Assembly (NCBI RefSeq): GCF_963682185.1
Contig: NZ_OY821667.1
Span: forward strand, 4,229,501-4,293,500
Reading direction: 5' to 3'
DNA length: 64,000 nt
From: an uncultured Cohaesibacter sp.
GTDB lineage: Bacteria > Pseudomonadota > Alphaproteobacteria > Rhizobiales > Cohaesibacteraceae
The notes below the pieces were generated by a model. That model was not told where the DNA came from. It saw only the letters and a list, made by a program, of their open reading frames with translations, and searched no databases. Positions 1 through 64,000 of this stretch are shown in pieces; positions within the stretch are counted from its first letter, which is position 1, and every line of letters starts with the position of its first letter. A program made the position numbers and the translations under genes.

Positions 1-263
1 TGATTGCCGGTATCAAGGATGGCATTTACATAACCGACCTGATCGGGCAGGGCGTAAACGGGGTGACGGGCGATTATTCCCGTGGCGCTTCCGGCGTGCG
101 CATCAAGGATGGCAAGCTGGCTGAAGCCATTTCTGAAATCACCATCGCAGGCAACCTTATCGACATGTTTGCACGGATGATTCCGGCCGATGATCTTTCC
201 TTTGAACACGCGGTCAATTCACCGTCGATTCTGGTAGAGGGCATGACAGTTGCCGGACGATAA
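1..263 (+). CDS. pmbA: PmbA/TldE metalloprotease subunit, C-terminal end only
   Basis: This is the last part of a gene whose start lies left of the window; the reading frame is open from base 3. The residues match the C-terminal barrel of the TldD/PmbA family: a GVNGVTGDYSRGASG-type stretch, then ITIAGNL and a final EGMTVAG. In the known family, TldD and TldE form a heterodimeric protease in which TldD carries the zinc site and TldE (PmbA) lacks it. The partner tldD is also in this window, about 12 kb away on the other strand, so the two are not an operon. The stop overlaps the start of the next gene by 14 bases, which suggests translational coupling. Confidence 0.85.
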   Translation, partial: IAGIKDGIYITDLIGQGVNGVTGDYSRGASGVRIKDGKLAEAISEITIAGNLIDMFARMIPADDLSFEHAVNSPSILVEGMTVAGR

Positions 264-1092
264 GACTTGCAAGGCATCTGCCGGTTTCAAACACGCCTAC
301 AAGGAAGACACCAAACTGCTGGAAGACGCAGCCAGCAAGGCAGGGGCGCTTGCGCTGCGCTATTTCAACAGGGACCCTCAGGTCTGGACCAAACAGAATT
401 TCAGTCCGGTAACAGAAGCTGATCTGGCCGTGGACCAGTTTCTAAAGGAAACTCTGATGGCCGCCCGCCCGAACTATGGTTGGCTTTCAGAAGAGAGCGA
501 AGACAATCCCGAGCGGCTGGAAAAGCAGCGCGTCTTTGTCATAGATCCCATCGATGGCACCCGTGCCTTCATCGATGGCGGGACGGAATGGACCATCTCG
601 CTTGCGGTGGTGGAGAATCACAGGCCGGTGGCTGCCGTACTGTTCGCTCCGGTGCGCGGTGAGATGTATTGCGCTTCCCGCTTTGGTGGCACACAGCTTA
701 ATAATGTGCCCGTTGTCTGTCCGCGCCTCGCCAATCTGGATGGTGCAAGGGTCGCCGGTCCGCGTCCGGCGATTGCCAGAGGGCCGCTGGCCCGGGCAGG
801 CGTGCAAAATGCCGGCTATGTCCGTTCATTGGCATACAGGATCGTTATGGTCACCACCGGAGCCCTTGATCTGGCGCTGGCACGCGAAGATGCCAACGAC
901 TGGGATTTGGCCGCCGCTGACCTCATTGTCGAAGAGGCTCACGGCATCCTGCGCGACAAGTCCAACAATCTGCTGAAATATAACCGGCCCGACGTGCATC
1001 ATGACAGTCTTTACGCCTCCTGCAAGGCGCTTGGCCGACTGGTTGCGCCCATGATGCCGGCGCTGCAATTTCCGCAAAGACGCAAGGGCTGA
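250..1092 (+). CDS. Inositol monophosphatase family protein, CysQ-like 3'(2'),5'-bisphosphate nucleotidase
   Basis: 280 residues of the Mg2+-dependent inositol monophosphatase superfamily. Visible metal-site motifs are LSEES near residues 79-83, DPIDGT at 99-104 and WDLAAADLIVEEA in the C-terminal third. Members of the CysQ branch remove a phosphate from PAP/PAPS in sulfur assimilation; others act on inositol phosphates, and the sequence alone does not decide. The start at 250 overlaps the pmbA stop by 14 bases. In related Rhizobiales this gene commonly sits between pmbA and the Kdo/lipid A genes, as it does here. I did not find the small DUF4170 gene that I recall often following it; the next 240 bases hold no convincing ORF. 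Confidence 0.8.
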   Translation: MPDDKTCKASAGFKHAYKEDTKLLEDAASKAGALALRYFNRDPQVWTKQNFSPVTEADLAVDQFLKETLMAARPNYGWLSEESEDNPERLEKQRVFVIDPIDGTRAFIDGGTEWTISLAVVENHRPVAAVLFAPVRGEMYCASRFGGTQLNNVPVVCPRLANLDGARVAGPRPAIARGPLARAGVQNAGYVRSLAYRIVMVTTGALDLALAREDANDWDLAAADLIVEEAHGILRDKSNNLLKYNRPDVHHDSLYASCKALGRLVAPMMPALQFPQRRKG

Positions 1093-1334
1093 GTCTCGCC
1101 TTGAGAGGGCTGAAAAGGCGGGCTTTGCGCGCCTTCATCCGCACTCGCTTGTGGATTTAACCTTGCTGGCTGATTTCTAAGCGCAAATATGGCAGATCCT
1201 GTCCCTCTCTCACGGTCTCCGCTCTTCCCTTTGCTGCCGAATAGCACTATATGGAGAGCGCAAAAGACGGAGCTGGCTGACTTGTTCGAGCAGGGGTTTC
1301 TCTTCGTCAGGTCAGATCGGAGTAGGCGCAAACC

Positions 1335-2030
1335 GTGCGAGAGTTGAAGAAAATTTTTCGCTCCAAACCAGTGTTGACATTGGGGGGACGGCTGATTGCG
1401 CTTTGGCTGCGGTTGGTGCATGCCACCACACGCATGGTCAACAATCCCGATGAAGGCTATGCAAGGGTCGAAGGGCACTATCCGGCGATCGTGGCGCTCT
1501 GGCATGGACAGCATTTCATGGTGCCTCTGGTCAAGCGCAAGAATGATCCTTTCAAGGCGCTCGTATCGCGCTCTGGCGATGGACATCTCAACAGTGTGGC
1601 CGCTGAGGCTCTCGGCGTTGATGTGGTGCGCGGCTCCGGCGGGCGCAATCGCTCCAAGACGCTGACAAAGGGCGGTATTTCGGCGCTGAAGAATCTGGTA
1701 TCCTGTCTGCGTGAAGGCATTGGCGTTGTGATGACGGTCAATGTGCCCAAAACAGGTGCCAGAGAATGTGGCCTCGGCGTGGTCACGCTGGCCAAGTTGA
1801 GCGGGCGCCCGATCATTCCGGCTGCCTACGCCTCTTCCCGGCGCATTGATCTTGATACTTGGGACAAGGCATCGATCAATTTGCCCTTCGGCAAGGCCGC
1901 CTTTATCATTGGCGAACCAATCTATGTGTCGCGTGAAGCCGATGAGGAAGAGTTGGAGCGTATGCGCCTATTGGTGGAAGCCGCGCTCAATGAGACCACC
2001 CGCAAGGCCTACGAAGCTCTCAAACACTAG
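1335..2030 (+). CDS. DUF374 / lysophospholipid acyltransferase-like protein
   Basis: 231 residues matching the DUF374 family, related to membrane-bound glycerolipid acyltransferases. A WHGQHF segment near residue 57 supplies the expected histidine, followed by SRSGDG and a VVRGSGGR stretch. The region that usually reads DGPKGP is here VNVPKTGARECGLG, so the Asp-Gly-Pro part is altered, as in several alphaproteobacterial members. The start codon is GTG with a GGAG about 12 bases upstream. Position just before waaA and lpxK suggests a role in outer-membrane lipid A or phospholipid acylation; substrate is unknown. N-terminal residues are hydrophobic enough for membrane association. Confidence 0.75.
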   Translation: MRELKKIFRSKPVLTLGGRLIALWLRLVHATTRMVNNPDEGYARVEGHYPAIVALWHGQHFMVPLVKRKNDPFKALVSRSGDGHLNSVAAEALGVDVVRGSGGRNRSKTLTKGGISALKNLVSCLREGIGVVMTVNVPKTGARECGLGVVTLAKLSGRPIIPAAYASSRRIDLDTWDKASINLPFGKAAFIIGEPIYVSREADEEELERMRLLVEAALNETTRKAYEALKH

Positions 2031-2353
2031 CGCCATGGGCAACAAAGTGTCAGGTCTCGGCCTGCATGGTCTGATGCCCTGAAGGTTTGTTTACCGTTTG
2101 GAGCCGCTATGGACAGGCCCCTTGCAAAAGAGCGGAAACGCTTGCATGTTGGGGCAATCTTGTGTGTAGTGTGCAAGGTTGTATAAAATATAATTTTAGA
2201 AATGGCTTGGCCATTCGCTCGGACATTTGTAGCATGCGGCAGCTTTATCGGGGGAGCCTTGTTTTGAGGAGGCCAAGCTGTTGATTGTCTCCCCGTCGCC
2301 ATCTTTTGGACCATAAGCATAGGCCATAGTGAGGAAAACAGAACGGATAATTG
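2031..2353. other. Gene-free stretch before waaA
   Basis: No convincing gene, hairpin terminator or repeat seen. The sequence becomes AT-richer around 2160-2220 and probably carries the waaA promoter, but no clear -35/-10 pair can be named. Confidence 0.4.
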
Positions 2354-3673
2354 ATGGACTGGTCAGGACGATTTGCACTTTCCACCTATCGCATGGCGGG
2401 ATATGCAGCGAGCCCATTGGCTCCGCTGTTGGTTGGCTTGCGCGCGCGCAAGGGCAAGGAGATTCCGGCCCGCCGCAAAGAGCGCTATGGCAAATCTTCC
2501 ATTGCTCGCCCGTCTGGTCCTCTCATCTGGGTACATGCGGCCTCTGTGGGTGAAACCAATGCCGTGCTGCCGTTGATCAATCTGATAACGGAAACCGGCA
2601 CCCAGGTTCTGTTGACAACTGTCACGGTCACATCGGCCCAGATTGCCCAAAAGCACCTGCCAAGTGGTGCCTTCCACCAGTTCGTGCCCTTTGATATTGC
2701 GCCCCATGTCAATCGATTCCTCAATTTCTGGCAGCCGGATATGGCGCTGTTTGTGGAATCGGAAATCTGGCCCTTTATCCTTTCTGAATTGAACAACCGC
2801 GATATCCCCATGATCGTGGTCAACGGACGCATGTCTGAACGATCATTCCGGCGTTGGTCCAAGTTCCCTTCGGTCTTCCGGCAGATGTTCGGCAATGTGC
2901 CGCTCTGTCTTGCCCAAACAGAGGAAGACAAAGATCGTTATACCAATCTGGGCGTGGCGCAGGTTGAGGTGACCGGCAATCTTAAATTCGATGTGCCACC
3001 GCCACAGGCCGATGAAGAGCAACTTCAGCGTTTTCGCCTTGCTGTGGGCAACCGTCCGGTCTGGGTGGCAGCAAGCACGCATCCGGGCGAAGAGCGGCTT
3101 CTGGCTCAGGCGCACAGTCGCATGGCGGTGCGCATTCCCAATCTGCTGACAATCATCGTACCGCGCCATCCCGAGCGCAGCGACGATATCATGAAGGAAC
3201 TGGTCGGCATCGTGCCGCGCATCCAGCGCCGTTCTGAAGAGCCAGATCTCTTGCCCAAAACCGATATCTATATCGCTGATACCATTGGCGAAATGGGGCT
3301 ATTCTATCGCCTGTCCCGCATTGCTTTTGTCGGCGGCTCTCTGGTTGATCATGGCGGCCAGAACCCGATTGAACCAGCGCGGCTGGGCTGTACGATCCTG
3401 CATGGTCCGAGCGTGGAGAATTTCCGGAATATTTACGATGCTCTGGATCAGACCGGCGGTGCGGAATGTCTGCATAACGAGCGCGAACTCATTCAGAGCC
3501 TTGCTCGCCTCATGTCCGCCCCTGCAGAAATCGACCGGCGTGTCGAGTTGGCCAGACGGTCTCTGCGGCCATTCTCCGGCGCTCTTGACATGACGATGAT
3601 GGCGCTTAATCCTTTCCTTGAGCCGCTCAAGATCAATGCCGAGCTGAACAGGGCGAACAGCGAAACACCATGA
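2354..3673 (+). CDS. waaA: 3-deoxy-D-manno-octulosonic acid (Kdo) transferase WaaA
   Basis: About 439 residues, usual length for the GT30 family. WaaA moves Kdo from CMP-Kdo onto lipid IVA at the inner face of the cytoplasmic membrane. The family motifs WVHAASVGE (acidic catalytic residue region), FVESEIWP, VNGRMSERS, GNLKFD and the C-terminal FVGGSLVDHGGQNPIEPA are all present. A TTG at 2351 directly precedes the ATG at 2354; I prefer the ATG. The gene is followed after 43 bases by lpxK on the same strand, so both probably share a transcript. Mono- versus bifunctionality cannot be read from sequence. Confidence 0.93.
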   Translation: MDWSGRFALSTYRMAGYAASPLAPLLVGLRARKGKEIPARRKERYGKSSIARPSGPLIWVHAASVGETNAVLPLINLITETGTQVLLTTVTVTSAQIAQKHLPSGAFHQFVPFDIAPHVNRFLNFWQPDMALFVESEIWPFILSELNNRDIPMIVVNGRMSERSFRRWSKFPSVFRQMFGNVPLCLAQTEEDKDRYTNLGVAQVEVTGNLKFDVPPPQADEEQLQRFRLAVGNRPVWVAASTHPGEERLLAQAHSRMAVRIPNLLTIIVPRHPERSDDIMKELVGIVPRIQRRSEEPDLLPKTDIYIADTIGEMGLFYRLSRIAFVGGSLVDHGGQNPIEPARLGCTILHGPSVENFRNIYDALDQTGGAECLHNERELIQSLARLMSAPAEIDRRVELARRSLRPFSGALDMTMMALNPFLEPLKINAELNRANSETP

Positions 3674-3716
3674 GCTGACGCGCCAGCCGGGCTATCGGGC
3701 AACAGGAGAGTAGACT

Positions 3717-4736
3717 ATGAAGGCACCCGGTTTTTGGACAGAGCGCAACGCTCTGGCGTGGCTTCTCTATCCCTTGAGCCTTGTCTATGGACGGATTTCC
3801 CTTGCCCGTTTCAAGAAGAAAGCCCTCTACAAGGCCCATATGCCCGTGCTTTGCATCGGCAACCTGGTCATGGGTGGGGCTGGCAAGACGCCAACAGCGA
3901 TCACGTTGGGGCGCGTGGCCAAGAGCCAGCATCTTTCTCCAATTTTCTTAACGCGTGGCTTCAAGGGGCAGAAGCCTGGCCCTTTGCTGGTTGATCCTGC
4001 TACCCATTCCATCGCCGATGTTGGCGATGAGGCCCTGCTGCTGGCCCGTGTGGCGCCCACGATCGTCTCTCGCGACAGGGTGGCGGGTGCAAAGCTGGCC
4101 GAAGAGATTTCCGGTGGCAAGGAAGGCAGCATCATCATCATGGATGACGGCTTCCAAAACCCCTATCTGCACAAGGATTTCAACCTGATCATCGTGGATT
4201 CGCAACAGGGCCTTGGCAACGGCTTTGTCTTTCCCGCCGGTCCCCTGCGTGCGCCGCTCCACCCTCAGGTCTGGCGTGCTGATCAGTTTGTCATCGTCGG
4301 GGAAGGATCCAAGGGGCCGCAGTTGCACCAACTCTTCTCAAAGCTGGGAAAAGGCACGGTCAACGCCCGTTTGCTGCCGGGTAAATGCAGTTTGCTAGGC
4401 GGAACCCGCATATTTGCCTTCTGCGGCATCGGGCGTCCTGACAAGTTCCACCGCACGCTTGATCAACTGGATCTTGCGGTGATTGACCACATCCACTTTG
4501 ATGATCACCACAGCTTCACCATCGAAGAAGGGCAGGAAATTCTGGATCGGGCAGCGGCGCAAAATCTGGAAATCGTGACCACCGCCAAGGATCATGTCCG
4601 TCTTGCCGAGCTGGGTGAGGTCGGGGCTCAACTGGCCAACAAGGCCCACATCATCGAGGTCGATATGAGCTTTGAAGACAAGGGCTTTGCGGCGCGTCTG
4701 CTCACTGAGGTTCAGCGCAAATTCTCGCGCCGTTAG
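3717..4736 (+). CDS. lpxK: Tetraacyldisaccharide 4'-kinase LpxK
   Basis: 339 residues. LpxK phosphorylates the 4' position of the lipid A disaccharide using ATP at the cytoplasmic membrane. An N-terminal hydrophobic segment (about residues 13-28) precedes the P-loop GNLVMGGAGKTPT at about 48-60. DDGFQNP, FPAGPLR and the C-terminal TTAKDHVRL motif follow, all typical of the family. A GGAG lies about 10 bases before the ATG. It follows waaA closely and converges with the DUF2093 gene downstream, an arrangement common in alphaproteobacteria. Confidence 0.94.
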   Translation: MKAPGFWTERNALAWLLYPLSLVYGRISLARFKKKALYKAHMPVLCIGNLVMGGAGKTPTAITLGRVAKSQHLSPIFLTRGFKGQKPGPLLVDPATHSIADVGDEALLLARVAPTIVSRDRVAGAKLAEEISGGKEGSIIIMDDGFQNPYLHKDFNLIIVDSQQGLGNGFVFPAGPLRAPLHPQVWRADQFVIVGEGSKGPQLHQLFSKLGKGTVNARLLPGKCSLLGGTRIFAFCGIGRPDKFHRTLDQLDLAVIDHIHFDDHHSFTIEEGQEILDRAAAQNLEIVTTAKDHVRLAELGEVGAQLANKAHIIEVDMSFEDKGFAARLLTEVQRKFSRR

Positions 4737-4769
4737 GATCTTCTGTAAAGGGATGCTCTGGGCTGAGCG

Positions 4770-4991
4770 TCAGTCCTTTTTCGCGGCAGCAGCCTTTTCT
4801 GCCTGATAGGATGCTTCGCAGTCGATATAGGCTTCCTGACGATCCACGGACCAGTATTTCAGGTCATCAAGCGGAATGGGGCGACCGGTAACGGCGCATC
4901 TGACAAAAGACCCTGAATGGATGACCTGCAGATCTGCATCTTTGTAACGCAGTACGGCTTCCTTGCCGGAATTAGGCAGATTGATCATCAT
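4770..4991 (-). CDS. DUF2093 domain small protein
   Basis: 73 residues that match DUF2093: an N-terminal LPNSGKEAVLRY, then the core SGSFVRCAVTGRPIPLDDLKYW and a C-terminal RQEAY region with an alanine- and lysine-rich tail. Function is unknown. Family members are small cytoplasmic proteins found next to lpxK in many Hyphomicrobiales, as here. There is one Cys in the CAVTG motif and one in CEASY, which could hint at metal binding but is not proven. It converges with lpxK across a 33-base gap without an obvious terminator. Confidence 0.82.
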   Translation of the reverse strand: MMINLPNSGKEAVLRYKDADLQVIHSGSFVRCAVTGRPIPLDDLKYWSVDRQEAYIDCEASYQAEKAAAAKKD

Positions 4992-5098
4992 GGTCTTGGT
5001 CCTTTCCCTTATTCGTCTTGTCTTGTTCTAGCGCTCAATCAATGCTCTGACCAGCCCTTGCTGCATGATTGCTCTCGATTTTTTCGCAAGCCAACGGG

Positions 5099-6568
5099 CT
5101 ACATGTTGCCCTTGCCCGAGGAGAAAGGTGAGAGCGCGCGTCGATACCAGTTCTCGACGGGGTTTGCTGCGCTGGCATCACCATGACCATGCTGTTGGTT
5201 GATGACATAAAAGCAGGTCAGGATCGCCATCAATCCGAAAATGACAGCGCCAACAGCCTGCCCGAGCAGAGCCCCTTCCGCACCTGCCAGATAGGTGCCC
5301 AGCATCACGGTGGGGATGGTTCCAAGCGTTGAGCGGCCCCAGTTGAAGGCGGTGGAATAGGCGGGGTGGCCCAGATTGTTGAAGGCGGCGTTGGAGACAA
5401 ACAGGAAGCCCATGAAGATGCTGCTTGGTGCTATCCACGTGCAGAAGAAACGCACGAAATCGGCAGCATCACCCTCGGCTTGGAAAATGTCGACAATCAT
5501 GCCCTGTGCGACAAACAGGATGAACCAAACAAAGAGCGAATAGCCCAGAATGAAATACATGCTGTCGCGCAGCGTGCGTGTGACCCGATCATGAAGACCC
5601 GCACCCAGATTTTGCCCGAATATCGGCCCCACCGAGCCGGAAAGCGCAAACAGAGCCGTCCATGCCAGAGGCTGGATGCGTCCGATGATGGCCCAGCCAG
5701 CCACTGCCTGATCGCCATAATCGGCGATGGACATGGTGACATAGGCATTGCCAACGGGGGTTGCCACATTGGTCAGCATCGCAGGAATGGCTATGGGAAA
5801 CAGAACCCGCCATTGGCTGAAAAGATCTTCCAGACTGTCTGGCTTCGCAAGGATCTGCTTGACGAATAGCGTACCGCGAATACCCATGCCGATCATCACG
5901 AAGCGGGACAGGACCGAAGCAATGGCGGCCCCTTCGATACCCAGACCGAAGCCGAAAATGAAGATCGGGTCAAGAATGGCCGAAGCAAAGCCGCCAGCCA
6001 GCGTGACATACATCGATCCCTTTGCGTCTCCATTGGCGCGCATGATACCGGCCAGCATCATGGAAATGCCAAGAAACGGCATGGATGGGATAACGATGGA
6101 CAAGAAGCTGACAGCAATCGAGTGGGTGTCTCCCTTCGCTCCGATAAAGGTGAGCAGCTCTGGAATAAAGGCAAAGACCAGCCCAGCCATCACGATCATC
6201 ATCAGGAAAACGGCGATCAGTGCGCTGCCCGCCCTCCGTTTGGCAAGCTCTTTGCGCTCCTCGCCCAACGCGCGGGCAATGATGGCAGAGCCGCCGATCA
6301 TCATGCCGATGCTGAGCGAGTTATTGAAGAACATGATCGTGGCTGAATAGCCAATGGCTGCCGCCAGTTCCGCCTGGCCCAGCAGGGAGATATAGAACAG
6401 GTTGGCCAGATCGACCATGAAGACGGCAATCATGCCCACCGCGCCTGTCGCCGTCATGGTGACCACATGACGGAAAATCGAGCCGGTCACGAATTTGGCC
6501 CGTTGGGTGGCGCCTGCGTCGGGCTGGGGAGCGGCTGCCGAAGACGGCTGCGTGATCTTTTCGGTCAT
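5099..6568 (-). CDS. MATE family efflux transporter
   Basis: 489 residues with about twelve hydrophobic segments spread evenly along the chain, the MATE (MatE) topology. MATE proteins export cationic drugs or metabolites in exchange for Na+ or H+. A 30-residue polar leader precedes the first membrane segment, and the second half repeats the first in outline, as expected for the two-lobed family. Substrate cannot be told. It shows no close operon partner: the helicase gene upstream on the same strand ends 356 bases away with a hairpin in between. A second, more divergent MATE protein is encoded at 43307-44770. Confidence 0.85.
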   Translation of the reverse strand: MTEKITQPSSAAAPQPDAGATQRAKFVTGSIFRHVVTMTATGAVGMIAVFMVDLANLFYISLLGQAELAAAIGYSATIMFFNNSLSIGMMIGGSAIIARALGEERKELAKRRAGSALIAVFLMMIVMAGLVFAFIPELLTFIGAKGDTHSIAVSFLSIVIPSMPFLGISMMLAGIMRANGDAKGSMYVTLAGGFASAILDPIFIFGFGLGIEGAAIASVLSRFVMIGMGIRGTLFVKQILAKPDSLEDLFSQWRVLFPIAIPAMLTNVATPVGNAYVTMSIADYGDQAVAGWAIIGRIQPLAWTALFALSGSVGPIFGQNLGAGLHDRVTRTLRDSMYFILGYSLFVWFILFVAQGMIVDIFQAEGDAADFVRFFCTWIAPSSIFMGFLFVSNAAFNNLGHPAYSTAFNWGRSTLGTIPTVMLGTYLAGAEGALLGQAVGAVIFGLMAILTCFYVINQQHGHGDASAANPVENWYRRALSPFSSGKGNM

Positions 6569-6924
6569 GCAAATTCCTGTTTATGGGCATCCGGCCAGAT
6601 TGCCGCCGGTTTAGTGCCATCCGGCGAAGACATGAAAATGGGTGGCTATGGGGTATACCTTGTCAGGTTCCCTTTGTCGGCCCAGAAAAAAGGTTGGTCA
6701 TCCGGAAAATGTCAGGCCCATTAAATAGGGAATGTCGGCGGATATTGAAAGAGGGGCAGGGCGCTTTCTTCCTCTTCGCCCTCTCTGCCGAAGCATTGCT
6801 TTTGCCACGTCGGAAGGAGGATCTGAGCGGGAAGAATGCAAATCGGCCCGCGCTGATCACAGACACGGGCCGAAATGGATAAGAGATCGGACAAGGGGGA
6901 AGAAGGCTGACACCAGCCTGCCGC
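6569..6924. other. Intergenic region between helicase and MATE genes
   Basis: 356 bases with no supported gene. It holds the helicase terminator-like hairpin (6844-6872) and, presumably, the promoter of the MATE gene on the minus strand. Confidence 0.4.
6844..6872 (-). terminator. Probable terminator of the DEAD-box helicase gene
   Basis: A 7-bp perfect GC-rich inverted repeat, CGGCCCG (6844-6850) and CGGGCCG (6866-6872), lies about 50 bases past the helicase stop on the minus strand. The T content after it is only moderate, so it is a plausible but not strong intrinsic terminator. Confidence 0.4.
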
Positions 6925-8724
6925 CTAGTCGTTGAGTGGGTGGTAATTTTTGTTTCCACCCTTGCCGCGGTGGGACTTCTTGTCCTTGCGGTATCCATCA
7001 TTCTGGCCCCGACCTTCATTGCGACCATCACGGCGGCGTGGGCGCGGACCATCATTGAAACGTCCCTTGCCACCAGCGCCGCGCGGCTTGCCGCGTCCGC
7101 CACCAGAGTTGAGCAGATGCTCGGGGCGCTCACCGATCTTGGTGATGCGCAAGCTCTTCTCGCCGGTGCCTTCCGCCTCGGTTACATCCTGAAAACGGTC
7201 TGCAACATCTGGGGCCAATTCAAACACGGTCTCGCCATCGAGAATGCGGATGAAGCCGACCTTCTTCTTGTTGAAGCCGCCGACACGGCAGATGAGAGGC
7301 AACAGCCAGCGCGGCTCGGCCCGATGCTTGCGACCGGCATTGATGCGGAACCAAACGCCATTTTCAAAGTCGTTTCTTTCCTGACCGCCCTTGCGGGTGT
7401 CTTCCTTGTAGTTGACGGCAATCAGCTCTTCCGGAGCAGGATAGTTGGCCTGCTGGGTCGCAAGGAAGGCATGGGCAACCTGTTCGGCCCCATAGGTGGC
7501 CAGCAGGCTCTCGGCCAAGGTCAGATCATCGCCGGTTGGCACTTCAAGCAGCTTTGGATGCTCGAAGATGCGCGCCTGATCATTTTTCAAAATATCGTCG
7601 ATGCTTGGCACCGGTTCCCAATTGACGCGCACACGAGCGAATTTCAGGAGACGGTTGACCAAGTTGCGTTTGTTGTGCGGAACGATGATGGCGCAATTGC
7701 CCTTGCGTCCGGCGCGACCTGTACGGCCTGAGCGGTGCAACAGGGCGTCAGAGTTGTTGGGCAGATCCGCATGGATCACAAGATCCAGATTTGGCAGGTC
7801 AATGCCGCGTGCAGCCACGTCGGTGGCCACACAGACCCGAGCCCGCCCATCGCGCATCGCCTGCAGCGCATGGGTGCGCTCCGCTTGGCTGAGCTCACCG
7901 GAAAGCGCGACAACGGCAAAACCACGGTTCGAAAGGCGCGCGGACAAATGGCGCACCATTTCACGGGTCGAGCAAAAGATCATCGTGCTGGGCGACTCGT
8001 GGAAGCGCAGAACGTTGATGACTGCCTTTTCCTTGTCCTTGGGCGAAACGAGGTGCGCGTGATAGTCGATGTCCGCATGCTGCTGGCGCTGTTCTGCGGT
8101 GGTAATGCGCAGGGCATCGCGCTGGTAGGTTTTGGCCAGCTCTTCAATTTGGCGGGGAACCGTTGCCGAGAAGAGGAAGGTCTGGCGCTCTTCAGACGCG
8201 TTGGAAAGGATGAATTCCAGATCTTCACGGAAGCCCAGATCAAGCATTTCATCAGCTTCATCGAGAACAGAAACTTTCAGCCATTTCAGGTCCAGAGAGC
8301 CGCGTTCAATATGATCGCGCAGACGGCCCGGCGTGCCCACCAGAATGTGGCAGCCATGGGAGAGATCGCGACGCTCGCGGCGAATATCCATGCCGCCAAC
8401 GCAGGAGGCGATATGCGCACCGCAGTCGGCATAAAGCCAAGTCAGTTCGGTCTTGACCTGCATGGCCAATTCACGCGTCGGAGCAATGACCAGCGCCAGC
8501 GGCTCGGCAGCGCGCGGCAGCTTGCCTTCTTCCCCCAACAGGCTTTCAGCCATACCCAAACCAAAGGCGACCGTTTTGCCAGAGCCGGTCTGGGCGGACA
8601 CCAGAAGGTCGCGGCCCTTTACATCGGCTTCGATGACTGCTTGCTGTACAGAGGTAAGATGATCATAGCCATGATGGGTCAAAGCTGTGGCGAGCACGGG
8701 ATGCACGCTTTCGAAATTTGTCAT
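6925..8724 (-). CDS. DEAD-box ATP-dependent RNA helicase with DbpA-like C-terminal domain
   Basis: 599 residues. Helicase motifs are in order: a Q-motif region near residue 26, Walker A AQTGSGKT at about 44-51, PTRELA, DEAD within VLDEADEML, SAT, and the C-terminal HRSGRTGRAGRKG. After the two RecA lobes (to about residue 370) comes a segment resembling the DbpA RNA-binding domain, then a tail rich in Gly, Arg and Lys that should bind RNA non-specifically. Such proteins remodel structured RNA, often in ribosome assembly or cold response. It is transcribed alone; no partner gene is visible. Confidence 0.9.
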   Translation of the reverse strand: MTNFESVHPVLATALTHHGYDHLTSVQQAVIEADVKGRDLLVSAQTGSGKTVAFGLGMAESLLGEEGKLPRAAEPLALVIAPTRELAMQVKTELTWLYADCGAHIASCVGGMDIRRERRDLSHGCHILVGTPGRLRDHIERGSLDLKWLKVSVLDEADEMLDLGFREDLEFILSNASEERQTFLFSATVPRQIEELAKTYQRDALRITTAEQRQQHADIDYHAHLVSPKDKEKAVINVLRFHESPSTMIFCSTREMVRHLSARLSNRGFAVVALSGELSQAERTHALQAMRDGRARVCVATDVAARGIDLPNLDLVIHADLPNNSDALLHRSGRTGRAGRKGNCAIIVPHNKRNLVNRLLKFARVRVNWEPVPSIDDILKNDQARIFEHPKLLEVPTGDDLTLAESLLATYGAEQVAHAFLATQQANYPAPEELIAVNYKEDTRKGGQERNDFENGVWFRINAGRKHRAEPRWLLPLICRVGGFNKKKVGFIRILDGETVFELAPDVADRFQDVTEAEGTGEKSLRITKIGERPEHLLNSGGGRGKPRGAGGKGRFNDGPRPRRRDGRNEGRGQNDGYRKDKKSHRGKGGNKNYHPLND

Positions 8725-9012
8725 AATAGGCTTTCCAGGAAGTCCTTGCCAGCAGAGCTCTGGCCTTCGTAAATTGATTCCCGCGTCTTGAAGCCTTTCC
8801 CCTCGCAGCTCTCTTGCTCAGTCGCAAGCTGCTCCATCGGCCAACCATGTCACGGGGTGAGGCCCCCTTGTAGAGGACGCTTTGCGAAATTGCAATCACT
8901 CCTTGGCAATCACTTCGGGCAATTGGGCATAAAAGAACCCAAGGGATAGCCTCACCGTCTTGTGCTCCCCTCACAATGACAAGCGCAGCTGGCGATTTTG
9001 GGCGGTTGCGGC

Positions 9013-9318
9013 CTATCCGCGTTCCTTTTCGATGGCCATTCTTGTGCGCATGTCCGCGATTTGCTGCTCCAGAGCCTTGTGTCTGAGAGGGTCCTTGACC
9101 TGGTCAAGGCGCTTGAGAAGCGCTTGCAGCTTGCCATTCAGCAGCACATAGGCCGGTTTTCCGCCTTGTTCGCGCACCACGCGCGCCAGCAGATCATCCG
9201 CAGACTGATCAAGATCAGAGAGGGGCTGACCTGCGTTGGGCAGATTGGAAAGATCTCCATTGTCCAGTGCTTTCTGAATGCGCTGTTCAATCAGATGATC
9301 GAGAGGATGTTTCATCAT
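9013..9318 (-). CDS. DUF1992 (DnaJ homologue subfamily C member 28 conserved domain) protein
   Basis: About 101 residues from the ATG at 9318; a second ATG follows directly at 9315. An open frame runs on upstream to 9477, but the family match begins at HPLDHLIEQRIQKALD, so I chose the internal start. The conserved core LSNLPNAGQPL and the AYVLLNGKLQALLKRLDQ helix are visible. Function is unknown; the domain occurs alone in bacteria and beside J domains in eukaryotes. The sequence looks helical, with a charged C-terminal half. No strong ribosome-binding site is seen, so the start remains uncertain. Confidence 0.72.
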   Translation of the reverse strand: MMKHPLDHLIEQRIQKALDNGDLSNLPNAGQPLSDLDQSADDLLARVVREQGGKPAYVLLNGKLQALLKRLDQVKDPLRHKALEQQIADMRTRMAIEKERG

Positions 9319-9550
9319 TTGCCAGTTTCCATGTTTCAGAAAAGCCAGGAATCTTCGCTCCGGACAGTGTTTGAAAGGAATATATTTCGTTGTCTGTGAC
9401 AAAATGACCGCGTTTGAATAGGTAAAATTGCTGTGATCGGGAAAAGTGACAGGGAATAATTTACCTTTTTCTAACACGAAAGGTGGGAAGATTACGGAAA
9501 CACAACAAACAATGAACTAGTGAGAAGATCCCCCGCACCGGAGCTACCAA

Positions 9551-11233
9551 ATGTCCCGCCTTTTTCGCAGTATTTCGAGCCGCCTCTATGCGCTCGTTGC
9601 CTTCTTTGTTTTGTCCTTTTTGGTTTTACTGGGCTACCAGCTGGTAAATCTGGATACCAACCTGAATGGTTTCAAGCGCCATGAAATCCAGAGTGTCGTC
9701 GATGCCGCCTATAATGTCGCGGATACTTTCTACAAGAAAGCCCAAAGTGGTGAATTGACTGAGGAAGAAGCTCAGCTCAGAGCCAAGACTGCTCTTCGAG
9801 GCATGAAATATCAAGGCAAGGATTATGTTTTTGTCTATGATGAAACCGGCATGAACCTTGTTCACCCGGCCAAGCCGCAAAGTGAAAATACCAACAAGAT
9901 GCAGTCGCAGGACGGCAACGGCAAATATCATGTCAGGGAGTTCATCGAGAAGGCAACGCAGAATGGCGAAGCTTATGTCGATTATGTCTGGAAAGATGCG
10001 AATGGCGCCTTTCACGACAAGATTTCCTTCGTCAAGAATTTTCGCGCCTGGGGCTGGATTCTCGGCTCTGGTGTGCTGTTGGAAGATGTCCAGCAGGCCT
10101 TCTGGAAAACGGCCAAGATTTCGGGCCTGATCGCCTTGTTGCTGGTCGCGGTAGCCGGTGGCTTCGGCTTTTTCCTTGCCCGTTCGATCGCGCGGCCCAT
10201 TTCCCTTCTTAATCAGGATATTGTGGCCATTGGCGATAACAATCTCGAGATTGAAATTGCCGGGCAGAACCGAAATGACGAAGTCGGCGCCATGAGCCGG
10301 GCCGTTGAGGGCTTCCGTGTAGGCGCTATTGAACGTCAACGCCTTGCGGAGCAGGAAAAGGTCAACAATGCAGAAAGCGTTCGCAAAGCCGAGCGCGTTG
10401 CCGAACTGATTGCGATGTTCCGGGAAAGCGTCGGACAGAGCCTTGGCGCCGTCGCAGTTCAGATCGATGAAATGGAACATGCGGCAGACAAATTGGAAGA
10501 AATTGCCAGCCAGACCGAAGACAGTTCTTCGCAGGCTTCTGCATCCAGTCAGGATGCGTCCGCCAACGTCCATTCGGTGGCCTCTGCTGCCGAAGAGTTG
10601 ACCGCCTCTATCAACGAAATCATGCAGCAGGCCGTCCGCAGCAAGGAAGTCGTGGCCGTGGCGACCGAGGATACCAAGATCTCCAACGGCAAGGTTGCCG
10701 AGTTGGATGATGCCTCCCGCAAGATCGGCGAGGTGGTTAGCCTTATTCAAGCCATTGCTGAACAGACCAACCTGCTGGCCCTTAACGCCACCATCGAAGC
10801 CGCGCGCGCCGGAGAAGCAGGCAAGGGCTTTGCTGTTGTGGCCGCCGAGGTCAAGGAACTAGCGAACCAAACCTCTAAAGCCACTGAAGAGATCAGCAGC
10901 CTGATCAATGCCATTCAGACGTCAAGTGGTGAAACGGTGGAGTCTATCGCCAAGATTGCCCGCGTCATGGAAGAAGTCGACGGCTACACTTCAGCGATTG
11001 CAACCGCTGTGGAACAGCAGGGCGCGGCAACGGGCGAGATTGCCACCAACGTGCAGCAAGCAGCAGACAGCACGCATTCTGCCTCCAGCAACATGCATCT
11101 GGTGTCTGAGAAAACGGCCCAGACGACGGAATCTGCGCATCTTGTCAAAGGCGCTTCTGGCGAGCTTAACAAGAGTGCTGACTCTCTTAAAAAGAATATC
11201 GAGAAATTCCTTGCGGATGTTTCGGCGGCCTGA
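9551..11233 (+). CDS. Methyl-accepting chemotaxis protein with single Cache (sCache_2) sensor
   Basis: 560 residues. A membrane segment at about 12-32 is followed by a periplasmic sensor of about 150 residues with the sCache_2 signature ([17 protein letters not shown], then YVDYVWK and WGWILGSGV). A second membrane segment lies near 190-210, then HAMP, then the coiled-coil signalling domain with the hairpin tip [19 protein letters not shown]. sCache receptors often sense small organic acids; the ligand here is unknown. There is no C-terminal CheR/CheB tethering pentapeptide. Transcribed alone, ending in a strong terminator. A related receptor is encoded at 14606-16345 on the other strand. Confidence 0.92.
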
Positions 11234-11275
11234 TGGGCGCCAAGGCAGCAAAAAGATTTCAAACAAGAGCCCAAG

Positions 11276-11306
11276 GGAGTGCGGTTTATCACCGCGCTCC
11301 TTTTTG
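11276..11306 (+). terminator. Intrinsic terminator after the first chemoreceptor gene
   Basis: Arms GGAGTGCGGT (11276-11285) and ACCGCGCTCC (11291-11300) pair over 10 bp with one G-T wobble. The loop is five bases and a TTTTTG tract follows. This is a classic intrinsic terminator 43 bases after the stop. Confidence 0.8.
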
Positions 11307-11342
11307 TTTGGAGCCGCATTCAAGCGTTGAGCGTTTGTCAGC

Positions 11343-11960
11343 CTAAAGGCCGAAATAATCCTTGATACCGGAGAGAGCATTTTCCATGGCAACGGCAGCC
11401 AGCAGCATGCCCATCACTCGACTGATGACACTGGCACCATTTCTGCCGATCACCTTCTGTGCATAGCTTGCCACCAACAGCAGAGCGGCGGTGATCAGAA
11501 TAACGCTGAGCATGAGCCCTGTTGTAATCATCTGCTGGGTGATGGGAAATTTCGAGTTTTCCGTCAGCAATACTGCAGCCAACATCGCTCCGGGACTCGC
11601 TATGGAGGGAATGGCCAGCGGATAGACTGCCAGATCATGCGCGTTTTTGAGTTCCAGCTCCGCTTCGGGTTTGCCTGGGCCAAAAATCATGGTCAGTGCA
11701 AACAGAAACAGCACGATGGCACCGGAAATCTGAAAGGCTGGCAGCGGAATACCAAGAGAGGTCAGGATAACTTCCCCCGCAATGACAAAGAAACAGAGAA
11801 CGGCAGCGGCCACAGTGCAGGCCTTTATGATGACCTGTCGACGTGCTCGCCCATCCATGCCGGAGGTTACTGACATGAACACGGGAATTGTCCCGATTGG
11901 GTCCACAACAGCAAAGAAACTGACAAAGATTGAAATCAGGCGAGGATAGTCTAGGTCCAT
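11343..11960 (-). CDS. MarC family integral membrane protein
   Basis: 205 residues with six hydrophobic segments, matching the MarC/UPF0056 family. The N-terminal VDPIGTIPVFMSVT motif, GAIVLFLFALTMIFG, and the central AVYPLAIPSIASPGAM are all typical. Function is not settled; early reports linked marC to antibiotic resistance, but later work did not support it. The gene converges with the chemoreceptor to its left, and the receptor terminator sits between them. Confidence 0.88.
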   Translation of the reverse strand: MDLDYPRLISIFVSFFAVVDPIGTIPVFMSVTSGMDGRARRQVIIKACTVAAAVLCFFVIAGEVILTSLGIPLPAFQISGAIVLFLFALTMIFGPGKPEAELELKNAHDLAVYPLAIPSIASPGAMLAAVLLTENSKFPITQQMITTGLMLSVILITAALLLVASYAQKVIGRNGASVISRVMGMLLAAVAMENALSGIKDYFGL

Positions 11961-12201
11961 TGGCGTTCTTTATCGAGAGCGGAGCCTTTGCGGCCCTGCG
12001 GTGTTGCAAGGGATATGGTGACCACCGTCCGGCATGAAGCCTTGGTAAAAAGGCTGCATGCATCGGGCGCAGACAATGCTCAACGCATACGAATATAGGA
12101 TTGTTCATTGAAAACGGGGCAATGAACGGCAATTAAACAGGGTCTCAAGAGACGTGAGGTCGCATTTTGCGCTACCAGTTGGCCAGATCCTGTCTCATGT
12201 C

Positions 12202-12234
12202 TTTATGCCGGCCAGTGTTTTTATGCCGGCCAGT
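12202..12234. repeat. Short 18-bp-period direct repeat at the tldD 3' end
   Basis: The 15-mer TTTATGCCGGCCAGT occurs at 12202-12216 and again at 12220-12234. The second copy touches the tldD stop codon. It looks like a small slippage duplication and has no evident function. Confidence 0.6.
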
Positions 12235-13733
12235 CAGGTGCGCGTGCCGCCAACCGTAATGCCGTCGATCCTCAAGGTTGGCTGGCCAACTCCCACCGGC
12301 ACGCCTTGGCCCTGCTTGCCGCATGTGCCAATGCCCGTATCCAGTTCCATGTCGTTACCGATCATGGAAATGCGCTTCATGGCTTCCGGGCCGTTGCCGA
12401 TCAGGGTCGCGCCTTTGACCGGCGCACCGACCTTGCCGTCTTCAATGAGATAGGCTTCCGTGCAGGAGAAGACGAACTTGCCCGATGTAATATCCACCTG
12501 ACCGCCGCCGAAATTCACCGCATAAATGCCGTTCTTGACGGACTTGACGATTTCTTCGGGCTCGTGCTCGCCCGCTTCCATGATGGTGTTGGTCATGCGT
12601 GGCATGGGCAGATGTGCATAGGACTGACGGCGCCCGTTGCCGGTCGAGCTGGTGCCCATCAGGCGACCATTCTGCCGGTCCTGCATGTAGCCAACCAGAA
12701 TACCATCCTCAATCAGCGTTGTGCGCTGGGAAGGGGTGCCTTCGTCATCGATATTAAGTGAGCCGCGCTTGCCACGAATGGTCCCGTCATCCACCACGGT
12801 AACGCCCTTGGCGGCGACCTGTTGGCCCATCAATTCGGAAAAGGCCGAGCTCTTGCGCCGGTTGAAGTCTCCTTCAAGGCCATGGCCGACGGCTTCATGC
12901 AGCAACACGCCGGGCCAGCCGGGGCCAAGCACCACATCCAGTTCGCCAGCCGGAGCGGCAACGGCTTCCAGATTGACCAGAGCCTGCCGGATGGCTTCGT
13001 CTGTGGCGTTGCGCCAACCGCCTTCAAGTCCATTGGCCTCCAGGAAGAATTCATAGCTGTTGCGTCCACCAAAGCCGTGGCTACCCGCTTCCTTGCGGTC
13101 GCCTTCGCCCACGACAACGGAAACGTTGAGCCGCACCAGTGGACGGACATCTTCAAACCATTGCCCGTTCGGGCGCAGAATGCCCACGCGCCGCCAGTTA
13201 CCAACCAGCGAAGCGGAAACCTGCCGCACGCGCGGATCCTTCTCGCGGGCATAGGCGTCGATTTCTTCCAGCAGGGCGATCTTCTTGCCAAGGGCCAAGT
13301 CATCCACGGGGTTGAAACCGCGATAGATGGTGTGGTTTGCTTTGGGGGGCGCCATATCCCACACGCCTTCATAGCCATCGGCTACGCCGCGCACTGAGGC
13401 CGCTGCACGCCGGATCGCGCCCATATTGAGCTCGCCCGAATGAGCATATCCGGCCATTTCACCCGCAACAGCCCGCAGGCCAAAGCCCTGTCCGGTATCA
13501 AAGGCGGAGCTTTTGAGCCGTCCATTGTCAAAGACGAGGCTTTCCGATTGGGTCTGTTCGAAAAATAGTTCGCCGTCATCAGCGCCATGCACGGTATCGG
13601 CCAGCACCTGTCTCACCTGATCTTTATCGAGCCCGTAACTTTCGAGCATATCCTTGCCTTCGCCCTTGATGAGACTTGAGGCAGGCGAAATCGCCTGAAG
13701 GGAAGCTGGCAAAGTCGTTGATAAAGAATGCAT
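12234..13733 (-). CDS. tldD: Metalloprotease TldD
   Basis: 499 residues, slightly longer than the usual 480 because of an N-terminal extension; a start at an internal ATG is possible. The zinc motif HEAVGHGLEGD (HExxxH type) is present near residue 275, together with FDNGRLKSSAFDTGQGFGLRA early on and the GYMQDRQNGRLMGTSSTGNGRR region later. TldD and TldE form a cytosolic heterodimer that degrades unfolded peptides and, in enterobacteria, matures microcin B17 and processes CcdA. No natural-product genes lie nearby, so a housekeeping role is likely. The partner pmbA ends at base 263 on the other strand. Confidence 0.93.
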   Translation of the reverse strand: MHSLSTTLPASLQAISPASSLIKGEGKDMLESYGLDKDQVRQVLADTVHGADDGELFFEQTQSESLVFDNGRLKSSAFDTGQGFGLRAVAGEMAGYAHSGELNMGAIRRAAASVRGVADGYEGVWDMAPPKANHTIYRGFNPVDDLALGKKIALLEEIDAYAREKDPRVRQVSASLVGNWRRVGILRPNGQWFEDVRPLVRLNVSVVVGEGDRKEAGSHGFGGRNSYEFFLEANGLEGGWRNATDEAIRQALVNLEAVAAPAGELDVVLGPGWPGVLLHEAVGHGLEGDFNRRKSSAFSELMGQQVAAKGVTVVDDGTIRGKRGSLNIDDEGTPSQRTTLIEDGILVGYMQDRQNGRLMGTSSTGNGRRQSYAHLPMPRMTNTIMEAGEHEPEEIVKSVKNGIYAVNFGGGQVDITSGKFVFSCTEAYLIEDGKVGAPVKGATLIGNGPEAMKRISMIGNDMELDTGIGTCGKQGQGVPVGVGQPTLRIDGITVGGTRT

Positions 13734-14040
13734 GGTGACCCCGCGGTTATGATTACAATTGTGTGACTATACTTATTCTAGACATAAGACCCTTGGCGAC
13801 CAATATCCAGTTAAAGAATTAAATAATAAAAATTTCTTCGCTTAATGGCCTGTGGAAGCAACATATATGGGTGAAATAAATATGTCTGATTTTTGATGAA
13901 TGTTGCTGCAGATAAAAATTAAACCATGAATTAACCAAGTTTCTGTAAATTCGTTAACCATGAGGCTAACCATGCGCAAAGTGATGAGGGCAGGGCAATC
14001 CAGACCTGAATTATAAAGCGCCGACAAAAGGAGTGTAGCC
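13734..14040. promoter_or_regulatory. AT-rich divergent intergenic region, tldD / EF-hand gene
   Basis: 307 bases between divergent genes. It carries several TTAACC elements near 13920-13975, including two close copies with a following ATG triplet. The spacing between TTAA-type halves is 8 bases, not the 7 expected of a CtrA box. Promoters for both genes are presumably here, and the EF-hand gene has a good AAAGGAG ribosome-binding site about 8 bases before its ATG. Confidence 0.4.
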
Positions 14041-14484
14041 ATGATTAGCGGTGCATCAAGCTACATGCCCATTTTCCGTATCAGCAACACCAATGCAGTT
14101 GGTATGATGATCGAGAAATATGATCTGGATAAATCAGGTGATCTGGATATCGATGAAGCGCAAAATGTTCCCATTCTCAGCCGCGCGAATTTTGAAACAG
14201 CCGATAGTTTCGGCGATGGCAAGCTGACTGAGAAGGAATTCATGACCTATCTCGATCAGATGAAAATGGAAGTGGCTCAGGGCAATGCGACCAATCCGAT
14301 GACTTTGCTGCTCGGCGGGTCTGCGATCACAGAGGATGTTTTCTCCGAGATCGTTTCTGAAGTGGCGGACACCGAGAGCAAACAGACGTTCATAGACTAT
14401 ATGTTGCATCTGACGCAGGAATATGAAACTGCGATGAAAACATCTGAGAGCGAAGAAGGCTCAAACGTAGATCTATCGGCCTGA
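14041..14484 (+). CDS. Small EF-hand calcium-binding-like protein
   Basis: 147 residues, acidic, with no signal peptide or membrane segment. The first EF-hand loop is canonical: DLDKSGDLDIDE has Asp at positions 1, 3, 7 and 9 and Glu at 12. A second loop, DSFGDGKLTEKE, keeps positions 1, 5, 6 and 12 but has Phe at position 3, so it is likely weaker. The remaining 75 residues are helical and match no family I recognise. Function is unknown. It sits between tldD and a chemoreceptor; the shared terminator downstream separates it from the latter. Confidence 0.75.
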   Translation: MISGASSYMPIFRISNTNAVGMMIEKYDLDKSGDLDIDEAQNVPILSRANFETADSFGDGKLTEKEFMTYLDQMKMEVAQGNATNPMTLLLGGSAITEDVFSEIVSEVADTESKQTFIDYMLHLTQEYETAMKTSESEEGSNVDLSA

Positions 14485-14527
14485 TTGTCTGCGTGTTGTC
14501 CGCAAATTATTTGCTCGGATGAAGAAG

Positions 14528-14570
14528 AAAGCCCCCGTTTTGATCCATTGAGATCGGCGGGGGCTTCTTT
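14528..14570. terminator. Bidirectional terminator between EF-hand gene and chemoreceptor
   Basis: AAAGCCCCCG (14528-14537) pairs with CGGGGGCTT (14558-14566), with T-rich sequence beyond each arm. It lies between the two convergent stop codons and can serve both strands. Confidence 0.7.
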
Positions 14571-14605
14571 AGTTGCCATCAAGGTCAACGAATGGAGACT
14601 GCCGG

Positions 14606-16345
14606 TTAAGCGGCTTTCGCGCCACTTTGTCGATTTTGATCGCGAATGGTCGAAAGGAACGCATCTACCTGTTGCGAGAGATTGGCAATCTGAGTTTCCA
14701 GATCTGCTGCATGGATTGACATATCGTCGGCAGCCTGATCATTCTCCAGAGCCAGATCGTTGAGTGCCTCGGCATTGTCGGTCACCTGAAGACTGTTCTG
14801 GGCTGCTTCGGATATGCTGCAGCTGATTTCCTGCGAAGCTGCGCCTTGTTGCTCGACAGCAGAGGCGATGGTGCTGGAAATTCGGCTGAGCTGGCCAATT
14901 GTGCCATCCACATGCTCAATCGCAACCACAGCATCGGAGATGGTGTGCTGGATGGTGTTGATCTGCTCGGCAATCTCTTCGGTTGCCTTGCCTGTCTGGG
15001 AAGCCAATTCCTTCACCTCAGCGGCGACGACAGCAAAGCCACGTCCCGCCTCGCCAGCACGCGCCGCTTCAATGGTGGCATTGAGCGCCAGCAAGTTTGT
15101 CTGTTCTGCGATATCCTTTATGAGGCCGACAATCTGTCCTATAGCCTTGGATGATTGCGACAGGGAGCCGATCACATTGGTAGCCTTCTGCACTTCATTC
15201 ACGGCCGTGCGGGAATAAGCGTTGGTCTCGTCGATCTGGCTGGCGATTTCTGCAATGGAAGTCGTCATCTCTTCGGACGCACCCGCAACGGTCTGTACAT
15301 TACTGCTTGAGGCAGCCATGGCTTCAGAGATCGACTTGACACGGTCGCTATTTTCTTTTGAGCGCGTGGCCAACTGTTCGGTCTGGTGGCCAAAGCCGGT
15401 TGCCGCATGAGCCACTGTCTTGATGATCTGGCTGACGGAGCTGTCGAAGCGGTCCGCCATATCGAGCAACATCTGGCGTTGCTGCTCTTCGCTATGCAGC
15501 TTTTGCTCAGCTTGTTCCCGTTCCATGGTTTTTCTCTGGCGTGCACCATCACGAAAGACAATCAGGGCGCGGCCAAGCGCACCGATCTCGTCACCGCGCT
15601 CGGTGTTTGGAATATCGACGTCCAGATCCCCACCAGCAAGCTTGCGGGTTGTCTGCACAGCTTTGCCAAGGGGCCGTGTGATGGAAAAGGCGGTGAGCGT
15701 GGAAAGAATGACGATCGTTAGCGCAATGAAGCCTGCTGACAACAGCAGCTTTTTGATCTCGTGCTGAAATACCGCATTTACATCATCAAGATAAACCCCG
15801 GTCACGATGATCCAGCCCCAAGGATCGAACATTTCGACGTAGGACATCTTTGGTGTGGCGCTTGCTTCACCCGGTTTGGGCCAGACATATTTAAGCGCTC
15901 CTGAGCCCCGTTTTTGGGCAATCTCGACAAAGTTACGGGTTGTATAGACCCCGTTTATGTCTTTGGTGCCCATTACATCCTTGCCAACAAGCTCTGGATC
16001 GAACGGATGCATCAGCATATGGCCGCTGGTATCGATAATAAAGAAATAGTTGCCGCCATCATAACGCATCATGGAAATGGCTTCCCTAGCGCGCTGCTGA
16101 GCTTCTTCCTGCGTCAAATGACCGTTCAGCGCCTGATCTCTGAATTTCTCCGCGATGCCTTTGGCGGATTCAACAAGATGCGCCAGTTCTGTCTCCTTAC
16201 TGGTCATCAGATCGTCGTTGGAGGAAAGACCAGACTGCAAAGTTAAAGCAGCGATGCCAATAGCCGAAAGCAAAACGATATAAAAAATTTTTGCTTTAAT
16301 TGATGTCACCCATTTCGGCAATAATGAGAACTGTTTGGTGGACAT
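14606..16345 (-). CDS. Methyl-accepting chemotaxis protein with single Cache (sCache_2) sensor
   Basis: 579 residues. Membrane segments are near 17-37 and 185-210, bounding an sCache_2 periplasmic sensor with [25 protein letters not shown] and [17 protein letters not shown] follows, then the signalling domain with the [23 protein letters not shown] tip (split here for length). The overall plan matches the receptor at 9551-11233, but the sensor is diverged enough to expect a different ligand. It converges with the EF-hand gene. Its promoter must lie in the very AT-rich region to the right. Confidence 0.92.
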
Positions 16346-16778
16346 AGTCTAATCCTGAAAATTGATTAAGCAGATTTACTTATTGTTGAAGTAGGAAATT
16401 TGCTTGTTGGATGGTGTAGACTATTAGTCATTATATAAGTTAAAAAATATGTAATTGTTATATTTCTCAATTTATATTTGAAACTATTTCTTTTATGATT
16501 GGTGTTGGTAATATAAAAATATTTTACCTATTGTTTTTTTGGTAAAATTACTGAAAATTTGGGAAGAAATTCTTTTTTCATTTGTAGGTCTAGTCTGCGG
16601 CGTCATTGATTGCTTCGAGGCATTAGGCTTGATTTCATGCGGTCTGGTGAGCACACTGCATTTCGGCCCGATTCTAGGCGCTCGACGCCATTTGCCATTC
16701 TGCCCTAGCTGAACGCCGGACAGTGCTCTTCGCATGAACGGCCGTTGCATGAGTGGGGCAAGCCCGCAATGACCATAT
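16346..16778. promoter_or_regulatory. Very AT-rich divergent intergenic region, chemoreceptor / mutY
   Basis: 433 bases, markedly AT-rich from about 16365 to 16600, between divergent genes. It should hold both promoters. I see no clear operator, repeat or small gene. Confidence 0.4.
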
Positions 16779-17915
16779 ATGGACCATATAAAGGACCAGA
16801 CCGCGTTGGATGATAAGACCATTGTGACCGATCCTGCCTGCAAAGAGACTGCCGCCGCAGATGCATCCCTGCTTCTTGAATGGTATGACCGACATCACCG
16901 CACGTTGCCCTGGCGTACCGCGCCGGCGGATGCTGCGCTTGGCGTTTTGCCTGAGCCTTATCACGTCTGGCTGAGCGAAATTATGCTCCAGCAGACAACG
17001 GTGGGAGCGGTGAAAGACTATTTTACGGCATTTCTTGCGCGCTGGCCCACGGTTACTGATCTGGCGGCCGCCGATGAAGACGACATCCTGAAGGCGTGGG
17101 CGGGGCTTGGCTATTATTCCCGTGCTCGCAATCTGCACAAATGCGCCCGCACCGTGGTGGACGAGTATGGCGGACGCTTCCCCGAAACAGTCCCCGAGCT
17201 GAAATCTCTGCCCGGCATCGGCGATTATACCGCTGCGGCCATTGCTGCCATTGCCTTTGATGAGCCGGTGGCCGTGGTCGATGGCAATATCGAGCGCATC
17301 ATCGCGCGCCTTTTTCGCATAGATGAAGCGCTGCCCGCCGCCAAGAAGCCGATCAAGCAGAGGATGGGCGACCTCACCCCGCAAGAGCGCCCGGGGGATT
17401 TCGCGCAAGCCATGATGGATCTGGGGGCCAGCCTTTGCAGCCCCAAAAAGCCAGCCTGTGCCCTTTGTCCCTTTACCGGTGCTTGCGCTGCCGAAGCCGT
17501 TGGCGATATGGAGCGTTATCCGGTGAAAGCACCCAAGAAGGAAAAGCCGACCCGTCGCGGTGCGGCCTTTCTTATTCGGCGCAGCGATGGGGCTCTCTGG
17601 CTGATCAAGCGACCGGGGAAGGGCCTGCTGGCGTCCATGGCAGCCGTACCAACCACCGACTGGTTTGACAAAAGGGCCGGTGAGGGATTCGACCCTGCAA
17701 CCGCGCTTGAAAAGGCTCCTGACGGGCTCGCATTCAAAAAGAAGACGGGACAGGTGACCCACACCTTCACCCATTTCCATCTCTTGCTGGATATCTATGA
17801 AGCAGCAAGCGATGATGCGAGGCCCACGCCAGAGGGGTGGTGGTCAACTCCGCAAAGCATCAAGGGCGAAGCTTTGCCGACCATCTTTCGAAAGGTCGTG
17901 GAGTTTGTTCCATGA
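16779..17915 (+). CDS. mutY: A/G-specific adenine DNA glycosylase MutY
   Basis: 378 residues. MutY removes adenine mispaired with 8-oxoguanine. Visible features are LPWR, the EIMLQQTTV helix, the helix-hairpin-helix LPGIGDYTAAAI with catalytic Asp in VVDGNIERI, and the iron-sulfur loop with Cys spaced C-x6-C-x2-C-x5-C (CSPKKPACALCPFTGAC). A NUDIX-like 8-oxoG recognition domain fills the last 130 residues. The stop overlaps the next start in an ATGA, so the GNAT gene downstream is coupled. Confidence 0.95.
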   Translation: MDHIKDQTALDDKTIVTDPACKETAAADASLLLEWYDRHHRTLPWRTAPADAALGVLPEPYHVWLSEIMLQQTTVGAVKDYFTAFLARWPTVTDLAAADEDDILKAWAGLGYYSRARNLHKCARTVVDEYGGRFPETVPELKSLPGIGDYTAAAIAAIAFDEPVAVVDGNIERIIARLFRIDEALPAAKKPIKQRMGDLTPQERPGDFAQAMMDLGASLCSPKKPACALCPFTGACAAEAVGDMERYPVKAPKKEKPTRRGAAFLIRRSDGALWLIKRPGKGLLASMAAVPTTDWFDKRAGEGFDPATALEKAPDGLAFKKKTGQVTHTFTHFHLLLDIYEAASDDARPTPEGWWSTPQSIKGEALPTIFRKVVEFVP

Positions 17916-18385
17916 TAAAGGGAGCAAGGCAGCGTCAAGCGGATGATCCGGCGCTGGCCGATATTCTGGCTCTGATCCAGAGGAGCTTTGCCTATATGGA
18001 CGGGCGCATCGATCCGCCCAGCTCCATGCTGGCGCTGACCATCGCCGATATCGCTCGCCAATGCGAGAGCGGCGAGGTCTGGTCCATCGGCGCTCCGGTG
18101 AAAGCCTGCGTTTTTCTCACCAGAAAGCCCGATTGCCTTTATCTGGGCAAGCTGGCGGTTGCTTCTGAAGCACGTGGGCAGGGGCTTGGCGCGCAGTTGG
18201 TTGAGATTGCCGCGCAGAGAGCGCTTGCGCTGGGCTATCACACACTGGAATTGCAAACCCGCATCGAACTGGTCGAAAATCACCAGATCTTCGCTGCCCT
18301 CGGCTTCATCAAAACCGCTGAGACCGCCCATTCGGGGTATGATCGCGTCACCTCCATCACCATGCGCAAATCAATCGGTGCCTGA
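17912..18385 (+). CDS. GNAT family N-acetyltransferase
   Basis: 157 residues from the ATG that overlaps the mutY stop by four bases (ATGA). A longer frame opens at 17837 inside mutY but the family match begins after the chosen start. The acetyl-CoA binding motif reads SEARGQGLGAQLVE, preceded by YLGKLAVA. A C-terminal ALGFIKT strand-helix is typical of the fold. The substrate is unknown. Overlap with mutY suggests co-translation but does not by itself imply a DNA repair role. Confidence 0.82.
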   Translation: MIKGARQRQADDPALADILALIQRSFAYMDGRIDPPSSMLALTIADIARQCESGEVWSIGAPVKACVFLTRKPDCLYLGKLAVASEARGQGLGAQLVEIAAQRALALGYHTLELQTRIELVENHQIFAALGFIKTAETAHSGYDRVTSITMRKSIGA

Positions 18386-18463
18386 TGAGTAGCCCTGTTG
18401 GTCCTCTTTTTGCGGGGCGAATACCACGCTCTTCCGCCTTCCTGCCTGTTGAAAGGATCTTGT

Positions 18464-18814
18464 ATGCCAGACCGTTTCGCCAAAACGCCCAAGCCGCCCT
18501 ATTATGCCGTGATCTTCTCCAACCAGCTCAGGGATGAGCATGAAGGCTATGAGGCGATGGGCGATGCCATGTATAAACTCGCCCTTGAGCAGCCCGGTTG
18601 CCTGGGGGCAGAAAGCACCCGCGATGGTGCTCTTTTCGGCATCACCGTTTCTTACTGGAAAGATGAGCAAAGCATCCTTGACTGGAAGCGCAATGCCGAA
18701 CATCTGGCTGCCCAGCGCTACGGGATCAAGGATTGGTATGCCCATTACGAACTGCGTGTGGCTAAGGTCGAGCGCGACTATTCCGGTCCGGAAGGCAGAG
18801 GAGAAGGGCTCTAG
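18464..18814 (+). CDS. Antibiotic biosynthesis monooxygenase (ABM) domain protein
   Basis: 116 residues from the ATG at 18464, which has GAAAGGA about 8 bases upstream. The match is to the ABM ferredoxin-like fold: YYAVIFSNQL, a helix, CLGAESTRDG, and ISYWKDEQSILDWKRNAEH-type residues (here VSYWKDEQS). Despite the family name, most such small proteins are of unknown function or act on quinones or haem. The gene lies 78 bases after the GNAT gene on the same strand and may belong to the mutY transcript. Confidence 0.78.
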   Translation: MPDRFAKTPKPPYYAVIFSNQLRDEHEGYEAMGDAMYKLALEQPGCLGAESTRDGALFGITVSYWKDEQSILDWKRNAEHLAAQRYGIKDWYAHYELRVAKVERDYSGPEGRGEGL

Positions 18815-18980
18815 GGCTCACCGATGCGCTGCTGCGTGGCTGTGAAAAATCCGTGGGATCGTAAAAGCGGTAATTGTCTTTGGATTATTTTCTGACTAAA
18901 GTCAGGTAAATTGAAGTGCCTGATAAGGCTGCCCTCGCTAAGGGAGAGCCAGAAGACAAGTTAGCAAGGGAGTCATCAGG

Positions 18981-19856
18981 ATGCTGACAGATCCGGTTGC
19001 CCGCACACGCAGGTTTCATCGCGCCGTCACCACGGAAGCAGGGGTGCTTGATGCATCCTTTTTGGGGAGAGGGCGCCCGCTAGGGCCTGCCCGCGTGCTC
19101 AACGCCATTGGTCGCGGGATCACGGATATTGCTGAAATCCGAAATTATTTGCGGCTCGATTCCGGGCTGATGAGCCGTATTCTGCGCGGCTTGGAGGACG
19201 AAGGGTTGATCTCCGTATCAGCCAGCGAAAGTGATGCACGCCGTCGGATCGCCACGTTGACCAAGGCTGGCGAGGAGGAATTCGCCGCCTATGAGGCTCT
19301 CTCGGATAAGCAGGCCGCCGATATCGTGGCCCGCCATCCGCATCCGGAAGTGCTGCTGCAGGCTATGGATGTGGTGGCCACGGCACTTGGCTTCGAGCGT
19401 ACGGTGATCGAGCGTGTTTCGCCGCTGGACCCCCGCGCGGTGGTGTGCCTTGAAGCTTATTATGAAGAACTGGGACGGAAGCTGAAGAGCGGCTTCGACG
19501 TCAACCTCTCTGCCGACCCGGAAGCCTGCGACATGGAGCATCCGCGCGGCGCCTTCCTTTTGGCCATGCTGGATGGCATGCCCATCGGCTGCATTGGCCT
19601 CAAGGGAACAGACAAGGGCTATGCGGAGTTGAAGCGGCTCTGGATCGTCCCTTCGGCTCGTGGCATGGGGCTGGCCCAGCGCATGATGACCGAGGCGGAG
19701 AATGAGGCGAAAAGCCTTGGCATAAAATGTCTGCGGCTGGATACCAACAGCGTGCTCAGCGACGCCGTTGCCATGTATCACAAACTCGGCTGGACCGAGA
19801 TTGAGCGCTTCAATGAAGATCCCTATCCGGATCTGTTCTTTGAGAAGCGCATCTGA
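18981..19856 (+). CDS. MarR-type regulator fused to GNAT acetyltransferase
   Basis: 291 residues. The first 145 form a MarR winged helix: SGLMSRILRGLEDEGLIS recognition region and the wing SESDARRRIATLT. The rest is a GNAT domain with AELKRLWIVPSARGMGLAQ as the acetyl-CoA loop (residues split across a strand and helix) and LDTNSVLSDAVAMYHKLGW at the end. This two-domain layout is a known fusion in bacteria, of largely unknown target. One idea is that the ligand of the regulator is the substrate of the acetylase; that is inference. It has its own upstream region of 166 bases. Confidence 0.88.
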   Translation: MLTDPVARTRRFHRAVTTEAGVLDASFLGRGRPLGPARVLNAIGRGITDIAEIRNYLRLDSGLMSRILRGLEDEGLISVSASESDARRRIATLTKAGEEEFAAYEALSDKQAADIVARHPHPEVLLQAMDVVATALGFERTVIERVSPLDPRAVVCLEAYYEELGRKLKSGFDVNLSADPEACDMEHPRGAFLLAMLDGMPIGCIGLKGTDKGYAELKRLWIVPSARGMGLAQRMMTEAENEAKSLGIKCLRLDTNSVLSDAVAMYHKLGWTEIERFNEDPYPDLFFEKRI

Positions 19857-19876
19857 CAGCCCCCAATAAACCCCAA

Positions 19877-19903
19877 ATAAAAAGGCGACCATCGGGTCGC
19901 CTT
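19877..19903 (-). terminator. Terminator-like hairpin, likely for ccrM
   Basis: AAGGCGACC (19882-19890) and GGTCGCCTT (19895-19903) pair perfectly over 9 bp with a four-base loop. On the minus strand it is followed by TTTATTT, on the plus strand by no T tract. It therefore fits best as a terminator for ccrM, about 180 bases past its stop, though it also lies 26 bases past the MarR-GNAT stop. Confidence 0.55.
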
Positions 19904-20083
19904 CAGGTGGGTGAAATGTCTGAGGTCGCAATTGGGTCAGATCAAGCCGAGGTCACCTGCTACGCAAAACATCAGGCAGGCGACGGTGGGGCTTGAATGG
20001 ATTTCACCGAAAAACCGGAACTTCGAACATCTCCTTGGTTAAATTCGACGGGCAGCTGAAAAGCGGCCCGTTACGCAGCGCCC

Positions 20084-21816
<1,733 letters not shown>

Positions 21817-22365
21817 ATGAAGAAGAAACAAGACAGCAAAAGCAGTGCCGTTGATACACGGCTGCAAAAGACTGCCCAGACAGGCTTCCGCAAAAAGGGA
21901 GCGGTGCAACTGCGCGACGTGATAGGGTCGACCCTGACGCCGCTTTGCCGCAAACAGGGCTTTGCCTCCTCTGATATTCTGCGCTTCTGGGGCGAAATCG
22001 TCGGACCACAATTTGCCGAATGCACCGAGCCTGAGCGCATTCGCTGGCCGCGTCGCGATGAAGCGCAAGGCTTCAAACCAGGTACGCTGGTTCTGCATTG
22101 TGAAGGAGCCCAGTCGGTCTTTCTTCAGCATGAGCAGGCAACCATAATCCAGCGCGTCAACGCCTATTTCGGCTATCCGGCGATTGATCGAATCCAGATA
22201 TTGCAGCGCCCGGTCAATGCCAAAACTCCAAAGCGCCCGGACCCGCTCCGCCCTCTGACCCTTACGGAAGCCGATGCGCTCGAGCATCAGATCGAGGGGG
22301 TCAAGGACGACAAGATGGCAGAAGCATTGCGCCGTCTCGGCCACGCAGTGCTGGCGCGCAACTAG
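21817..22365 (+). CDS. DUF721 / DciA family protein
   Basis: 182 residues. The match is the DUF721 core: a Lys-rich start, LTPLCRKQGFASSDILRFWGEIVG, then GTLVLHCEGAQSVFLQHEQATIIQRVN. DciA members help load the replicative helicase DnaB in bacteria that lack DnaC; whether this longer rhizobial form does so is inference. Gene order mutY / DUF721 / DsbA / smc is familiar in Rhizobiales, here interrupted by ccrM, ohr and others. No strong ribosome-binding site precedes the ATG. Confidence 0.75.
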   Translation: MKKKQDSKSSAVDTRLQKTAQTGFRKKGAVQLRDVIGSTLTPLCRKQGFASSDILRFWGEIVGPQFAECTEPERIRWPRRDEAQGFKPGTLVLHCEGAQSVFLQHEQATIIQRVNAYFGYPAIDRIQILQRPVNAKTPKRPDPLRPLTLTEADALEHQIEGVKDDKMAEALRRLGHAVLARN

Positions 22366-22456
22366 GCCCGCCAGAAGCCCGCGACCCACTTAAGACGATC
22401 TTGTGTTTCTGTTTTGGAGCGATTACCTTGCGCGATAACCAATTCAGGAATACATC

Positions 22457-22894
22457 ATGACCGATATCATGCCTCTCGACAGGCAACTCTGCTTCTCGCT
22501 CTATTCGGCCTCTCTGGCCATGACCCAGTTTTACAAGCCTTTGCTGGAGCCGCTTGGGCTGACCTATCCGCAATATCTGATCATGTTGATCCTGTGGGAG
22601 CATGATGGAGTGAGCCTGAAGGATATCGGCACAAAGCTTGGCCAGAAGTCGGGCGCCTTGACCCCTGTGCTCAAGCGCCTTGAACAGGATGGACTGGTCG
22701 AACGCGTCCGCGATGAAAAGGATGAGCGTGCCCTCAACATCCGCCTGACGGAGAAGGGCAAGGACCTGCGTACAGAGGCTGCCAAAGTTGGCCCCTGTGT
22801 GGCCGAAGCTTGCGGTATGCCGATTCCGGAGCTTGTAGAGCTGAAGGCAAAGCTGGAAGCCTTGCGCAAAAATCTGCTGCAAGCCCAAAGCTAG
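22457..22894 (+). CDS. ohrR: MarR family peroxide-sensing repressor OhrR
   Basis: 145 residues. The redox cysteine expected in OhrR sits at residue 12 in LDRQLCFSLYSASLAM, a signature of the family. The winged helix LSLKDIGTKLGQKSGALTP-type region and DEKDERALNIRLT wing follow. In the known system OhrR represses ohr until organic peroxides oxidise this cysteine. The ohr gene lies 140 bases downstream on the same strand, with its own probable operator between the two. Confidence 0.9.
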   Translation: MTDIMPLDRQLCFSLYSASLAMTQFYKPLLEPLGLTYPQYLIMLILWEHDGVSLKDIGTKLGQKSGALTPVLKRLEQDGLVERVRDEKDERALNIRLTEKGKDLRTEAAKVGPCVAEACGMPIPELVELKAKLEALRKNLLQAQS

Positions 22895-23034
22895 TTCTGC
22901 AGCCCCAAAGCTTTTTAAAAGTGTGATGGAAAATGACTTAGACCTATGTGCTACTTGAAAATGATTATCGCAATAACTAAATTGGCAACATCTGACCGAT
23001 GAATTGCGACACAAACCATAAGAGAGGAAAAGAT
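22895..23034 (+). promoter_or_regulatory. ohrR-ohr intergenic region, probable ohr promoter/operator
   Basis: AT-rich 140 bases with an imperfect dyad around TTATCGCAATAA at about 22966-22977. OhrR would be expected to bind an AT-rich palindrome here. The exact operator cannot be fixed by eye. Confidence 0.35.
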
Positions 23035-23454
23035 ATGAAAGCGATATACAGCACGAGCGCAACAGCATCCGGCGGCCGTGAAGGCTCTGCAAAATCTGAA
23101 GATGGCCAGTTGGACGTAACGCTTGTTACCCCGAAAGAACTCGGTGGTGCGGGCGGCAACGGCACCAACCCCGAGCAGATGTTTGCAGCAGGCTACGCAG
23201 CTTGTTTTCTCAGCGCTTTGAAGTTAATTGCCTCTCAGGAGAAGGTCACGCTTACAGATCCGACCATCACCGCCACCGTTGGCATTGGTAATAATGATAA
23301 GGGTGAAGGCTTCTCCCTCAAAGTGGATCTGGTTGCAGATCTCAAAGGGATCGATACGGAAACGGCAACCGGACTGCTTGAAAAAGCCCATCAGGTTTGT
23401 CCTTATTCCAACGCCACCCGCAACAATATCGACGTGACGGTTTCAGCCAAATAG
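23035..23454 (+). CDS. ohr: Organic hydroperoxide resistance protein Ohr
   Basis: 139 residues from the ATG with GAGGAAA about 6 bases upstream; an upstream in-frame ATG at 22999 is rejected for lack of family match. Ohr is a thiol peroxidase that reduces organic and fatty-acid hydroperoxides. The catalytic pair is visible: Cys57 in GYAACFLSAL and Cys122 in HQVCPYSNATR. Length is normal. Regulation by the neighbouring OhrR is expected. A very strong hairpin terminator follows. Confidence 0.95.
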   Translation: MKAIYSTSATASGGREGSAKSEDGQLDVTLVTPKELGGAGGNGTNPEQMFAAGYAACFLSALKLIASQEKVTLTDPTITATVGIGNNDKGEGFSLKVDLVADLKGIDTETATGLLEKAHQVCPYSNATRNNIDVTVSAK

Positions 23455-23497
23455 GCTGCCAAGGGCATTGGTAAAACAACAAAAACAAAAAGAGTAA

Positions 23498-23545
23498 CCT
23501 GACAAGAGGTGCGTCCATATATGGCGCGCCTTTTTTCTTGTCAGG
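23498..23545 (+). terminator. Terminator of ohr, long two-part stem
   Basis: Inner arms GGTGCGTC (23508-23515) and GGCGCGCC (23523-23530) pair with two G-T wobbles and are followed by six T. Outer arms CCTGACAAGA (23498-23507) and TCTTGTCAGG (23536-23545) pair perfectly around a short T bulge. Confidence 0.75.
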
Positions 23546-23637
23546 CAAGCTGTTTACTTTCTCTCTAAGTAGTACCATCTAGTAGATATAAGGTACCGCT
23601 AAAAATGGGTCCGCGGGATAAAGGGGGGAAACCAACA

Positions 23638-24264
23638 ATGCCAACGTCGGAGCAGTTCTGGGACAAGATGGCCAGCGATTACGCCGCCAAGCCCATCAAG
23701 AATATGGATGCCTACTCAAAGACGCTTGAGCGCACGCGCCTTTACCTCCATCCCGATGACACGGTTCTGGAACTGGGCTGTGGATCAGGCTCGACCGCCT
23801 TGCTCCTGTCCAGTCATGTGGGCCATATCTGGGCCAGCGATCTGTCGTCCCGTCTGGTGGAAATAGGCAGGGAAAAGGCCAAAGAGCAAAAGGTGGAGAA
23901 TGTCGAGTTCGTGCATGCGGACATGTATGACGAAGCGTTGGCCGCCAATGCCCCCTATGACTGCATCTGGGCCTTCAATTTCATGCATTTGTTGGAAGAT
24001 ATTCCCGCTGGCATCAAGCACATGAACCAGCTGTTGAAGCCCGGTGGTGTGCTTATCTCCAAGACGGGCTGCCTTGCCGGGCGTTATAGTCTGCTGCGTA
24101 TTCCGATAACGATTATGCAATGGCTGGGCAAGGCTCCTCATGTGAGCTATATTTCAGCTGCACGCCTTGAGGCGGTGATGGTGGATCAGGGCTTCGAGAT
24201 TCTGGAGTCCTGTACCTTCCCCAAGGCTGCTGAAACGCGCTTTATTGTGGCGCGTAAACTATAG
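23638..24264 (+). CDS. Class I SAM-dependent methyltransferase
   Basis: 208 residues from the ATG preceded by GGGGGGAAA; the frame extends upstream to 23605 without added support. Motif I reads VLELGCGSGST, followed by IWASDLSSRLVEIG (motif II Asp) and YDCIWAFNFMHLL. The C-terminal part is hydrophobic and basic, as in small-molecule or lipid methyltransferases. The acceptor is unknown. It is transcribed alone, between ohr and the DsbA-like gene. Confidence 0.8.
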   Translation: MPTSEQFWDKMASDYAAKPIKNMDAYSKTLERTRLYLHPDDTVLELGCGSGSTALLLSSHVGHIWASDLSSRLVEIGREKAKEQKVENVEFVHADMYDEALAANAPYDCIWAFNFMHLLEDIPAGIKHMNQLLKPGGVLISKTGCLAGRYSLLRIPITIMQWLGKAPHVSYISAARLEAVMVDQGFEILESCTFPKAAETRFIVARKL

Positions 24265-24275
24265 AATTTATTGGC

Positions 24276-24297
24276 AATTTTCGAAATGTTGAAAATT
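24276..24297. repeat. AT-rich inverted repeat after the methyltransferase gene
   Basis: AATTTTC (24276-24282) and GAAAATT (24291-24297) form a perfect 7-bp dyad with an 8-base spacer, 12 bases past the stop. It could be an operator for the next gene or a weak hairpin. Confidence 0.35.
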
Positions 24298-24455
24298 ACA
24301 AATTTGTAACGAACGGCATTTTGTCGCGCCTTGCCCTCTCATCGCCAAAATGTGATTGGATAGGGTATCACAGGAACAGGACTGCCGGGGCATTCAGGCT
24401 ATGATGCTGGCAAATGTCCCCAACGACCAAAACGCAACCCTTAAGGAAATACATC

Positions 24456-25112
24456 ATGGCTTTGAACCGTAGAGAATTTCTGATCACCGGCGCAAAAGCA
24501 ACCGCAGGCTTCGTTGCCCTGGCAGGACTTCCCCTTGCAATGGCCGCGCCCGCAGCCGCTGAATCCTATCCTCTTGAGGAAATGCTCAAGAAACCGGGCG
24601 ATCTGGAAGACATTGCCGTAGGACAGGAAGATGCACCGATCACGGTGATCGAATATTTCTCGATGACCTGTAGTCACTGCGCCCATTTCCACGGTACGAC
24701 CTACAAATATCTCAAAGAAAAATACATCGACACCGGCAAGATGCGCTTCATCCTGCGTGAGTTCCCGCTTGATCCGCTGGCAACCGCAGGTGCCATGCTG
24801 GCCCGCCGCACGCCCGGTGGCAAGGCAACGGCCATGATTGATCTGTTGCTCAGCCAGCAGCGCAACTGGGCCTTCACTGACGATCCGGTAGGCAACCTTC
24901 AGCGTTTTGCTAAATTGGCCGGTTTTTCACAGGAAAGCTTCGAGAAAGCCGTTTCTGACGATAAATTGCTGGACGACATCGAAGCAGTACGTGAACGTGG
25001 GCAGAAAGAATTCGGAATCAATTCAACGCCAACCTTCTTTGTGAATGGTGAAAAGCATATCGGAGCCCTGTCGAGTGACGAATTCGACAAGATTTTGGAG
25101 CCATTGCTGTAA
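24456..25112 (+). CDS. DsbA family thiol-disulfide oxidoreductase, exported
   Basis: 218 residues from the ATG with AAGGAAA upstream. The N-terminus NRREFLITGAKATAGFVALAGL looks like a signal peptide, with a single-Arg-pair pattern reminiscent of Tat signals, cleaved near AAPAAAES. The thioredoxin fold carries the active site CSHC at about residues 72-75, and the cis-Pro loop INSTPTFFVNG. It probably oxidises or isomerises periplasmic protein thiols. The position directly before smc is conserved in Rhizobiales; a functional link to chromosome segregation is not implied. Confidence 0.88.
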   Translation: MALNRREFLITGAKATAGFVALAGLPLAMAAPAAAESYPLEEMLKKPGDLEDIAVGQEDAPITVIEYFSMTCSHCAHFHGTTYKYLKEKYIDTGKMRFILREFPLDPLATAGAMLARRTPGGKATAMIDLLLSQQRNWAFTDDPVGNLQRFAKLAGFSQESFEKAVSDDKLLDDIEAVRERGQKEFGINSTPTFFVNGEKHIGALSSDEFDKILEPLL

Positions 25113-25262
25113 TTTGATATCCGTTGGCGGGGAATCCTCCGCCGACCCTTTCAGGGCGCCTGCCTTTTCCCCTTCCATGCCGAGCATGCTGGGGCAAGGG
25201 CAGCGCTCTTTTGCGTTGAATAGTCTGCTACTCCCCTTCGCCGTCCTTCAGGGGGCTAGGCG

Positions 25263-28200
25263 ATGAAATTCACCAAGCTGCGCCTGCTGGGCTTCAAATC
25301 CTTCGTGGAGCCGATGGATTTTATTATCGAGACGGGGCTCACCGGCGTCGTCGGGCCCAATGGTTGCGGTAAGTCCAATCTGGTGGAATCCCTGCGCTGG
25401 GTCATGGGCGAGAATAGCTACAAGAATATGCGCGCCTCCGGCATGGATGACGTCATCTTTGCTGGCTCCACCAACCGACCGGCCCGCAACACCGCCGAGG
25501 TGACCGTTCATCTCGACAACAGCGATCGCACCGCACCTGCCGGTTTCAACGATAGCGACGAGTTGGAAATATCGCGCCGCATCGAGCGCGAGAATGGTTC
25601 CAATTATCGCATCAATGGCAAGGATGCGCGCGCGCGCGACATCCAGCTGCTGTTTGCCGATGCCTCCACAGGCTCCCGCTCGCCATCGATGGTGGGGCAG
25701 GGGCGCATTGGCGAGATCATCAGCCAGAAGCCGACACAGCGCCGTGGCCTCTTGGAAGAAGCTGCAGGCATTTCCGGCCTGCATAGTCGCCGTCATGAGG
25801 CGGAACTGCGTCTGAAGGCCGCTGAAGCCAATCTGGAGCGCCTTGAGGACATCATGGCGCAAATATCGACCCAGCTTGAGGGCCTCAAGCGTCAGGCCCG
25901 TCAAGCCAGCCGTTATCGCAATCTTTCCTCCGACATCCGCGCAACCGAAGCAACGCTCTATCATCTGCGCTGGCAGGAAATATTGGCCGAAGAGGAAAAA
26001 GCAAAGGAAACCCTGCGTCTGGCCGACCTGAAGGTCGCCGAGGCGACCACGACCCAGTCTGCGGCCGCACGCGAAGAAGCCGTGGTCAATCATGCCCTAC
26101 CGGCCCTGCGCGATGAATCCGCAGCCAAAGCCGCCTCTTTGCAGCGCCTGACATTGGCGGCCCGCGAACTCGACAACGAGGAAAAGCGCGTTGAAGAAAA
26201 ACTCGCCGACCTCGCCCGTCGCATCGAGCAGCTCAAGGCCGACAAACTACGCGAAAAGCAAATGCTTGACGAGAATGCGGATCTGCTCAAGACCCTTGAT
26301 GACGAGCGGGCAGAGCTGACCGCCGAGGATGAGGGCGCAGCCAAGACACAAGAAGCTGCAGATGAAGCGCTCAAAAAGGCCGAAGAGGATCTGGCCAAGG
26401 CGGAGAGTGTTGCCAGCGACTGGACTTCCCGTCTGGCCGAAGCCGAAGGCTCTGCGCGGCAATTGCAGCAGGCAACGGAAGCCGCAAGAGGGCGTCTGGC
26501 GCGCCTGTCCAGCCAGAAGGCCCAGAGTGAGCGCGATCTGGATCGCGTCAACGAACAATTGGACAAGGATACCGGGCTGGATGACTTGCGCGAGCAGGTG
26601 GAAAGCGCTTCCGAGGTGTTGGCGATCCTCGAAGAGGAGACGGAAGCTGCCACCAGCGCCGTGGCTGACGCGCGCGAGGCTGAAACCACTGCCCGTCGGG
26701 CTCGTGCTGAAGCTGAAAGCGCCTTTAACCGACTCGACACCGAAGCCCGTACGCTGGCCAAGATCGTCGAGGGAGGGCAGGACAAACGCTATCCGCCAGT
26801 GCTTGATAGTCTCAAGGTGGATGCTGGCTACGAGGTGGCGCTCGCCTCCGCGCTCGGCGAAGATCTTGATGCTCCGCTTGATGCAGCCGCACCGCGTCAT
26901 TGGGGTGAGATGGGGGGCGACGTTGAAGATCCGGCCATGCCGCATGATCTGCCTTGCCTGAGCGCCTATGTGTCCGGCCCCGAACGCCTGACCCGCCGCC
27001 TTGATCAGATCGGGATTGTTGATGCCAGCCTTGGTGCTGACTTGCAGAAACACCTGAAGCCGGGCCAACGACTGGTCAGCCGCGAAGGCGATTTGTGGCG
27101 TTGGGATGGTCTGGTGATCCGCGCCGGAGCGCCCACGCCCGCAGCCCAGCGCCTGGAACAGCGCAATCGCCTTGAAGAGTTGGAAGGCCGTCTGGACGAA
27201 GCTGAGGAGCGCCTCAATGATGCACGCAATGCCTTTGAGGAACAGCGCACCATCGCCTCGGATATGGCGCGGGAAGAACAGACCAAGCGCAATCGCTGGC
27301 GAGATGCCCAGAAACGCCTTTCGTCCCTGCGTGACAACCTGGCCAAAGCCGAGCGCGACGCCAACCAGATATTGGCGCGCAAGGCGACGCTGGAAGCCAC
27401 CATCGGCCGGTTGAGTGAGGAAGAGGGCGAGGCAAGGAGCGCCTTCGAAGATGCCGAGAAGCAGCAGAAAGATCTGCCTGCCATCGATCATCTTCAGCGT
27501 GAGCGGGACAATGCACGGCTGATCCAGAGTGAAAAACGCAGCTTACTGACTGAGGCGCGGGCCCAGGCTGATAGTCTTGTGCGCGATGCGATCATGCGTG
27601 CCAAGCGGCTGGCCGCAATCGAGCGCGAGCGCTCAAGTTGGGTGTCCCGCGCAGAAAATGCCGACGCCCAGATCGCCACACTCGATGCCCGTTTGTCCGA
27701 GACCGAGAAGGAGAGGGAACAGCTCACGGACACTCCGGACGAGATCGCCATCAGGCGCCGCACCCTCTTGTCTGAAATCGCCAAGGCCGAGGAGGCGCAG
27801 AAGGAAGCGGGAGACAAGCTCACCGAGGCAGAGCGCACCGCTCTCGAGGCAGGTGTGGCCGCCAAGAGCGCCATGGAAGCCCTGAGCTCGACCCGCGAAG
27901 AACGCAGCCGTGCCGATGAACGCATCAATGGTATCAAGGCCCGCAAAGACGAGCTGACCCGCCAGATCGACGATGCGATGGATTGTGCTCCCGCCGCCAC
28001 CTTTGGCTTGTCTGGCCTCAAAAAAGACGCGCCGCTTCCCGCCATGGCATCGGTGGAAGGGCGGCTGGAGCGCCTAAAGAATGAACGTGAGCGGCTCGGT
28101 GGCGTCAACTTGCGCGCCGACGAAGAGGCGGGTGAGATTTCCGAACAGCTCGTCACCATGGAAACCGAGCGGGACGATCTGATTGAAGCCATCAAGAAGC

Positions 28201-28769
28201 TGCGCACGGGGATCTTCAACCTCAACAAGGAAGCCCGCGCCCGTCTGCTTTCTTCCTTTGACGTGGTCAACAGTCATTTCAAATCCCTGTTCGCCAAACT
28301 GTTCGGCGGCGGTGAGGCAGAACTCACATTGACCGATGCCGATGACCCACTTCAGGCTGGCCTTGATATCATCGCCCGCCCGCCGGGTAAGAAACCCCAG
28401 ACCATGACGCTGCTTTCAGGCGGAGAACAGGCGCTGACGGCCATGGCGCTTATTTTTGCGGTTTTTCTAACCAACCCGGCGCCCATCTGCGTGCTCGATG
28501 AGGTTGACGCTCCGCTCGATGACGCCAATGTGGAGCGCTTCTGCGCCCTGCTGGAAGAAATGCGGACGCTTACGGAAACCCGCTTTGTCACCATCACGCA
28601 TAACCCGATCACCATGTCCCGGATGGATCGGCTGTTCGGCGTTACCATGGCCGAGCGTGGCGTCTCGCAGCTTGTTTCCGTCAATCTGGAAGCGGCGGAA
28701 GAATTGATCGCAGAAGATGAAAACCGCGCAGCCATAGCCACCGTGCCGCCGGGTTACCCGCAGCCGTAA
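25263..28769 (+). CDS. smc: Chromosome segregation protein SMC
   Basis: 1168 residues, normal for bacterial SMC. Walker A GPNGCGKSNL is near residues 33-42. Two very long Ala/Glu/Arg-rich coiled coils flank a hinge at about 510-640 (RYPPVLDSLKVDAGYEVALASALGE region). The C-terminal head has the ABC signature LLSGGEQALTAMAL and Walker B ICVLDEVDAPLDDANV. SMC with ScpA and ScpB compacts and resolves the chromosome; scpAB are not in this window. The gene starts 150 bases after the DsbA-like gene. Confidence 0.96.
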   Translation: MKFTKLRLLGFKSFVEPMDFIIETGLTGVVGPNGCGKSNLVESLRWVMGENSYKNMRASGMDDVIFAGSTNRPARNTAEVTVHLDNSDRTAPAGFNDSDELEISRRIERENGSNYRINGKDARARDIQLLFADASTGSRSPSMVGQGRIGEIISQKPTQRRGLLEEAAGISGLHSRRHEAELRLKAAEANLERLEDIMAQISTQLEGLKRQARQASRYRNLSSDIRATEATLYHLRWQEILAEEEKAKETLRLADLKVAEATTTQSAAAREEAVVNHALPALRDESAAKAASLQRLTLAARELDNEEKRVEEKLADLARRIEQLKADKLREKQMLDENADLLKTLDDERAELTAEDEGAAKTQEAADEALKKAEEDLAKAESVASDWTSRLAEAEGSARQLQQATEAARGRLARLSSQKAQSERDLDRVNEQLDKDTGLDDLREQVESASEVLAILEEETEAATSAVADAREAETTARRARAEAESAFNRLDTEARTLAKIVEGGQDKRYPPVLDSLKVDAGYEVALASALGEDLDAPLDAAAPRHWGEMGGDVEDPAMPHDLPCLSAYVSGPERLTRRLDQIGIVDASLGADLQKHLKPGQRLVSREGDLWRWDGLVIRAGAPTPAAQRLEQRNRLEELEGRLDEAEERLNDARNAFEEQRTIASDMAREEQTKRNRWRDAQKRLSSLRDNLAKAERDANQILARKATLEATIGRLSEEEGEARSAFEDAEKQQKDLPAIDHLQRERDNARLIQSEKRSLLTEARAQADSLVRDAIMRAKRLAAIERERSSWVSRAENADAQIATLDARLSETEKEREQLTDTPDEIAIRRRTLLSEIAKAEEAQKEAGDKLTEAERTALEAGVAAKSAMEALSSTREERSRADERINGIKARKDELTRQIDDAMDCAPAATFGLSGLKKDAPLPAMASVEGRLERLKNERERLGGVNLRADEEAGEISEQLVTMETERDDLIEAIKKLRTGIFNLNKEARARLLSSFDVVNSHFKSLFAKLFGGGEAELTLTDADDPLQAGLDIIARPPGKKPQTMTLLSGGEQALTAMALIFAVFLTNPAPICVLDEVDAPLDDANVERFCALLEEMRTLTETRFVTITHNPITMSRMDRLFGVTMAERGVSQLVSVNLEAAEELIAEDENRAAIATVPPGYPQP

Positions 28770-28853
28770 ACGTGATTTGCACTAGCCGTTTTGAGGGGGC
28801 GGCGATAGAACGCGCCATTTGAGTGTCCCTCTCATTCGGTTTCAAAATCTGCG

Positions 28854-29258
28854 CTAGTCGTCTTCTTGTGGCAGATTGTCGGTGATGTCGTAATAATCGC
28901 CTTTGTGCGAAGCGAAAATATGCTTGGTCAGGCGCCGGCCATGCACATCATCAATGCAGCCCACGGAGACAGCAATTTCATCTCGCCATTCAGGATGTCG
29001 ATCCGCATGCCAGAAGAGCGACGAGCCGCATTTGGAGCAGAAGCCACGACGCGCAAATTCGGACGACTGATACCAGGCCAGAGCCTCTTGCCCCTTTTTG
29101 ATCACCAGATTGCTGAACTGGATCGTGATGCTGGGCCAGGCATGGCCGCCCCATTGGCGGCATTGCTTGCAGTGACACATCACCATGGGATTGGCATGAC
29201 CGGGAAATTCGAATTCAACGGCACCACAAAGGCACCGACCTGTCAGCATTTCATCCAT
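28854..29258 (-). CDS. GFA (glutathione-dependent formaldehyde-activating) family zinc protein
   Basis: 134 residues from the ATG at 29258, which has GCAGGAG seven bases upstream; the frame extends to 29282 without such a site. Zinc ligands typical of the family are CLCGAVEFEF, CHCKQC and CSKCGSSLFWHAD. Despite the name, the reaction of most members is unknown; some bind glutathione adducts. It stands alone between smc (convergent) and a methyltransferase gene on the same strand. Confidence 0.85.
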   Translation of the reverse strand: MDEMLTGRCLCGAVEFEFPGHANPMVMCHCKQCRQWGGHAWPSITIQFSNLVIKKGQEALAWYQSSEFARRGFCSKCGSSLFWHADRHPEWRDEIAVSVGCIDDVHGRRLTKHIFASHKGDYYDITDNLPQEDD

Positions 29259-29421
29259 GATATGTCTCCTGCTTTTCTGCATGCTATTCTTGCGCCGCGA
29301 CTATAGCGTCATCGGGCAGCAAGGGTCCAACATATCGTGCAAATTCATCCATAAGGGAAATTGATGCACCGCTCAGGCTTCTGCGCATATCGCACGCGTG
29401 CCCGAGCGGCAGGAAATTCAG

Positions 29422-30264
29422 CTAGATTGTAACAATCGCTCCAAAGGCATCGCCATAGTCTGCCCCCAGAGCTGACCCCGTCTGAAAATCGATCATGGTC
29501 GGAGCATCAAAACCGCACTGTTGCAGCTCGTCTTTGAGGCTATGGGGCGAGAAATATTGCATCCAGTTATAGATCTCGAATGTCTCGTCAGGGCATGCGA
29601 TCAGATAATGATCAAGCCCGGTCGTTGTCTCAGGCCAGAGCCAGCTTTTCTTGAGGCCAACATAGGGAGAGGGCGCCCAGAAGCCACCCATGAGGTCTGA
29701 TTCCAAAACGGTGCTCTCTTCAAGCTTCTGGAACATGTGGTCGGAGAAGACATCAAAGACGATGGCCCCGCCGGGATTAAGCTGTGCCCGCATCCGGGCC
29801 AGCAGTGTGCGGCGTTGACTGGGGGAGAGAGCACAATAGTCAGCATAGATCAACAGGACCAGATCCTGCTCTTGCGGCAGGGGATCTTCCAGATAATTGG
29901 CCAGACGGTAGCTTGGTGCACCAGTTGGCGCGGCTGACGGGGCATGGCTGTGTGCATAGGCAAGCGACGATGTTGAAATATCCACGCCGGTGACCTGCGC
30001 CCCCTTTTGGGCCAGCCGATTGGCATAAAGCCCCGGACCGCAGCCAAGGTCGCAGACCCTTTTGCCATCAACGGCAAAGCGTTCGGCAATCCAGTCGACA
30101 ATCGAGACGATGCTCTCTTGCTTGCGGGAGGCCAGATCATTGCTGCCATCAATGTGAAAGGCGAGCATGCTGGCCGCGATATGGGGGCGGGTCCAGAGGT
30201 CTGGAGCGGTATATTGGCAAAAGGGGGCCGGACGTTCGGCCATAGTGCAAAGAAGGTCATACAT
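29422..30264 (-). CDS. Class I SAM-dependent methyltransferase
   Basis: About 280 residues. Homologues usually begin near MYDLLCTMAERPAPF, so I chose 30264; the frame is open to 30336. SAM motif I is VCDLGCGPGLYANRLA, motif II VTGVDIS, and the post-I acidic loop DLVLLIYADYCAL. The C-terminal half (GGFWAPSPYVGLKKSWLWPE) resembles a family of uncharacterised methyltransferases. Acceptor unknown. No good ribosome-binding site is seen for either start. Confidence 0.75.
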   Translation of the reverse strand: MYDLLCTMAERPAPFCQYTAPDLWTRPHIAASMLAFHIDGSNDLASRKQESIVSIVDWIAERFAVDGKRVCDLGCGPGLYANRLAQKGAQVTGVDISTSSLAYAHSHAPSAAPTGAPSYRLANYLEDPLPQEQDLVLLIYADYCALSPSQRRTLLARMRAQLNPGGAIVFDVFSDHMFQKLEESTVLESDLMGGFWAPSPYVGLKKSWLWPETTTGLDHYLIACPDETFEIYNWMQYFSPHSLKDELQQCGFDAPTMIDFQTGSALGADYGDAFGAIVTI

Positions 30265-30539
30265 GACAGGGTATCCATACTGAGCGCCAAGCTGTTGGCG
30301 CGCAAAAGCAGGTAGAATTGGGATACAAAAACCCATCCGGCCATATGGCGGGACTTTTGGGTGGAAGGCCGCGCTCTTGTTAAAGGCGCAGGCATGTCAT
30401 GCTGAATAAAAGAAAGTGCTTTATGGATAACTCTTTCACAGGGCGCAAGCAAGGCACAAGGAATGCGAATGTACACTTTTCAGCGCAAGGTTTTGTGCCT
30501 AGTCTTTAGGAAACCGATTGTTATAGGGAAGGTGCGCCG

Positions 30540-31238
30540 ATGACCGACCAAATTTCCGCTGATCATCTCAAATTGACGCTGTATATCGCCAACAAGAATT
30601 ACTCATCCTGGTCTTTGCGTCCCTGGATTGCCATGAAGACCAAAAATATCGTCTTCACCGAGCATCTGCTGCAATTTGATGAGGCCACCGGCCACGCCCA
30701 TTTCATCGAATATTCACCGACCAAGAAAGTGCCAGCTCTGAAAATCGAAGAAGAGGGCAAGGAGCCTGTGATCATTTGCGAAAGCCTGGCTATTCTCGAG
30801 GTGATTGCAGATCTATTCCCCGAAGCAGGGCTCTGGCCCGTCGATGTCATGGAGCGCGCCAAGGCACGAGCCTTTGCCGCCGAAATGCATGGCGGCTTTT
30901 TCGGGCTGAGAGGCTCATGCCCGATGAATATCCGGCGAGAGATTAAACGGCTCGATCTGGATCCTTACAGCGCGGCCGCCGTGGTCAAGAATGTAGAACG
31001 GATCGAACAGATCTGGCGTGAGTGCCTTGATGCCTCTGGCGGCCCTTTCCTGTTCGGCTCCTTTGGCGTGGTGGATGCCATGTTTGCCCCGGTGATCAAT
31101 CGTTTTGAAAAATATGAACTCACCGACAGCGAGGTGTTCCATGCCTATCGCTTCGCCATCAAAACCCTGCCCGCCTGGAAGGAATGGGAAGAAGAGGCCC
31201 TGAAGGAGCCTTGGGTCGTCGAAGAAGACGAAGCCTGA
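30540..31238 (+). CDS. Glutathione S-transferase family protein
   Basis: 232 residues. The N-terminal thioredoxin-like domain begins LTLYIANKNYSSWSLRPWIAM, where the Ser of the YSSWSLRP stretch is the likely catalytic residue. The ES of ICESLAILEVIAD is the glutathione gamma-Glu contact. The helical C-terminal domain follows. This YSSWSLR subgroup is widespread in proteobacteria; substrate unknown. The acidic tail VVEEDEA is unusual but short. Confidence 0.87.
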   Translation: MTDQISADHLKLTLYIANKNYSSWSLRPWIAMKTKNIVFTEHLLQFDEATGHAHFIEYSPTKKVPALKIEEEGKEPVIICESLAILEVIADLFPEAGLWPVDVMERAKARAFAAEMHGGFFGLRGSCPMNIRREIKRLDLDPYSAAAVVKNVERIEQIWRECLDASGGPFLFGSFGVVDAMFAPVINRFEKYELTDSEVFHAYRFAIKTLPAWKEWEEEALKEPWVVEEDEA

Positions 31239-31311
31239 TGCTCTGAACTTTGGTATGCCGGAGAGCGAAAGGCAGTTTAACACGTCTACACAGGGATTGG
31301 CCCGTATCGGG

Positions 31312-31821
31312 CTAGTCGAACAGGCGGTCGACTTCGTCCTGCGCGGTCGGGTGATCGATGGCCAGCATCCAGTCGGTTGCATTGGCTGTATCGTTGATCA
31401 ATGCACTGACACGATCAATGAGAGGCCGCACTTCAGTGGAAGCCATGAAGGCGACACTATCGAGAAACTCGTTTGAGAGATCGCCATTCAGATCCACGAT
31501 GCGTTCGATCAGCCCTTCAATCTTGACATCGATCTCATGCACCAGCGACTCCAATTGGTCACGGATTGCGGGCGGCACTGAATCGTAAAGGGAAATCGCG
31601 AGTTGTTTTTCCTTGAAGGTGGATTGCTGGAAATAGTCCGCATAGCCCATGGGGCGCCAGGCCACGATATCCTCGGCGCATTCGGGCATGGCTGACAGCA
31701 TCTCGATCAGCATCAGCACTTCATTGAAATGGTTGAGATAGTCAGTCGCAAGCAATGTCGATGGATTGATGTTGGCGTCCAGCAACAAATTCGCATCAGG
31801 AAGGGTAGACATTTCTGACAT
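31312..31821 (-). CDS. Unknown helical protein with CheZ/FliM-like C-terminal peptide
   Basis: 169 residues, acidic and mostly helical, with no signal peptide or clear membrane segment. I do not recognise a family over the body. The last ten residues, AQDEVDRLFD, closely resemble the CheY-binding tails of CheZ (QDxVDxLL) and FliM (QDEIDALL), and the tail of the CheZ in this window (SQDDIDALFG). A role in binding CheY or another receiver protein is therefore possible, but this is inference. It converges with the GST gene across 73 bases. Confidence 0.6.
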   Translation of the reverse strand: MSEMSTLPDANLLLDANINPSTLLATDYLNHFNEVLMLIEMLSAMPECAEDIVAWRPMGYADYFQQSTFKEKQLAISLYDSVPPAIRDQLESLVHEIDVKIEGLIERIVDLNGDLSNEFLDSVAFMASTEVRPLIDRVSALINDTANATDWMLAIDHPTAQDEVDRLFD

Positions 31822-32127
31822 CGGGTGACTCTCAACGCAACTTCATTGGCATTCAGGCGACATGGCCTGCCTCTTAAAAAGCGCTTTATGGACATAACAG
31901 GGCTTATATCTTCATGCCAATTGCCGCTAGATTTACGACATTGTGCAAGACATGTGCTCCCCGTTTCCTGTTGCCGGATATATGCACCAAGCGATTTTCA
32001 AAGACGGTCCAACTTAACCTTAAGGTGCTATAGTTTCCAAATACTTGACGTGGCCTGAGGTCGGTGAAAAAGATGAAACAGGATAAAGATTTAGCAAACC
32101 CTTTAGAAGAAATCGAATTGGACAATC
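31822..32127. other. Intergenic region before the SRAP-like gene
   Basis: 306 bases. A 21-codon frame starts at about 32072 and runs into the SRAP-like gene, but it has little support. Otherwise nothing is seen; the promoters of the two divergent genes must be here. Confidence 0.35.
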
Positions 32128-32943
32128 ATGACCGGTAGACTGCACCTTGTGGCGGAAGAGATTGAATTAATTAAATTTTTCGGCAGTTCGGAGTTGTTGC
32201 CCGGATTGCACAAAATGCCGCCTAGACATAACGTCGCACCGAGCAGTCCGGTTCTGACAATTACTCATGAATATGGTAAGCGCACCGCTCGGTTGATGAA
32301 ATGGACTTTTGTGCCTGATTGGGTAAAAGATCCGCGTGACTTTACGCAAATCAGCACTGCCCGCATGGAAACCGTCGAGAAGAAACCATCCTTCAAAAAT
32401 GCAATTCGGTACCGAAGATGTCTTGTGCCTGTGACCGGCTTTTATGAGTGGCAACGGCAAAAGGAGAGCGGCGAGGGTATCCCGTATTTCTTCAGGCGCC
32501 GCAATGAGGGCCTGCTTGCGCTCGCTGGTATTTGGGAAACATGGATGGGGCCAAATGGTGAGGAGTTTGATGGGCTCGCGTTGTTGACCGTTCCGTCAAA
32601 GCAGCCTTTCCGCACGATTTCCGAGAGGCTGCCTCTCATCATCCCTGAAGATGACCATGATACATGGCTGAACACCCGTTCCGGCCGTTTTAATGAAGCG
32701 CGTCCGTTGCTTAGGAGTGCTCCACCAGACGATCTGATAGCTTACCCTGTTTCCAATCGCGTCAATAACCCAAGCATTGATGATGCATCCTTGACGGACC
32801 CGATAAAAACCCCTCAGGGCGGAACAGCGCAGCTGATCACAGGAGACGTTGGCAATGAGACCAAGGGAAAGGCCTCTAAGGCGAAGAAGGAGAAAGACGC
32901 GAGGGGAAAGCCTGAGGACGATACTCAGTTGGACCTCTTTTGA
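32128..32943 (+). CDS. SRAP (YedK/HMCES) family protein with degenerate active site and clamp-binding tail
   Basis: 271 residues. The fold is recognisable from RHNVAPSSPVLTI, ARMETVEKKPSFKNA, RRCLVPVTGFYEW and LALAGIWETW. Canonical SRAP proteins start MCGR and use Cys2 to crosslink abasic sites, with Asn75, Glu105 and His160 (E. coli YedK numbering). Here the start is MTGR, the INAR motif is STAR (Thr77), and IHDR is ISER (Ser165); only the Glu of FYEW (107) remains. The last 40 residues are a charged linker ending in QLDLF, a perfect match to the beta-clamp consensus QL(S/D)LF. It may be a non-catalytic, clamp-tethered relative. The early codons are AT-rich. Confidence 0.85.
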   Translation: MTGRLHLVAEEIELIKFFGSSELLPGLHKMPPRHNVAPSSPVLTITHEYGKRTARLMKWTFVPDWVKDPRDFTQISTARMETVEKKPSFKNAIRYRRCLVPVTGFYEWQRQKESGEGIPYFFRRRNEGLLALAGIWETWMGPNGEEFDGLALLTVPSKQPFRTISERLPLIIPEDDHDTWLNTRSGRFNEARPLLRSAPPDDLIAYPVSNRVNNPSIDDASLTDPIKTPQGGTAQLITGDVGNETKGKASKAKKEKDARGKPEDDTQLDLF

Positions 32944-33084
32944 CGATCAAAAGTCTAGCCTGAGCATTGGCAATAGATGGACCAAATGCCTTTTCTGGCT
33001 GCGTGGTTGCTGGGCATTCTGAATAGGCTAACGCATTCTCCTAAAGCCAAGCCAATAGGCAAGGCTAGGCAAAGCATCAATGGC

Positions 33085-33117
33085 AAAAAGGGCCCGAGAG
33101 AAAGATCTCTCGGGCCC
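33085..33117 (-). terminator. Strong terminator of the porin gene
   Basis: A perfect 12-bp stem, GGGCCCGAGAGA (33090-33101) with TCTCTCGGGCCC (33106-33117), has a four-base loop and a TTTTTG tract on the minus strand. It sits 36 bases past the porin stop. Confidence 0.88.
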
Positions 33118-33153
33118 AGAATTCTTGGACTTCTAGTCTAAGCTAAGCTCAGA

Positions 33154-34275
33154 TTAGAAAGAACGTTTCAGGTACAGTTTACCAGCTACGTCGTCCCAGT
33201 CAGCGATACCGGTTACGGTGTCGTTGTCAACTTTTTCGTAACCTACACGAGCGCCAACTTCAAGGTTAGCAACTGGGGTGTAGGTGATCTGAGCGGACGT
33301 GCCCCAAGTTCTGTACTGTTCTTCGTCATAGTCAACGATACCAGCGTCAACACCGAATACCAGGTTGTCAGCGAAGGCATATTCAAGACCAGCAGACACA
33401 GCCCATTTGCTGTACAGGTCGCCAACGGCAGCTGCGCCAAGGAATGCGCTATCGTTGGTGTAGCCTTCTTCATAGCCACCAGCGATACCGAAGGTCAGGC
33501 CTTCCATCAGGTTGAAGGAAGCTTCAGCACCGATGATGTAACCCATGTCGGTGGAGAGACCAACGTTAGCATAACGAGCCTGGTATACGGAACCAGCTAC
33601 GTTAGCAGAACCCCAGCCCTGTTTCACAGCCAAGCGAGCTGCGATTGCAGGCATAGAGGTACCAGCGGAGTAGCCAAGAGCGGAATCTACAACGTTGCCG
33701 GTGTATTCTTCCAGAGCTACGGTAGCGGAAACGCCGTTGCCGAAGGAAGCAACATAACCGATGGACTGCAGGTCACCGTGGCCGATGCCGAAGTCATCAT
33801 AGTACAGGCCAGCGTTGAAGTCGACGATGGAGTCGGTCAGACCAGCATAAAGGCCACCGAGCTGCAGGTAAGCTTTATCGAAAGCTACGCCAGCGCCTGT
33901 GGTAGCACCACCGGAGGTGTTGTCATCATATTCGATGTGTGCAGCAAGAGTACCGAATTCGGTTTCTTCTTTTGCATCGAAAGTAACGGTGGTTTCAACA
34001 TAGTAAGAAACCAGGTCGTCATCACGGGTGTAGAAGCCAGCTGCGGTTGGGTTTGCACCGTCAGCAAGGAAACCGCCGGACTGTACGCCGAATTCGACTT
34101 TACCGGAGATTTTCAGGCAGGTATCGGTACCTGGGATGAAGAAGTAACCAGCGCCGTATGCATCACATACTTTAACGTAGTCTACTGGTTCTGCTACTGG
34201 CAGGTCTGCTGCCTGTGCTGCACCGCCAGCTACCAAAGCAGCTGCGGAGCCAAGGATGAGGCTCTTGATGTTCAT
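33154..34275 (-). CDS. Rhizobiales-type outer-membrane porin
   Basis: 373 residues from the ATG of MNIKSLILGS; the frame extends seven residues further upstream but this start fits the family and has AAGG about 8 bases before it. A signal peptide ends near AQAADLPVAEP. The hallmark VCDAYGAGYFFIPGTDTCLKISG of Rhizobiales porins follows (residues split by the Cys pair), then alternating aromatic beta strands and a C-terminal Phe (KLYLKRSF). It forms trimeric diffusion channels. Codon choice is highly biased (for example repeated GCT, GTT and AAC), consistent with very high expression. Confidence 0.93.
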   Translation of the reverse strand: MNIKSLILGSAAALVAGGAAQAADLPVAEPVDYVKVCDAYGAGYFFIPGTDTCLKISGKVEFGVQSGGFLADGANPTAAGFYTRDDDLVSYYVETTVTFDAKEETEFGTLAAHIEYDDNTSGGATTGAGVAFDKAYLQLGGLYAGLTDSIVDFNAGLYYDDFGIGHGDLQSIGYVASFGNGVSATVALEEYTGNVVDSALGYSAGTSMPAIAARLAVKQGWGSANVAGSVYQARYANVGLSTDMGYIIGAEASFNLMEGLTFGIAGGYEEGYTNDSAFLGAAAVGDLYSKWAVSAGLEYAFADNLVFGVDAGIVDYDEEQYRTWGTSAQITYTPVANLEVGARVGYEKVDNDTVTGIADWDDVAGKLYLKRSF

Positions 34276-34833
34276 GTTTCTGACCTTCATTGTCATAACA
34301 AAAAATATTTTTGCAGTGACCAGTCCAGTCAGAACTGTAGTTCACTGCTTGCGACAAGATTGACAATACTCGTTTCTCCGGCGGGTTCAATCGACTCTCG
34401 TACTCGGCTAGATGACTTTGCGAGGACTGTTGCACAAAAAACACAAAATTGGCTCTATGCCCCGGTTTTCTGCCAATTCGTTACTGAATTCTTAACGAGA
34501 TTTATGTGTAATTCCCTATTTATTGAGACCCTGTGGTGGGGATTAAAACCAAAAATGGGAGTTTCCTCTGGGGAGCACCGTCCAGAATCTGTCCTCAGAA
34601 TCTGCCAAGACAGCTGATGCAAAGTCTGAAAACCATCATAAAGAGGGACTAGAGGGCAGATTCGACGCTGTGTGGGCGGGTAATCAGGGAATCGATTCTG
34701 TCGGTAGAGACCTGTTGCACTGATGCAACGGCTGATTCTGTCCTGCAAAAGACCGGATACAAAAAGGCCGCTCTCTACAGATGAGCAGAGGCGGCCTTTT
34801 CATGACTAAGAATGTGTGGTGCAGAATGAATCG
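34276..34833. promoter_or_regulatory. Porin upstream region with a dense GANTC cluster
   Basis: 558 bases with no gene. It contains six GANTC sites at 34585, 34598, 34659, 34689, 34694 and 34734 (first base), one more at 34393 and another at 34828, plus two just inside the next gene (34838, 34844). Several share the extended form GA(A/T)TCTGTC. The left part carries the porin promoter, and the lipoprotein-gene terminator lies at 34762-34800. Confidence 0.55.
34762..34800 (-). terminator. Terminator of the lipoprotein gene
   Basis: GGCCGC (34766-34771) pairs with GCGGCC (34791-34796), extended by CTCT/AGAG inside and A/T runs outside. It lies about 35 bases past the stop on the minus strand. 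Confidence 0.78.
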
Positions 34834-35622
34834 TTACGAATCCGAATCTGTGTCCTTTTTGCCGAATGGCCAGAGGCGAGAGAAAAAGCGTTTCTTCTTG
34901 CCGGTATTTTCTTGCTGTTTGAGCTGTTCCATTTGCGAGGCGACTTCAGGGGTCACGTCTGTAAAGCGCTCTGGCGGCTGGGTCAGATAAGTGCGTTTGC
35001 CCTTTTCGCCCTCTTTTTGCGATTTAATCAAAGCAAGACGTTCCTGGACCTGCTTTTCATATTCTCTCAGCTCTGCAGGATCGACCGGGCCGTCACTATA
35101 GTCTGGCTCTTTGATCTGGCGCGCAAAGTTGGCAGAGGCGGTGTTGTTCTTGATAATGGAATCACGCTGTGCCGGCGGCAGACGACGAATGGCTTCCAGC
35201 AATTGCGCGCGCTCTTCGTCGGTCATATTTTCCATGCGCTCATTATAGATCTCGCGCAGTTTGTCCGGGTCCTGTGGCCAGCCCGCTTGTGCGTAGGCTG
35301 GCAGGCGTTTGCCGTCTTCAGGCGTTGGCAGAGGCGCACCTTCTGGGGGCAAAACAAGCCCAGCGCGCGCGGAATAGTCGATTGTCTGGTTCTTCTTGTC
35401 GTTGGGTATAGCGCCCAGCAAGCCTGTGACATCGTCCAGCAACTCCCGCTCGTGGGTTTCGCCGGTGCCATAGGTTGAAGAGGAAATTCCTGAACATGCT
35501 GAAAGCCCCATGCTGAGGGTCCCCAGCATGACCATGGCAATCAGGCCTGAAGGCTGAGCCGCACGGCTTTTGAAAGTTTCGGCACCGGAAAGGAAAATGT
35601 CCTTGCACCTGCTGACTGTCAT
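34834..35622 (-). CDS. Putative lipoprotein, rhizobial, beside lspA
   Basis: About 262 residues from the ATG at 35622 with AAGGCGAG upstream; the frame is open to 35673. A hydrophobic stretch ending in the lipobox LSAC (GTLSMGLSACSG) near residue 45 marks a lipoprotein, though the signal is longer than usual. The mature part is polar, with helices rich in Glu, Arg and Lys (TDEERAQLLEAIRRLPPAQRD) and a basic C-terminal patch KKKRFFSRLWPFGKK. Function is unknown. It follows lspA, whose product would process it. The three GANTC-containing codons at the very end are unusual. Confidence 0.7.
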   Translation of the reverse strand: MTVSRCKDIFLSGAETFKSRAAQPSGLIAMVMLGTLSMGLSACSGISSSTYGTGETHERELLDDVTGLLGAIPNDKKNQTIDYSARAGLVLPPEGAPLPTPEDGKRLPAYAQAGWPQDPDKLREIYNERMENMTDEERAQLLEAIRRLPPAQRDSIIKNNTASANFARQIKEPDYSDGPVDPAELREYEKQVQERLALIKSQKEGEKGKRTYLTQPPERFTDVTPEVASQMEQLKQQENTGKKKRFFSRLWPFGKKDTDSDS

Positions 35623-35813
35623 GACGATCTCGCCTTTTGATATTCGGGCATTCTCATGAATGCTCTTACGCAAACCACCTCGGGCACATCGTTAAAAATG
35701 TGCCAATTAGATTTAGACATACTTCCTAATGGGGCAGTAGATCAAGAGAAGCTTGTCTTTGGGCAAAGACAAATGCCCTGGATTGCGGGAAATATTGCTG
35801 CTTTTGCCACTAA

Positions 35814-36368
35814 TCATTCATTTGCGGCATCTTTGCGGCTGGAATCAGGCGCTTTTTTCAGCTTTCCTGCTTTCCGCCCGCCAAACAGACTTTCCAGAAC
35901 CAGAAGAGCCGCCCCGACAACGATCCAGACGTCAGCCAGATTGAAAATATACCAGCTGAAGCTCCCTACGTGAAAATGAAACAGGTCTACCACGGCGCCA
36001 TGAAGAATGCGGTCAAGGCCATTGCCAAGAGCGCCGCCCATAATCAGGCCGAGGGCAAGGGTCGTCAGCTTGTCATGACTTTTCCAGATCCAGATGCCCA
36101 GCGCAATGGCAGCGATGCCCGCAAGACCAATAAGCATATAGCGGCCCAGATCATCATCCTGCTGAAACAGGCCATAGGAGATGCCTCGGTTCCAGACAAG
36201 CACCAAATCAAAAAATGGCGTGATTCTGACTGGTCCTTCGAAACGCATGACCGCATCGATCTGGAAGCCGAAAAGCATCCAGAGCTTGAACGCCTGATCA
36301 ACGACAAAGCCAATCAAGGCAACGAGATATCCCAAAGACCGTGCAGACAAGCCTGTTCTCCAAACCAT
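35814..36368 (-). CDS. lspA: Lipoprotein signal peptidase LspA
   Basis: 184 residues with four membrane segments. LspA cleaves prolipoprotein signal peptides at the inner membrane as an aspartyl protease. The two catalytic Asp are in GNGLDRILHGAVVDLFHFH and FNLADVWIV; the VWNRGISYGLF motif near residue 58 is also typical. The gene lies downstream of ileS, a conserved order in many proteobacteria, and upstream of a lipoprotein gene. A hairpin between ileS and lspA may reduce read-through. The C-terminal tail is basic. Confidence 0.94.
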   Translation of the reverse strand: MVWRTGLSARSLGYLVALIGFVVDQAFKLWMLFGFQIDAVMRFEGPVRITPFFDLVLVWNRGISYGLFQQDDDLGRYMLIGLAGIAAIALGIWIWKSHDKLTTLALGLIMGGALGNGLDRILHGAVVDLFHFHVGSFSWYIFNLADVWIVVGAALLVLESLFGGRKAGKLKKAPDSSRKDAANE

Positions 36369-36406
36369 GTTGGACCCACATCCAGCCCGCTTTCGGGCCT
36401 GTAAAG

Positions 36407-36442
36407 AAAAGCCGGGGTCCGGACAGCGCCTGACCCCGGCTT
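36407..36442 (-). terminator. Terminator-like hairpin between ileS and lspA
   Basis: GCCGGGGTC (36411-36419) pairs perfectly with GACCCCGGC (36432-36440), with TTTTCTTT following on the minus strand. It ends the ileS transcript or attenuates it before lspA. Confidence 0.72.
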
Positions 36443-36465
36443 CACTATAGCTCTAAATGCGGCCG

Positions 36466-39384
36466 TTAGGCGGCATCAATTTCGCGGATGGCTGCTGCAT
36501 CGCGAAGCGACAGGTCTGGATAAGCCGGATCCGTGCCAACTTCGGGCAGGATCTTCCAGCTGCGCTGACATTTCTTGCCTTCTGCCAGAGCCGGAACAAC
36601 ACCTACACCAACCACCTCTTCAATGGTGAAGGCCCCTTCAGGCGCTTCGCCCTTGATCAACTCGGCCTGCGACGTGATGGAGATTTCAGCCAGATCAATA
36701 CCGTCCATCGCTTTGAGAATGGCCTCATCGGAGACATAGACCTTCGGAGCTGCTTCCAATGAAGACCCGATGCGCTTTTCCCGACGCTCGACTTCGAGCG
36801 CTCCGGTGACAACGCGGCGCAGCGCTTTCACTTTATCCCACTTGGCTGCCAACTCATCATCCTTCCAGTCGCCCGGAACCTCAGGGAACTGACGGAAGTG
36901 AACCGAATCATCTGCGTTCGGATAGCGGCTCTGCCATGTTTCTTCCATGGTGAAGGGAAGGATCGGAGCCAGCCACGCTGTGAGATGGATGAACAGCTCA
37001 TGGATGACATAGAGCGCTGCCTTGCGGCGCATGGAGCTTGGTGCATCACAATAAAGAGCATCCTTGCGCACATCGAAATAGAAGGCTGAAAGCTCGATAC
37101 CCATGAAATAGTTGAGTTCATGCATGATGCGCTTGAAGTCGAAATTGTCATAGGCGTCCCTGACCATGTGATCCAACTCGTGGATCCGATGCAGCATCAG
37201 CCGCTCCAGTTCAGGCATATCGGAAGGAGCAATCTCGGTGCCATCGAAATGCGCCAGAGAGCCCAGCATCCAGCGGATGGTGTTGCGCATCTTGCGATAG
37301 GCATCGGCGATGGTCTTGAGGATTTCCGGCCCGATGCGCTGATCGTCCGAATAGTCGGCACTGGCCACCCACATGCGCAGGATGTCAGCACCATATTGCT
37401 TGATGATATCCTGTGGCGCGATGGTGTTGCCGATGGATTTGGACATCTTGCGGCCCTGTTCATCCATGGTGAAGCCATGGGTGAGAACTGCATCATAGGG
37501 CGCCCGACCGCGTGTGCCGCAGCTTTCCAGCAGCGAGGAATGGAACCAGCCGCGATGCTGGTCGGAGCCTTCCAGATACAGATCGGCAGGCCATTTCATG
37601 TCGCCACGCTGTTCCAGACAGAAAGCATGGGTTGAGCCAGAGTCAAACCAAACGTCGAGAATGTCGGTTACCTGGGTCCAGTCTTCAGCGTCATAGTCTG
37701 CTCCGAGGAAGCGCTCTTTGGCATCTTCGGCAAACCATGCATCTGCGCCTTCCTTCATGAATGCGTCAAAGATGCGGCTATTGACAGAGCTATCCTGCAG
37801 AACAACCGTCGGATCATCCTTCTTGATGAAGATGGTGATCGGCACACCCCATGCGCGCTGACGGGAGATAACCCAGTCCGGGCGGGTTTCAATCATCGAG
37901 CGCAGACGGGTCTGGCCGGATTTTGGAACAAAGCGGGTGGCATCAATCGCATTAAGGGCACGCTTGCGCAGAGTATCGCCTTCGCCATCGATGTTGCGAT
38001 CCATGGCAATGAACCATTGCGGCGTGTTGCGGAAGATAAGCGGCGCCTTGGAGCGCCAGCTGTGCGGGTAGCTATGATTGATCTTGCCGCGTGCGAGCAG
38101 GGAGCCCACTTCAACCAGCTTGTCGATGACGGCTCCGTTGGTGGTGCCTTCACCGCCCTTGCGGTTGAGAATATAGTTGCCTTGAAACAAAGGCACATGC
38201 GGGAAGTAAGCACCGTCTTCCATCACGGTATGCGGGATTTCCGGCGTGCCGCATTCTTCAAAGCGTTCGCGGTTGGCAACAAAGACTTCATAGTCATCTG
38301 CGCCATGGCCCGGAGCGGTATGCACAAAGCCGGTACCGGCTTCTTCGGTCACATGGTCACCCGGCAGCATCGGAACGTCGAAATCATAATAGCCGTCGGC
38401 ACCTTCTTCTTCGGCGAACGGGTGGGCGCATTCGGAAATCTGGGATGGATCGACATCGAACTTGCGTTCGTAGCCATCCACACGGGCGGCCTTGAAGACT
38501 TCGGCTGCCAGCGTGTCAGCCATGATCAGCTTGTCGCCGACCTTGCCCCAATTGTCATCGGCTGCTTCGGTGATTTCATAAAGACCGTAGCTGATGGATG
38601 GGTTAAAGCAGATGGCGCGGTTACCCGGGATGGTCCATGGCGTGGTGGTCCAGATCACCACATCCGCATCCAGCAGATCATCCATCTTGTCCGGAGCGAC
38701 CGTGCCGTGCAGACCCGTGATCGGGAAGCGCACCCAGATGGTGAAGGAGGTGTGGTCGTGATACTCCACTTCGGCCTCTGCCAGAGCGGTCTTCTCGACG
38801 ATGGACCACATGACCGGCTTGGAGCCCTGGAAGAGCTGGCCAGACATGGCGAATTTCATCAACTCGTTGGCGATGCGGGCTTCGGCATCGAAGGTCATGG
38901 TGCGATATGGGGTCTCGAAATCACCCACCACGCCAAGGCGCTTGAATTCTTCAGACTGAACGCCGATCCAGTGCTGTGCGAATTCGCGGCATTCCTGACG
39001 GAATTCCTTGACTGGCACGGCGTCCTTGTTCTTGCCCTTCTTGCGATATTTTTCCTCGATCTTCCATTCGATCGGCAGACCGTGGCAATCCCAGCCGGGA
39101 ACATAGTTGGAGTCATAGCCGCGCATCTGGAAAGAACGGGTGATGAGGTCCTTGAGGATCTTGTTGAGCGCATGACCAATATGCAGGTTGCCGTTGGCAT
39201 AGGGAGGGCCATCATGCAGCACATATTTCTCGCGGCCAGCAGAGCGTTCACGCAGGGCCTTATAGAGATTCATGTCCTCCCAGCGTTTCAGGATCTTTGG
39301 CTCATTCTTGGGCAGCCCCGCACGCATGGGAAAGTCGGTCTTGGGCAAATAAAGCGTTTCGGAATAATCGCGTTCTTCAGTCAT
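36466..39384 (-). CDS. ileS: Isoleucyl-tRNA synthetase
   Basis: 972 residues of the class I synthetase family. The HIGH motif is in [12 protein letters not shown] near residue 65 and the KMSKS motif in [11 protein letters not shown] near 640. The long insertion between them is the CP1 editing domain, with [13 protein letters not shown]. The C-terminal end lacks a clear zinc-finger Cys cluster, which is common in alphaproteobacterial forms. It charges tRNA-Ile and hydrolyses misacylated Val. No T-box leader is visible upstream. Confidence 0.97.
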
Positions 39385-39995
39385 TATCTATCACTTCCGT
39401 GAAGCTCGGCCATCGTGACAGGCTCTTTGAGAGCAAAAGCCGCGGGGAGGAATATGCCTTGGGCATATGGTTTGCGGCTTGGTCCGGATCGGTCAAGCTA
39501 TTGAATTCGTGGGAAAAGGCATCAGGCAGCAGAAAGGCAGCCCGGCCTCGTGGTCGTCCCGGTCCCTCGTGGGCGCGTCAGTTGCGCCAGTCACACGAAG
39601 GCCGGGCCAGTAATTCGACTGGCTATCGGCCCAATACAGCCTCGGGCGGGTGGTGCGAAATACCGTAACGTGGCAAATCTCATATCTGGTTTCATGCGCA
39701 GGGCATGTCTCATAAGCATCTCGGTTGCCTTTTTCTCGCGCGCGACATTAATTCAAGCCCGAGCCAAGTACAAGCCCCCCCAGAGCGTTACTTTCCTGAA
39801 AAATTCAGCTTCGGGCGCGCAGCTCTCCTCGTCGGCCCTTTGCACCCTTGCGCAATCATAACGCGGCGGAGAGATGCTCGACAAATTCCCCCAGTCCCCT
39901 TTCGTGAAAGCCATGCGACCCTGTTGCGATGCTTCCTGCTGGCAATGCTCTCCAAGCCCGCAGGGTGATGCATCAACAACAAGGAAGGACCATCC
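39385..39995. other. Gene-free region between ileS and the amidase gene
   Basis: 611 bases between divergent genes. Frames here do not look coding, and no hairpin, repeat or RNA gene is recognised. ribF, often directly upstream of ileS in relatives, is displaced by the amidase gene. Confidence 0.4.
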
Positions 39996-40850
39996 ATGTT
40001 TGATATTTCTCCGCAGTCGGCCTACACAATCCGCAACCACATGCTCTATACCAATGAGGCGCCGGTGGCCTTTGAGCGCTCGCCCAATCAGTCTGGTGAT
40101 TTTGCGCCGCGCGGCATCATTCTGCACGACACGGCCGGCCGGCTTGAAAAGGGCAATGCGGTCAACTGGTTTCTCAAACCCGAGGCAAAGGCATCTGCCC
40201 ATCTCACCATCGAGCGGGATGGCTCGGTGACCCAACAAGTGGCCTTCAATCGTCGCGCCTGGCATGCGGGCAAGAGCTGCTATCGCGGCGAAGAAGGCGT
40301 TAACGCCTTTGCCTTCGGCATCGAGATGGTCAATCTGGGCAGATGCAACAAACTGCGTGATGGCTCCATTCAGCCTTGGTTCAAGGGCGATTATCGTGAT
40401 GGCACCGATGGCCTTCACTTTGCCTTTGCTGCCAGTCGCGCCCATGGCAAGGGCTGGTGGCTGGATTATACCGCCGCCCAGATCCGAACGGTGACGGCGA
40501 TCGCCCAGAGCCTCATTGAAAAATATCAGCTCTCCTTCATAGCTGGTCATTGGGAGATTGCTCCGGGGCGCAAGATCGATCCAAACCCGCTCTTTCCACT
40601 TGAGCCCTTGCGCAATGCGCTGCTCGGAGCCAAGGGCGAGCAGGGTGGCCCAATGGTGATTGCCGACGCCAATCTGCGTCGCTGGCCTTCCTATGCGGAC
40701 AATGTCATTCGCGTGCTTGAGAAAGGAACGCCACTGACCATCATCCGCTCGGGCCATTACAAGCCGCTGGGCCATGCCGAACTGTGGCATCTGGTCGAAG
40801 CTGGCGATCAGCAAGGCTGGGTTAACGGCACTCTGATCGATCTGGATTAG
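39996..40850 (+). CDS. N-acetylmuramoyl-L-alanine amidase (Amidase_2) with SH3-like C-terminus
   Basis: 284 residues. The zinc amidase fold shows RGIILHDTAGR (first His), AWHAGKSCYRGEEGVN (second region) and FIAGHWEIAPGRKIDP (final His and Asp/Lys region). The last 60 residues (NLRRWPSYADNVIRVLEKGTPL) look like an SH3b domain that binds wall or ligands. There is no signal peptide, so export by another route, or a lysozyme-like phage origin, is possible; no phage genes are near. It may recycle or remodel peptidoglycan. Confidence 0.87.
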   Translation: MFDISPQSAYTIRNHMLYTNEAPVAFERSPNQSGDFAPRGIILHDTAGRLEKGNAVNWFLKPEAKASAHLTIERDGSVTQQVAFNRRAWHAGKSCYRGEEGVNAFAFGIEMVNLGRCNKLRDGSIQPWFKGDYRDGTDGLHFAFAASRAHGKGWWLDYTAAQIRTVTAIAQSLIEKYQLSFIAGHWEIAPGRKIDPNPLFPLEPLRNALLGAKGEQGGPMVIADANLRRWPSYADNVIRVLEKGTPLTIIRSGHYKPLGHAELWHLVEAGDQQGWVNGTLIDLD

Positions 40851-40883
40851 AGCGCCTGATCGCAATAAAATGACCACAAACAA

Positions 40884-40911
40884 AAAAGAGGCCCCAGATG
40901 GAGCCTCTTTT
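40884..40911. terminator. Bidirectional terminator between amidase and ribF
   Basis: AAAAGAGGC (40884-40892) pairs with GCCTCTTTT (40903-40911). Runs of A and T on both sides let it serve both convergent genes. Confidence 0.78.
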
Positions 40912-40960
40912 ATAATGTCAAGTTGGGAGATCTGAGCCCAAACAGCGCATGGTTGGGTCT

Positions 40961-41953
40961 CTAGTCCCAAATCCGGCTTTCTACTTCCGAGAGTGGTTCG
41001 GCATACCGCAGAATGGCTCGCGCCTGAACGCTGTCTGCATCCATCTGGTTGATCAGAGCCTCAAGACCATCGAATTTCATTTCCTCGCGCAAATAGGAAT
41101 AGAGCACGACGCGCACGTCTTCATCATAAAGATTGTCGTCGAAGTCAAAGACATGCACCTCGAACACGCGGGGGCCATTGTCAAACATCGGGCGACGGCC
41201 AAAGCTGGCGACACCATCATGCTGAGAGCCATCGGAGCGAACAAACTTGACCGCATACACCCCTTCGCGCAGGCGGCTATTGTCCGGCAGGGTCATGTTG
41301 GCCGTCGGGTAGCCCAACTTGCGGCCATTCTTGGCACCGTGGACCACCACGCCAGAAAAGAAATGGCGATAGCCAAGCAGCCGGTTGGCCGGAGCGACCG
41401 CGCCATCTTCCAGTGCCTGCCGGATGCGGGTCGAGGATACGGCATCGCCAGAACGATCGGTTTTCATATCGACGATGGTAACGCCAATGCCCAACGCTTC
41501 ACCCTTTTCCTGCAGATAGTCCGGCGTGCCCGTGCGATCCTTGCCGAAATGGAAGTCATAGCCCGCAATGGCCTTCTTGGCATCGAGCTTGTCGATCAGC
41601 ATGTCGGTGATGAACAGGTCCGGAGACTGGCTGGCAAAGGCCGCATCAAAGGTCAGGGACACCATGCCATCTAGCCCGAGCGCACGCGCGATCATCGCTT
41701 TTTCCTCGTGGGGGGTGAGGCGAAAGACCGGATAGTTGGGCCGGAACAGGGTGCGCGGGTGAGGTTCAAAGGTCAGCATCACGGCCTTGAGGCCAGAGGC
41801 GCGCGCTTCCTTGACGGCATCTTCCAACACGGCCTGATGCCCGCGATGCATGCCATCGAAATTGCCAATCGCAACAACGCCGCCTCTGAGCGAATCCGGC
41901 AAAGGCTGCTCAGGATATCGGATGTCAACAAAGGACGCGGCTGGGGTCATCAT
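40961..41953 (-). CDS. ribF: Bifunctional riboflavin kinase / FAD synthetase RibF
   Basis: 330 residues from the ATG at 41953 (a second ATG follows at 41950), with AAGGAG about 11 bases upstream; the open frame continues to 42073 without family support. The N-terminal adenylyltransferase has GNFDGMHRGHQ (HxGH-type) and SSTRIRQAL. The C-terminal kinase has GRKLGYPTANM and SFGRRPMFDNG. It converts riboflavin to FMN and FAD. In relatives ribF precedes ileS; here it is separated from it by the amidase gene on the other strand. Confidence 0.95.
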   Translation of the reverse strand: MMTPAASFVDIRYPEQPLPDSLRGGVVAIGNFDGMHRGHQAVLEDAVKEARASGLKAVMLTFEPHPRTLFRPNYPVFRLTPHEEKAMIARALGLDGMVSLTFDAAFASQSPDLFITDMLIDKLDAKKAIAGYDFHFGKDRTGTPDYLQEKGEALGIGVTIVDMKTDRSGDAVSSTRIRQALEDGAVAPANRLLGYRHFFSGVVVHGAKNGRKLGYPTANMTLPDNSRLREGVYAVKFVRSDGSQHDGVASFGRRPMFDNGPRVFEVHVFDFDDNLYDEDVRVVLYSYLREEMKFDGLEALINQMDADSVQARAILRYAEPLSEVESRIWD

Positions 41954-42178
41954 TTTAAGGCAACTCCTTGTAACCGGCAAAAGTCCGGCAGGGTTGAAAA
42001 TAGTCAAGCATAGCCAAGTGGATATGCGTAAAAGGTTTGGCGGGAGGGTGCCCAACCTCATGGATGAGGTCAAGTTCTCTCGTTAATATAGAGCCCGGTC
42101 AATCCACATCAAGAGAGTTTCGTGCTTCATGGCATGACCTTCTCTTGCCGAGGCTTCATGACGAAAATGATCTTCACA

Positions 42179-42706
42179 TCATCGATAGACCGGCTTTGGC
42201 AAGGTTTGGCGGGCCACAGCCTGTCCGCTTTGCGTGGCTTGTGGCTGCTGTGCCTCCATGGCCTGGCCTGATGCTGTCATCGCACCATGCGCTGCAGAGC
42301 CAGCGCTGTTCAGCAGAATGGTCGGATGTAATGTGGGCGTGTAATAGGCAAACCCACTGGCTTTGACATTTTCTCCGGACACCAGTTGCGCCGAATAACG
42401 GCAGGAGCCGCGGGATGCGCATTTGGTTCGGTCATTCTTGGTGACGGATAGGTCAAAATCAACATGTTTGACACCCGGGGTCGGGATTACTTTGGTTTCC
42501 TCGAGCACACCAGCGCCATCTTGCAATCCTACCAGAATCACATCGCCATTTGTTGCCGCAAAGTCCCATTGCACTTCGCCGGAGACCCCTTCGCTGGACG
42601 GCAGCATCTCGCTGATGTCATCCATCCCCATTGTTACAGAGCGGCAACCGGCAAGCGCGGTCAGCAGAAACAGGGCGGGCAGGGATGCGGTCTTGAAGTC
42701 AATCAT
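42179..42706 (-). CDS. Putative lipoprotein, possible YscW/YbaY-like
   Basis: 175 residues. The N-terminus is a lipoprotein signal ending in LTALAGC (Cys near residue 21). The mature core (GEVQWDFAATNGDVILVGLQDGAG, then VKHVDFDLSV and two Cys in CASRGSC) resembles in outline the small beta-sandwich lipoprotein family that includes YscW and YbaY, but I am not sure. The tail is rich in Ala and Gln and probably disordered. Function unknown. It is transcribed alone. Confidence 0.65.
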   Translation of the reverse strand: MIDFKTASLPALFLLTALAGCRSVTMGMDDISEMLPSSEGVSGEVQWDFAATNGDVILVGLQDGAGVLEETKVIPTPGVKHVDFDLSVTKNDRTKCASRGSCRYSAQLVSGENVKASGFAYYTPTLHPTILLNSAGSAAHGAMTASGQAMEAQQPQATQSGQAVARQTLPKPVYR

Positions 42707-43306
42707 GACAACCTCTCAAGGTACGCGTGGAAGGGCAGGCGGATAATCAATCCGAAAGACATGAGCCAAACCGCAAAGAGAGACACTGAAAGTGTGTGCC
42801 TGAAAAATCGGTCTGAAATGACCCCGTCGTTGGAAATGCAAAAAACAATGCTGCGTGCCCCGTTTTATAACGGGACCGGAGCTGTGACCAGTTCTTTTTC
42901 ATCAGTCTGGATCAAAAGCCGCTGAGGGCGTTTCCAGACCCTGAAAGGAGGGGAAGTGTCCCTAAAAGGGCGCGTGTCCCGAAAAGGAGGGGTAAGCCAA
43001 AATGGGAATGTCATTAGGATGCTAAAACAAGCACGATATGATCTTGCTCTGGCAGCAACATGCGGGGCACCTAAGGGAAAAGCACCATGAGGCAAGATTC
43101 ACACTATACTTATGCGAGCGGCGAGGCTAGGGTGCCGGTCCGATCAACAATCCCGTTCGGCGCGGAACGCTTATGGCGCACCGTCAGGCCCTCATTTTAA
43201 GCTCAATTTGTGGGCCGAGAATGGGCATGGCGGACCAATGCCCCCAGAGTGGCCTGCAAATCCCGATTTTTTGGGACCGGACCATTTTCATATTTCTGGT
43301 GACAGC
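42707..43306. other. Gene-free region upstream of the second MATE gene with short repeats
   Basis: 600 bases. Around 42944-42992, AAAGGAGGGG occurs twice and GTGTCCC occurs twice between them (42957, 42974). The MATE frame is open from 43112, so the region shrinks if that start is used. Nothing else is recognised. Confidence 0.35.
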
Positions 43307-44770
43307 ATGCAAGACCAGCCACCGGTGCTGGATGGACAGAGCCCGATCTCTGACCAAGCCACCGTAAAACAGGGAACGCCTATTTCCTGGCGCGAAGAAA
43401 TCGCGGCCACGCTGGCGCTCGCCTGGCCGCTTGTTCTGGCGCAGTTGGCGCAATTTTCCCTTCAGATTACCGATGTGATCATGATGGGGTGGCTGGGGCG
43501 CGAGGCGCTGGCGGCCGGCTCGCTGGCTGCTGCGCTTCTGCATCCGGTTGTCGTCTTCGGTATCGGGGCCCTGTCTGCCGTGAGCCCCATGGTTGCGCAG
43601 GCAATTGGCGCGAAGGACTATACCTCTGTGCGTCGGTCTGCCCGTCAGGGCATATGGGTGGCGTTTGTCATCTCGGTCCTGATCATGATTTTGCTCTATC
43701 AGAGCCAGCATATTTACGCTCTTGGCGGCCAGATGCCCGGTCTGTCTGCCGAGGCTGCCAAATATTTGAATTTCGCTGCCATCGGCGTGTTCCCCTCGCT
43801 GGGCTTTGTTGCCTTGCGGTCTCTGGTAACAGCCCATAGCGAAACCCGCATCATTCTGGTGACGACCATCGCGAGCTTCTTTGTCAATTTCGCAGGCAAC
43901 TATCTGCTGATGTTCGGCAAGTTCGGCTTTCCAGCCCTTGGGCTGGCAGGCGCCGGTATCTCCACCTCTGTTGTGCAGACCTTTGTCTTCATCTTTTTGG
44001 CACTCTATGTGGTCTTCAAAAAGAGCTATCGCAAATATGATTTGCTGGCGCGTTTCTGGAAACCGGACTGGCCACGCTTTTTCGAGCTGTTCCGTATTGG
44101 TATTCCCATCGGCCTGATGGTGATGGTGGAAGTGGGGCTGTTTGCCGCCGCTGTGTTCCTGATGGGCTGGATTGGCACTGATGCGCTGGCCGCACATACG
44201 GTTGCCGTGCAACTGGCCTCGCTGGCCTTCATGGTGCCCCTTGGTCTTAGTCAGGCGACCACGGTGCGCACCGGACTTGCTTATGGCGCGCGCTGCCTTG
44301 AAGGCATCCACCGGGCGGGCTGGGTGTCTGTGCTGATCTCGGCGCTGTTCAATTCGATCAGCTGCGCCAGCTTCTTGCTGTTTCCGCATTTTCTCGTTGG
44401 CCTCTATCTGGATCCGACTGTTGCCGCCAACAGCGTGCCTTTCGCTCTGGCGGTGAGCTATCTGGCCTATGCCGGCCTGTTCCAGTTGGTCGATGGCCTC
44501 CAGGCCACGATGGCAGGGGCCTTGCGCGGGCTGAGTGACACAAATGTGCCGATGCTTATTGCCATTGTCGGCTATTGGATTTGCGGCTTGCCGATCTCCT
44601 ATTTCTGCGGCTTCATTCTGGGCTGGGAAGGCGAGGGGATCTGGCTGGGGCTTGCGTCCGGCCTTGCCATTACGGCTGCATCGCTGACCTATCGCTTTAT
44701 CAATCGTGAGCGCTTGGGGTTGGTCAAATTTTCAAACAGAGCGATTCTGGAGGTTCCAGAACTGAGCTAG
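43307..44770 (+). CDS. MATE family efflux transporter (NorM-like)
   Basis: About 487 residues from ATG 43307; the frame is open to 43112 and an ATG at 43238 is another option. Twelve membrane segments, with ITDVIMMGWLGREALAAGSLAAAL and the ALRGLSDTNVPMLIA segment of the second half, as in NorM-type Na+/drug antiporters. Substrate unknown. The DJ-1/PfpI gene follows after 31 bases on the same strand and is probably co-transcribed. It is only distantly similar to the other MATE protein in this window. Confidence 0.85.
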   Translation: MQDQPPVLDGQSPISDQATVKQGTPISWREEIAATLALAWPLVLAQLAQFSLQITDVIMMGWLGREALAAGSLAAALLHPVVVFGIGALSAVSPMVAQAIGAKDYTSVRRSARQGIWVAFVISVLIMILLYQSQHIYALGGQMPGLSAEAAKYLNFAAIGVFPSLGFVALRSLVTAHSETRIILVTTIASFFVNFAGNYLLMFGKFGFPALGLAGAGISTSVVQTFVFIFLALYVVFKKSYRKYDLLARFWKPDWPRFFELFRIGIPIGLMVMVEVGLFAAAVFLMGWIGTDALAAHTVAVQLASLAFMVPLGLSQATTVRTGLAYGARCLEGIHRAGWVSVLISALFNSISCASFLLFPHFLVGLYLDPTVAANSVPFALAVSYLAYAGLFQLVDGLQATMAGALRGLSDTNVPMLIAIVGYWICGLPISYFCGFILGWEGEGIWLGLASGLAITAASLTYRFINRERLGLVKFSNRAILEVPELS

Positions 44771-44801
44771 AGCCGCGATTTGGCAAACAGGGGAGAAGCA
44801 A

Positions 44802-45416
44802 ATGCAGGAACGGTATATCGGTATCCTTCTTTATGAAGGTGTTGAGGTGCTGGACTTTTCCGGTCCCTTCGAGGTCTTTACGACCGCGCGGCGGGTGGCC
44901 GAAAAGAATAGCAAGACCTTTGCCTATGCGCCCCTGCTGATTGCTTCAACCTTGCAGCCGGTGCATGCGCGGGCGAATTACAGGGTGTTGCCAGATCATG
45001 ACTTTGCGTCGCATCCTGCTCTGGACGTCCTGCTTGTGCCCGGCGGGGTGCATGAGCCGCTGCTTGATGATGATCGACTGCTGGGCTGGGTCAAAGCCGA
45101 GGCCACTAAGGTTTCTCTGCTCACATCCGTTTGCACCGGCGCCTTCATTCTGGCTGAAGCGGGCTGCTGCTCCGGCAAGACAATGACCACCCATTGGGAA
45201 GACATTCCCGATTTTCTCGAACGCTATCCTTCTATTGAATGCGTCCGGAATGTGCGTTGGGTGGAAGATGGGGCATTGATCAGCTCGGCAGGTATTTCCG
45301 CTGGCATCGATATGGCCCTGCAAATGGTGGCGCGGCTGGGGTCTGAAGATCTGGCAAAGAAGACCGCGCGGCAAATGGATTTTGACTGGACGCGCACCGG
45401 TCTCTCTATTGCATAG
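44802..45416 (+). CDS. DJ-1/PfpI family protein (glutamine amidotransferase-like)
   Basis: 204 residues. The fold is recognised by VEVLDFSGPFEVF at the start, LLVPGG, and the nucleophile elbow TSVCTGAFIL with Cys near residue 110; TTHWED supplies a nearby His. This pattern is shared with isonitrile hydratases and the N-terminal half of AraC-type GATase1 regulators, but no DNA-binding domain is present here. A GGAGAAG lies about 7 bases before the ATG. It follows the MATE gene closely. Confidence 0.85.
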   Translation: MQERYIGILLYEGVEVLDFSGPFEVFTTARRVAEKNSKTFAYAPLLIASTLQPVHARANYRVLPDHDFASHPALDVLLVPGGVHEPLLDDDRLLGWVKAEATKVSLLTSVCTGAFILAEAGCCSGKTMTTHWEDIPDFLERYPSIECVRNVRWVEDGALISSAGISAGIDMALQMVARLGSEDLAKKTARQMDFDWTRTGLSIA

Positions 45417-45652
45417 CTTACCTAATGGCATCGCCTCCAAACTTTAAATGCCCACATATGCAAGAGCATAAAAAGAGGCCTGAGCTTCTATGTGACCGGG
45501 TCGCAAGAAAACTCAGGCAAGCTTCAGGGAAAACGCTTTCTATCGTGGGCACACTATCCTCCTAGTGGGAGGATGATCAAAAACGCATGTCCGGAAGCCA
45601 CCGCGCAAAGATGCGGCCAAAAAAGTGCTACAAGAAAGATATGCTGGATTAA

Positions 45653-46105
45653 TCAGGGTGTCGGCTTCTTGGGCGCCATGACAACGGCTTCTCCGGACAT
45701 CACGGAAAGGCCATCCACTTCGGCAGCGCAATCAAGCGTAACGCGGCGGCCCTTGTCTTGCAGGTCCTTCACAGTGGCTGTGACCGTTACCGTGTCGCCC
45801 GGTCGAACCGGCGCCTTGAATTGTAGGGTCTGGGAGACATAGATGGAGCCCGGACCGGGAAGGCGCATGCCCAGAATGGCCGAAAGCAGGCTGGCGGTGT
45901 AGATACCGTGGGCTATGTTGCTGCCAAATCGGCTAGCCGCGCCATGAGCCTTGTCTATATGAATAGGGTTGTGGTCGCCGGTCAGATCGGCAAAAGCTGA
46001 AATATCACTTTCAGTTACCCTATGGGTCAGGCTTTCCTGCTGCCCGATCTGCATATCGTCATAATAGATTGTCCGTGGTGCGACGCCCTCAAGCGGTGCG
46101 GTCAT
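45653..46105 (-). CDS. MaoC family (R)-specific enoyl-CoA hydratase-like protein
   Basis: 150 residues from the ATG at 46105, with a strong GGGGAGG upstream; the frame is open to 46294. The hotdog fold shows the catalytic motif DLTGDHNPIHID (Asp and His) and the FGSNIAHGIYTASL stretch, then GSIYVSQTLQFKAPVRPGD. Members hydrate (R)-enoyl-CoA, often feeding PHA synthesis or fatty-acid oxidation. No PHA genes are near, so the pathway is open. Confidence 0.88.
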   Translation of the reverse strand: MTAPLEGVAPRTIYYDDMQIGQQESLTHRVTESDISAFADLTGDHNPIHIDKAHGAASRFGSNIAHGIYTASLLSAILGMRLPGPGSIYVSQTLQFKAPVRPGDTVTVTATVKDLQDKGRRVTLDCAAEVDGLSVMSGEAVVMAPKKPTP

Positions 46106-46797
46106 TCTTCGTCCTCCCCTTGCCATTTGAGCCATAATCCCCGGTGGCTCTCTTTCCTGTTCATGCCACGCGCCGTCTACAGTCACTCTGTATCCTCTGT
46201 GCCATCTCTGTGCCATGGGCTGACACATTGCTCTTGGCAAGAAGCCCATTTTGAAGAGGTCTACATCCGGTCGTGAAATTTTGCAATGCAGCAAAATTGA
46301 GCATGTGCAACAAACGCACTGACGTCAACACGGCATAGGTCTATTGAGCCAAAGTGGGAGAATAAAGGGGAAGAGTGCGAGGCTTGATATAGAAATCAAG
46401 ACCAATATTGTTACTTCTGCCAAGAACGATGAAATACACGAGTTCAAATTTATTTTAGTGTTCATACAAGACGCGGAGCCCGCTGTAGCCCTTGAGCCTG
46501 TGATAAAAGCACTGTCTTTATGGTTAATAGATATAAAGGTTAGTAAAGGCTGAATAAAATACTACAGCTAGGTAAATATTGAAGCAAATTTCCATGATTT
46601 CCTAACAAAACAGGCCGTTTGTTAGGAATTACGACTTCTCCCGCCTTTTGCCAGTTAACCGCTTTTTTAAACCCTTGAGATAGTCTTCTCACCATGTCAG
46701 GGAACTCAGAATTCCCGAGCACAATAAACCAACAGTCTGAAAAGTCGAAAATTCCGCTGATAAAGGCGGTAATGCAGTGTGAGTTTGGAGTAAACAA
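46106..46797. promoter_or_regulatory. Long region upstream of cheY
   Basis: 692 bases between the MaoC start (minus) and cheY (plus). It contains an 11-bp perfect inverted repeat (46599-46628) and TTAA halves spaced by 8 bases (46655-46670), one base longer than a CtrA box. No gene is supported. Confidence 0.4.
46599..46628. repeat. Perfect 11-bp inverted repeat upstream of cheY
   Basis: TTCCTAACAAA (46599-46609) and TTTGTTAGGAA (46618-46628) are perfect complements around an 8-base spacer, about 170 bases before cheY. No T tract follows on either strand, so an operator or RNA hairpin is more likely than a terminator. Confidence 0.55.
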
Positions 46798-47181
46798 ATG
46801 GCCCTCGATCTTTCTATGCCGGTACTGGTAGTCGATGACTATAAAACCATGATCCGCATCATCAAGAACCTGCTCAAGCAGCTTGGTTTTGAAGATGTAG
46901 ATGATGCTGCTGATGGAACCGAAGCCCTGGCGAAAATGCAGGATCGCCGTTATGGCCTTGTCATTTCCGACTGGAACATGGAGCCCATGACCGGTTACGA
47001 GCTTCTCAAGCAGGTTCGCGCAAGCGACTCCCTGTCCAAGACACCGTTCATCATGGTGACAGCAGAATCCAAGACCGAAAACGTGATTGCAGCCAAGAAG
47101 GCCGGTGTAAACAACTACATCGTGAAGCCATTCAACGCCGCAACACTCAAAACCAAAATCGACGCTGTCTTCGATAGCTAA
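46798..47181 (+). CDS. cheY: Chemotaxis response regulator CheY
   Basis: 127 residues, a single receiver domain. Acidic pocket Asp in VVDDY (residues 12-13), phospho-Asp in VISDWNM, Thr in MVTAES and Lys in VKPFN are all present, as are the lengths between them. Phosphorylated CheY binds the flagellar motor switch. GGAG lies about 8 bases before the ATG. cheZ follows on the same strand after 346 bases. The core cheA-cheW-cheR-cheB genes are not in this window. Confidence 0.94.
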   Translation: MALDLSMPVLVVDDYKTMIRIIKNLLKQLGFEDVDDAADGTEALAKMQDRRYGLVISDWNMEPMTGYELLKQVRASDSLSKTPFIMVTAESKTENVIAAKKAGVNNYIVKPFNAATLKTKIDAVFDS

Positions 47182-47527
47182 GTCGATCACTCGCATTGCT
47201 TTCCTCCCGTAAGGGAGAGTGAAATGCAGGATAATGATTGTTTGGTTAGGCCGCTGCGCCGGGCATTTGCCCGGCAAGCCCCTCGGCTAGACAATGGCTT
47301 TAAGTGAAAGCGCTAAAAGCCACCCAATCTCCCTTGCAAAATGAAGACAGGGGACTTCGCCGCAGGATTTCTTCCGCGGTCTACGGTAGCGCCTACCGCA
47401 AAATCTCGCCTTTGTCGGGAAATAAAACTTATAGGCGCTTTGAGCGATGAGATCGCAGAAACATTTTGAAATGGTTGGGCGATCAAGACGGTCAAATTTC
47501 TGAAATCAGACCCAAGGGGAAGATGAA
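47182..47527. other. cheY-cheZ intergenic region with GC-rich hairpin
   Basis: 346 bases. GCCGGGC (47258-47264) and GCCCGGC (47269-47275) form a perfect 7-bp stem with an ATTT loop, without a T tract, so it may stabilise mRNA or slow transcription rather than end it. A weaker CTCCC/GGGAG stem lies at 47204-47217. No gene is seen. Confidence 0.45.
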
Positions 47528-48256
47528 ATGGCAGCAGATGCAGAACAGCTAAGCGCAGAAAAAGTTGCACAACTCGTTGCTTTTCTAGAAAAGAACAAGG
47601 GAGAAGCCGTCTCCCTGAATGATATCATGGCTCTTGCAGAGGTCATGGCAAACAGCCTTGATTCCTATTTGCAAGCCATGGACAAGACCCTGTATGAAGA
47701 ATTCACGTCCATCGCGACTGAAATTTCATCCATGAAAGATGAAATTGCCGCTTTGCGTCCTTCGCAAATGCGTCATGCCGCTATCCCTGATGCCGGGCGC
47801 GAACTGGATGCCGTCGTCGAAGCGACGGAAAATGCAACAAACATTATCATGTCCTCCGCCGAAGAAATCATGGGCGCTGATCCAAGCGACTCTGAGGCCT
47901 ATCAGGCGTTGGTCAATGACAAGGTCATCGAGATTTTCGAGGCTTGTTCCTTCCAGGATATTACGGGCCAGCGTATCTCCAAGGTCGTGCACGCCCTCAA
48001 TGTGATCGACAAGCGGGTCACCACTTTTGTTGAGCGCATGAAGATGACGGATTTCGAAGATGCCGACTATGTCGAAGTTGAATCCGATGAAGATCGCCGC
48101 AAGCGCGAATTGATCCTCCATGGCCCGCAGCATGCTGGCGAAGGGGTTGAGCAGGATGAAGTGGATGCCATGTTGGCGGATCTGGACTTCAGCAATAAAA
48201 AGCTGAAGGAAGAAGAGGATAGCAGCCAGGACGATATCGACGCCCTGTTCGGCTAA
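47528..48256 (+). CDS. cheZ: CheY-phosphate phosphatase CheZ, alphaproteobacterial type
   Basis: 242 residues. The catalytic Gln motif ACSFQDITGQRISKVV (Gln143 after Phe142) sits in a long helical region, as in CheZ, which speeds dephosphorylation of CheY. Known CheZ ends in a CheY-binding peptide. Here there are two in tandem: EQDEVDAMLADLDF (residues 208-221) and SQDDIDALFG (233-242) separated by a charged linker. The N-terminal 80 residues are helical without a recognised domain. GGGGA precedes the ATG. Adjacency to cheY supports the call. Confidence 0.9.
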   Translation: MAADAEQLSAEKVAQLVAFLEKNKGEAVSLNDIMALAEVMANSLDSYLQAMDKTLYEEFTSIATEISSMKDEIAALRPSQMRHAAIPDAGRELDAVVEATENATNIIMSSAEEIMGADPSDSEAYQALVNDKVIEIFEACSFQDITGQRISKVVHALNVIDKRVTTFVERMKMTDFEDADYVEVESDEDRRKRELILHGPQHAGEGVEQDEVDAMLADLDFSNKKLKEEEDSSQDDIDALFG

Positions 48257-48297
48257 GCGGCCTCGCTTGGCTGGCCATGATTTCAGGTAAAACTTAC

Positions 48298-48325
48298 AAA
48301 GCCGGGCAATGCGCCCGGCTTTTTC
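48298..48325 (+). terminator. Terminator of cheZ
   Basis: GCCGGGC (48301-48307) pairs perfectly with GCCCGGC (48313-48319), flanked by AAA and TTTTTC. It lies 42 bases past the cheZ stop. Confidence 0.8.
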
Positions 48326-48362
48326 TATTGTGTCCAAAGAGAGGGATGCCATCACCCCTTGG

Positions 48363-48689
48363 GGTATATCGGCCCACCGCCACCTTCGGGTCCTTGATGT
48401 CACCAGATAGGCCTCGCGAGACTCGCCCGCGAGATAGGCTTATCGGCAAAAGGGATTGTGACATCCCTACATATTCGGATAAGTCGGCCCGCCGCCGCCT
48501 TCCGGGACGGTCCATTTGATATTGCCGTTCGGGTCCTTGATGTCACCAGATAAGCCTCGCGAGGCTCGCCCGCGAGATACGCTTATCGGCAAAAGGGATT
48601 GTGACATCCTTACATATTCGGATAAGTCGGCCCGCCGCCACCTTCGGGAACAGTCCATGTGATGTTGCCGTTCGGATCCTTGATGTCAC
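48363..48689 (-). repeat. 143-bp tandem duplication of the ETF-QO gene 3' end
   Basis: Reading on the plus strand, the anchor TTCGG(G/A)TCCTTGATGTCAC recurs at 48385, 48528 and 48671, a period of exactly 143 bases. Two full units (48385-48527, 48528-48670) therefore precede the real gene end. A further degenerate piece at 48363-48384 lacks 28 bases. The units encode, on the minus strand, near-identical versions of the ETF-QO C-terminal peptide, one with Thr to Lys and a TAG instead of TAA stop. Confidence 0.85.
48539..48608. repeat. Nested hairpin within each 143-bp unit
   Basis: Three pairs of arms nest: GATGTCAC (48539-48546) with GTGACATC (48601-48608), GATAAGC (48549-48555) with GCTTATC (48581-48587), and CTCGCG (48556-48561) with CGCGAG (48571-48576). 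The copy in unit 1 (48396-48465) keeps all three with one G-T wobble. It immediately follows the ETF-QO stop. Confidence 0.7.
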
Positions 48690-50301
48690 AAGTCTTGCAA
48701 TGGACGCAGTTGGCGGCGTTGATGACATAGCTCGGCTCATCGCCGCTTTCATCCCATTCATAAACCGCCGCCGGACAGAAGCGCTGGGAAAGACCGGCAT
48801 AGACATCATGCTCGGACCTTTTCTGCAGGGCCTCGTCGGCAACCACCAGATGGCAGGGCTGATCTTCCTCATGGTTGGCACCCGAGAGATAAACCGAACT
48901 CAGGCGATCAAAGGTGATCTCGCCATCCGGCTTGGGATAGTCGATTGGTTTGCACTGGGCTGCGGGCAGGGTGGCCTTCGCGTCCGTTTTGCCATGAGCC
49001 AGTGTGCCAAAGAATGAGAAGCCGAACAGTGTGTTGGTCCACATGTCGAGACCACCAAGGCCCACGCCGAGAAGCAGACCCAGTTTGGCCCAAAGCGGCT
49101 TGACGTTGCGCACCTTGAACAGATCCTTGCCAATCGGGCCCTTGCGCCAGCTTTCCTCGAAGGCGACAAGTTCGTCATTGGCGCGTCCTTCAATCAAGGC
49201 GTTAACAACGGCGTTGGCAGCAAATATGCCCGAATCCATGGCATTGTGAATGCCCTTGATGCGCGGAACATTGACGAAGCCCGCGGCACAACCGATCAGC
49301 GCTCCACCGGGGAAGGTAAGGCGCGGCACGGACTGATAGCCGCCTTCGGCAATGCAGCGGGCGCCATAGGAAAGCCGCTTGCCCCCTTCAAACAGCGGCT
49401 TAACCGTCGGATGGGTCTTGAAGCGCTGGAATTCTTCAAACGGGGAGAGATAGGGGTTCTTGTAGTTAAGATAGACCACAAGGCCTACGGCTACCTGATT
49501 GTCTTCCATATGATAAAGGAAGGAACCGCCGCCGGTGGAACTGTCCAGCGGCCAGCCGAAGCTATGCTCGATCAGACCTTCCTGATGCTTGGCCGGGTCG
49601 ACTTCCCAGATTTCCTTGATGCCAAGGCCGAATTTCGGCACATCGCAATCCTTGTCCAGCGCATATTTGCCAATCAACTGCTTGGCCAGCGACCCGCGCA
49701 CGCCTTCACTGATCAGCGTATATTTACCCAGAAGCTCCATGCCGCGCATGTAGGTGTCCTTGGGCTGGCCATCCTTGCCAAGGCCCATGTCGCCGGTGGC
49801 GACACCGCGCAACGCGCCCTTGTCGTCATAAAGCAATTCTGCGGCGGCAAAACCGGGATAGACTTCCACGCCCATCTCTTCGGCCTTTTCAGCCAGCCAG
49901 CGGCACAGATTGCCAAGAGAAATGATATAGTTGCCATGGTTATGCATCAGCGGCGGCATGATGAAGCCGGGAAGACCGATCGCGCCGGCAGGTCCGAGCA
50001 GGCGGAACTTGTCTTTCTTGACAGCCACGTTCACCGGGCAGCTTTCATCTTCTTTCCAGTCTGGGATAAGGCGGCTGAGCGCCACCGGATCAATCACTGC
50101 GCCGGAAAGAATATGCGCACCCACTTCCGAGCCCTTCTCCAGAACCACCACCGAGATATCTTCATTCTTCTCGGCCGCCTGTTGCTTGATGCGAATGGCG
50201 GCAGACAGCCCGGCAGGCCCTGCACCAACGATCACCACGTCGAATTCCATGCTTTCGCGTTCAGGAAGTTCGCTCACTTCAGTTCCGTTCGACTCTGTCA
50301 T
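48610..50301 (-). CDS. Electron transfer flavoprotein-ubiquinone oxidoreductase
   Basis: 563 residues. ETF-QO passes electrons from ETF to ubiquinone at the inner membrane. The FAD site VVIVGAGPAGLSAAIR is near residue 23, GALIGCAAGFVNVPRIKG forms the FAD/quinone region, and the C-terminal ferredoxin-like domain has CPAAVYEW and CVHCKTCDIKDPNG with the Cys ligands of the 4Fe-4S cluster. AAGGACC precedes the ATG. The extreme C-terminus, after the last Cys, is the part duplicated downstream. It lies divergent from the uracil-DNA glycosylase gene. Confidence 0.95.
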   Translation of the reverse strand: MTESNGTEVSELPERESMEFDVVIVGAGPAGLSAAIRIKQQAAEKNEDISVVVLEKGSEVGAHILSGAVIDPVALSRLIPDWKEDESCPVNVAVKKDKFRLLGPAGAIGLPGFIMPPLMHNHGNYIISLGNLCRWLAEKAEEMGVEVYPGFAAAELLYDDKGALRGVATGDMGLGKDGQPKDTYMRGMELLGKYTLISEGVRGSLAKQLIGKYALDKDCDVPKFGLGIKEIWEVDPAKHQEGLIEHSFGWPLDSSTGGGSFLYHMEDNQVAVGLVVYLNYKNPYLSPFEEFQRFKTHPTVKPLFEGGKRLSYGARCIAEGGYQSVPRLTFPGGALIGCAAGFVNVPRIKGIHNAMDSGIFAANAVVNALIEGRANDELVAFEESWRKGPIGKDLFKVRNVKPLWAKLGLLLGVGLGGLDMWTNTLFGFSFFGTLAHGKTDAKATLPAAQCKPIDYPKPDGEITFDRLSSVYLSGANHEEDQPCHLVVADEALQKRSEHDVYAGLSQRFCPAAVYEWDESGDEPSYVINAANCVHCKTCDIKDPNGNITWTVPEGGGGPTYPNM

Positions 50302-50404
50302 GTGAAGGTCCTTTTCATTATACGGTCGAAAGGCTTTCTATCGACACTTATCGCAGTTGGCCCTATAAGGAGTATCATTAGCGGAAAAAGAAGCCCGAAT
50401 CCAA

Positions 50405-51340
50405 GTGTTCAATATGCATAACGTGGTGACAACATCTCATGATCTGAAAGCCCTCCTCGACTGGTACGAGGCAATGGGCGTGGATTGTGCTGTTGATGCT
50501 GCACCGCAAGATCGCTTTGCTGAAAGCCTGCGACAGGCCCAAGCGCGCCAGAAAGCGCGACCAGCGCAGGATTCTCAGCAAAACCGGCCTTCCTCCCTTC
50601 AAAGTCCTTCCAATAGACCTACGCCAGCGGGTGCGGGCAATCAATCCCATCCTTCGTCCAATGCTGCGCCGCACAACGCGTCCGTAGCTGGAGCGCCTGG
50701 GGGCTTGCGCACCAATGCACAGGGGGGCGTAGAAAACGCAAGAGCATTGGCTCTGCAGGCCAGCAGTCTGGAACAATTGCGCCAGACACTGGCATCCTTT
50801 GAAGGCTGCAGTCTGAAATTCTCCGCGAAAAATCTTGTATTCGGAGATGGCAACCCCAATGCAGACGTCATGTTCATTGGCGAAGCGCCGGGGCGGGATG
50901 AGGATTTGCAAGGTGTGCCGTTTGTCGGTCGGGCAGGGCAACTGCTCGACAAGATGATGGCGGCGATCAATATGGACCGCAGCAATAGCTACATCACCAA
51001 TATCCTGCCATGGCGCCCGCCGGGTAACCGCAAGCCGAGCCTTGATGAACAGAACCTGATGCAGCCCTTCATTCATCGGCATATCGAACTGGTCAATCCC
51101 AAGATTCTGGTCTTTCTGGGGGGCACATCTGCCCAGCAATTGCTCGGCAGCAAGGATGGCATCATGCGTCTGCGTGGGCGCTGGCAGACTTATTCTATCG
51201 GCGGGCAGGACAAGCCAAAACGCGATATCCCCGCCATGCCCACTTTGCATCCGGCCTTCCTACTGCGCACCCCGGCGCAAAAGCGCGCAGCCTGGCAAGA
51301 TCTGCTGGAAGTGGTCGCAAAATTGGAATCGCTTCGCTGA
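50405..51340 (+). CDS. Family-4-like uracil-DNA glycosylase without iron-sulfur ligands
   Basis: 311 residues from GTG; an ATG three codons later is possible. Residues 1-125 are a low-complexity Pro/Gln/Ser/Ala-rich region. The catalytic domain has GEAPGRDED (motif A), [28 protein letters not shown] and HPAFLLR (motif B), the family-4 pattern. Family-4 enzymes normally hold a 4Fe-4S cluster with four Cys. This protein has only two Cys in all, at 28 and 135 (FEGCSLK), and the position expected to be Cys in the later pair reads [10 protein letters not shown]. It should excise uracil, but the cluster appears lost. Confidence 0.85.
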
Positions 51341-51418
51341 AGCATAATAGGTTCGATCTAGATTAGCTTTGTGCGCCTGTCACTTTGTTAGTAATGCACT
51401 CTGTGGTAGCATTCCAGA

Positions 51419-51664
51419 ATGTCTCTTGTTATTCGGCTACTAATTGTTTTTGTCGCTTTGGCCATTGTGCAAACGACGGCCCATGCCCAGAGCTGTACGC
51501 CGAAGAAAACTTGCACGCAGATGAAAAGCTGCAAAGAAGCGACCTATTTTCTAAAAGTGTGCGGTCACAAAGCACGAGATAGGGACAGGGATGGGATCCC
51601 GTGCGAAAAACTGTGCGGCAAAACCATGAAGCAATATAAGGAGAGATTGGCTGCAGGGAAGTGA
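51419..51664 (+). CDS. Small secreted excalibur-type calcium-binding protein
   Basis: 81 residues. An N-terminal signal peptide (LLIVFVALAIVQTTAHAQS) is followed by the excalibur core: paired Cys spaced as CTPKKTC and CKEATYFLKVC, then the calcium loop DRDRDGIPCEKLCG, an EF-hand-like DxDxDG that is characteristic of this domain. Such domains occur alone or fused to nucleases and bind calcium outside the cell; the exact role here is unknown. It ends in a strong bidirectional terminator. Confidence 0.8.
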   Translation: MSLVIRLLIVFVALAIVQTTAHAQSCTPKKTCTQMKSCKEATYFLKVCGHKARDRDRDGIPCEKLCGKTMKQYKERLAAGK

Positions 51665-51731
51665 TTGCGCCGCGCCGCTTTTTGGGCTTCGCACTCCTGT
51701 TTTACAATATCAGTGAGCTTGTTTGAGATAG

Positions 51732-51769
51732 AAAAAGGCCGTGTCGGAACGCTCCGGCACGGCCTTTTT
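51732..51769. terminator. Bidirectional terminator between excalibur gene and chemoreceptor
   Basis: AAAAAGGCCGTG on the left arm (from 51732) pairs with CACGGCCTTTTT (to 51769), continued inward by CGGA/TCCG. A and T runs flank both sides. Confidence 0.87.
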
Positions 51770-51792
51770 GTTTTTGTCTTTATGAAATGGCG

Positions 51793-53778
51793 TTACGCCG
51801 CAGCGACATCATCGAGGAACTGATTGACCAGCGTCTGCAATTCGTCGGTCTGTTGCAGCATCTCATGGGAAACGGTCAAGACATTCTGGGCCGAGTCCAA
51901 GTTGGCACTGGCAGCTTCTGCCACACTGCCGATATTCTCGGTAATGTTGGCTGCGCCAGCGGCAGCGCGCTGGACATTCTCACTGATATTTTCCGTTGCG
52001 CTGCCCTGTTCTTCGACGGCGGCTGCAATGGTGTTCGAGGTTGAGCCGACTTCGGTCATGGTCTGGGTGATGGCGCGGATGGCTTCGACCGCATCATTGG
52101 TTTCTGATTGAATGGCTGAAATCTGACCGGAAATTTCTTCGGTCGCCTTGCTGGTCTGGTTGGCCAGCTCTTTGACTTCAGCAGCCACAACGGCGAAGCC
52201 GCGGCCTGCTTCGCCAGCGCGAGCAGCCTCGATTGTGGCGTTCAGCGCAAGCAGATTGGTCTGCTCGGCAATATTCTGAATCATCGTCACCACTTCGCCA
52301 ACCTGTTGGGCCGCATTGGCCAGACTGGAGATCTTCTGATCGGCTGCCGTAGCAGTGCTGACGGCCTTCTGGATGACTGTTGAGGAGCTTTCGGTCTGGC
52401 GACCGATTTCGTTGATCGAAGCGGTGAGCTGTTCTGCTGCGGCAGCCACAGCTTGAAAATGCTCCTGAGCTTCATTGGAAGACCGTTCCACGGTGTCTGC
52501 CTGCGTCGAAGTCTGTGTGGAGTTTGCAGAAAGGGTGCTGGCGATTTCTTCCATGCCTTTGGTCTTGCTGGCAACAGCCTGCATCGCATGCTGGGCCAGA
52601 CCACGGAATTGCTCGATAAGCTCTTCCATGCGCTGCTGGCGACGCAGACGTTCTTCCTGTTCTTTCTCGGTGGTCGTTTTCAGACGCTCGCGCTCGATTG
52701 CATTCTGGCGGAAGACTTCCACGGCTTTCGCGATGTCACCAATTTCATTGCGCAGACCGGCATAAGGAATTTCAGACTGTCTGTCCCCTTCTGCCAGATT
52801 GTTCATGGAGCTGATGATATTGCGGATCGGTACCACGATGCTGCGGCCCAGGAAGAAGGCAAACAGGATGGTCAGAACAGCGGAGCCAAACAGGGTAGAA
52901 ATGAAGATCAGCGTGACCTGTTTATCGATCTGGCTCAGTTTCTGCTCGGCCTGTTCACTGCTTTTGTTAGCCAGCTCACGGATGGACGCGAACTTGAACG
53001 ACATGGTATTGTAGAGCGAATTCATTTCGGCAGCCATTCTGAAGAGGTCATTGTTGGCTGTCTGGATATTGCTGATCGTCTCGGTGTAGTTTGCAACATC
53101 CTTGGTAATGGACGAGCGCACGTCGGAAGACAACATCGCGGTCGACAGCGTGTTGTTCATTTCCTTCTGCTTGTCCTTCAGATCGGACAGGATGTCTGCC
53201 GCTCCGGTTTTCAGATAGTCTTTTTCCAGATGGCGCATCTCAAGCTGGAGCACGAGCAATTGCTGGTTTCGTGTGTTGCGAATGGTCTTGTCAACTTCTG
53301 ATGCGATTGTGTTCAGCTCACCACGCATGCCGCTATAATCGGAAAAGCCGATTTCTTTGGTCTTCTCAACAATCTTGTGAAAACTCTTCTGATCGTCTGC
53401 CAGGGCCTCTCTCAATTCTGCAACGGCTTGGCGTGTTGTGCCGAAACTATCGACTTCATCAATCTGGTTGAGCAATTCAAGGGCGTCCTCGTAAGCCAGA
53501 TCGAAGCGGACGGCAAATTTGCGATCATTCACGGTCTGGAAAGAACTGGCGTTGCTGCGCATGTTCAGAACCGACAGGTTGACCTGTTGCACAATATCCT
53601 TGATGGAATTGGCAACTTCCCCTTCCTTGATGGCTGCCGTACGCATGTTGGAGCCAAAATAGTTGGTCGTACCGAGGATTACGACGCCCAGCAAGCAAAC
53701 GACTGTCAGGGCAATAATGCGATGGGAAATTTTCAAAGACTGTGAAAATTTAAAAAACCGAGCGTACTTCTTAAACAT
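51793..53778 (-). CDS. Methyl-accepting chemotaxis protein with helical-bundle (HBM-like) sensor
   Basis: 661 residues. Membrane segments at about 21-42 and 292-316 enclose a 250-residue helical periplasmic domain with [21 protein letters not shown], the pattern of the helical bimodular HBM sensor, often a receptor for organic acids. HAMP follows, then the signalling domain with [19 protein letters not shown] (split here) and [18 protein letters not shown]. It differs from the two sCache receptors in this window. Its start region is AT-rich; the promoter is at about 53780-53950. Confidence 0.9.
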
Positions 53779-54171
53779 GGGAACACCGAACTATTGTGAA
53801 AATTCGAGAGACGTGGATCGGGTTGCATATTGTCAGAAGGATCTAAAAAAATAATTTACGACTTGAATAGGAATATTATAATGTATTCCCGTTTTGGGGC
53901 ATATTTGAAATATAATTCTTCTAGACTATTGTGAAAACTACAAATGGTTGTGTGTATCTTTGTTATAGTTGTATCACAAAGCCATTTTTGTCGCAGCGCT
54001 ACGAAAGCAAATTTTCACAATAGCGCCGAATTTTCCCACGCTTTGCACACTGTGTCATCTCTGGCAATTCGGTCAAAAGTAAAAAGGCGGGCCTTTATTG
54101 ACCCGCCTTACTCAAACTCGTTTTTGATGCCCAGCAAACTTTGATCGACAAGGCAAACCTTTAGAAAATGA
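53779..54171. promoter_or_regulatory. AT-rich region upstream of the chemoreceptor, downstream of sleB-like gene
   Basis: 393 bases with no gene. The left part, strongly AT-rich, should hold the chemoreceptor promoter on the minus strand. The right end carries the hydrolase terminator (54084-54109). Confidence 0.4.
54084..54109 (-). terminator. Terminator of the SleB-type hydrolase gene
   Basis: AAGGCGGG (54084-54091) pairs with CCCGCCTT (54102-54109), and on the minus strand a TTTTTACTTT tract follows. It lies 63 bases past the stop. Confidence 0.75.
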
Positions 54172-55830
54172 TCAGCTCCAGCCGCCGCCATAGGTCTTGT
54201 AGAAAATATGCAAGCCGATTTTCTTGCGTTTCTTCATGGTGCGCGCCCATTTGGGATGAACATAGGTGGCGTGATAGTGGGTGGAGGAACCAACGGATTT
54301 GAGCCAGACCTCTTCATTCACGACTTCACCAGCCAACTTCCAGGCAAGATCCCAGGCTTTCTTTGAGCGGACACGATCTGGAATGCCATCACAGGCAAAG
54401 GAGAACTGGCAGGCATTGCGCTTGTGCTGGTTCTGGTAAACCACACCGCAGATCGAATTCGGATAAGCCGGATTCTTAACCCGGTTCAAGACAACCTGAC
54501 CGACTGCAATCTGACCATCCTCCGGCTCGGAGCGACTTTCGAAATAAATTGCATTGGCAAGGCAGGTTTTCTGCTTTTTCGTGTAGGACGATTTCGGCAG
54601 TTTGTTCGTCACCCAAGCATGTTCGCCCCGGGCATCGATCTTGGCCTTCTTGCTGGAGAAGTTGAACCAGCTTGCCCAACGGGACTTTTTCTTCGTCTTG
54701 TCTTCCTTGTCATCATCGGCAAGCTTGGCCAGCTTCAGCTCGGCGCGACGTTCGCGGCTGAGAGCAAGGGTTGGGGGAATATCTTCCTCGGTCTCGGTTT
54801 CTGCCAATTGTTGCTCATGCTTTTCGGCATCCGCAACGATCGGGGAAATATCAAGCGGCTTGCTGACCTTCGCATTCCGATTGCTGTCATCGGATGAATC
54901 GCTAAAGGGAACGCGTATGCGAGGCAGGGCATCGATTGGTGCTATGGATGCAAGCACAGGTGCTTGGGTAGCACCTTCTTCGCCCTCATCTGTGGAGTCG
55001 AGATCGTCGATGGCATCTAGAACGGTGACCTGATTGTCTTCGCTGATTGCGCCCTTGCGCTGTTCGGTCAGAATGGCTTCGAACGGAGCTTGGGTGCTTT
55101 CCCCGCTTGGGGCGTAAGCCAGAGCCGTTGACCCCGTAACCATGGCGTCTGCTTCCGATAGAGATGGAGCGACGGCATCATTCTGTGCAACCATAATGGC
55201 AGGACCTGCCGAAATGGTTTCAGTTTTCAGGAACTGGCGTGCATCTGCCATCACCAGACGCAAATCGTCTGCCGGCGCAAAGACCAATTTAGGCAGAGCG
55301 TCGTTGCTCTCCTCGGCCATCGGGCTGGCCATATGCCAAACCGAGCCGGACCAGTTCATGGCAATGTCGCGTCGACCATGGGAAACCTTGAAAGGCTCAA
55401 ATGCCCAGCGGCGACGGCGATCCCCTTTGCCTTCATTATTGACGCTGAAAGATATTTCCAGATCGGAATATTTCGCTATCTGATAGGCTTCGCGTGTTTG
55501 CAGCAGTTTGTCTTTGCCGGAAGGCTCGGACATCTGAATATAGGTCCCCTTGTTGAATTGTCCCGCGGAGGTTAGGGCTTTGGGAACCGGAAGGGGAGCG
55601 GGCTGCGTGCTGGGTAATGTACTTGCCAGCTGGCGCGCCACATGCTGCTGAGGTTTGGTTGTTTGGGTGAATATCTCTCCGGTCCAGCCCTGCTCGCGCA
55701 GGTCAGCCAATGAGACGGCCGCAGATCTGTCCTCGTCGAGAGATTGAGTGAAAGAAAGGACCAGACAGGTGCTGATCATCAGACAGGTGGTCAGACCAAG
55801 GCTTTTCTGGCCCAGTAGGGATTTCGACAT
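54172..55830 (-). CDS. Cell wall hydrolase, SleB/Hydrolase_2 family, with long N-terminal linker
   Basis: About 552 residues from the ATG at 55830 (frame open to 55854). A signal-anchor (LGLTTCLMISTCLVLSFTQS) is near residues 11-30. Residues 60-410 are acidic and low in complexity, probably a disordered linker. The last 140 residues are the SleB-like catalytic domain: LANAIYFESRSEPEDGQ with catalytic Glu, GVVYQN, CQFSFACDG and HYHATYVHPKWA. Such enzymes cleave peptidoglycan as lytic transglycosylases. A structured gene-free region lies upstream on the same strand. Confidence 0.85.
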   Translation of the reverse strand: MSKSLLGQKSLGLTTCLMISTCLVLSFTQSLDEDRSAAVSLADLREQGWTGEIFTQTTKPQQHVARQLASTLPSTQPAPLPVPKALTSAGQFNKGTYIQMSEPSGKDKLLQTREAYQIAKYSDLEISFSVNNEGKGDRRRRWAFEPFKVSHGRRDIAMNWSGSVWHMASPMAEESNDALPKLVFAPADDLRLVMADARQFLKTETISAGPAIMVAQNDAVAPSLSEADAMVTGSTALAYAPSGESTQAPFEAILTEQRKGAISEDNQVTVLDAIDDLDSTDEGEEGATQAPVLASIAPIDALPRIRVPFSDSSDDSNRNAKVSKPLDISPIVADAEKHEQQLAETETEEDIPPTLALSRERRAELKLAKLADDDKEDKTKKKSRWASWFNFSSKKAKIDARGEHAWVTNKLPKSSYTKKQKTCLANAIYFESRSEPEDGQIAVGQVVLNRVKNPAYPNSICGVVYQNQHKRNACQFSFACDGIPDRVRSKKAWDLAWKLAGEVVNEEVWLKSVGSSTHYHATYVHPKWARTMKKRKKIGLHIFYKTYGGGWS

Positions 55831-56668
55831 TCTGTCACCAATTACACAACGCAACTATTACACTCTATCGCGTATCCCGTTGATACTCGCATACAGGACC
55901 GCGCACGCAGAACAACCGGCGAACTGACCGGTTCAAGAGAGAATAATGCACCATTAACCTTGAGAGAGCGTTAACGACACGCTCGACGATAAGGCTGCGG
56001 TAATATGTTAATGGGGCAAAGCTTGGGCAGGAAAAATTTTCTCTAGTAAATTTTACCAATATGGACGAACTGGCTACGGGAAAATGTGGAGGAGTGGCGC
56101 AAAATACAATTGTACTGCTCCGTAGAAGACCCAAGACCGTTCTGGTCGCGAATGCACATTTCTGGTTGTAACCATGATCGCTATCAAACGGGTAGCGGGG
56201 AAGATTACACTCTGGTGAGCATAAAAAAATGCCCGGAGCCCAATGAAGGGTCCGGGCAAGTAATACCTGTATATCTGCCCTTCCGTTTGGTTCAAACCAG
56301 CAAAGAACCGAAAACGTAGGAGGCGAATGTCAGAACAGTCCCCGCAGAATGTCCGCACTACACCTAGAGCCAAATAAGGTGACGCTCTCCTGAGCATACA
56401 TACAAGCAATCTAAATCTAACTGGAAATGAATATTAAATCACCCCAAAAGTGATGTTTTTCGCTTTTTAATTTATCCAATTTACCAAATGTCCAATAGGA
56501 AAAAGTTATGAATAGAAAAATTTTTTATTTGATCTGTCTCTTACATCAACAAACGCAAGTGTTCGTAGCAATTAGTTTATTAAAAATTGGGCATCTTTGT
56601 TTCATATCAATTATTCACGATACAGTTCATGTATGGAAGCGTTTCAGGTAATTTGTTATTGCAAACTT
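55831..56668. other. Large gene-free region with RNA-like structure
   Basis: 838 bases between sleB-like and meaB genes, both on the minus strand. The left 170 bases and the right 250 bases are AT-rich. The centre has a good minus-strand terminator (56223-56258), an upstream stem (56284-56316), a possible plus-strand terminator (56438-56460), and a 16-codon plus-strand frame after an AGGAGG. See the ncRNA candidate. Confidence 0.5.
56223..56395 (-). ncRNA. Candidate structured RNA or leader with intrinsic terminator
   Basis: On the minus strand a stem of GCGGA/TCTGC (about 56344-56356) is followed by a 10-bp stem with a 2-base bulge, CGTTT-GGTTC (56284-56293) with GAACC-GA-AAACG (56305-56316). 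The region ends in TGCCCGGA/TCCGGGCA (56251-56258 and 56230-56237) with seven T. A GGGCA just before the terminator (56276-56280) could pair with its 5' arm instead, an antiterminator-like option. It lies about 390 bases upstream of the SleB-type gene. No known RNA family is recognised; the 5' end is a guess. Confidence 0.35.
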
Positions 56669-57649
56669 TTATTTGGTGCTGATTGTCTCTGTAAGCCGTC
56701 GCTCCAATTCTTTGGTGACGATGTGATCGGCCATGAATGGCCCACCCGCCTGCATGATTTCTGCAGCTGGATTGATTTGGGCCAATCCGATTTCTCCGAA
56801 CTTTCTTCTTATGCGATCCAGTAGCCAAACGGTCGCCTGATCATGGCGAATTGACATCAATTGTGCGCTTTCCAGCAAACTGCCATGATGATCGTCGATT
56901 GCTTCTATAAGTTGTTGTAACCCTGTATCGTCCATGGCCGACACCAACAAGACCGGTACGGACCAGCCTCTGTGCTTGCGCATGGTGAGCGAAAGGGCTC
57001 CCTCCACATCGGCCTTGGCTCGTCTTGCCAGATGACCGACATCTGCTTTGGTAACGACTATGATGTCCGGAAGTTCCATGATGCCCGCTTTCATGAATTG
57101 CAGGCTGTCGCCCGAACCGGGCTGAATGCAGAGCACCACGCTATCGGTGGAAAAGGCGATGTCTGATTCTGATTGCCCGATCCCCACAGTTTCCACAAGC
57201 ACCCGGTCAAACAGCGCTCGCATCAGCACAATGGCCGCCACAGCGTCATGAGAAAGGCCGCCCAGCCGGTCGCGCGCTGCCATTGAGCGGACGAAGACAT
57301 CTTTGTCGGATGGGTCTGTATCCAGACGCGTCCGGTCTCCAAGCAATGCCCCAAGGGAGAAGCGGGAGGAGGGGTCGACGGCCACGATGCCCACGCGCTC
57401 GCCTCTTGCCCGCCAATAACGGATGAGGCTTCTGGTCAATGTGGATTTGCCTACGCCTGGTGGCCCCGTAAGTCCCACGACATGCGCCTGTGCATTACGG
57501 GTTGCCTCATCGAGCAGCCTTGCGATGGCCTCATTACCCGCTTCAGATTCCAAGGCGCTGAGCGCCCGCGCCAAGGCACGCTTGCCTCCCTCGCGGATGG
57601 CCGAAAGGGAAAGGGGAGATGTCTGGTTCGAGCTGGACTGGTTGCGCAT
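56669..57649 (-). CDS. meaB: Methylmalonyl-CoA mutase-associated GTPase MeaB
   Basis: 326 residues of the MeaB/ArgK G3E GTPase family. The P-loop GPPGVGKSTLTRSL is near 60-73, followed by VAVDPSSRFSLGALLGDRTRL, the switch region VETVGIGQSE and the base motif VVTKAD. MeaB protects and reloads methylmalonyl-CoA mutase with its B12 cofactor. The mutase genes are not in this window. The C-terminus LTETISTK ends in the AT-rich region. It is transcribed away from the lysE gene that lies upstream on the same strand, with a 194-base gap. Confidence 0.92.
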   Translation of the reverse strand: MRNQSSSNQTSPLSLSAIREGGKRALARALSALESEAGNEAIARLLDEATRNAQAHVVGLTGPPGVGKSTLTRSLIRYWRARGERVGIVAVDPSSRFSLGALLGDRTRLDTDPSDKDVFVRSMAARDRLGGLSHDAVAAIVLMRALFDRVLVETVGIGQSESDIAFSTDSVVLCIQPGSGDSLQFMKAGIMELPDIIVVTKADVGHLARRAKADVEGALSLTMRKHRGWSVPVLLVSAMDDTGLQQLIEAIDDHHGSLLESAQLMSIRHDQATVWLLDRIRRKFGEIGLAQINPAAEIMQAGGPFMADHIVTKELERRLTETISTK

Positions 57650-57843
57650 GGGGCTCCGTTGATGATTTTAGCGTTCCATATCGCTTAGCATACGCACGCG
57701 ATGTCGCCAGACAGACGATAGACTTAGGCGGGAAGGCTAGGAGAATTCAACACAACAGAAAGAGGGCCAGAAGCGAAAGCGCCAAGGCTAAAGACACGGA
57801 AGACCCGGAGGCGCCAACGCCCGCTTCAGAACAGACAGCCCCT

Positions 57844-58482
57844 TCAGAAGAGAATGTGTGCTGCCTGCCAGATGAGGCGCGCCCCCCAAAGGGAGAGAAT
57901 GCCTCCGGAAATGAAATCAACTGCCTGCATGAAGCGGTCCGGCACCCTTTCGCGCACCAGCGCCGTCAATCCGACAAGGATGCACCACCACAGCGCCGAC
58001 CCGCAGAAAACTCCGAAGACCAGCCAGAAAGCCGCATCGGGGCCACTCTCGGCTCCCTTGGAAAGCCCCGAGATCATGCCAATGAAAGCGATGATGGTTG
58101 CCGGGTTGGAAAGCGTCAGCAGAAAGGTCGTTGCATAAGCCTTGAGCGGTGCGTGCACGGAAGGGGCAGCAGCCGGATCATGAGGCTGGGCCTCAAAGCC
58201 GCGCCGAAAGGTAGTCACTCCCAGATAAAGGATCAACAGTCCACCGGCCAGCCGCATCCAGTCACCGTGACTGACCAGCAGGCCTGACACGGCAAGCCCG
58301 GTGGCCGCGAGAATACCATATAAACCGTCAGCAGTTGCCGCGCCCATGCCGGTGGCAAGTCCCATCAATCGCCCCTCGCGCAAGGTGCGACGGATGCATA
58401 ACAGTCCGATCGGGCCAACGGGTGCCGCTATGGCAAGGCCAATCACAATCCCCTGAAGATAAACGCTGCTCATCATGATCAT
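57844..58482 (-). CDS. LysE family amino-acid translocator
   Basis: About 212 residues; three ATG triplets at 58482, 58476 and 58473 make the exact start uncertain, and no good ribosome-binding site is seen. The family signature GLAIAAPVGPIGLLCIRRTLREGR near the N-terminus and GLATGMGAATADGLYG follow, with six membrane segments in all. LysE/RhtB proteins export amino acids such as lysine, arginine or homoserine. A terminator-type hairpin with a TTTTT tract ends nine bases before the first ATG, which is unusual for a coding leader (see findings). Confidence 0.88.
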   Translation of the reverse strand: MIMMSSVYLQGIVIGLAIAAPVGPIGLLCIRRTLREGRLMGLATGMGAATADGLYGILAATGLAVSGLLVSHGDWMRLAGGLLILYLGVTTFRRGFEAQPHDPAAAPSVHAPLKAYATTFLLTLSNPATIIAFIGMISGLSKGAESGPDAAFWLVFGVFCGSALWWCILVGLTALVRERVPDRFMQAVDFISGGILSLWGARLIWQAAHILF

Positions 58483-58764
58483 CCGGCTATAAAAAGGCCT
58501 CTTTCTGCTTTGCGTCTTGCCACAGAAAGAGGCGTAAATGGGCAAGCTGCACCGGATATTTTAGGGCTGGAATCCAGTTTTGAACAATAAATTATTGGTG
58601 GTTATTGCGTTGACAGCAATGGTGACGGAAATAGAAAATTATTCCGCAAAAATTGCGGAGGTGCCTGTGGATCACTGTCATCTGGCCGAATAATTTACGG
58701 CGCGCATACAAGGCCAAAAGCGCTATTCGTGTCAGAATGGGGGAAGAGACCTCCCCCACTGATC
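58483..58764 (-). promoter_or_regulatory. ppdK-lysE intergenic region
   Basis: 282 bases with no gene. A short TGGGGGA/TCCCCCA stem (58738-58744 with 58752-58758) lies just past the ppdK stop, and the stronger hairpin is at 58497-58533. AT-rich sequence at about 58570-58650 could hold a lysE promoter. Confidence 0.45.
58491..58533 (-). terminator. Hairpin with T tract directly upstream of lysE
   Basis: On the minus strand, GCCTCTTTCTG (58533-58523) pairs with CAGAAAGAGGC (58507-58497) over 11 bp with a 15-base loop, followed by CTTTTT. It looks like an intrinsic terminator nine bases before the first possible lysE ATG. Confidence 0.65.
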
Positions 58765-61434
58765 TCAGATCCGTTGATGGCGCCGCAGGGTGGCCTGCGC
58801 GGCAGAGAGGCGGGCAATGGGCACGCGATAGGGCGAGCAGGAAACATAGTCGAGCCCGACCCGTTCACAGAACTCAATGGATACCGGGTCGCCGCCATGT
58901 TCGCCGCAGATGCCCAACGTGATATCCGGACGGGCAAAACGCCCGCGCTCGGAGGCGATTTCAATCAGTTCGCCCACACCCTCGATATCAATCGAGATGA
59001 ATGGATCCTGTTCCAGAACGCCAGCCTTGATATAGTCGGCAATGAAACGGGCCGCATCATCACGGCTGATACCGTAGGTAGTCTGCGTCAGATCGTTGGT
59101 GCCGAAGGAGAAGAATTCGGCCGATTCCGCGATCTTGCGGGCCTGAAGTGCAGCACGAGGCAACTCGATCATGGTGCCGACGCGATAATCAATCTCGTGG
59201 CCCATTTCCTTCATCACCGCTTTGGCGGTCGAATCAATACGGGCCTTGACGAATTCCAGTTCCTCACGGATGGAGACCAACGGCACCATGATTTCCGGCT
59301 GAACCGGTGCGCCCGTCTTTTCTCCCGCCGAGACGGCTGCCTCGAAAATGGCTCGGGCCTGCATTTCCACCACCTCGGGCTTGGAAATGGCGAGGCGACA
59401 ACCGCGATGGCCGAGCATCGGATTGAACTCATGCATGGCATGGATGCGGCTCGTCAGGCTGTCTTCGTCAATCTTGAGCGCATGCGCCATGGCCGCAATG
59501 TCATGGCGATTGTTCGGCAGGAATTCGTGCAGCGGCGGATCTAGCAGGCGGATGGTGACTGGCAGCCCGGCCATGGTTTCAAACAGGGCTTCGAAGTCAG
59601 CCCGCTGCAATGGCAATAGCTTGTCCATCGAGCGGCGGCGATCTTCTTCGCTGGTGGCAATGATCATGGCGCGGATGTCGAAGATGCGATCATCCTGAAA
59701 GAACATATGCTCGGTGCGGCAAAGGCCGATGCCCTCGGCGCCGAACTCCCGGGCGGCCTTGGCGTCTTGTGGCGTGTCCGCATTGCAACGCACCTTGAGG
59801 CGGCGGATCTTGTCGACCCATCCCATCAGCGTGGCGAATTCTTCGCTTAGCTCCGGATTCTGCATCTGCACATCACCATTGAGCACATCGCCCGAGCTGC
59901 CATCAATGGTGATGAGATCGCCCTTGCGGAGCACGACTGAGCCCACGGTGACGCTTTCTTGCTTATAATCGATATGCATTGCGCCAGCGCCGGTGACGCA
60001 GGGAATGCCCATGCCGCGCGCCACAACGGCAGCATGGCTCGTCATACCTCCGCGTGCAGTAACGATGCCGCGGGCCACATGCATGCCATGCACGTCTTCC
60101 GGACTGGTCTCTACGCGCATCAGAATGACCTGTCGCCCATGGCTGACAAATTCTTCCGCGTCCTGTGTGCGGAACACCAGATGACCGGAGGCCGCACCCG
60201 GAGAGGCTGCCATGCCCTTGGCAAAGACCACACGCTTTTCGCTGTCGGAAATGGTCGGATGCAGCAACTGGTCCAGCGAGCGCGGATCGACGCGGGCAAC
60301 CGCCTCGGATTCCGTGATGAGCCCTTCCTTGGCCAGATCGACTGCAACCCGAAGCGCCGCCTTGGGTGTGCGAGTTGCCGCGCGGGCCTGCAACATCCAC
60401 AATTTGCCCTTCTCGATGGTGAAGCCGAGCTTCATCATGTCCATATAGTGTGTTTCGAGCCTTTTACAGATGGAAAGGAAATCGTCAAAAATCTCGGGCA
60501 TCAATTCTTGCATGCTCGAAACATCAGACCCTTCGGTTCGAATGAGGGGCAAGGGTTTGGTGGAACCCGATTCCATATCCTCGCCATGAGCCCGTGGCAG
60601 GAAGCTGCCTTCGAGGGTCTTCACGCCGTTTTCCTGACTACGGGTAAAGGCAACCCCGACGGCCGAATTGTCATCAAGATTGCCGAACACCATCGCCTGT
60701 ACATTGGCCGATGTGCCCCAGTCTTCGGGGATATCATGCAAGTGTCGATAGGTGATGGCGCGCGCATTCATCCATGATGAAAAGACGGAGCTGATTGCCC
60801 CCCAGAGCTGCTTCTCAATATCTTGCGGGAAGGGCTCATCCAACTCATCTTGCACCATGGCCTTGAACTGCTCGATGATACCCTTCCAGTCTTCAGCGCT
60901 GAGGTCGGCATCAAAAAGGATCTCGCGCTCATCCTTGTAATCCTCGATGATCTCTTCAAAGGCGATCTGGTCGATCCCCAGCACGACATCGCTGTATTTC
61001 TGGATGAAGCGGCGGTAATTGTCATAGGCAAAGCGTTCGTCACCGGTCTCGCGGGCGAGTGCCTCCACTGTTGCGTCATTGAGGCCGAGATTGAGGATAG
61101 CCTCCATCATGCCGGGAATGGAAATGCGAGCCCCCGAGCGGATGGAGAGCAAAAGCGGTTTGTCCGGATCGCCAAGGCGGCGGCCCGTCAGCGCATGAAT
61201 GCGCTCAATTGCAGCATCCACTTCGCCTTTCAGGCTGGTCGGATAAACATGCCCCATGGCAAAATAGCTGTTGCAGAGTTCGGTCGAGATAGTGAAGCCG
61301 GGGGGCACAGGCAGACCCATATTGGTCATTTCAGCCAGGTTCGCGCCTTTGCTGCCCAGCAGGTTGCGCATCCGCGCATTCCCGTCTGCTTCACTGCCGC
61401 CAAAATTGTAAACCCAATGAGATGCCAGAACCAT
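58765..61434 (-). CDS. ppdK: Pyruvate, phosphate dikinase
   Basis: 889 residues. PPDK interconverts pyruvate, ATP and phosphate with phosphoenolpyruvate, AMP and pyrophosphate. The N-terminal ATP-grasp domain has NLLGSKGANLAEMTNMGLPVPPGF. The swivelling domain carries the catalytic His in GGMTSHAAVVARGMGIPCVTG, and the C-terminal PEP/pyruvate barrel has FSFGTNDLTQTTYG and GICGEHGGDP. Length is usual for bacterial enzymes. In Rhizobiales it serves gluconeogenesis or glycolysis. A GGAAGAAA precedes the ATG. Confidence 0.96.
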   Translation of the reverse strand: MVLASHWVYNFGGSEADGNARMRNLLGSKGANLAEMTNMGLPVPPGFTISTELCNSYFAMGHVYPTSLKGEVDAAIERIHALTGRRLGDPDKPLLLSIRSGARISIPGMMEAILNLGLNDATVEALARETGDERFAYDNYRRFIQKYSDVVLGIDQIAFEEIIEDYKDEREILFDADLSAEDWKGIIEQFKAMVQDELDEPFPQDIEKQLWGAISSVFSSWMNARAITYRHLHDIPEDWGTSANVQAMVFGNLDDNSAVGVAFTRSQENGVKTLEGSFLPRAHGEDMESGSTKPLPLIRTEGSDVSSMQELMPEIFDDFLSICKRLETHYMDMMKLGFTIEKGKLWMLQARAATRTPKAALRVAVDLAKEGLITESEAVARVDPRSLDQLLHPTISDSEKRVVFAKGMAASPGAASGHLVFRTQDAEEFVSHGRQVILMRVETSPEDVHGMHVARGIVTARGGMTSHAAVVARGMGIPCVTGAGAMHIDYKQESVTVGSVVLRKGDLITIDGSSGDVLNGDVQMQNPELSEEFATLMGWVDKIRRLKVRCNADTPQDAKAAREFGAEGIGLCRTEHMFFQDDRIFDIRAMIIATSEEDRRRSMDKLLPLQRADFEALFETMAGLPVTIRLLDPPLHEFLPNNRHDIAAMAHALKIDEDSLTSRIHAMHEFNPMLGHRGCRLAISKPEVVEMQARAIFEAAVSAGEKTGAPVQPEIMVPLVSIREELEFVKARIDSTAKAVMKEMGHEIDYRVGTMIELPRAALQARKIAESAEFFSFGTNDLTQTTYGISRDDAARFIADYIKAGVLEQDPFISIDIEGVGELIEIASERGRFARPDITLGICGEHGGDPVSIEFCERVGLDYVSCSPYRVPIARLSAAQATLRRHQRI

Positions 61435-61701
61435 TTTCTTCCATTCCTTCTGCGTTATGAGTCCTTAGTACCTTTCCCAACGCTCAGATCAAGGTGAAAC
61501 TGGGGTCCACCTCTATTTTTCTGCATGCTGGTGCACTGAAAGGACCAAAATTGCAGTGTGTAGCCATAACTTTCCTGTTAGCTGTCATGGCAGTGTCATT
61601 AGCCGTCGATAGTTTTCGACTTATCTTCAGTCCTCTCTTCCAAGGGCCTTGATTGTCTATCGTGTCATTTTTTCAATCTTTGGGCTTCAGGCAGGTTTGC
61701 A

Positions 61702-62049
61702 ATGTATACGGCGTCCGACATCTGGAATGCGCAATCGCGCGCGCAAATCATTCTGTCCGCATTGGCGCAGGAAACACGATTGGAAGTCTTCCGGCTTCTG
61801 TCTCAGGCCGGGCCTGACGGGATGGGCGCCGGCGCCATCGCCAAGGCGCTGGACGTTCCTCACAACACGCTTTCAACCCATTTGTCCATTTTGCAGCGGG
61901 CGGGTCTCATCCGCTCCGAACGTCAGGGCCGGAATATCATCTATTTTGGCTTACAGGATTGCCTCTCCGACCTCATGGCCTTTCTGCAGGATGAATGCCC
62001 GCAGGCCATGCCCGCAGGGGAAGACGAGATGGCGGTAAAAGAAGCGTGA
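61702..62049 (+). CDS. arsR: ArsR family metalloid-responsive repressor
   Basis: 115 residues with the winged helix LSALAQETRLEVFRLLSQ and the recognition helix PHNTLSTHLSILQRAGLI. The classical arsenite motif ELCVCDL of the third helix is absent; the corresponding stretch is GPDGMGAGAIAKALDV. The only Cys are 87 and 99, in the C-terminal helix. Some ArsR proteins, such as that of Acidithiobacillus ferrooxidans, use C-terminal Cys; the same may hold here. It heads an arsR-arsC-aqpS operon, with 137 bases to arsC. Confidence 0.88.
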   Translation: MYTASDIWNAQSRAQIILSALAQETRLEVFRLLSQAGPDGMGAGAIAKALDVPHNTLSTHLSILQRAGLIRSERQGRNIIYFGLQDCLSDLMAFLQDECPQAMPAGEDEMAVKEA

Positions 62050-62186
62050 TCTAATCCACCAGATCCCGCTCCTTCGCCAAAAAAGTGTGGTGTTTGTCTG
62101 CCTATCTTTCTAATGTAGCAAGGGACAATCCCGCCCCAGTGACGCCTCCAGTGTCACCCTCAGAGCGCCCCTGAGAAGGACCCCAA

Positions 62187-62693
62187 ATGCAGAATGTGCT
62201 ATTTCTATGTACTGGCAATTCATCCCGCTCTCTCATGGCCGAGGCTATTCTGGGGCGTATGGGGCAGGGACGTTTCAAGGCCTTTTCCGCAGGCAGCCAG
62301 CCAGCCGGTCAGCCCAACCCGTGGGCCATCCAATTGCTCGAGCAGTTTGGCTATCAGATCTGTCGGCTGCGCTCGAAAAACTGGAGCGAATATAGCCGTC
62401 CGGGATGTCCGCAGATGGATCATATCATCACGGTCTGTGACAGGGCGGCGGGTGAAACCTGCCCCGTCTGGCCCGGCAACCCCGCCACTGCGCATTGGGG
62501 CATTGCCGACCCTGCTGCTGAAGTGGGGGACGACAAGGATATGCAACTGGCTTTCCTGACGGCCTATGCGCACCTGTCCGATCGTATCGGCCGCTTTGTC
62601 GCTCTGCCCATCGAAAGCATGGATGCAGAAACCTTGCGGCAGGCAATGCAGGAGATCGGCAATCTTTCGGGAGCAACCGGAGACCACATTTAA
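62187..62693 (+). CDS. arsC: Arsenate reductase ArsC, low-molecular-weight phosphatase type
   Basis: 168 residues. The P-loop CTGNSSRS at residues 8-15 is that of the LMW protein-tyrosine phosphatase fold used by thioredoxin- or glutaredoxin-linked arsenate reductases. A second Cys pair region, VCDRAAGETCPVWPG, and HWGIADPA are specific to ArsC. The C-terminus is longer than usual (30 residues after the core). GAAGGA precedes the ATG. The stop overlaps the next start as TAATG, so aqpS is coupled. Confidence 0.9.
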   Translation: MQNVLFLCTGNSSRSLMAEAILGRMGQGRFKAFSAGSQPAGQPNPWAIQLLEQFGYQICRLRSKNWSEYSRPGCPQMDHIITVCDRAAGETCPVWPGNPATAHWGIADPAAEVGDDKDMQLAFLTAYAHLSDRIGRFVALPIESMDAETLRQAMQEIGNLSGATGDHI

Positions 62694-63355
62694 TGGCTTA
62701 TACTCTGAGGGCTCAGCTTTTGGCTGAATTCTTGGGCACAGGAATACTTCTTTGTACCATCATCGGCTCCGGCATCATGACCGGCAGCCTTTCTCCAGAT
62801 AATGCAGGCGTCGCGCTCTTTGGCAACACAGTGCCACCGGCTGCGATCCTGTTCGTCCTCATCACCATCTTTGCCCCCATTTCGGGTGCGCATTTCAACC
62901 CGGCGGTGACGCTAACCTTCGTCGTGCGTAAAGAATTTCCGCCACGCAAGGCGCTGATGTTTGTCGCGATGCAGCTTCTTGGTGCCGTAGCGGGAACGAT
63001 GCTGGCCAACTTCATGTTCAGCGAACCGCTTATTTCCATGGCAACCTATCAACGTTTCGGCCCTCAGCAATGGGTGGGTGAGCTGGTTGCCACCGGAGGG
63101 CTGTTGCTTACGATCCTTGTCTGCATGCAAACCAAGCCTCAATCGATCCCGCCTGCCGTTACGCTTTATGTGACGGCAGCGATCTGGTTTACCTCATCCA
63201 CCTGTTTTGCCAATCCTGCTGTTTCCATCGGGCGGGCTTTTTCAAATACATATGCGGGGCTTAGACTGCAGGATGGCATTGTCTTTGCGGTGTGTCAGTT
63301 GATCGCGGTTTTCCTTGTTCTGCCGCTGGTTAAACTGGTGCTTGAACAAAAATAG
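62693..63355 (+). CDS. aqpS: Aquaglyceroporin AqpS-like arsenite channel
   Basis: 220 residues, six membrane segments and the two MIP half-helix motifs: HFNPAVTL and CFANPAVSIGR. In Sinorhizobium meliloti an aqpS gene replaces the arsB pump in the ars operon, where the channel lets arsenite flow out down its gradient after ArsC reduces arsenate. The order here, arsR-arsC-aqpS, fits that model. No arsH or arsB follows within the window. Confidence 0.9.
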   Translation: MAYTLRAQLLAEFLGTGILLCTIIGSGIMTGSLSPDNAGVALFGNTVPPAAILFVLITIFAPISGAHFNPAVTLTFVVRKEFPPRKALMFVAMQLLGAVAGTMLANFMFSEPLISMATYQRFGPQQWVGELVATGGLLLTILVCMQTKPQSIPPAVTLYVTAAIWFTSSTCFANPAVSIGRAFSNTYAGLRLQDGIVFAVCQLIAVFLVLPLVKLVLEQK

Positions 63356-63525
63356 GGCAGGTACTGGCAGTGTTAGATGCCTTTGTCTGGGCCTCTTTCA
63401 CTCGGCTCTTCCGCCGGTTGCCTAAAAACCTGTTACAGATGACTGCTATTCTGTCTTGACCGAAACAGGGGTGATCGGCTTACTTGGAAGCAGGGAGCAG
63501 ACACCTGGGATAAAGGACCATACCC

Positions 63526-64000
63526 GTGGCTGACACACAGACCAGACTGGCCAAGGCGCGCCTCAATCACAGCCAGCGCGCGCCGATGATTGCCGAAATG
63601 CATGCGCGCCCTTTCCTCAAACTGGGAGCACCCAGCCGGCTGGCCTTCATTGCGCTCAAACCGGAAGAGGATGGCATTCACACTCCGGCACTGGCCCGCA
63701 AGCAGTTGATTGCCTTTCTCGATCAATTCGGTGTGGAGCATCCGCACGATGATGCCGTCTATCACATCGCCCAAATCGGCGAGGAAGAGGGGGGCATGAT
63801 TCTGAAGTGGGAAAACCACTCCGAATTCGCCACCTATACACTCTATAGCTACGCACCCCGGCCCGATCATCTGGGGCCGGACAGCTTTGCCACGGATCTG
63901 CATGATCATTTCACCATCGAATGGCTGGAGGCTTTCCCTGGCCGGATTGTCTCTTCTGTTTCGGCTCGCATTGAGCAGGTGCAGAATCAGACAGCCCTTG
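63526..64000 (+). CDS. DUF3422 family protein, N-terminal part only
   Basis: The frame is open from a GTG at 63526 to the window end without a stop, giving 158 codons. AAAGGA lies about 10 bases upstream. The family motif is EMHARPFLKLGAPSRLAF near residues 24-41, with DDAVYHIAQIGEEEGGMILKWENHSEFATYT later (as separate stretches). Full members have about 430 residues and end in two membrane segments, which lie outside this window. Function is unknown. It starts 170 bases after aqpS and may be separate from the ars operon. Confidence 0.8.
   Translation, partial: MADTQTRLAKARLNHSQRAPMIAEMHARPFLKLGAPSRLAFIALKPEEDGIHTPALARKQLIAFLDQFGVEHPHDDAVYHIAQIGEEEGGMILKWENHSEFATYTLYSYAPRPDHLGPDSFATDLHDHFTIEWLEAFPGRIVSSVSARIEQVQNQTAL

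Follow-up and report, generated by a model that had tools for sequence, protein, structure and literature searches.

The catalytic cysteine of SRAP proteins is called absolutely conserved in the available text of PMC3765255, and the contributions of the residues around it have been described for E. coli YedK. His160 is needed there for AP ring opening, and the H160A and H160Q proteins crosslink at least about 10-fold more slowly; with N75A, crosslinking is modestly affected at an internal AP site and stays incomplete at a 3′-PUA end (PMC9436759). The C2A and C2S proteins form a trappable Schiff base via the alpha-amine, and AP-DNA is cleaved by thiol-less SRAP. In the C2A background, E105Q reduces lyase activity 25-fold and H160Q 2.5-fold, and H160Q has no effect on Schiff-base formation. 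An H160Q protein with blocked Cys2 gives no cleavage (all according to the available text of PMC9436759). Removal of the initiator methionine has been attributed to the SRAP active site itself (PMC3765255, PMC10250235).

Here, we describe a natural SRAP lacking three of the four catalytic residues. The window, that is, the whole stretch of 64,000 nt that was analyzed, comes from an uncultured Cohaesibacter sp. whose genome is a single contig of 5.39 Mb with two SRAPs, in the following called paralogues A and B. Paralogue B, located in the window, is a SRAP variant, a member of the family as judged from its sequence and modeled fold but not by the catalytic definition. The gene and the codons at its catalytic positions are:

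32128..32943, + strand: SRAP paralogue B, without equivalents of Cys2, Asn75 and His160 (271 aa plus stop)
32131..32133, + strand: Thr2 codon ACC, replacing the catalytic Cys2 (alignment)
32356..32358, + strand: Thr77 codon ACT, replacing YedK Asn75 (alignment)
32446..32448, + strand: Glu107 codon GAG, the retained equivalent of YedK Glu105 (alignment)
32620..32622, + strand: Ser165 codon TCC, replacing YedK His160 (alignment)

The ORF is complete, with an ATG start, 271 codons and a TGA stop, and its product begins with MTGR. Family membership follows from the match to the Pfam SRAP model PF02586 (E 1.1e-55, 188.9 bits, gathering cut-off 27.1), in which residues 1-215 cover positions 1-214 of 214, and from the predicted fold: the AF2 model has a pLDDT of 87.6 and a pTM of 0.84, with residues 242-265 below 50, and Foldseek hits 1-21 are all SRAP structures, including the YedK C2A Schiff-base complex 8d2m. 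The entries 1zn6, 2f20, 2aeg, 2bdv and 2icu are named as SRAP in PMC3765255. In the alignment with YedK, translated from MG1655, Thr2 corresponds to Cys2, Thr77 to Asn75, Glu107 to Glu105 and Ser165 to His160, and the NVAP stretch occupies residues 35-38. A preliminary description of this DNA had put Thr2, Thr77 and Ser165 in the places of Cys, Asn and His and had stated that Glu107, NVAP and most of the SRAP fold are kept; the alignment bears out the residue assignments in full, Glu107 and NVAP included. Measured against the definition of a catalytic SRAP, position 2 is Thr instead of Cys, the Asn position (YedK 75) holds T, S or I and the His position (YedK 160) S or T across the ten variants introduced below, and Glu (YedK 105) is present as Glu107 in 10/10.

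How specific this loss is can be seen against a comparison set of 35 Cys-type SRAPs, YedK included and with three of the 14 A rows kept, in which 26 sites are conserved to at least 93%. At 22 of these family-conserved sites, among them Arg4, Asn35, Arg79, Glu81, Glu107, Trp108, Thr154 and Arg167, all ten Cys-less orthologues are identical to the Cys-type proteins, and the remaining four, Cys2, Asn77, His165 and Ala102, are altered in all ten, the catalytic triplet having turned into Thr or Ser and, once, Ile. The chance that four random sites of 26 include all three catalytic ones is ~0.0015 (23/14950), a figure that bears only on which sites changed, as it concerns a single ancestral event. 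The pattern in which Cys2, Asn77 and His165 were lost goes beyond chance. One member starting with MTNR and one with Ile77 deviate among the variants, so the pocket may drift. As a separate observation, a SRAP from a MAG (L038:6001-6759) carries Ala for the catalytic Glu but keeps Cys, Asn and His.

In terms of sequence, B combines the loss of Cys, Asn and His at a conserved locus with strict conservation of the other family sites, purifying selection and a conserved clamp-like peptide. The reading that we prefer, and hold at slightly better than even odds, is that B is a neofunctionalised, clamp-tethered SRAP that would recognize abasic ssDNA without a stable thiazolidine bond. The beta clamp would hold B at the replisome via its C-terminal peptide, the intact SRAP groove would recognize abasic or ss/ds-junction DNA, and B would release the DNA again instead of entering a long-lived thiazolidine crosslink, the permanent crosslink being left to the Cys-containing paralogue A. 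Should Met1 be cleaved off, the alpha-amino group of Thr2 could react with the AP aldehyde with the help of Glu107, giving a transient Schiff base or a labile oxazolidine; the DNA would then be bound reversibly, and strand cleavage (AP lyase) might follow. Against this reading, Asn35 and the conserved Arg residues may owe their conservation to folding only.

A thiazolidine is excluded by chemistry because there is no thiol at position 2, and the earlier statement that B cannot form the usual crosslink stands on this ground, in line with the available text of PMC9436759. Binding without reaction should not be assumed, since YedK C2A and C2S are still reactive (PMC9436759). By analogy with YedK, what B lacks is the thiol and the His that opens the AP ring, and the Glu that matters most for imine formation is still there. 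On the same analogy, some reversible chemistry, a Schiff base or AP lyase, may remain, and Thr2 and Glu107 appear compatible with a Schiff-base AP lyase if Met removal is assumed, with the ring-opening His absent. A methionine preceding Thr is generally removed by methionine aminopeptidase; if, instead, the SRAP domain itself removes it, B might keep Met1.

A different reading, which we regard as possible though clearly less probable than a reversible, clamp-tethered protein, takes B as a pure non-catalytic binder or scaffold for the clamp, or for abasic or single-stranded DNA, without any chemistry, Glu107 being structural only. The simultaneous loss of three of the four catalytic residues with 22 other family-conserved sites left in place, the intact predicted fold and the absence of the His that opens the ring in YedK (PMC9436759) all fit such a protein. 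It is at odds with the persistence of Glu107 in all ten variants, although L038 illustrates that a SRAP with Cys, Asn and His can have Ala there, and with the reactivity of thiol-less YedK (PMC9436759). Going in the opposite direction, Thr or Ser in place of the suicide Cys might have produced a clamp-tethered, reversible, turning-over AP-site enzyme at the replisome, either an imine/oxazolidine AP lyase or an exchangeable AP-site cap, with the permanent crosslink passed on to the second, probably acquired SRAP; we consider this rather unlikely, its odds being lowered by what is known of His160 in YedK and by the uncertainty over Met removal.

The tethering part of the preferred reading concerns the C-terminal end of B:

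32851..32922, + strand: tail residues 242-265, a variable linker, likely disordered (AF2 confidence below 50)
32926..32940, + strand: C-terminal QLDLF, fitting the beta-clamp-binding consensus (sequence motif)

The clamp-binding motif is Q-phi-x-[L/M][F/L] with an aliphatic phi, and QLDLF is reported to be the strongest pentameric clamp-binding peptide (PMC11139829, available text). A client of the beta clamp would be expected to carry this motif in a disordered or exposed segment, and QLDLF of B follows the stretch with predicted pLDDT below 50. Of the nine Thr2 variants, seven end in QLDLF and two in QFDLF, and the Ser2 variant ends in QLTLL; within the nine, 0/38 columns are invariant in tail 229-266 versus 4/5 in the end motif. 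All four Cys-type orthologues of the genus carry a motif match within the last 15 residues as well, so the clamp-like motif was inherited and does not speak for a new function. When the same C-terminal 15 residues were compared in 24 alphaproteobacterial SRAPs from outside the genus, the strict motif was found in 6, a version with Phe second in 2, the looser Qxx[LM][FL], often QGSLF, in 13 and none in 3, and there was no clamp-like motif in three non-proteobacterial SRAPs; both groups were fetched as relatives of B and are not a random sample. By the motif definition, QFDLF would be a less good and QGSLF a poor fit. Paralogue A and E. coli YedK are without the strict motif. Clamp-like C-termini (QLDLF, QMDLF, QMSLL or the looser QGSLF) were also noticed in the Cys-type SRAPs L017, L018, L020, L023, L024, L028, L029, L032 and others.

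For a background, we used 450 distinct ORFs with a length of 150 aa or more from the window and the SRAP-holding loci, some of which are surely not genes; 36 of the 450 end in Qxx[LM][FL]. In 21 of these the second residue is aliphatic or Phe, the other 15 have the loose form, and all 36 are SRAP genes, 33 by the signature [FY][FY]EW and the other three being the SRAPs L038, L042 and L043. Such C-termini, present in many normal alphaproteobacterial SRAPs too, suggest a role of some bacterial SRAPs at the replication clamp, much as HMCES acts with PCNA.

The B gene is present in 14 of 18 Cohaesibacter-like genomes of the same genus: nine encode Thr2 (the window's included), one Ser2, and four Cys2 together with Asn and His, so that a B without Cys, Asn and His occupies the locus in 10/18 genomes. 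The question raised at the outset of whether the substitutions occur together in a clade can be answered positively, as all three residues are replaced in each of the ten orthologues. Of the named relatives found, Cohaesibacter marisflavi is the closest, with 86% identity in the B protein. In a tree with the B sequences, built by a quick method without bootstrap and with the catalytic columns included, the nine Thr2 rows cluster together (SH-aLRT 99; 91 with the Ser2 row, below the 95 mark), the four Cys rows are sister to the Thr2 plus Ser2 group, and all 14 rows of the genus are united with 98. The Cys-less B proteins are best explained by one ancestral origin.

The locus itself is conserved. 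B adjoins a gene for a 169-aa protein, unk169, in 14/14 genomes, and a porin gene on the other side in 13/14 (the 14th, L016, ends early). The order SMC-GST-unk169-SRAP-porin-lipoprotein-LspA-IleS is present in the three loci that are long enough, Thr-type L033 and Cys-type L034 and L035, and in the sister genus, G018, a Cys-type SRAP lies next to the same neighbor unk169. The gene unk169 itself (31312-31821, − strand) occurs at the locus in each of the 19 genomes examined, whether or not a SRAP gene is there, and its product has no Pfam match at E 0.01. Also upstream of B, a GFA-family protein (PF04828) is encoded at 28854-29282 (− strand), separated by one methyltransferase gene from the GST-like gene (30540-31238). 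In G005, G007, G012 and G016, unk169 stands directly beside the porin gene with no detectable SRAP remnant between the two; B is thus dispensable in these four A-bearing genomes. The loci of the four B-less genomes (L073, L074, L075 and L076) have an ORF of 152-158 aa between the GST and unk169 genes, which by eye resembles a NUDIX protein.

Paralogue A of the window's genome (G000:C1:4089132-4089821; L001/L049) has Cys, Asn, Glu and His all in place and shares ~29% identity with B. A was found in 14 of the 18 genomes of the genus (E 1e-40), which yields ten genomes with A and a Cys-less B, four with A and no B, and four with a Cys-type B and no A, G018 being like the last. A Cys-type B is kept in 0/14 genomes with A and in 5/5 without it (G018 included), counts that are not independent events, as the four A-lacking genomes of the genus cluster in the unk169 tree (85/95), and that include two A-lacking genomes with completeness values of 64% and 90%. 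When the five A-lacking genomes were searched with the A protein at E 0.001, each gave a single match, the B gene itself. G018, also without A, stands apart from the A-lacking group in the unk169 tree on a very long branch, and the A label needs two changes on this tree, with one change in 16% of the bootstrap trees; the root and the number of events are unsure for these reasons. On plasmids, the best hits, in Agrobacterium pusense, Roseibium and Labrenzia, share 52-53% identity with A, and all 1981 records are below 60%. We infer that A was probably acquired horizontally.

The Cys-less B is under purifying selection. In pairwise codon-likelihood estimates, which are not independent because the pairs have branches in common, the core omega of B is 0.10-0.12 in seven Thr-type pairs, each with p ≤1e-9 against omega = 1, versus 0.21 in the one Cys-type pair. 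The tail reaches 0.26-0.73 in the Thr-type pairs and differs from 1 at p < 0.05 in 3/7. For the whole gene, the same eight genome pairs give 0.14-0.23 for B and 0.03-0.13 for A (the B pair G014-G011 was left out because of saturated dS); in this comparison of dN/dS with paralogue A, which had been proposed, B evolves faster. These numbers bear on the view that B is redundant beside A and on its way out, its conservation being residual. Its faster change, the lack of a Cys-type B in any of the 14 A-bearing genomes and the lack of any B in four of them would suit such decay, which we nevertheless judge improbable given the low core omega in comparison with the Cys-type pair, ten variants free of internal stops, 22/26 conserved sites untouched and an end motif kept on a drifting tail. 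A random scatter of substitutions, taken beforehand as a sign of decay, was not seen: the same four sites are changed in all ten variants.

The region upstream of the start codon contains two relevant features:

32033..32050, + strand: upstream block gtttccaaatacttgacg, containing TTGAC (conservation)
32104..32106, + strand: in-frame stop TAG upstream of the ATG (read by eye; 278-aa open frame)

The TAG lies 24 bases 5′ of the ATG with seven codons in between, the open frame of 278 aa exceeding the ORF by these 7 codons, and thereby excludes an upstream MCGR start. Eight further genomes of the genus also encode Thr2, by ACC, ACT or ACG, a ninth encodes Ser2, and all ten Cys-less B genes are open throughout, without internal stops, so Thr2 is not a sequencing error; neither a start-region error nor an upstream MCGR start, which could have undone the Thr2 claim, was found. 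That the substitutions stem from a misplaced start codon, a sequencing error or an incorrect gene model is thus ruled out for practical purposes by the in-frame TAG and by the nine other genomes of the genus in which position 2 is not Cys and Asn and His are replaced in each.

The block gtttccaaatacttgacg is conserved in the Thr2 genomes and partly in 3/4 Cys-type genomes and is a putative promoter element. A small upstream ORF, MKQDKDLANPLEEIELDNHDR, overlapping the start of B was considered and rejected; such an overlap is seen in four close genomes only, and elsewhere the ORF is shorter or absent. The ≤150 bases upstream of 15 B genes contain no LexA-like boxes (GTTC/GAAC halves spaced 7 and two looser forms) and, within this stretch, the B genes show no sign of SOS control.

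To estimate how rare such proteins are, we used a DNA pattern for M[T/S]GR SRAPs that covers Thr and Ser-AGY, with Ser-TCN, Ala and others outside it. In the order sample, at least 5/297 genomes matched, all of the same genus, and the Cys pattern matched in 138/297; the former are lower bounds, as the pattern recovered 5/6 known Thr-type genomes of the sample and missed G011 (MTNR). The phylum sample gave 2/299, the window's own genome and G331, the latter a chance match with stops in frame; among these 299 genomes there was no true M[T/S]GR SRAP outside the genus, again a lower bound for the Thr/Ser-AGY pattern. From viral contigs, 80 of 239 SRAP loci were kept, many of which look alike and are not independent: 79/80 read Cys-Asn-Glu-His, and L146 starts at the contig end, with an unreadable N-terminus. 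One genome of the order sample, G189, has five Cys-type SRAP pattern matches, of which C3:701592-701900 has an early in-frame stop (by eye). Among the matches listed for open-access titles and abstracts, there was neither a clamp-binding bacterial SRAP nor a natural Cys-less SRAP.

A natural clade under selection that lacks Cys, Asn and His but has Glu uncouples the recognition of the lesion from crosslinking and makes the role of SRAP without a covalent bond directly testable. Compared with B, paralogue A has the full catalytic set and no strict clamp motif in 14/14 genomes (a loose match in 3). Human HMCES shares the SRAP fold (6oov_A, TM 0.79 by target length) and has a PCNA-binding tail; unlike B, it contains the catalytic Cys, and in eukaryotes a PIP box would take the place of QLDLF. 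With Pol II and Pol IV, which carry a C-terminal CBM, B has in common the C-terminal Q-phi-x-[LM]-[FL] type of motif (PMC11139829), its own clamp binding being predicted. E. coli YedK resembles B in its fold (8d2m_B, TM 0.85, and 6nua_A, TM 0.84, by target length) and in Arg4, Asn37, Arg77, Glu79, Glu105, Trp106, Thr149 and Arg162, whose equivalents B keeps, and differs in having Cys2, Asn75 and His160 and in ending with ELIQPV, without a clamp-like C-terminus. The YedK C2A and C2S mutants (PMC9436759) likewise lack the position-2 thiol and keep Glu, but B, unlike these laboratory mutants, is natural and clade-wide and is changed at three catalytic sites; it resembles a YedK C2T mutant that is also without the His and Asn side chains.
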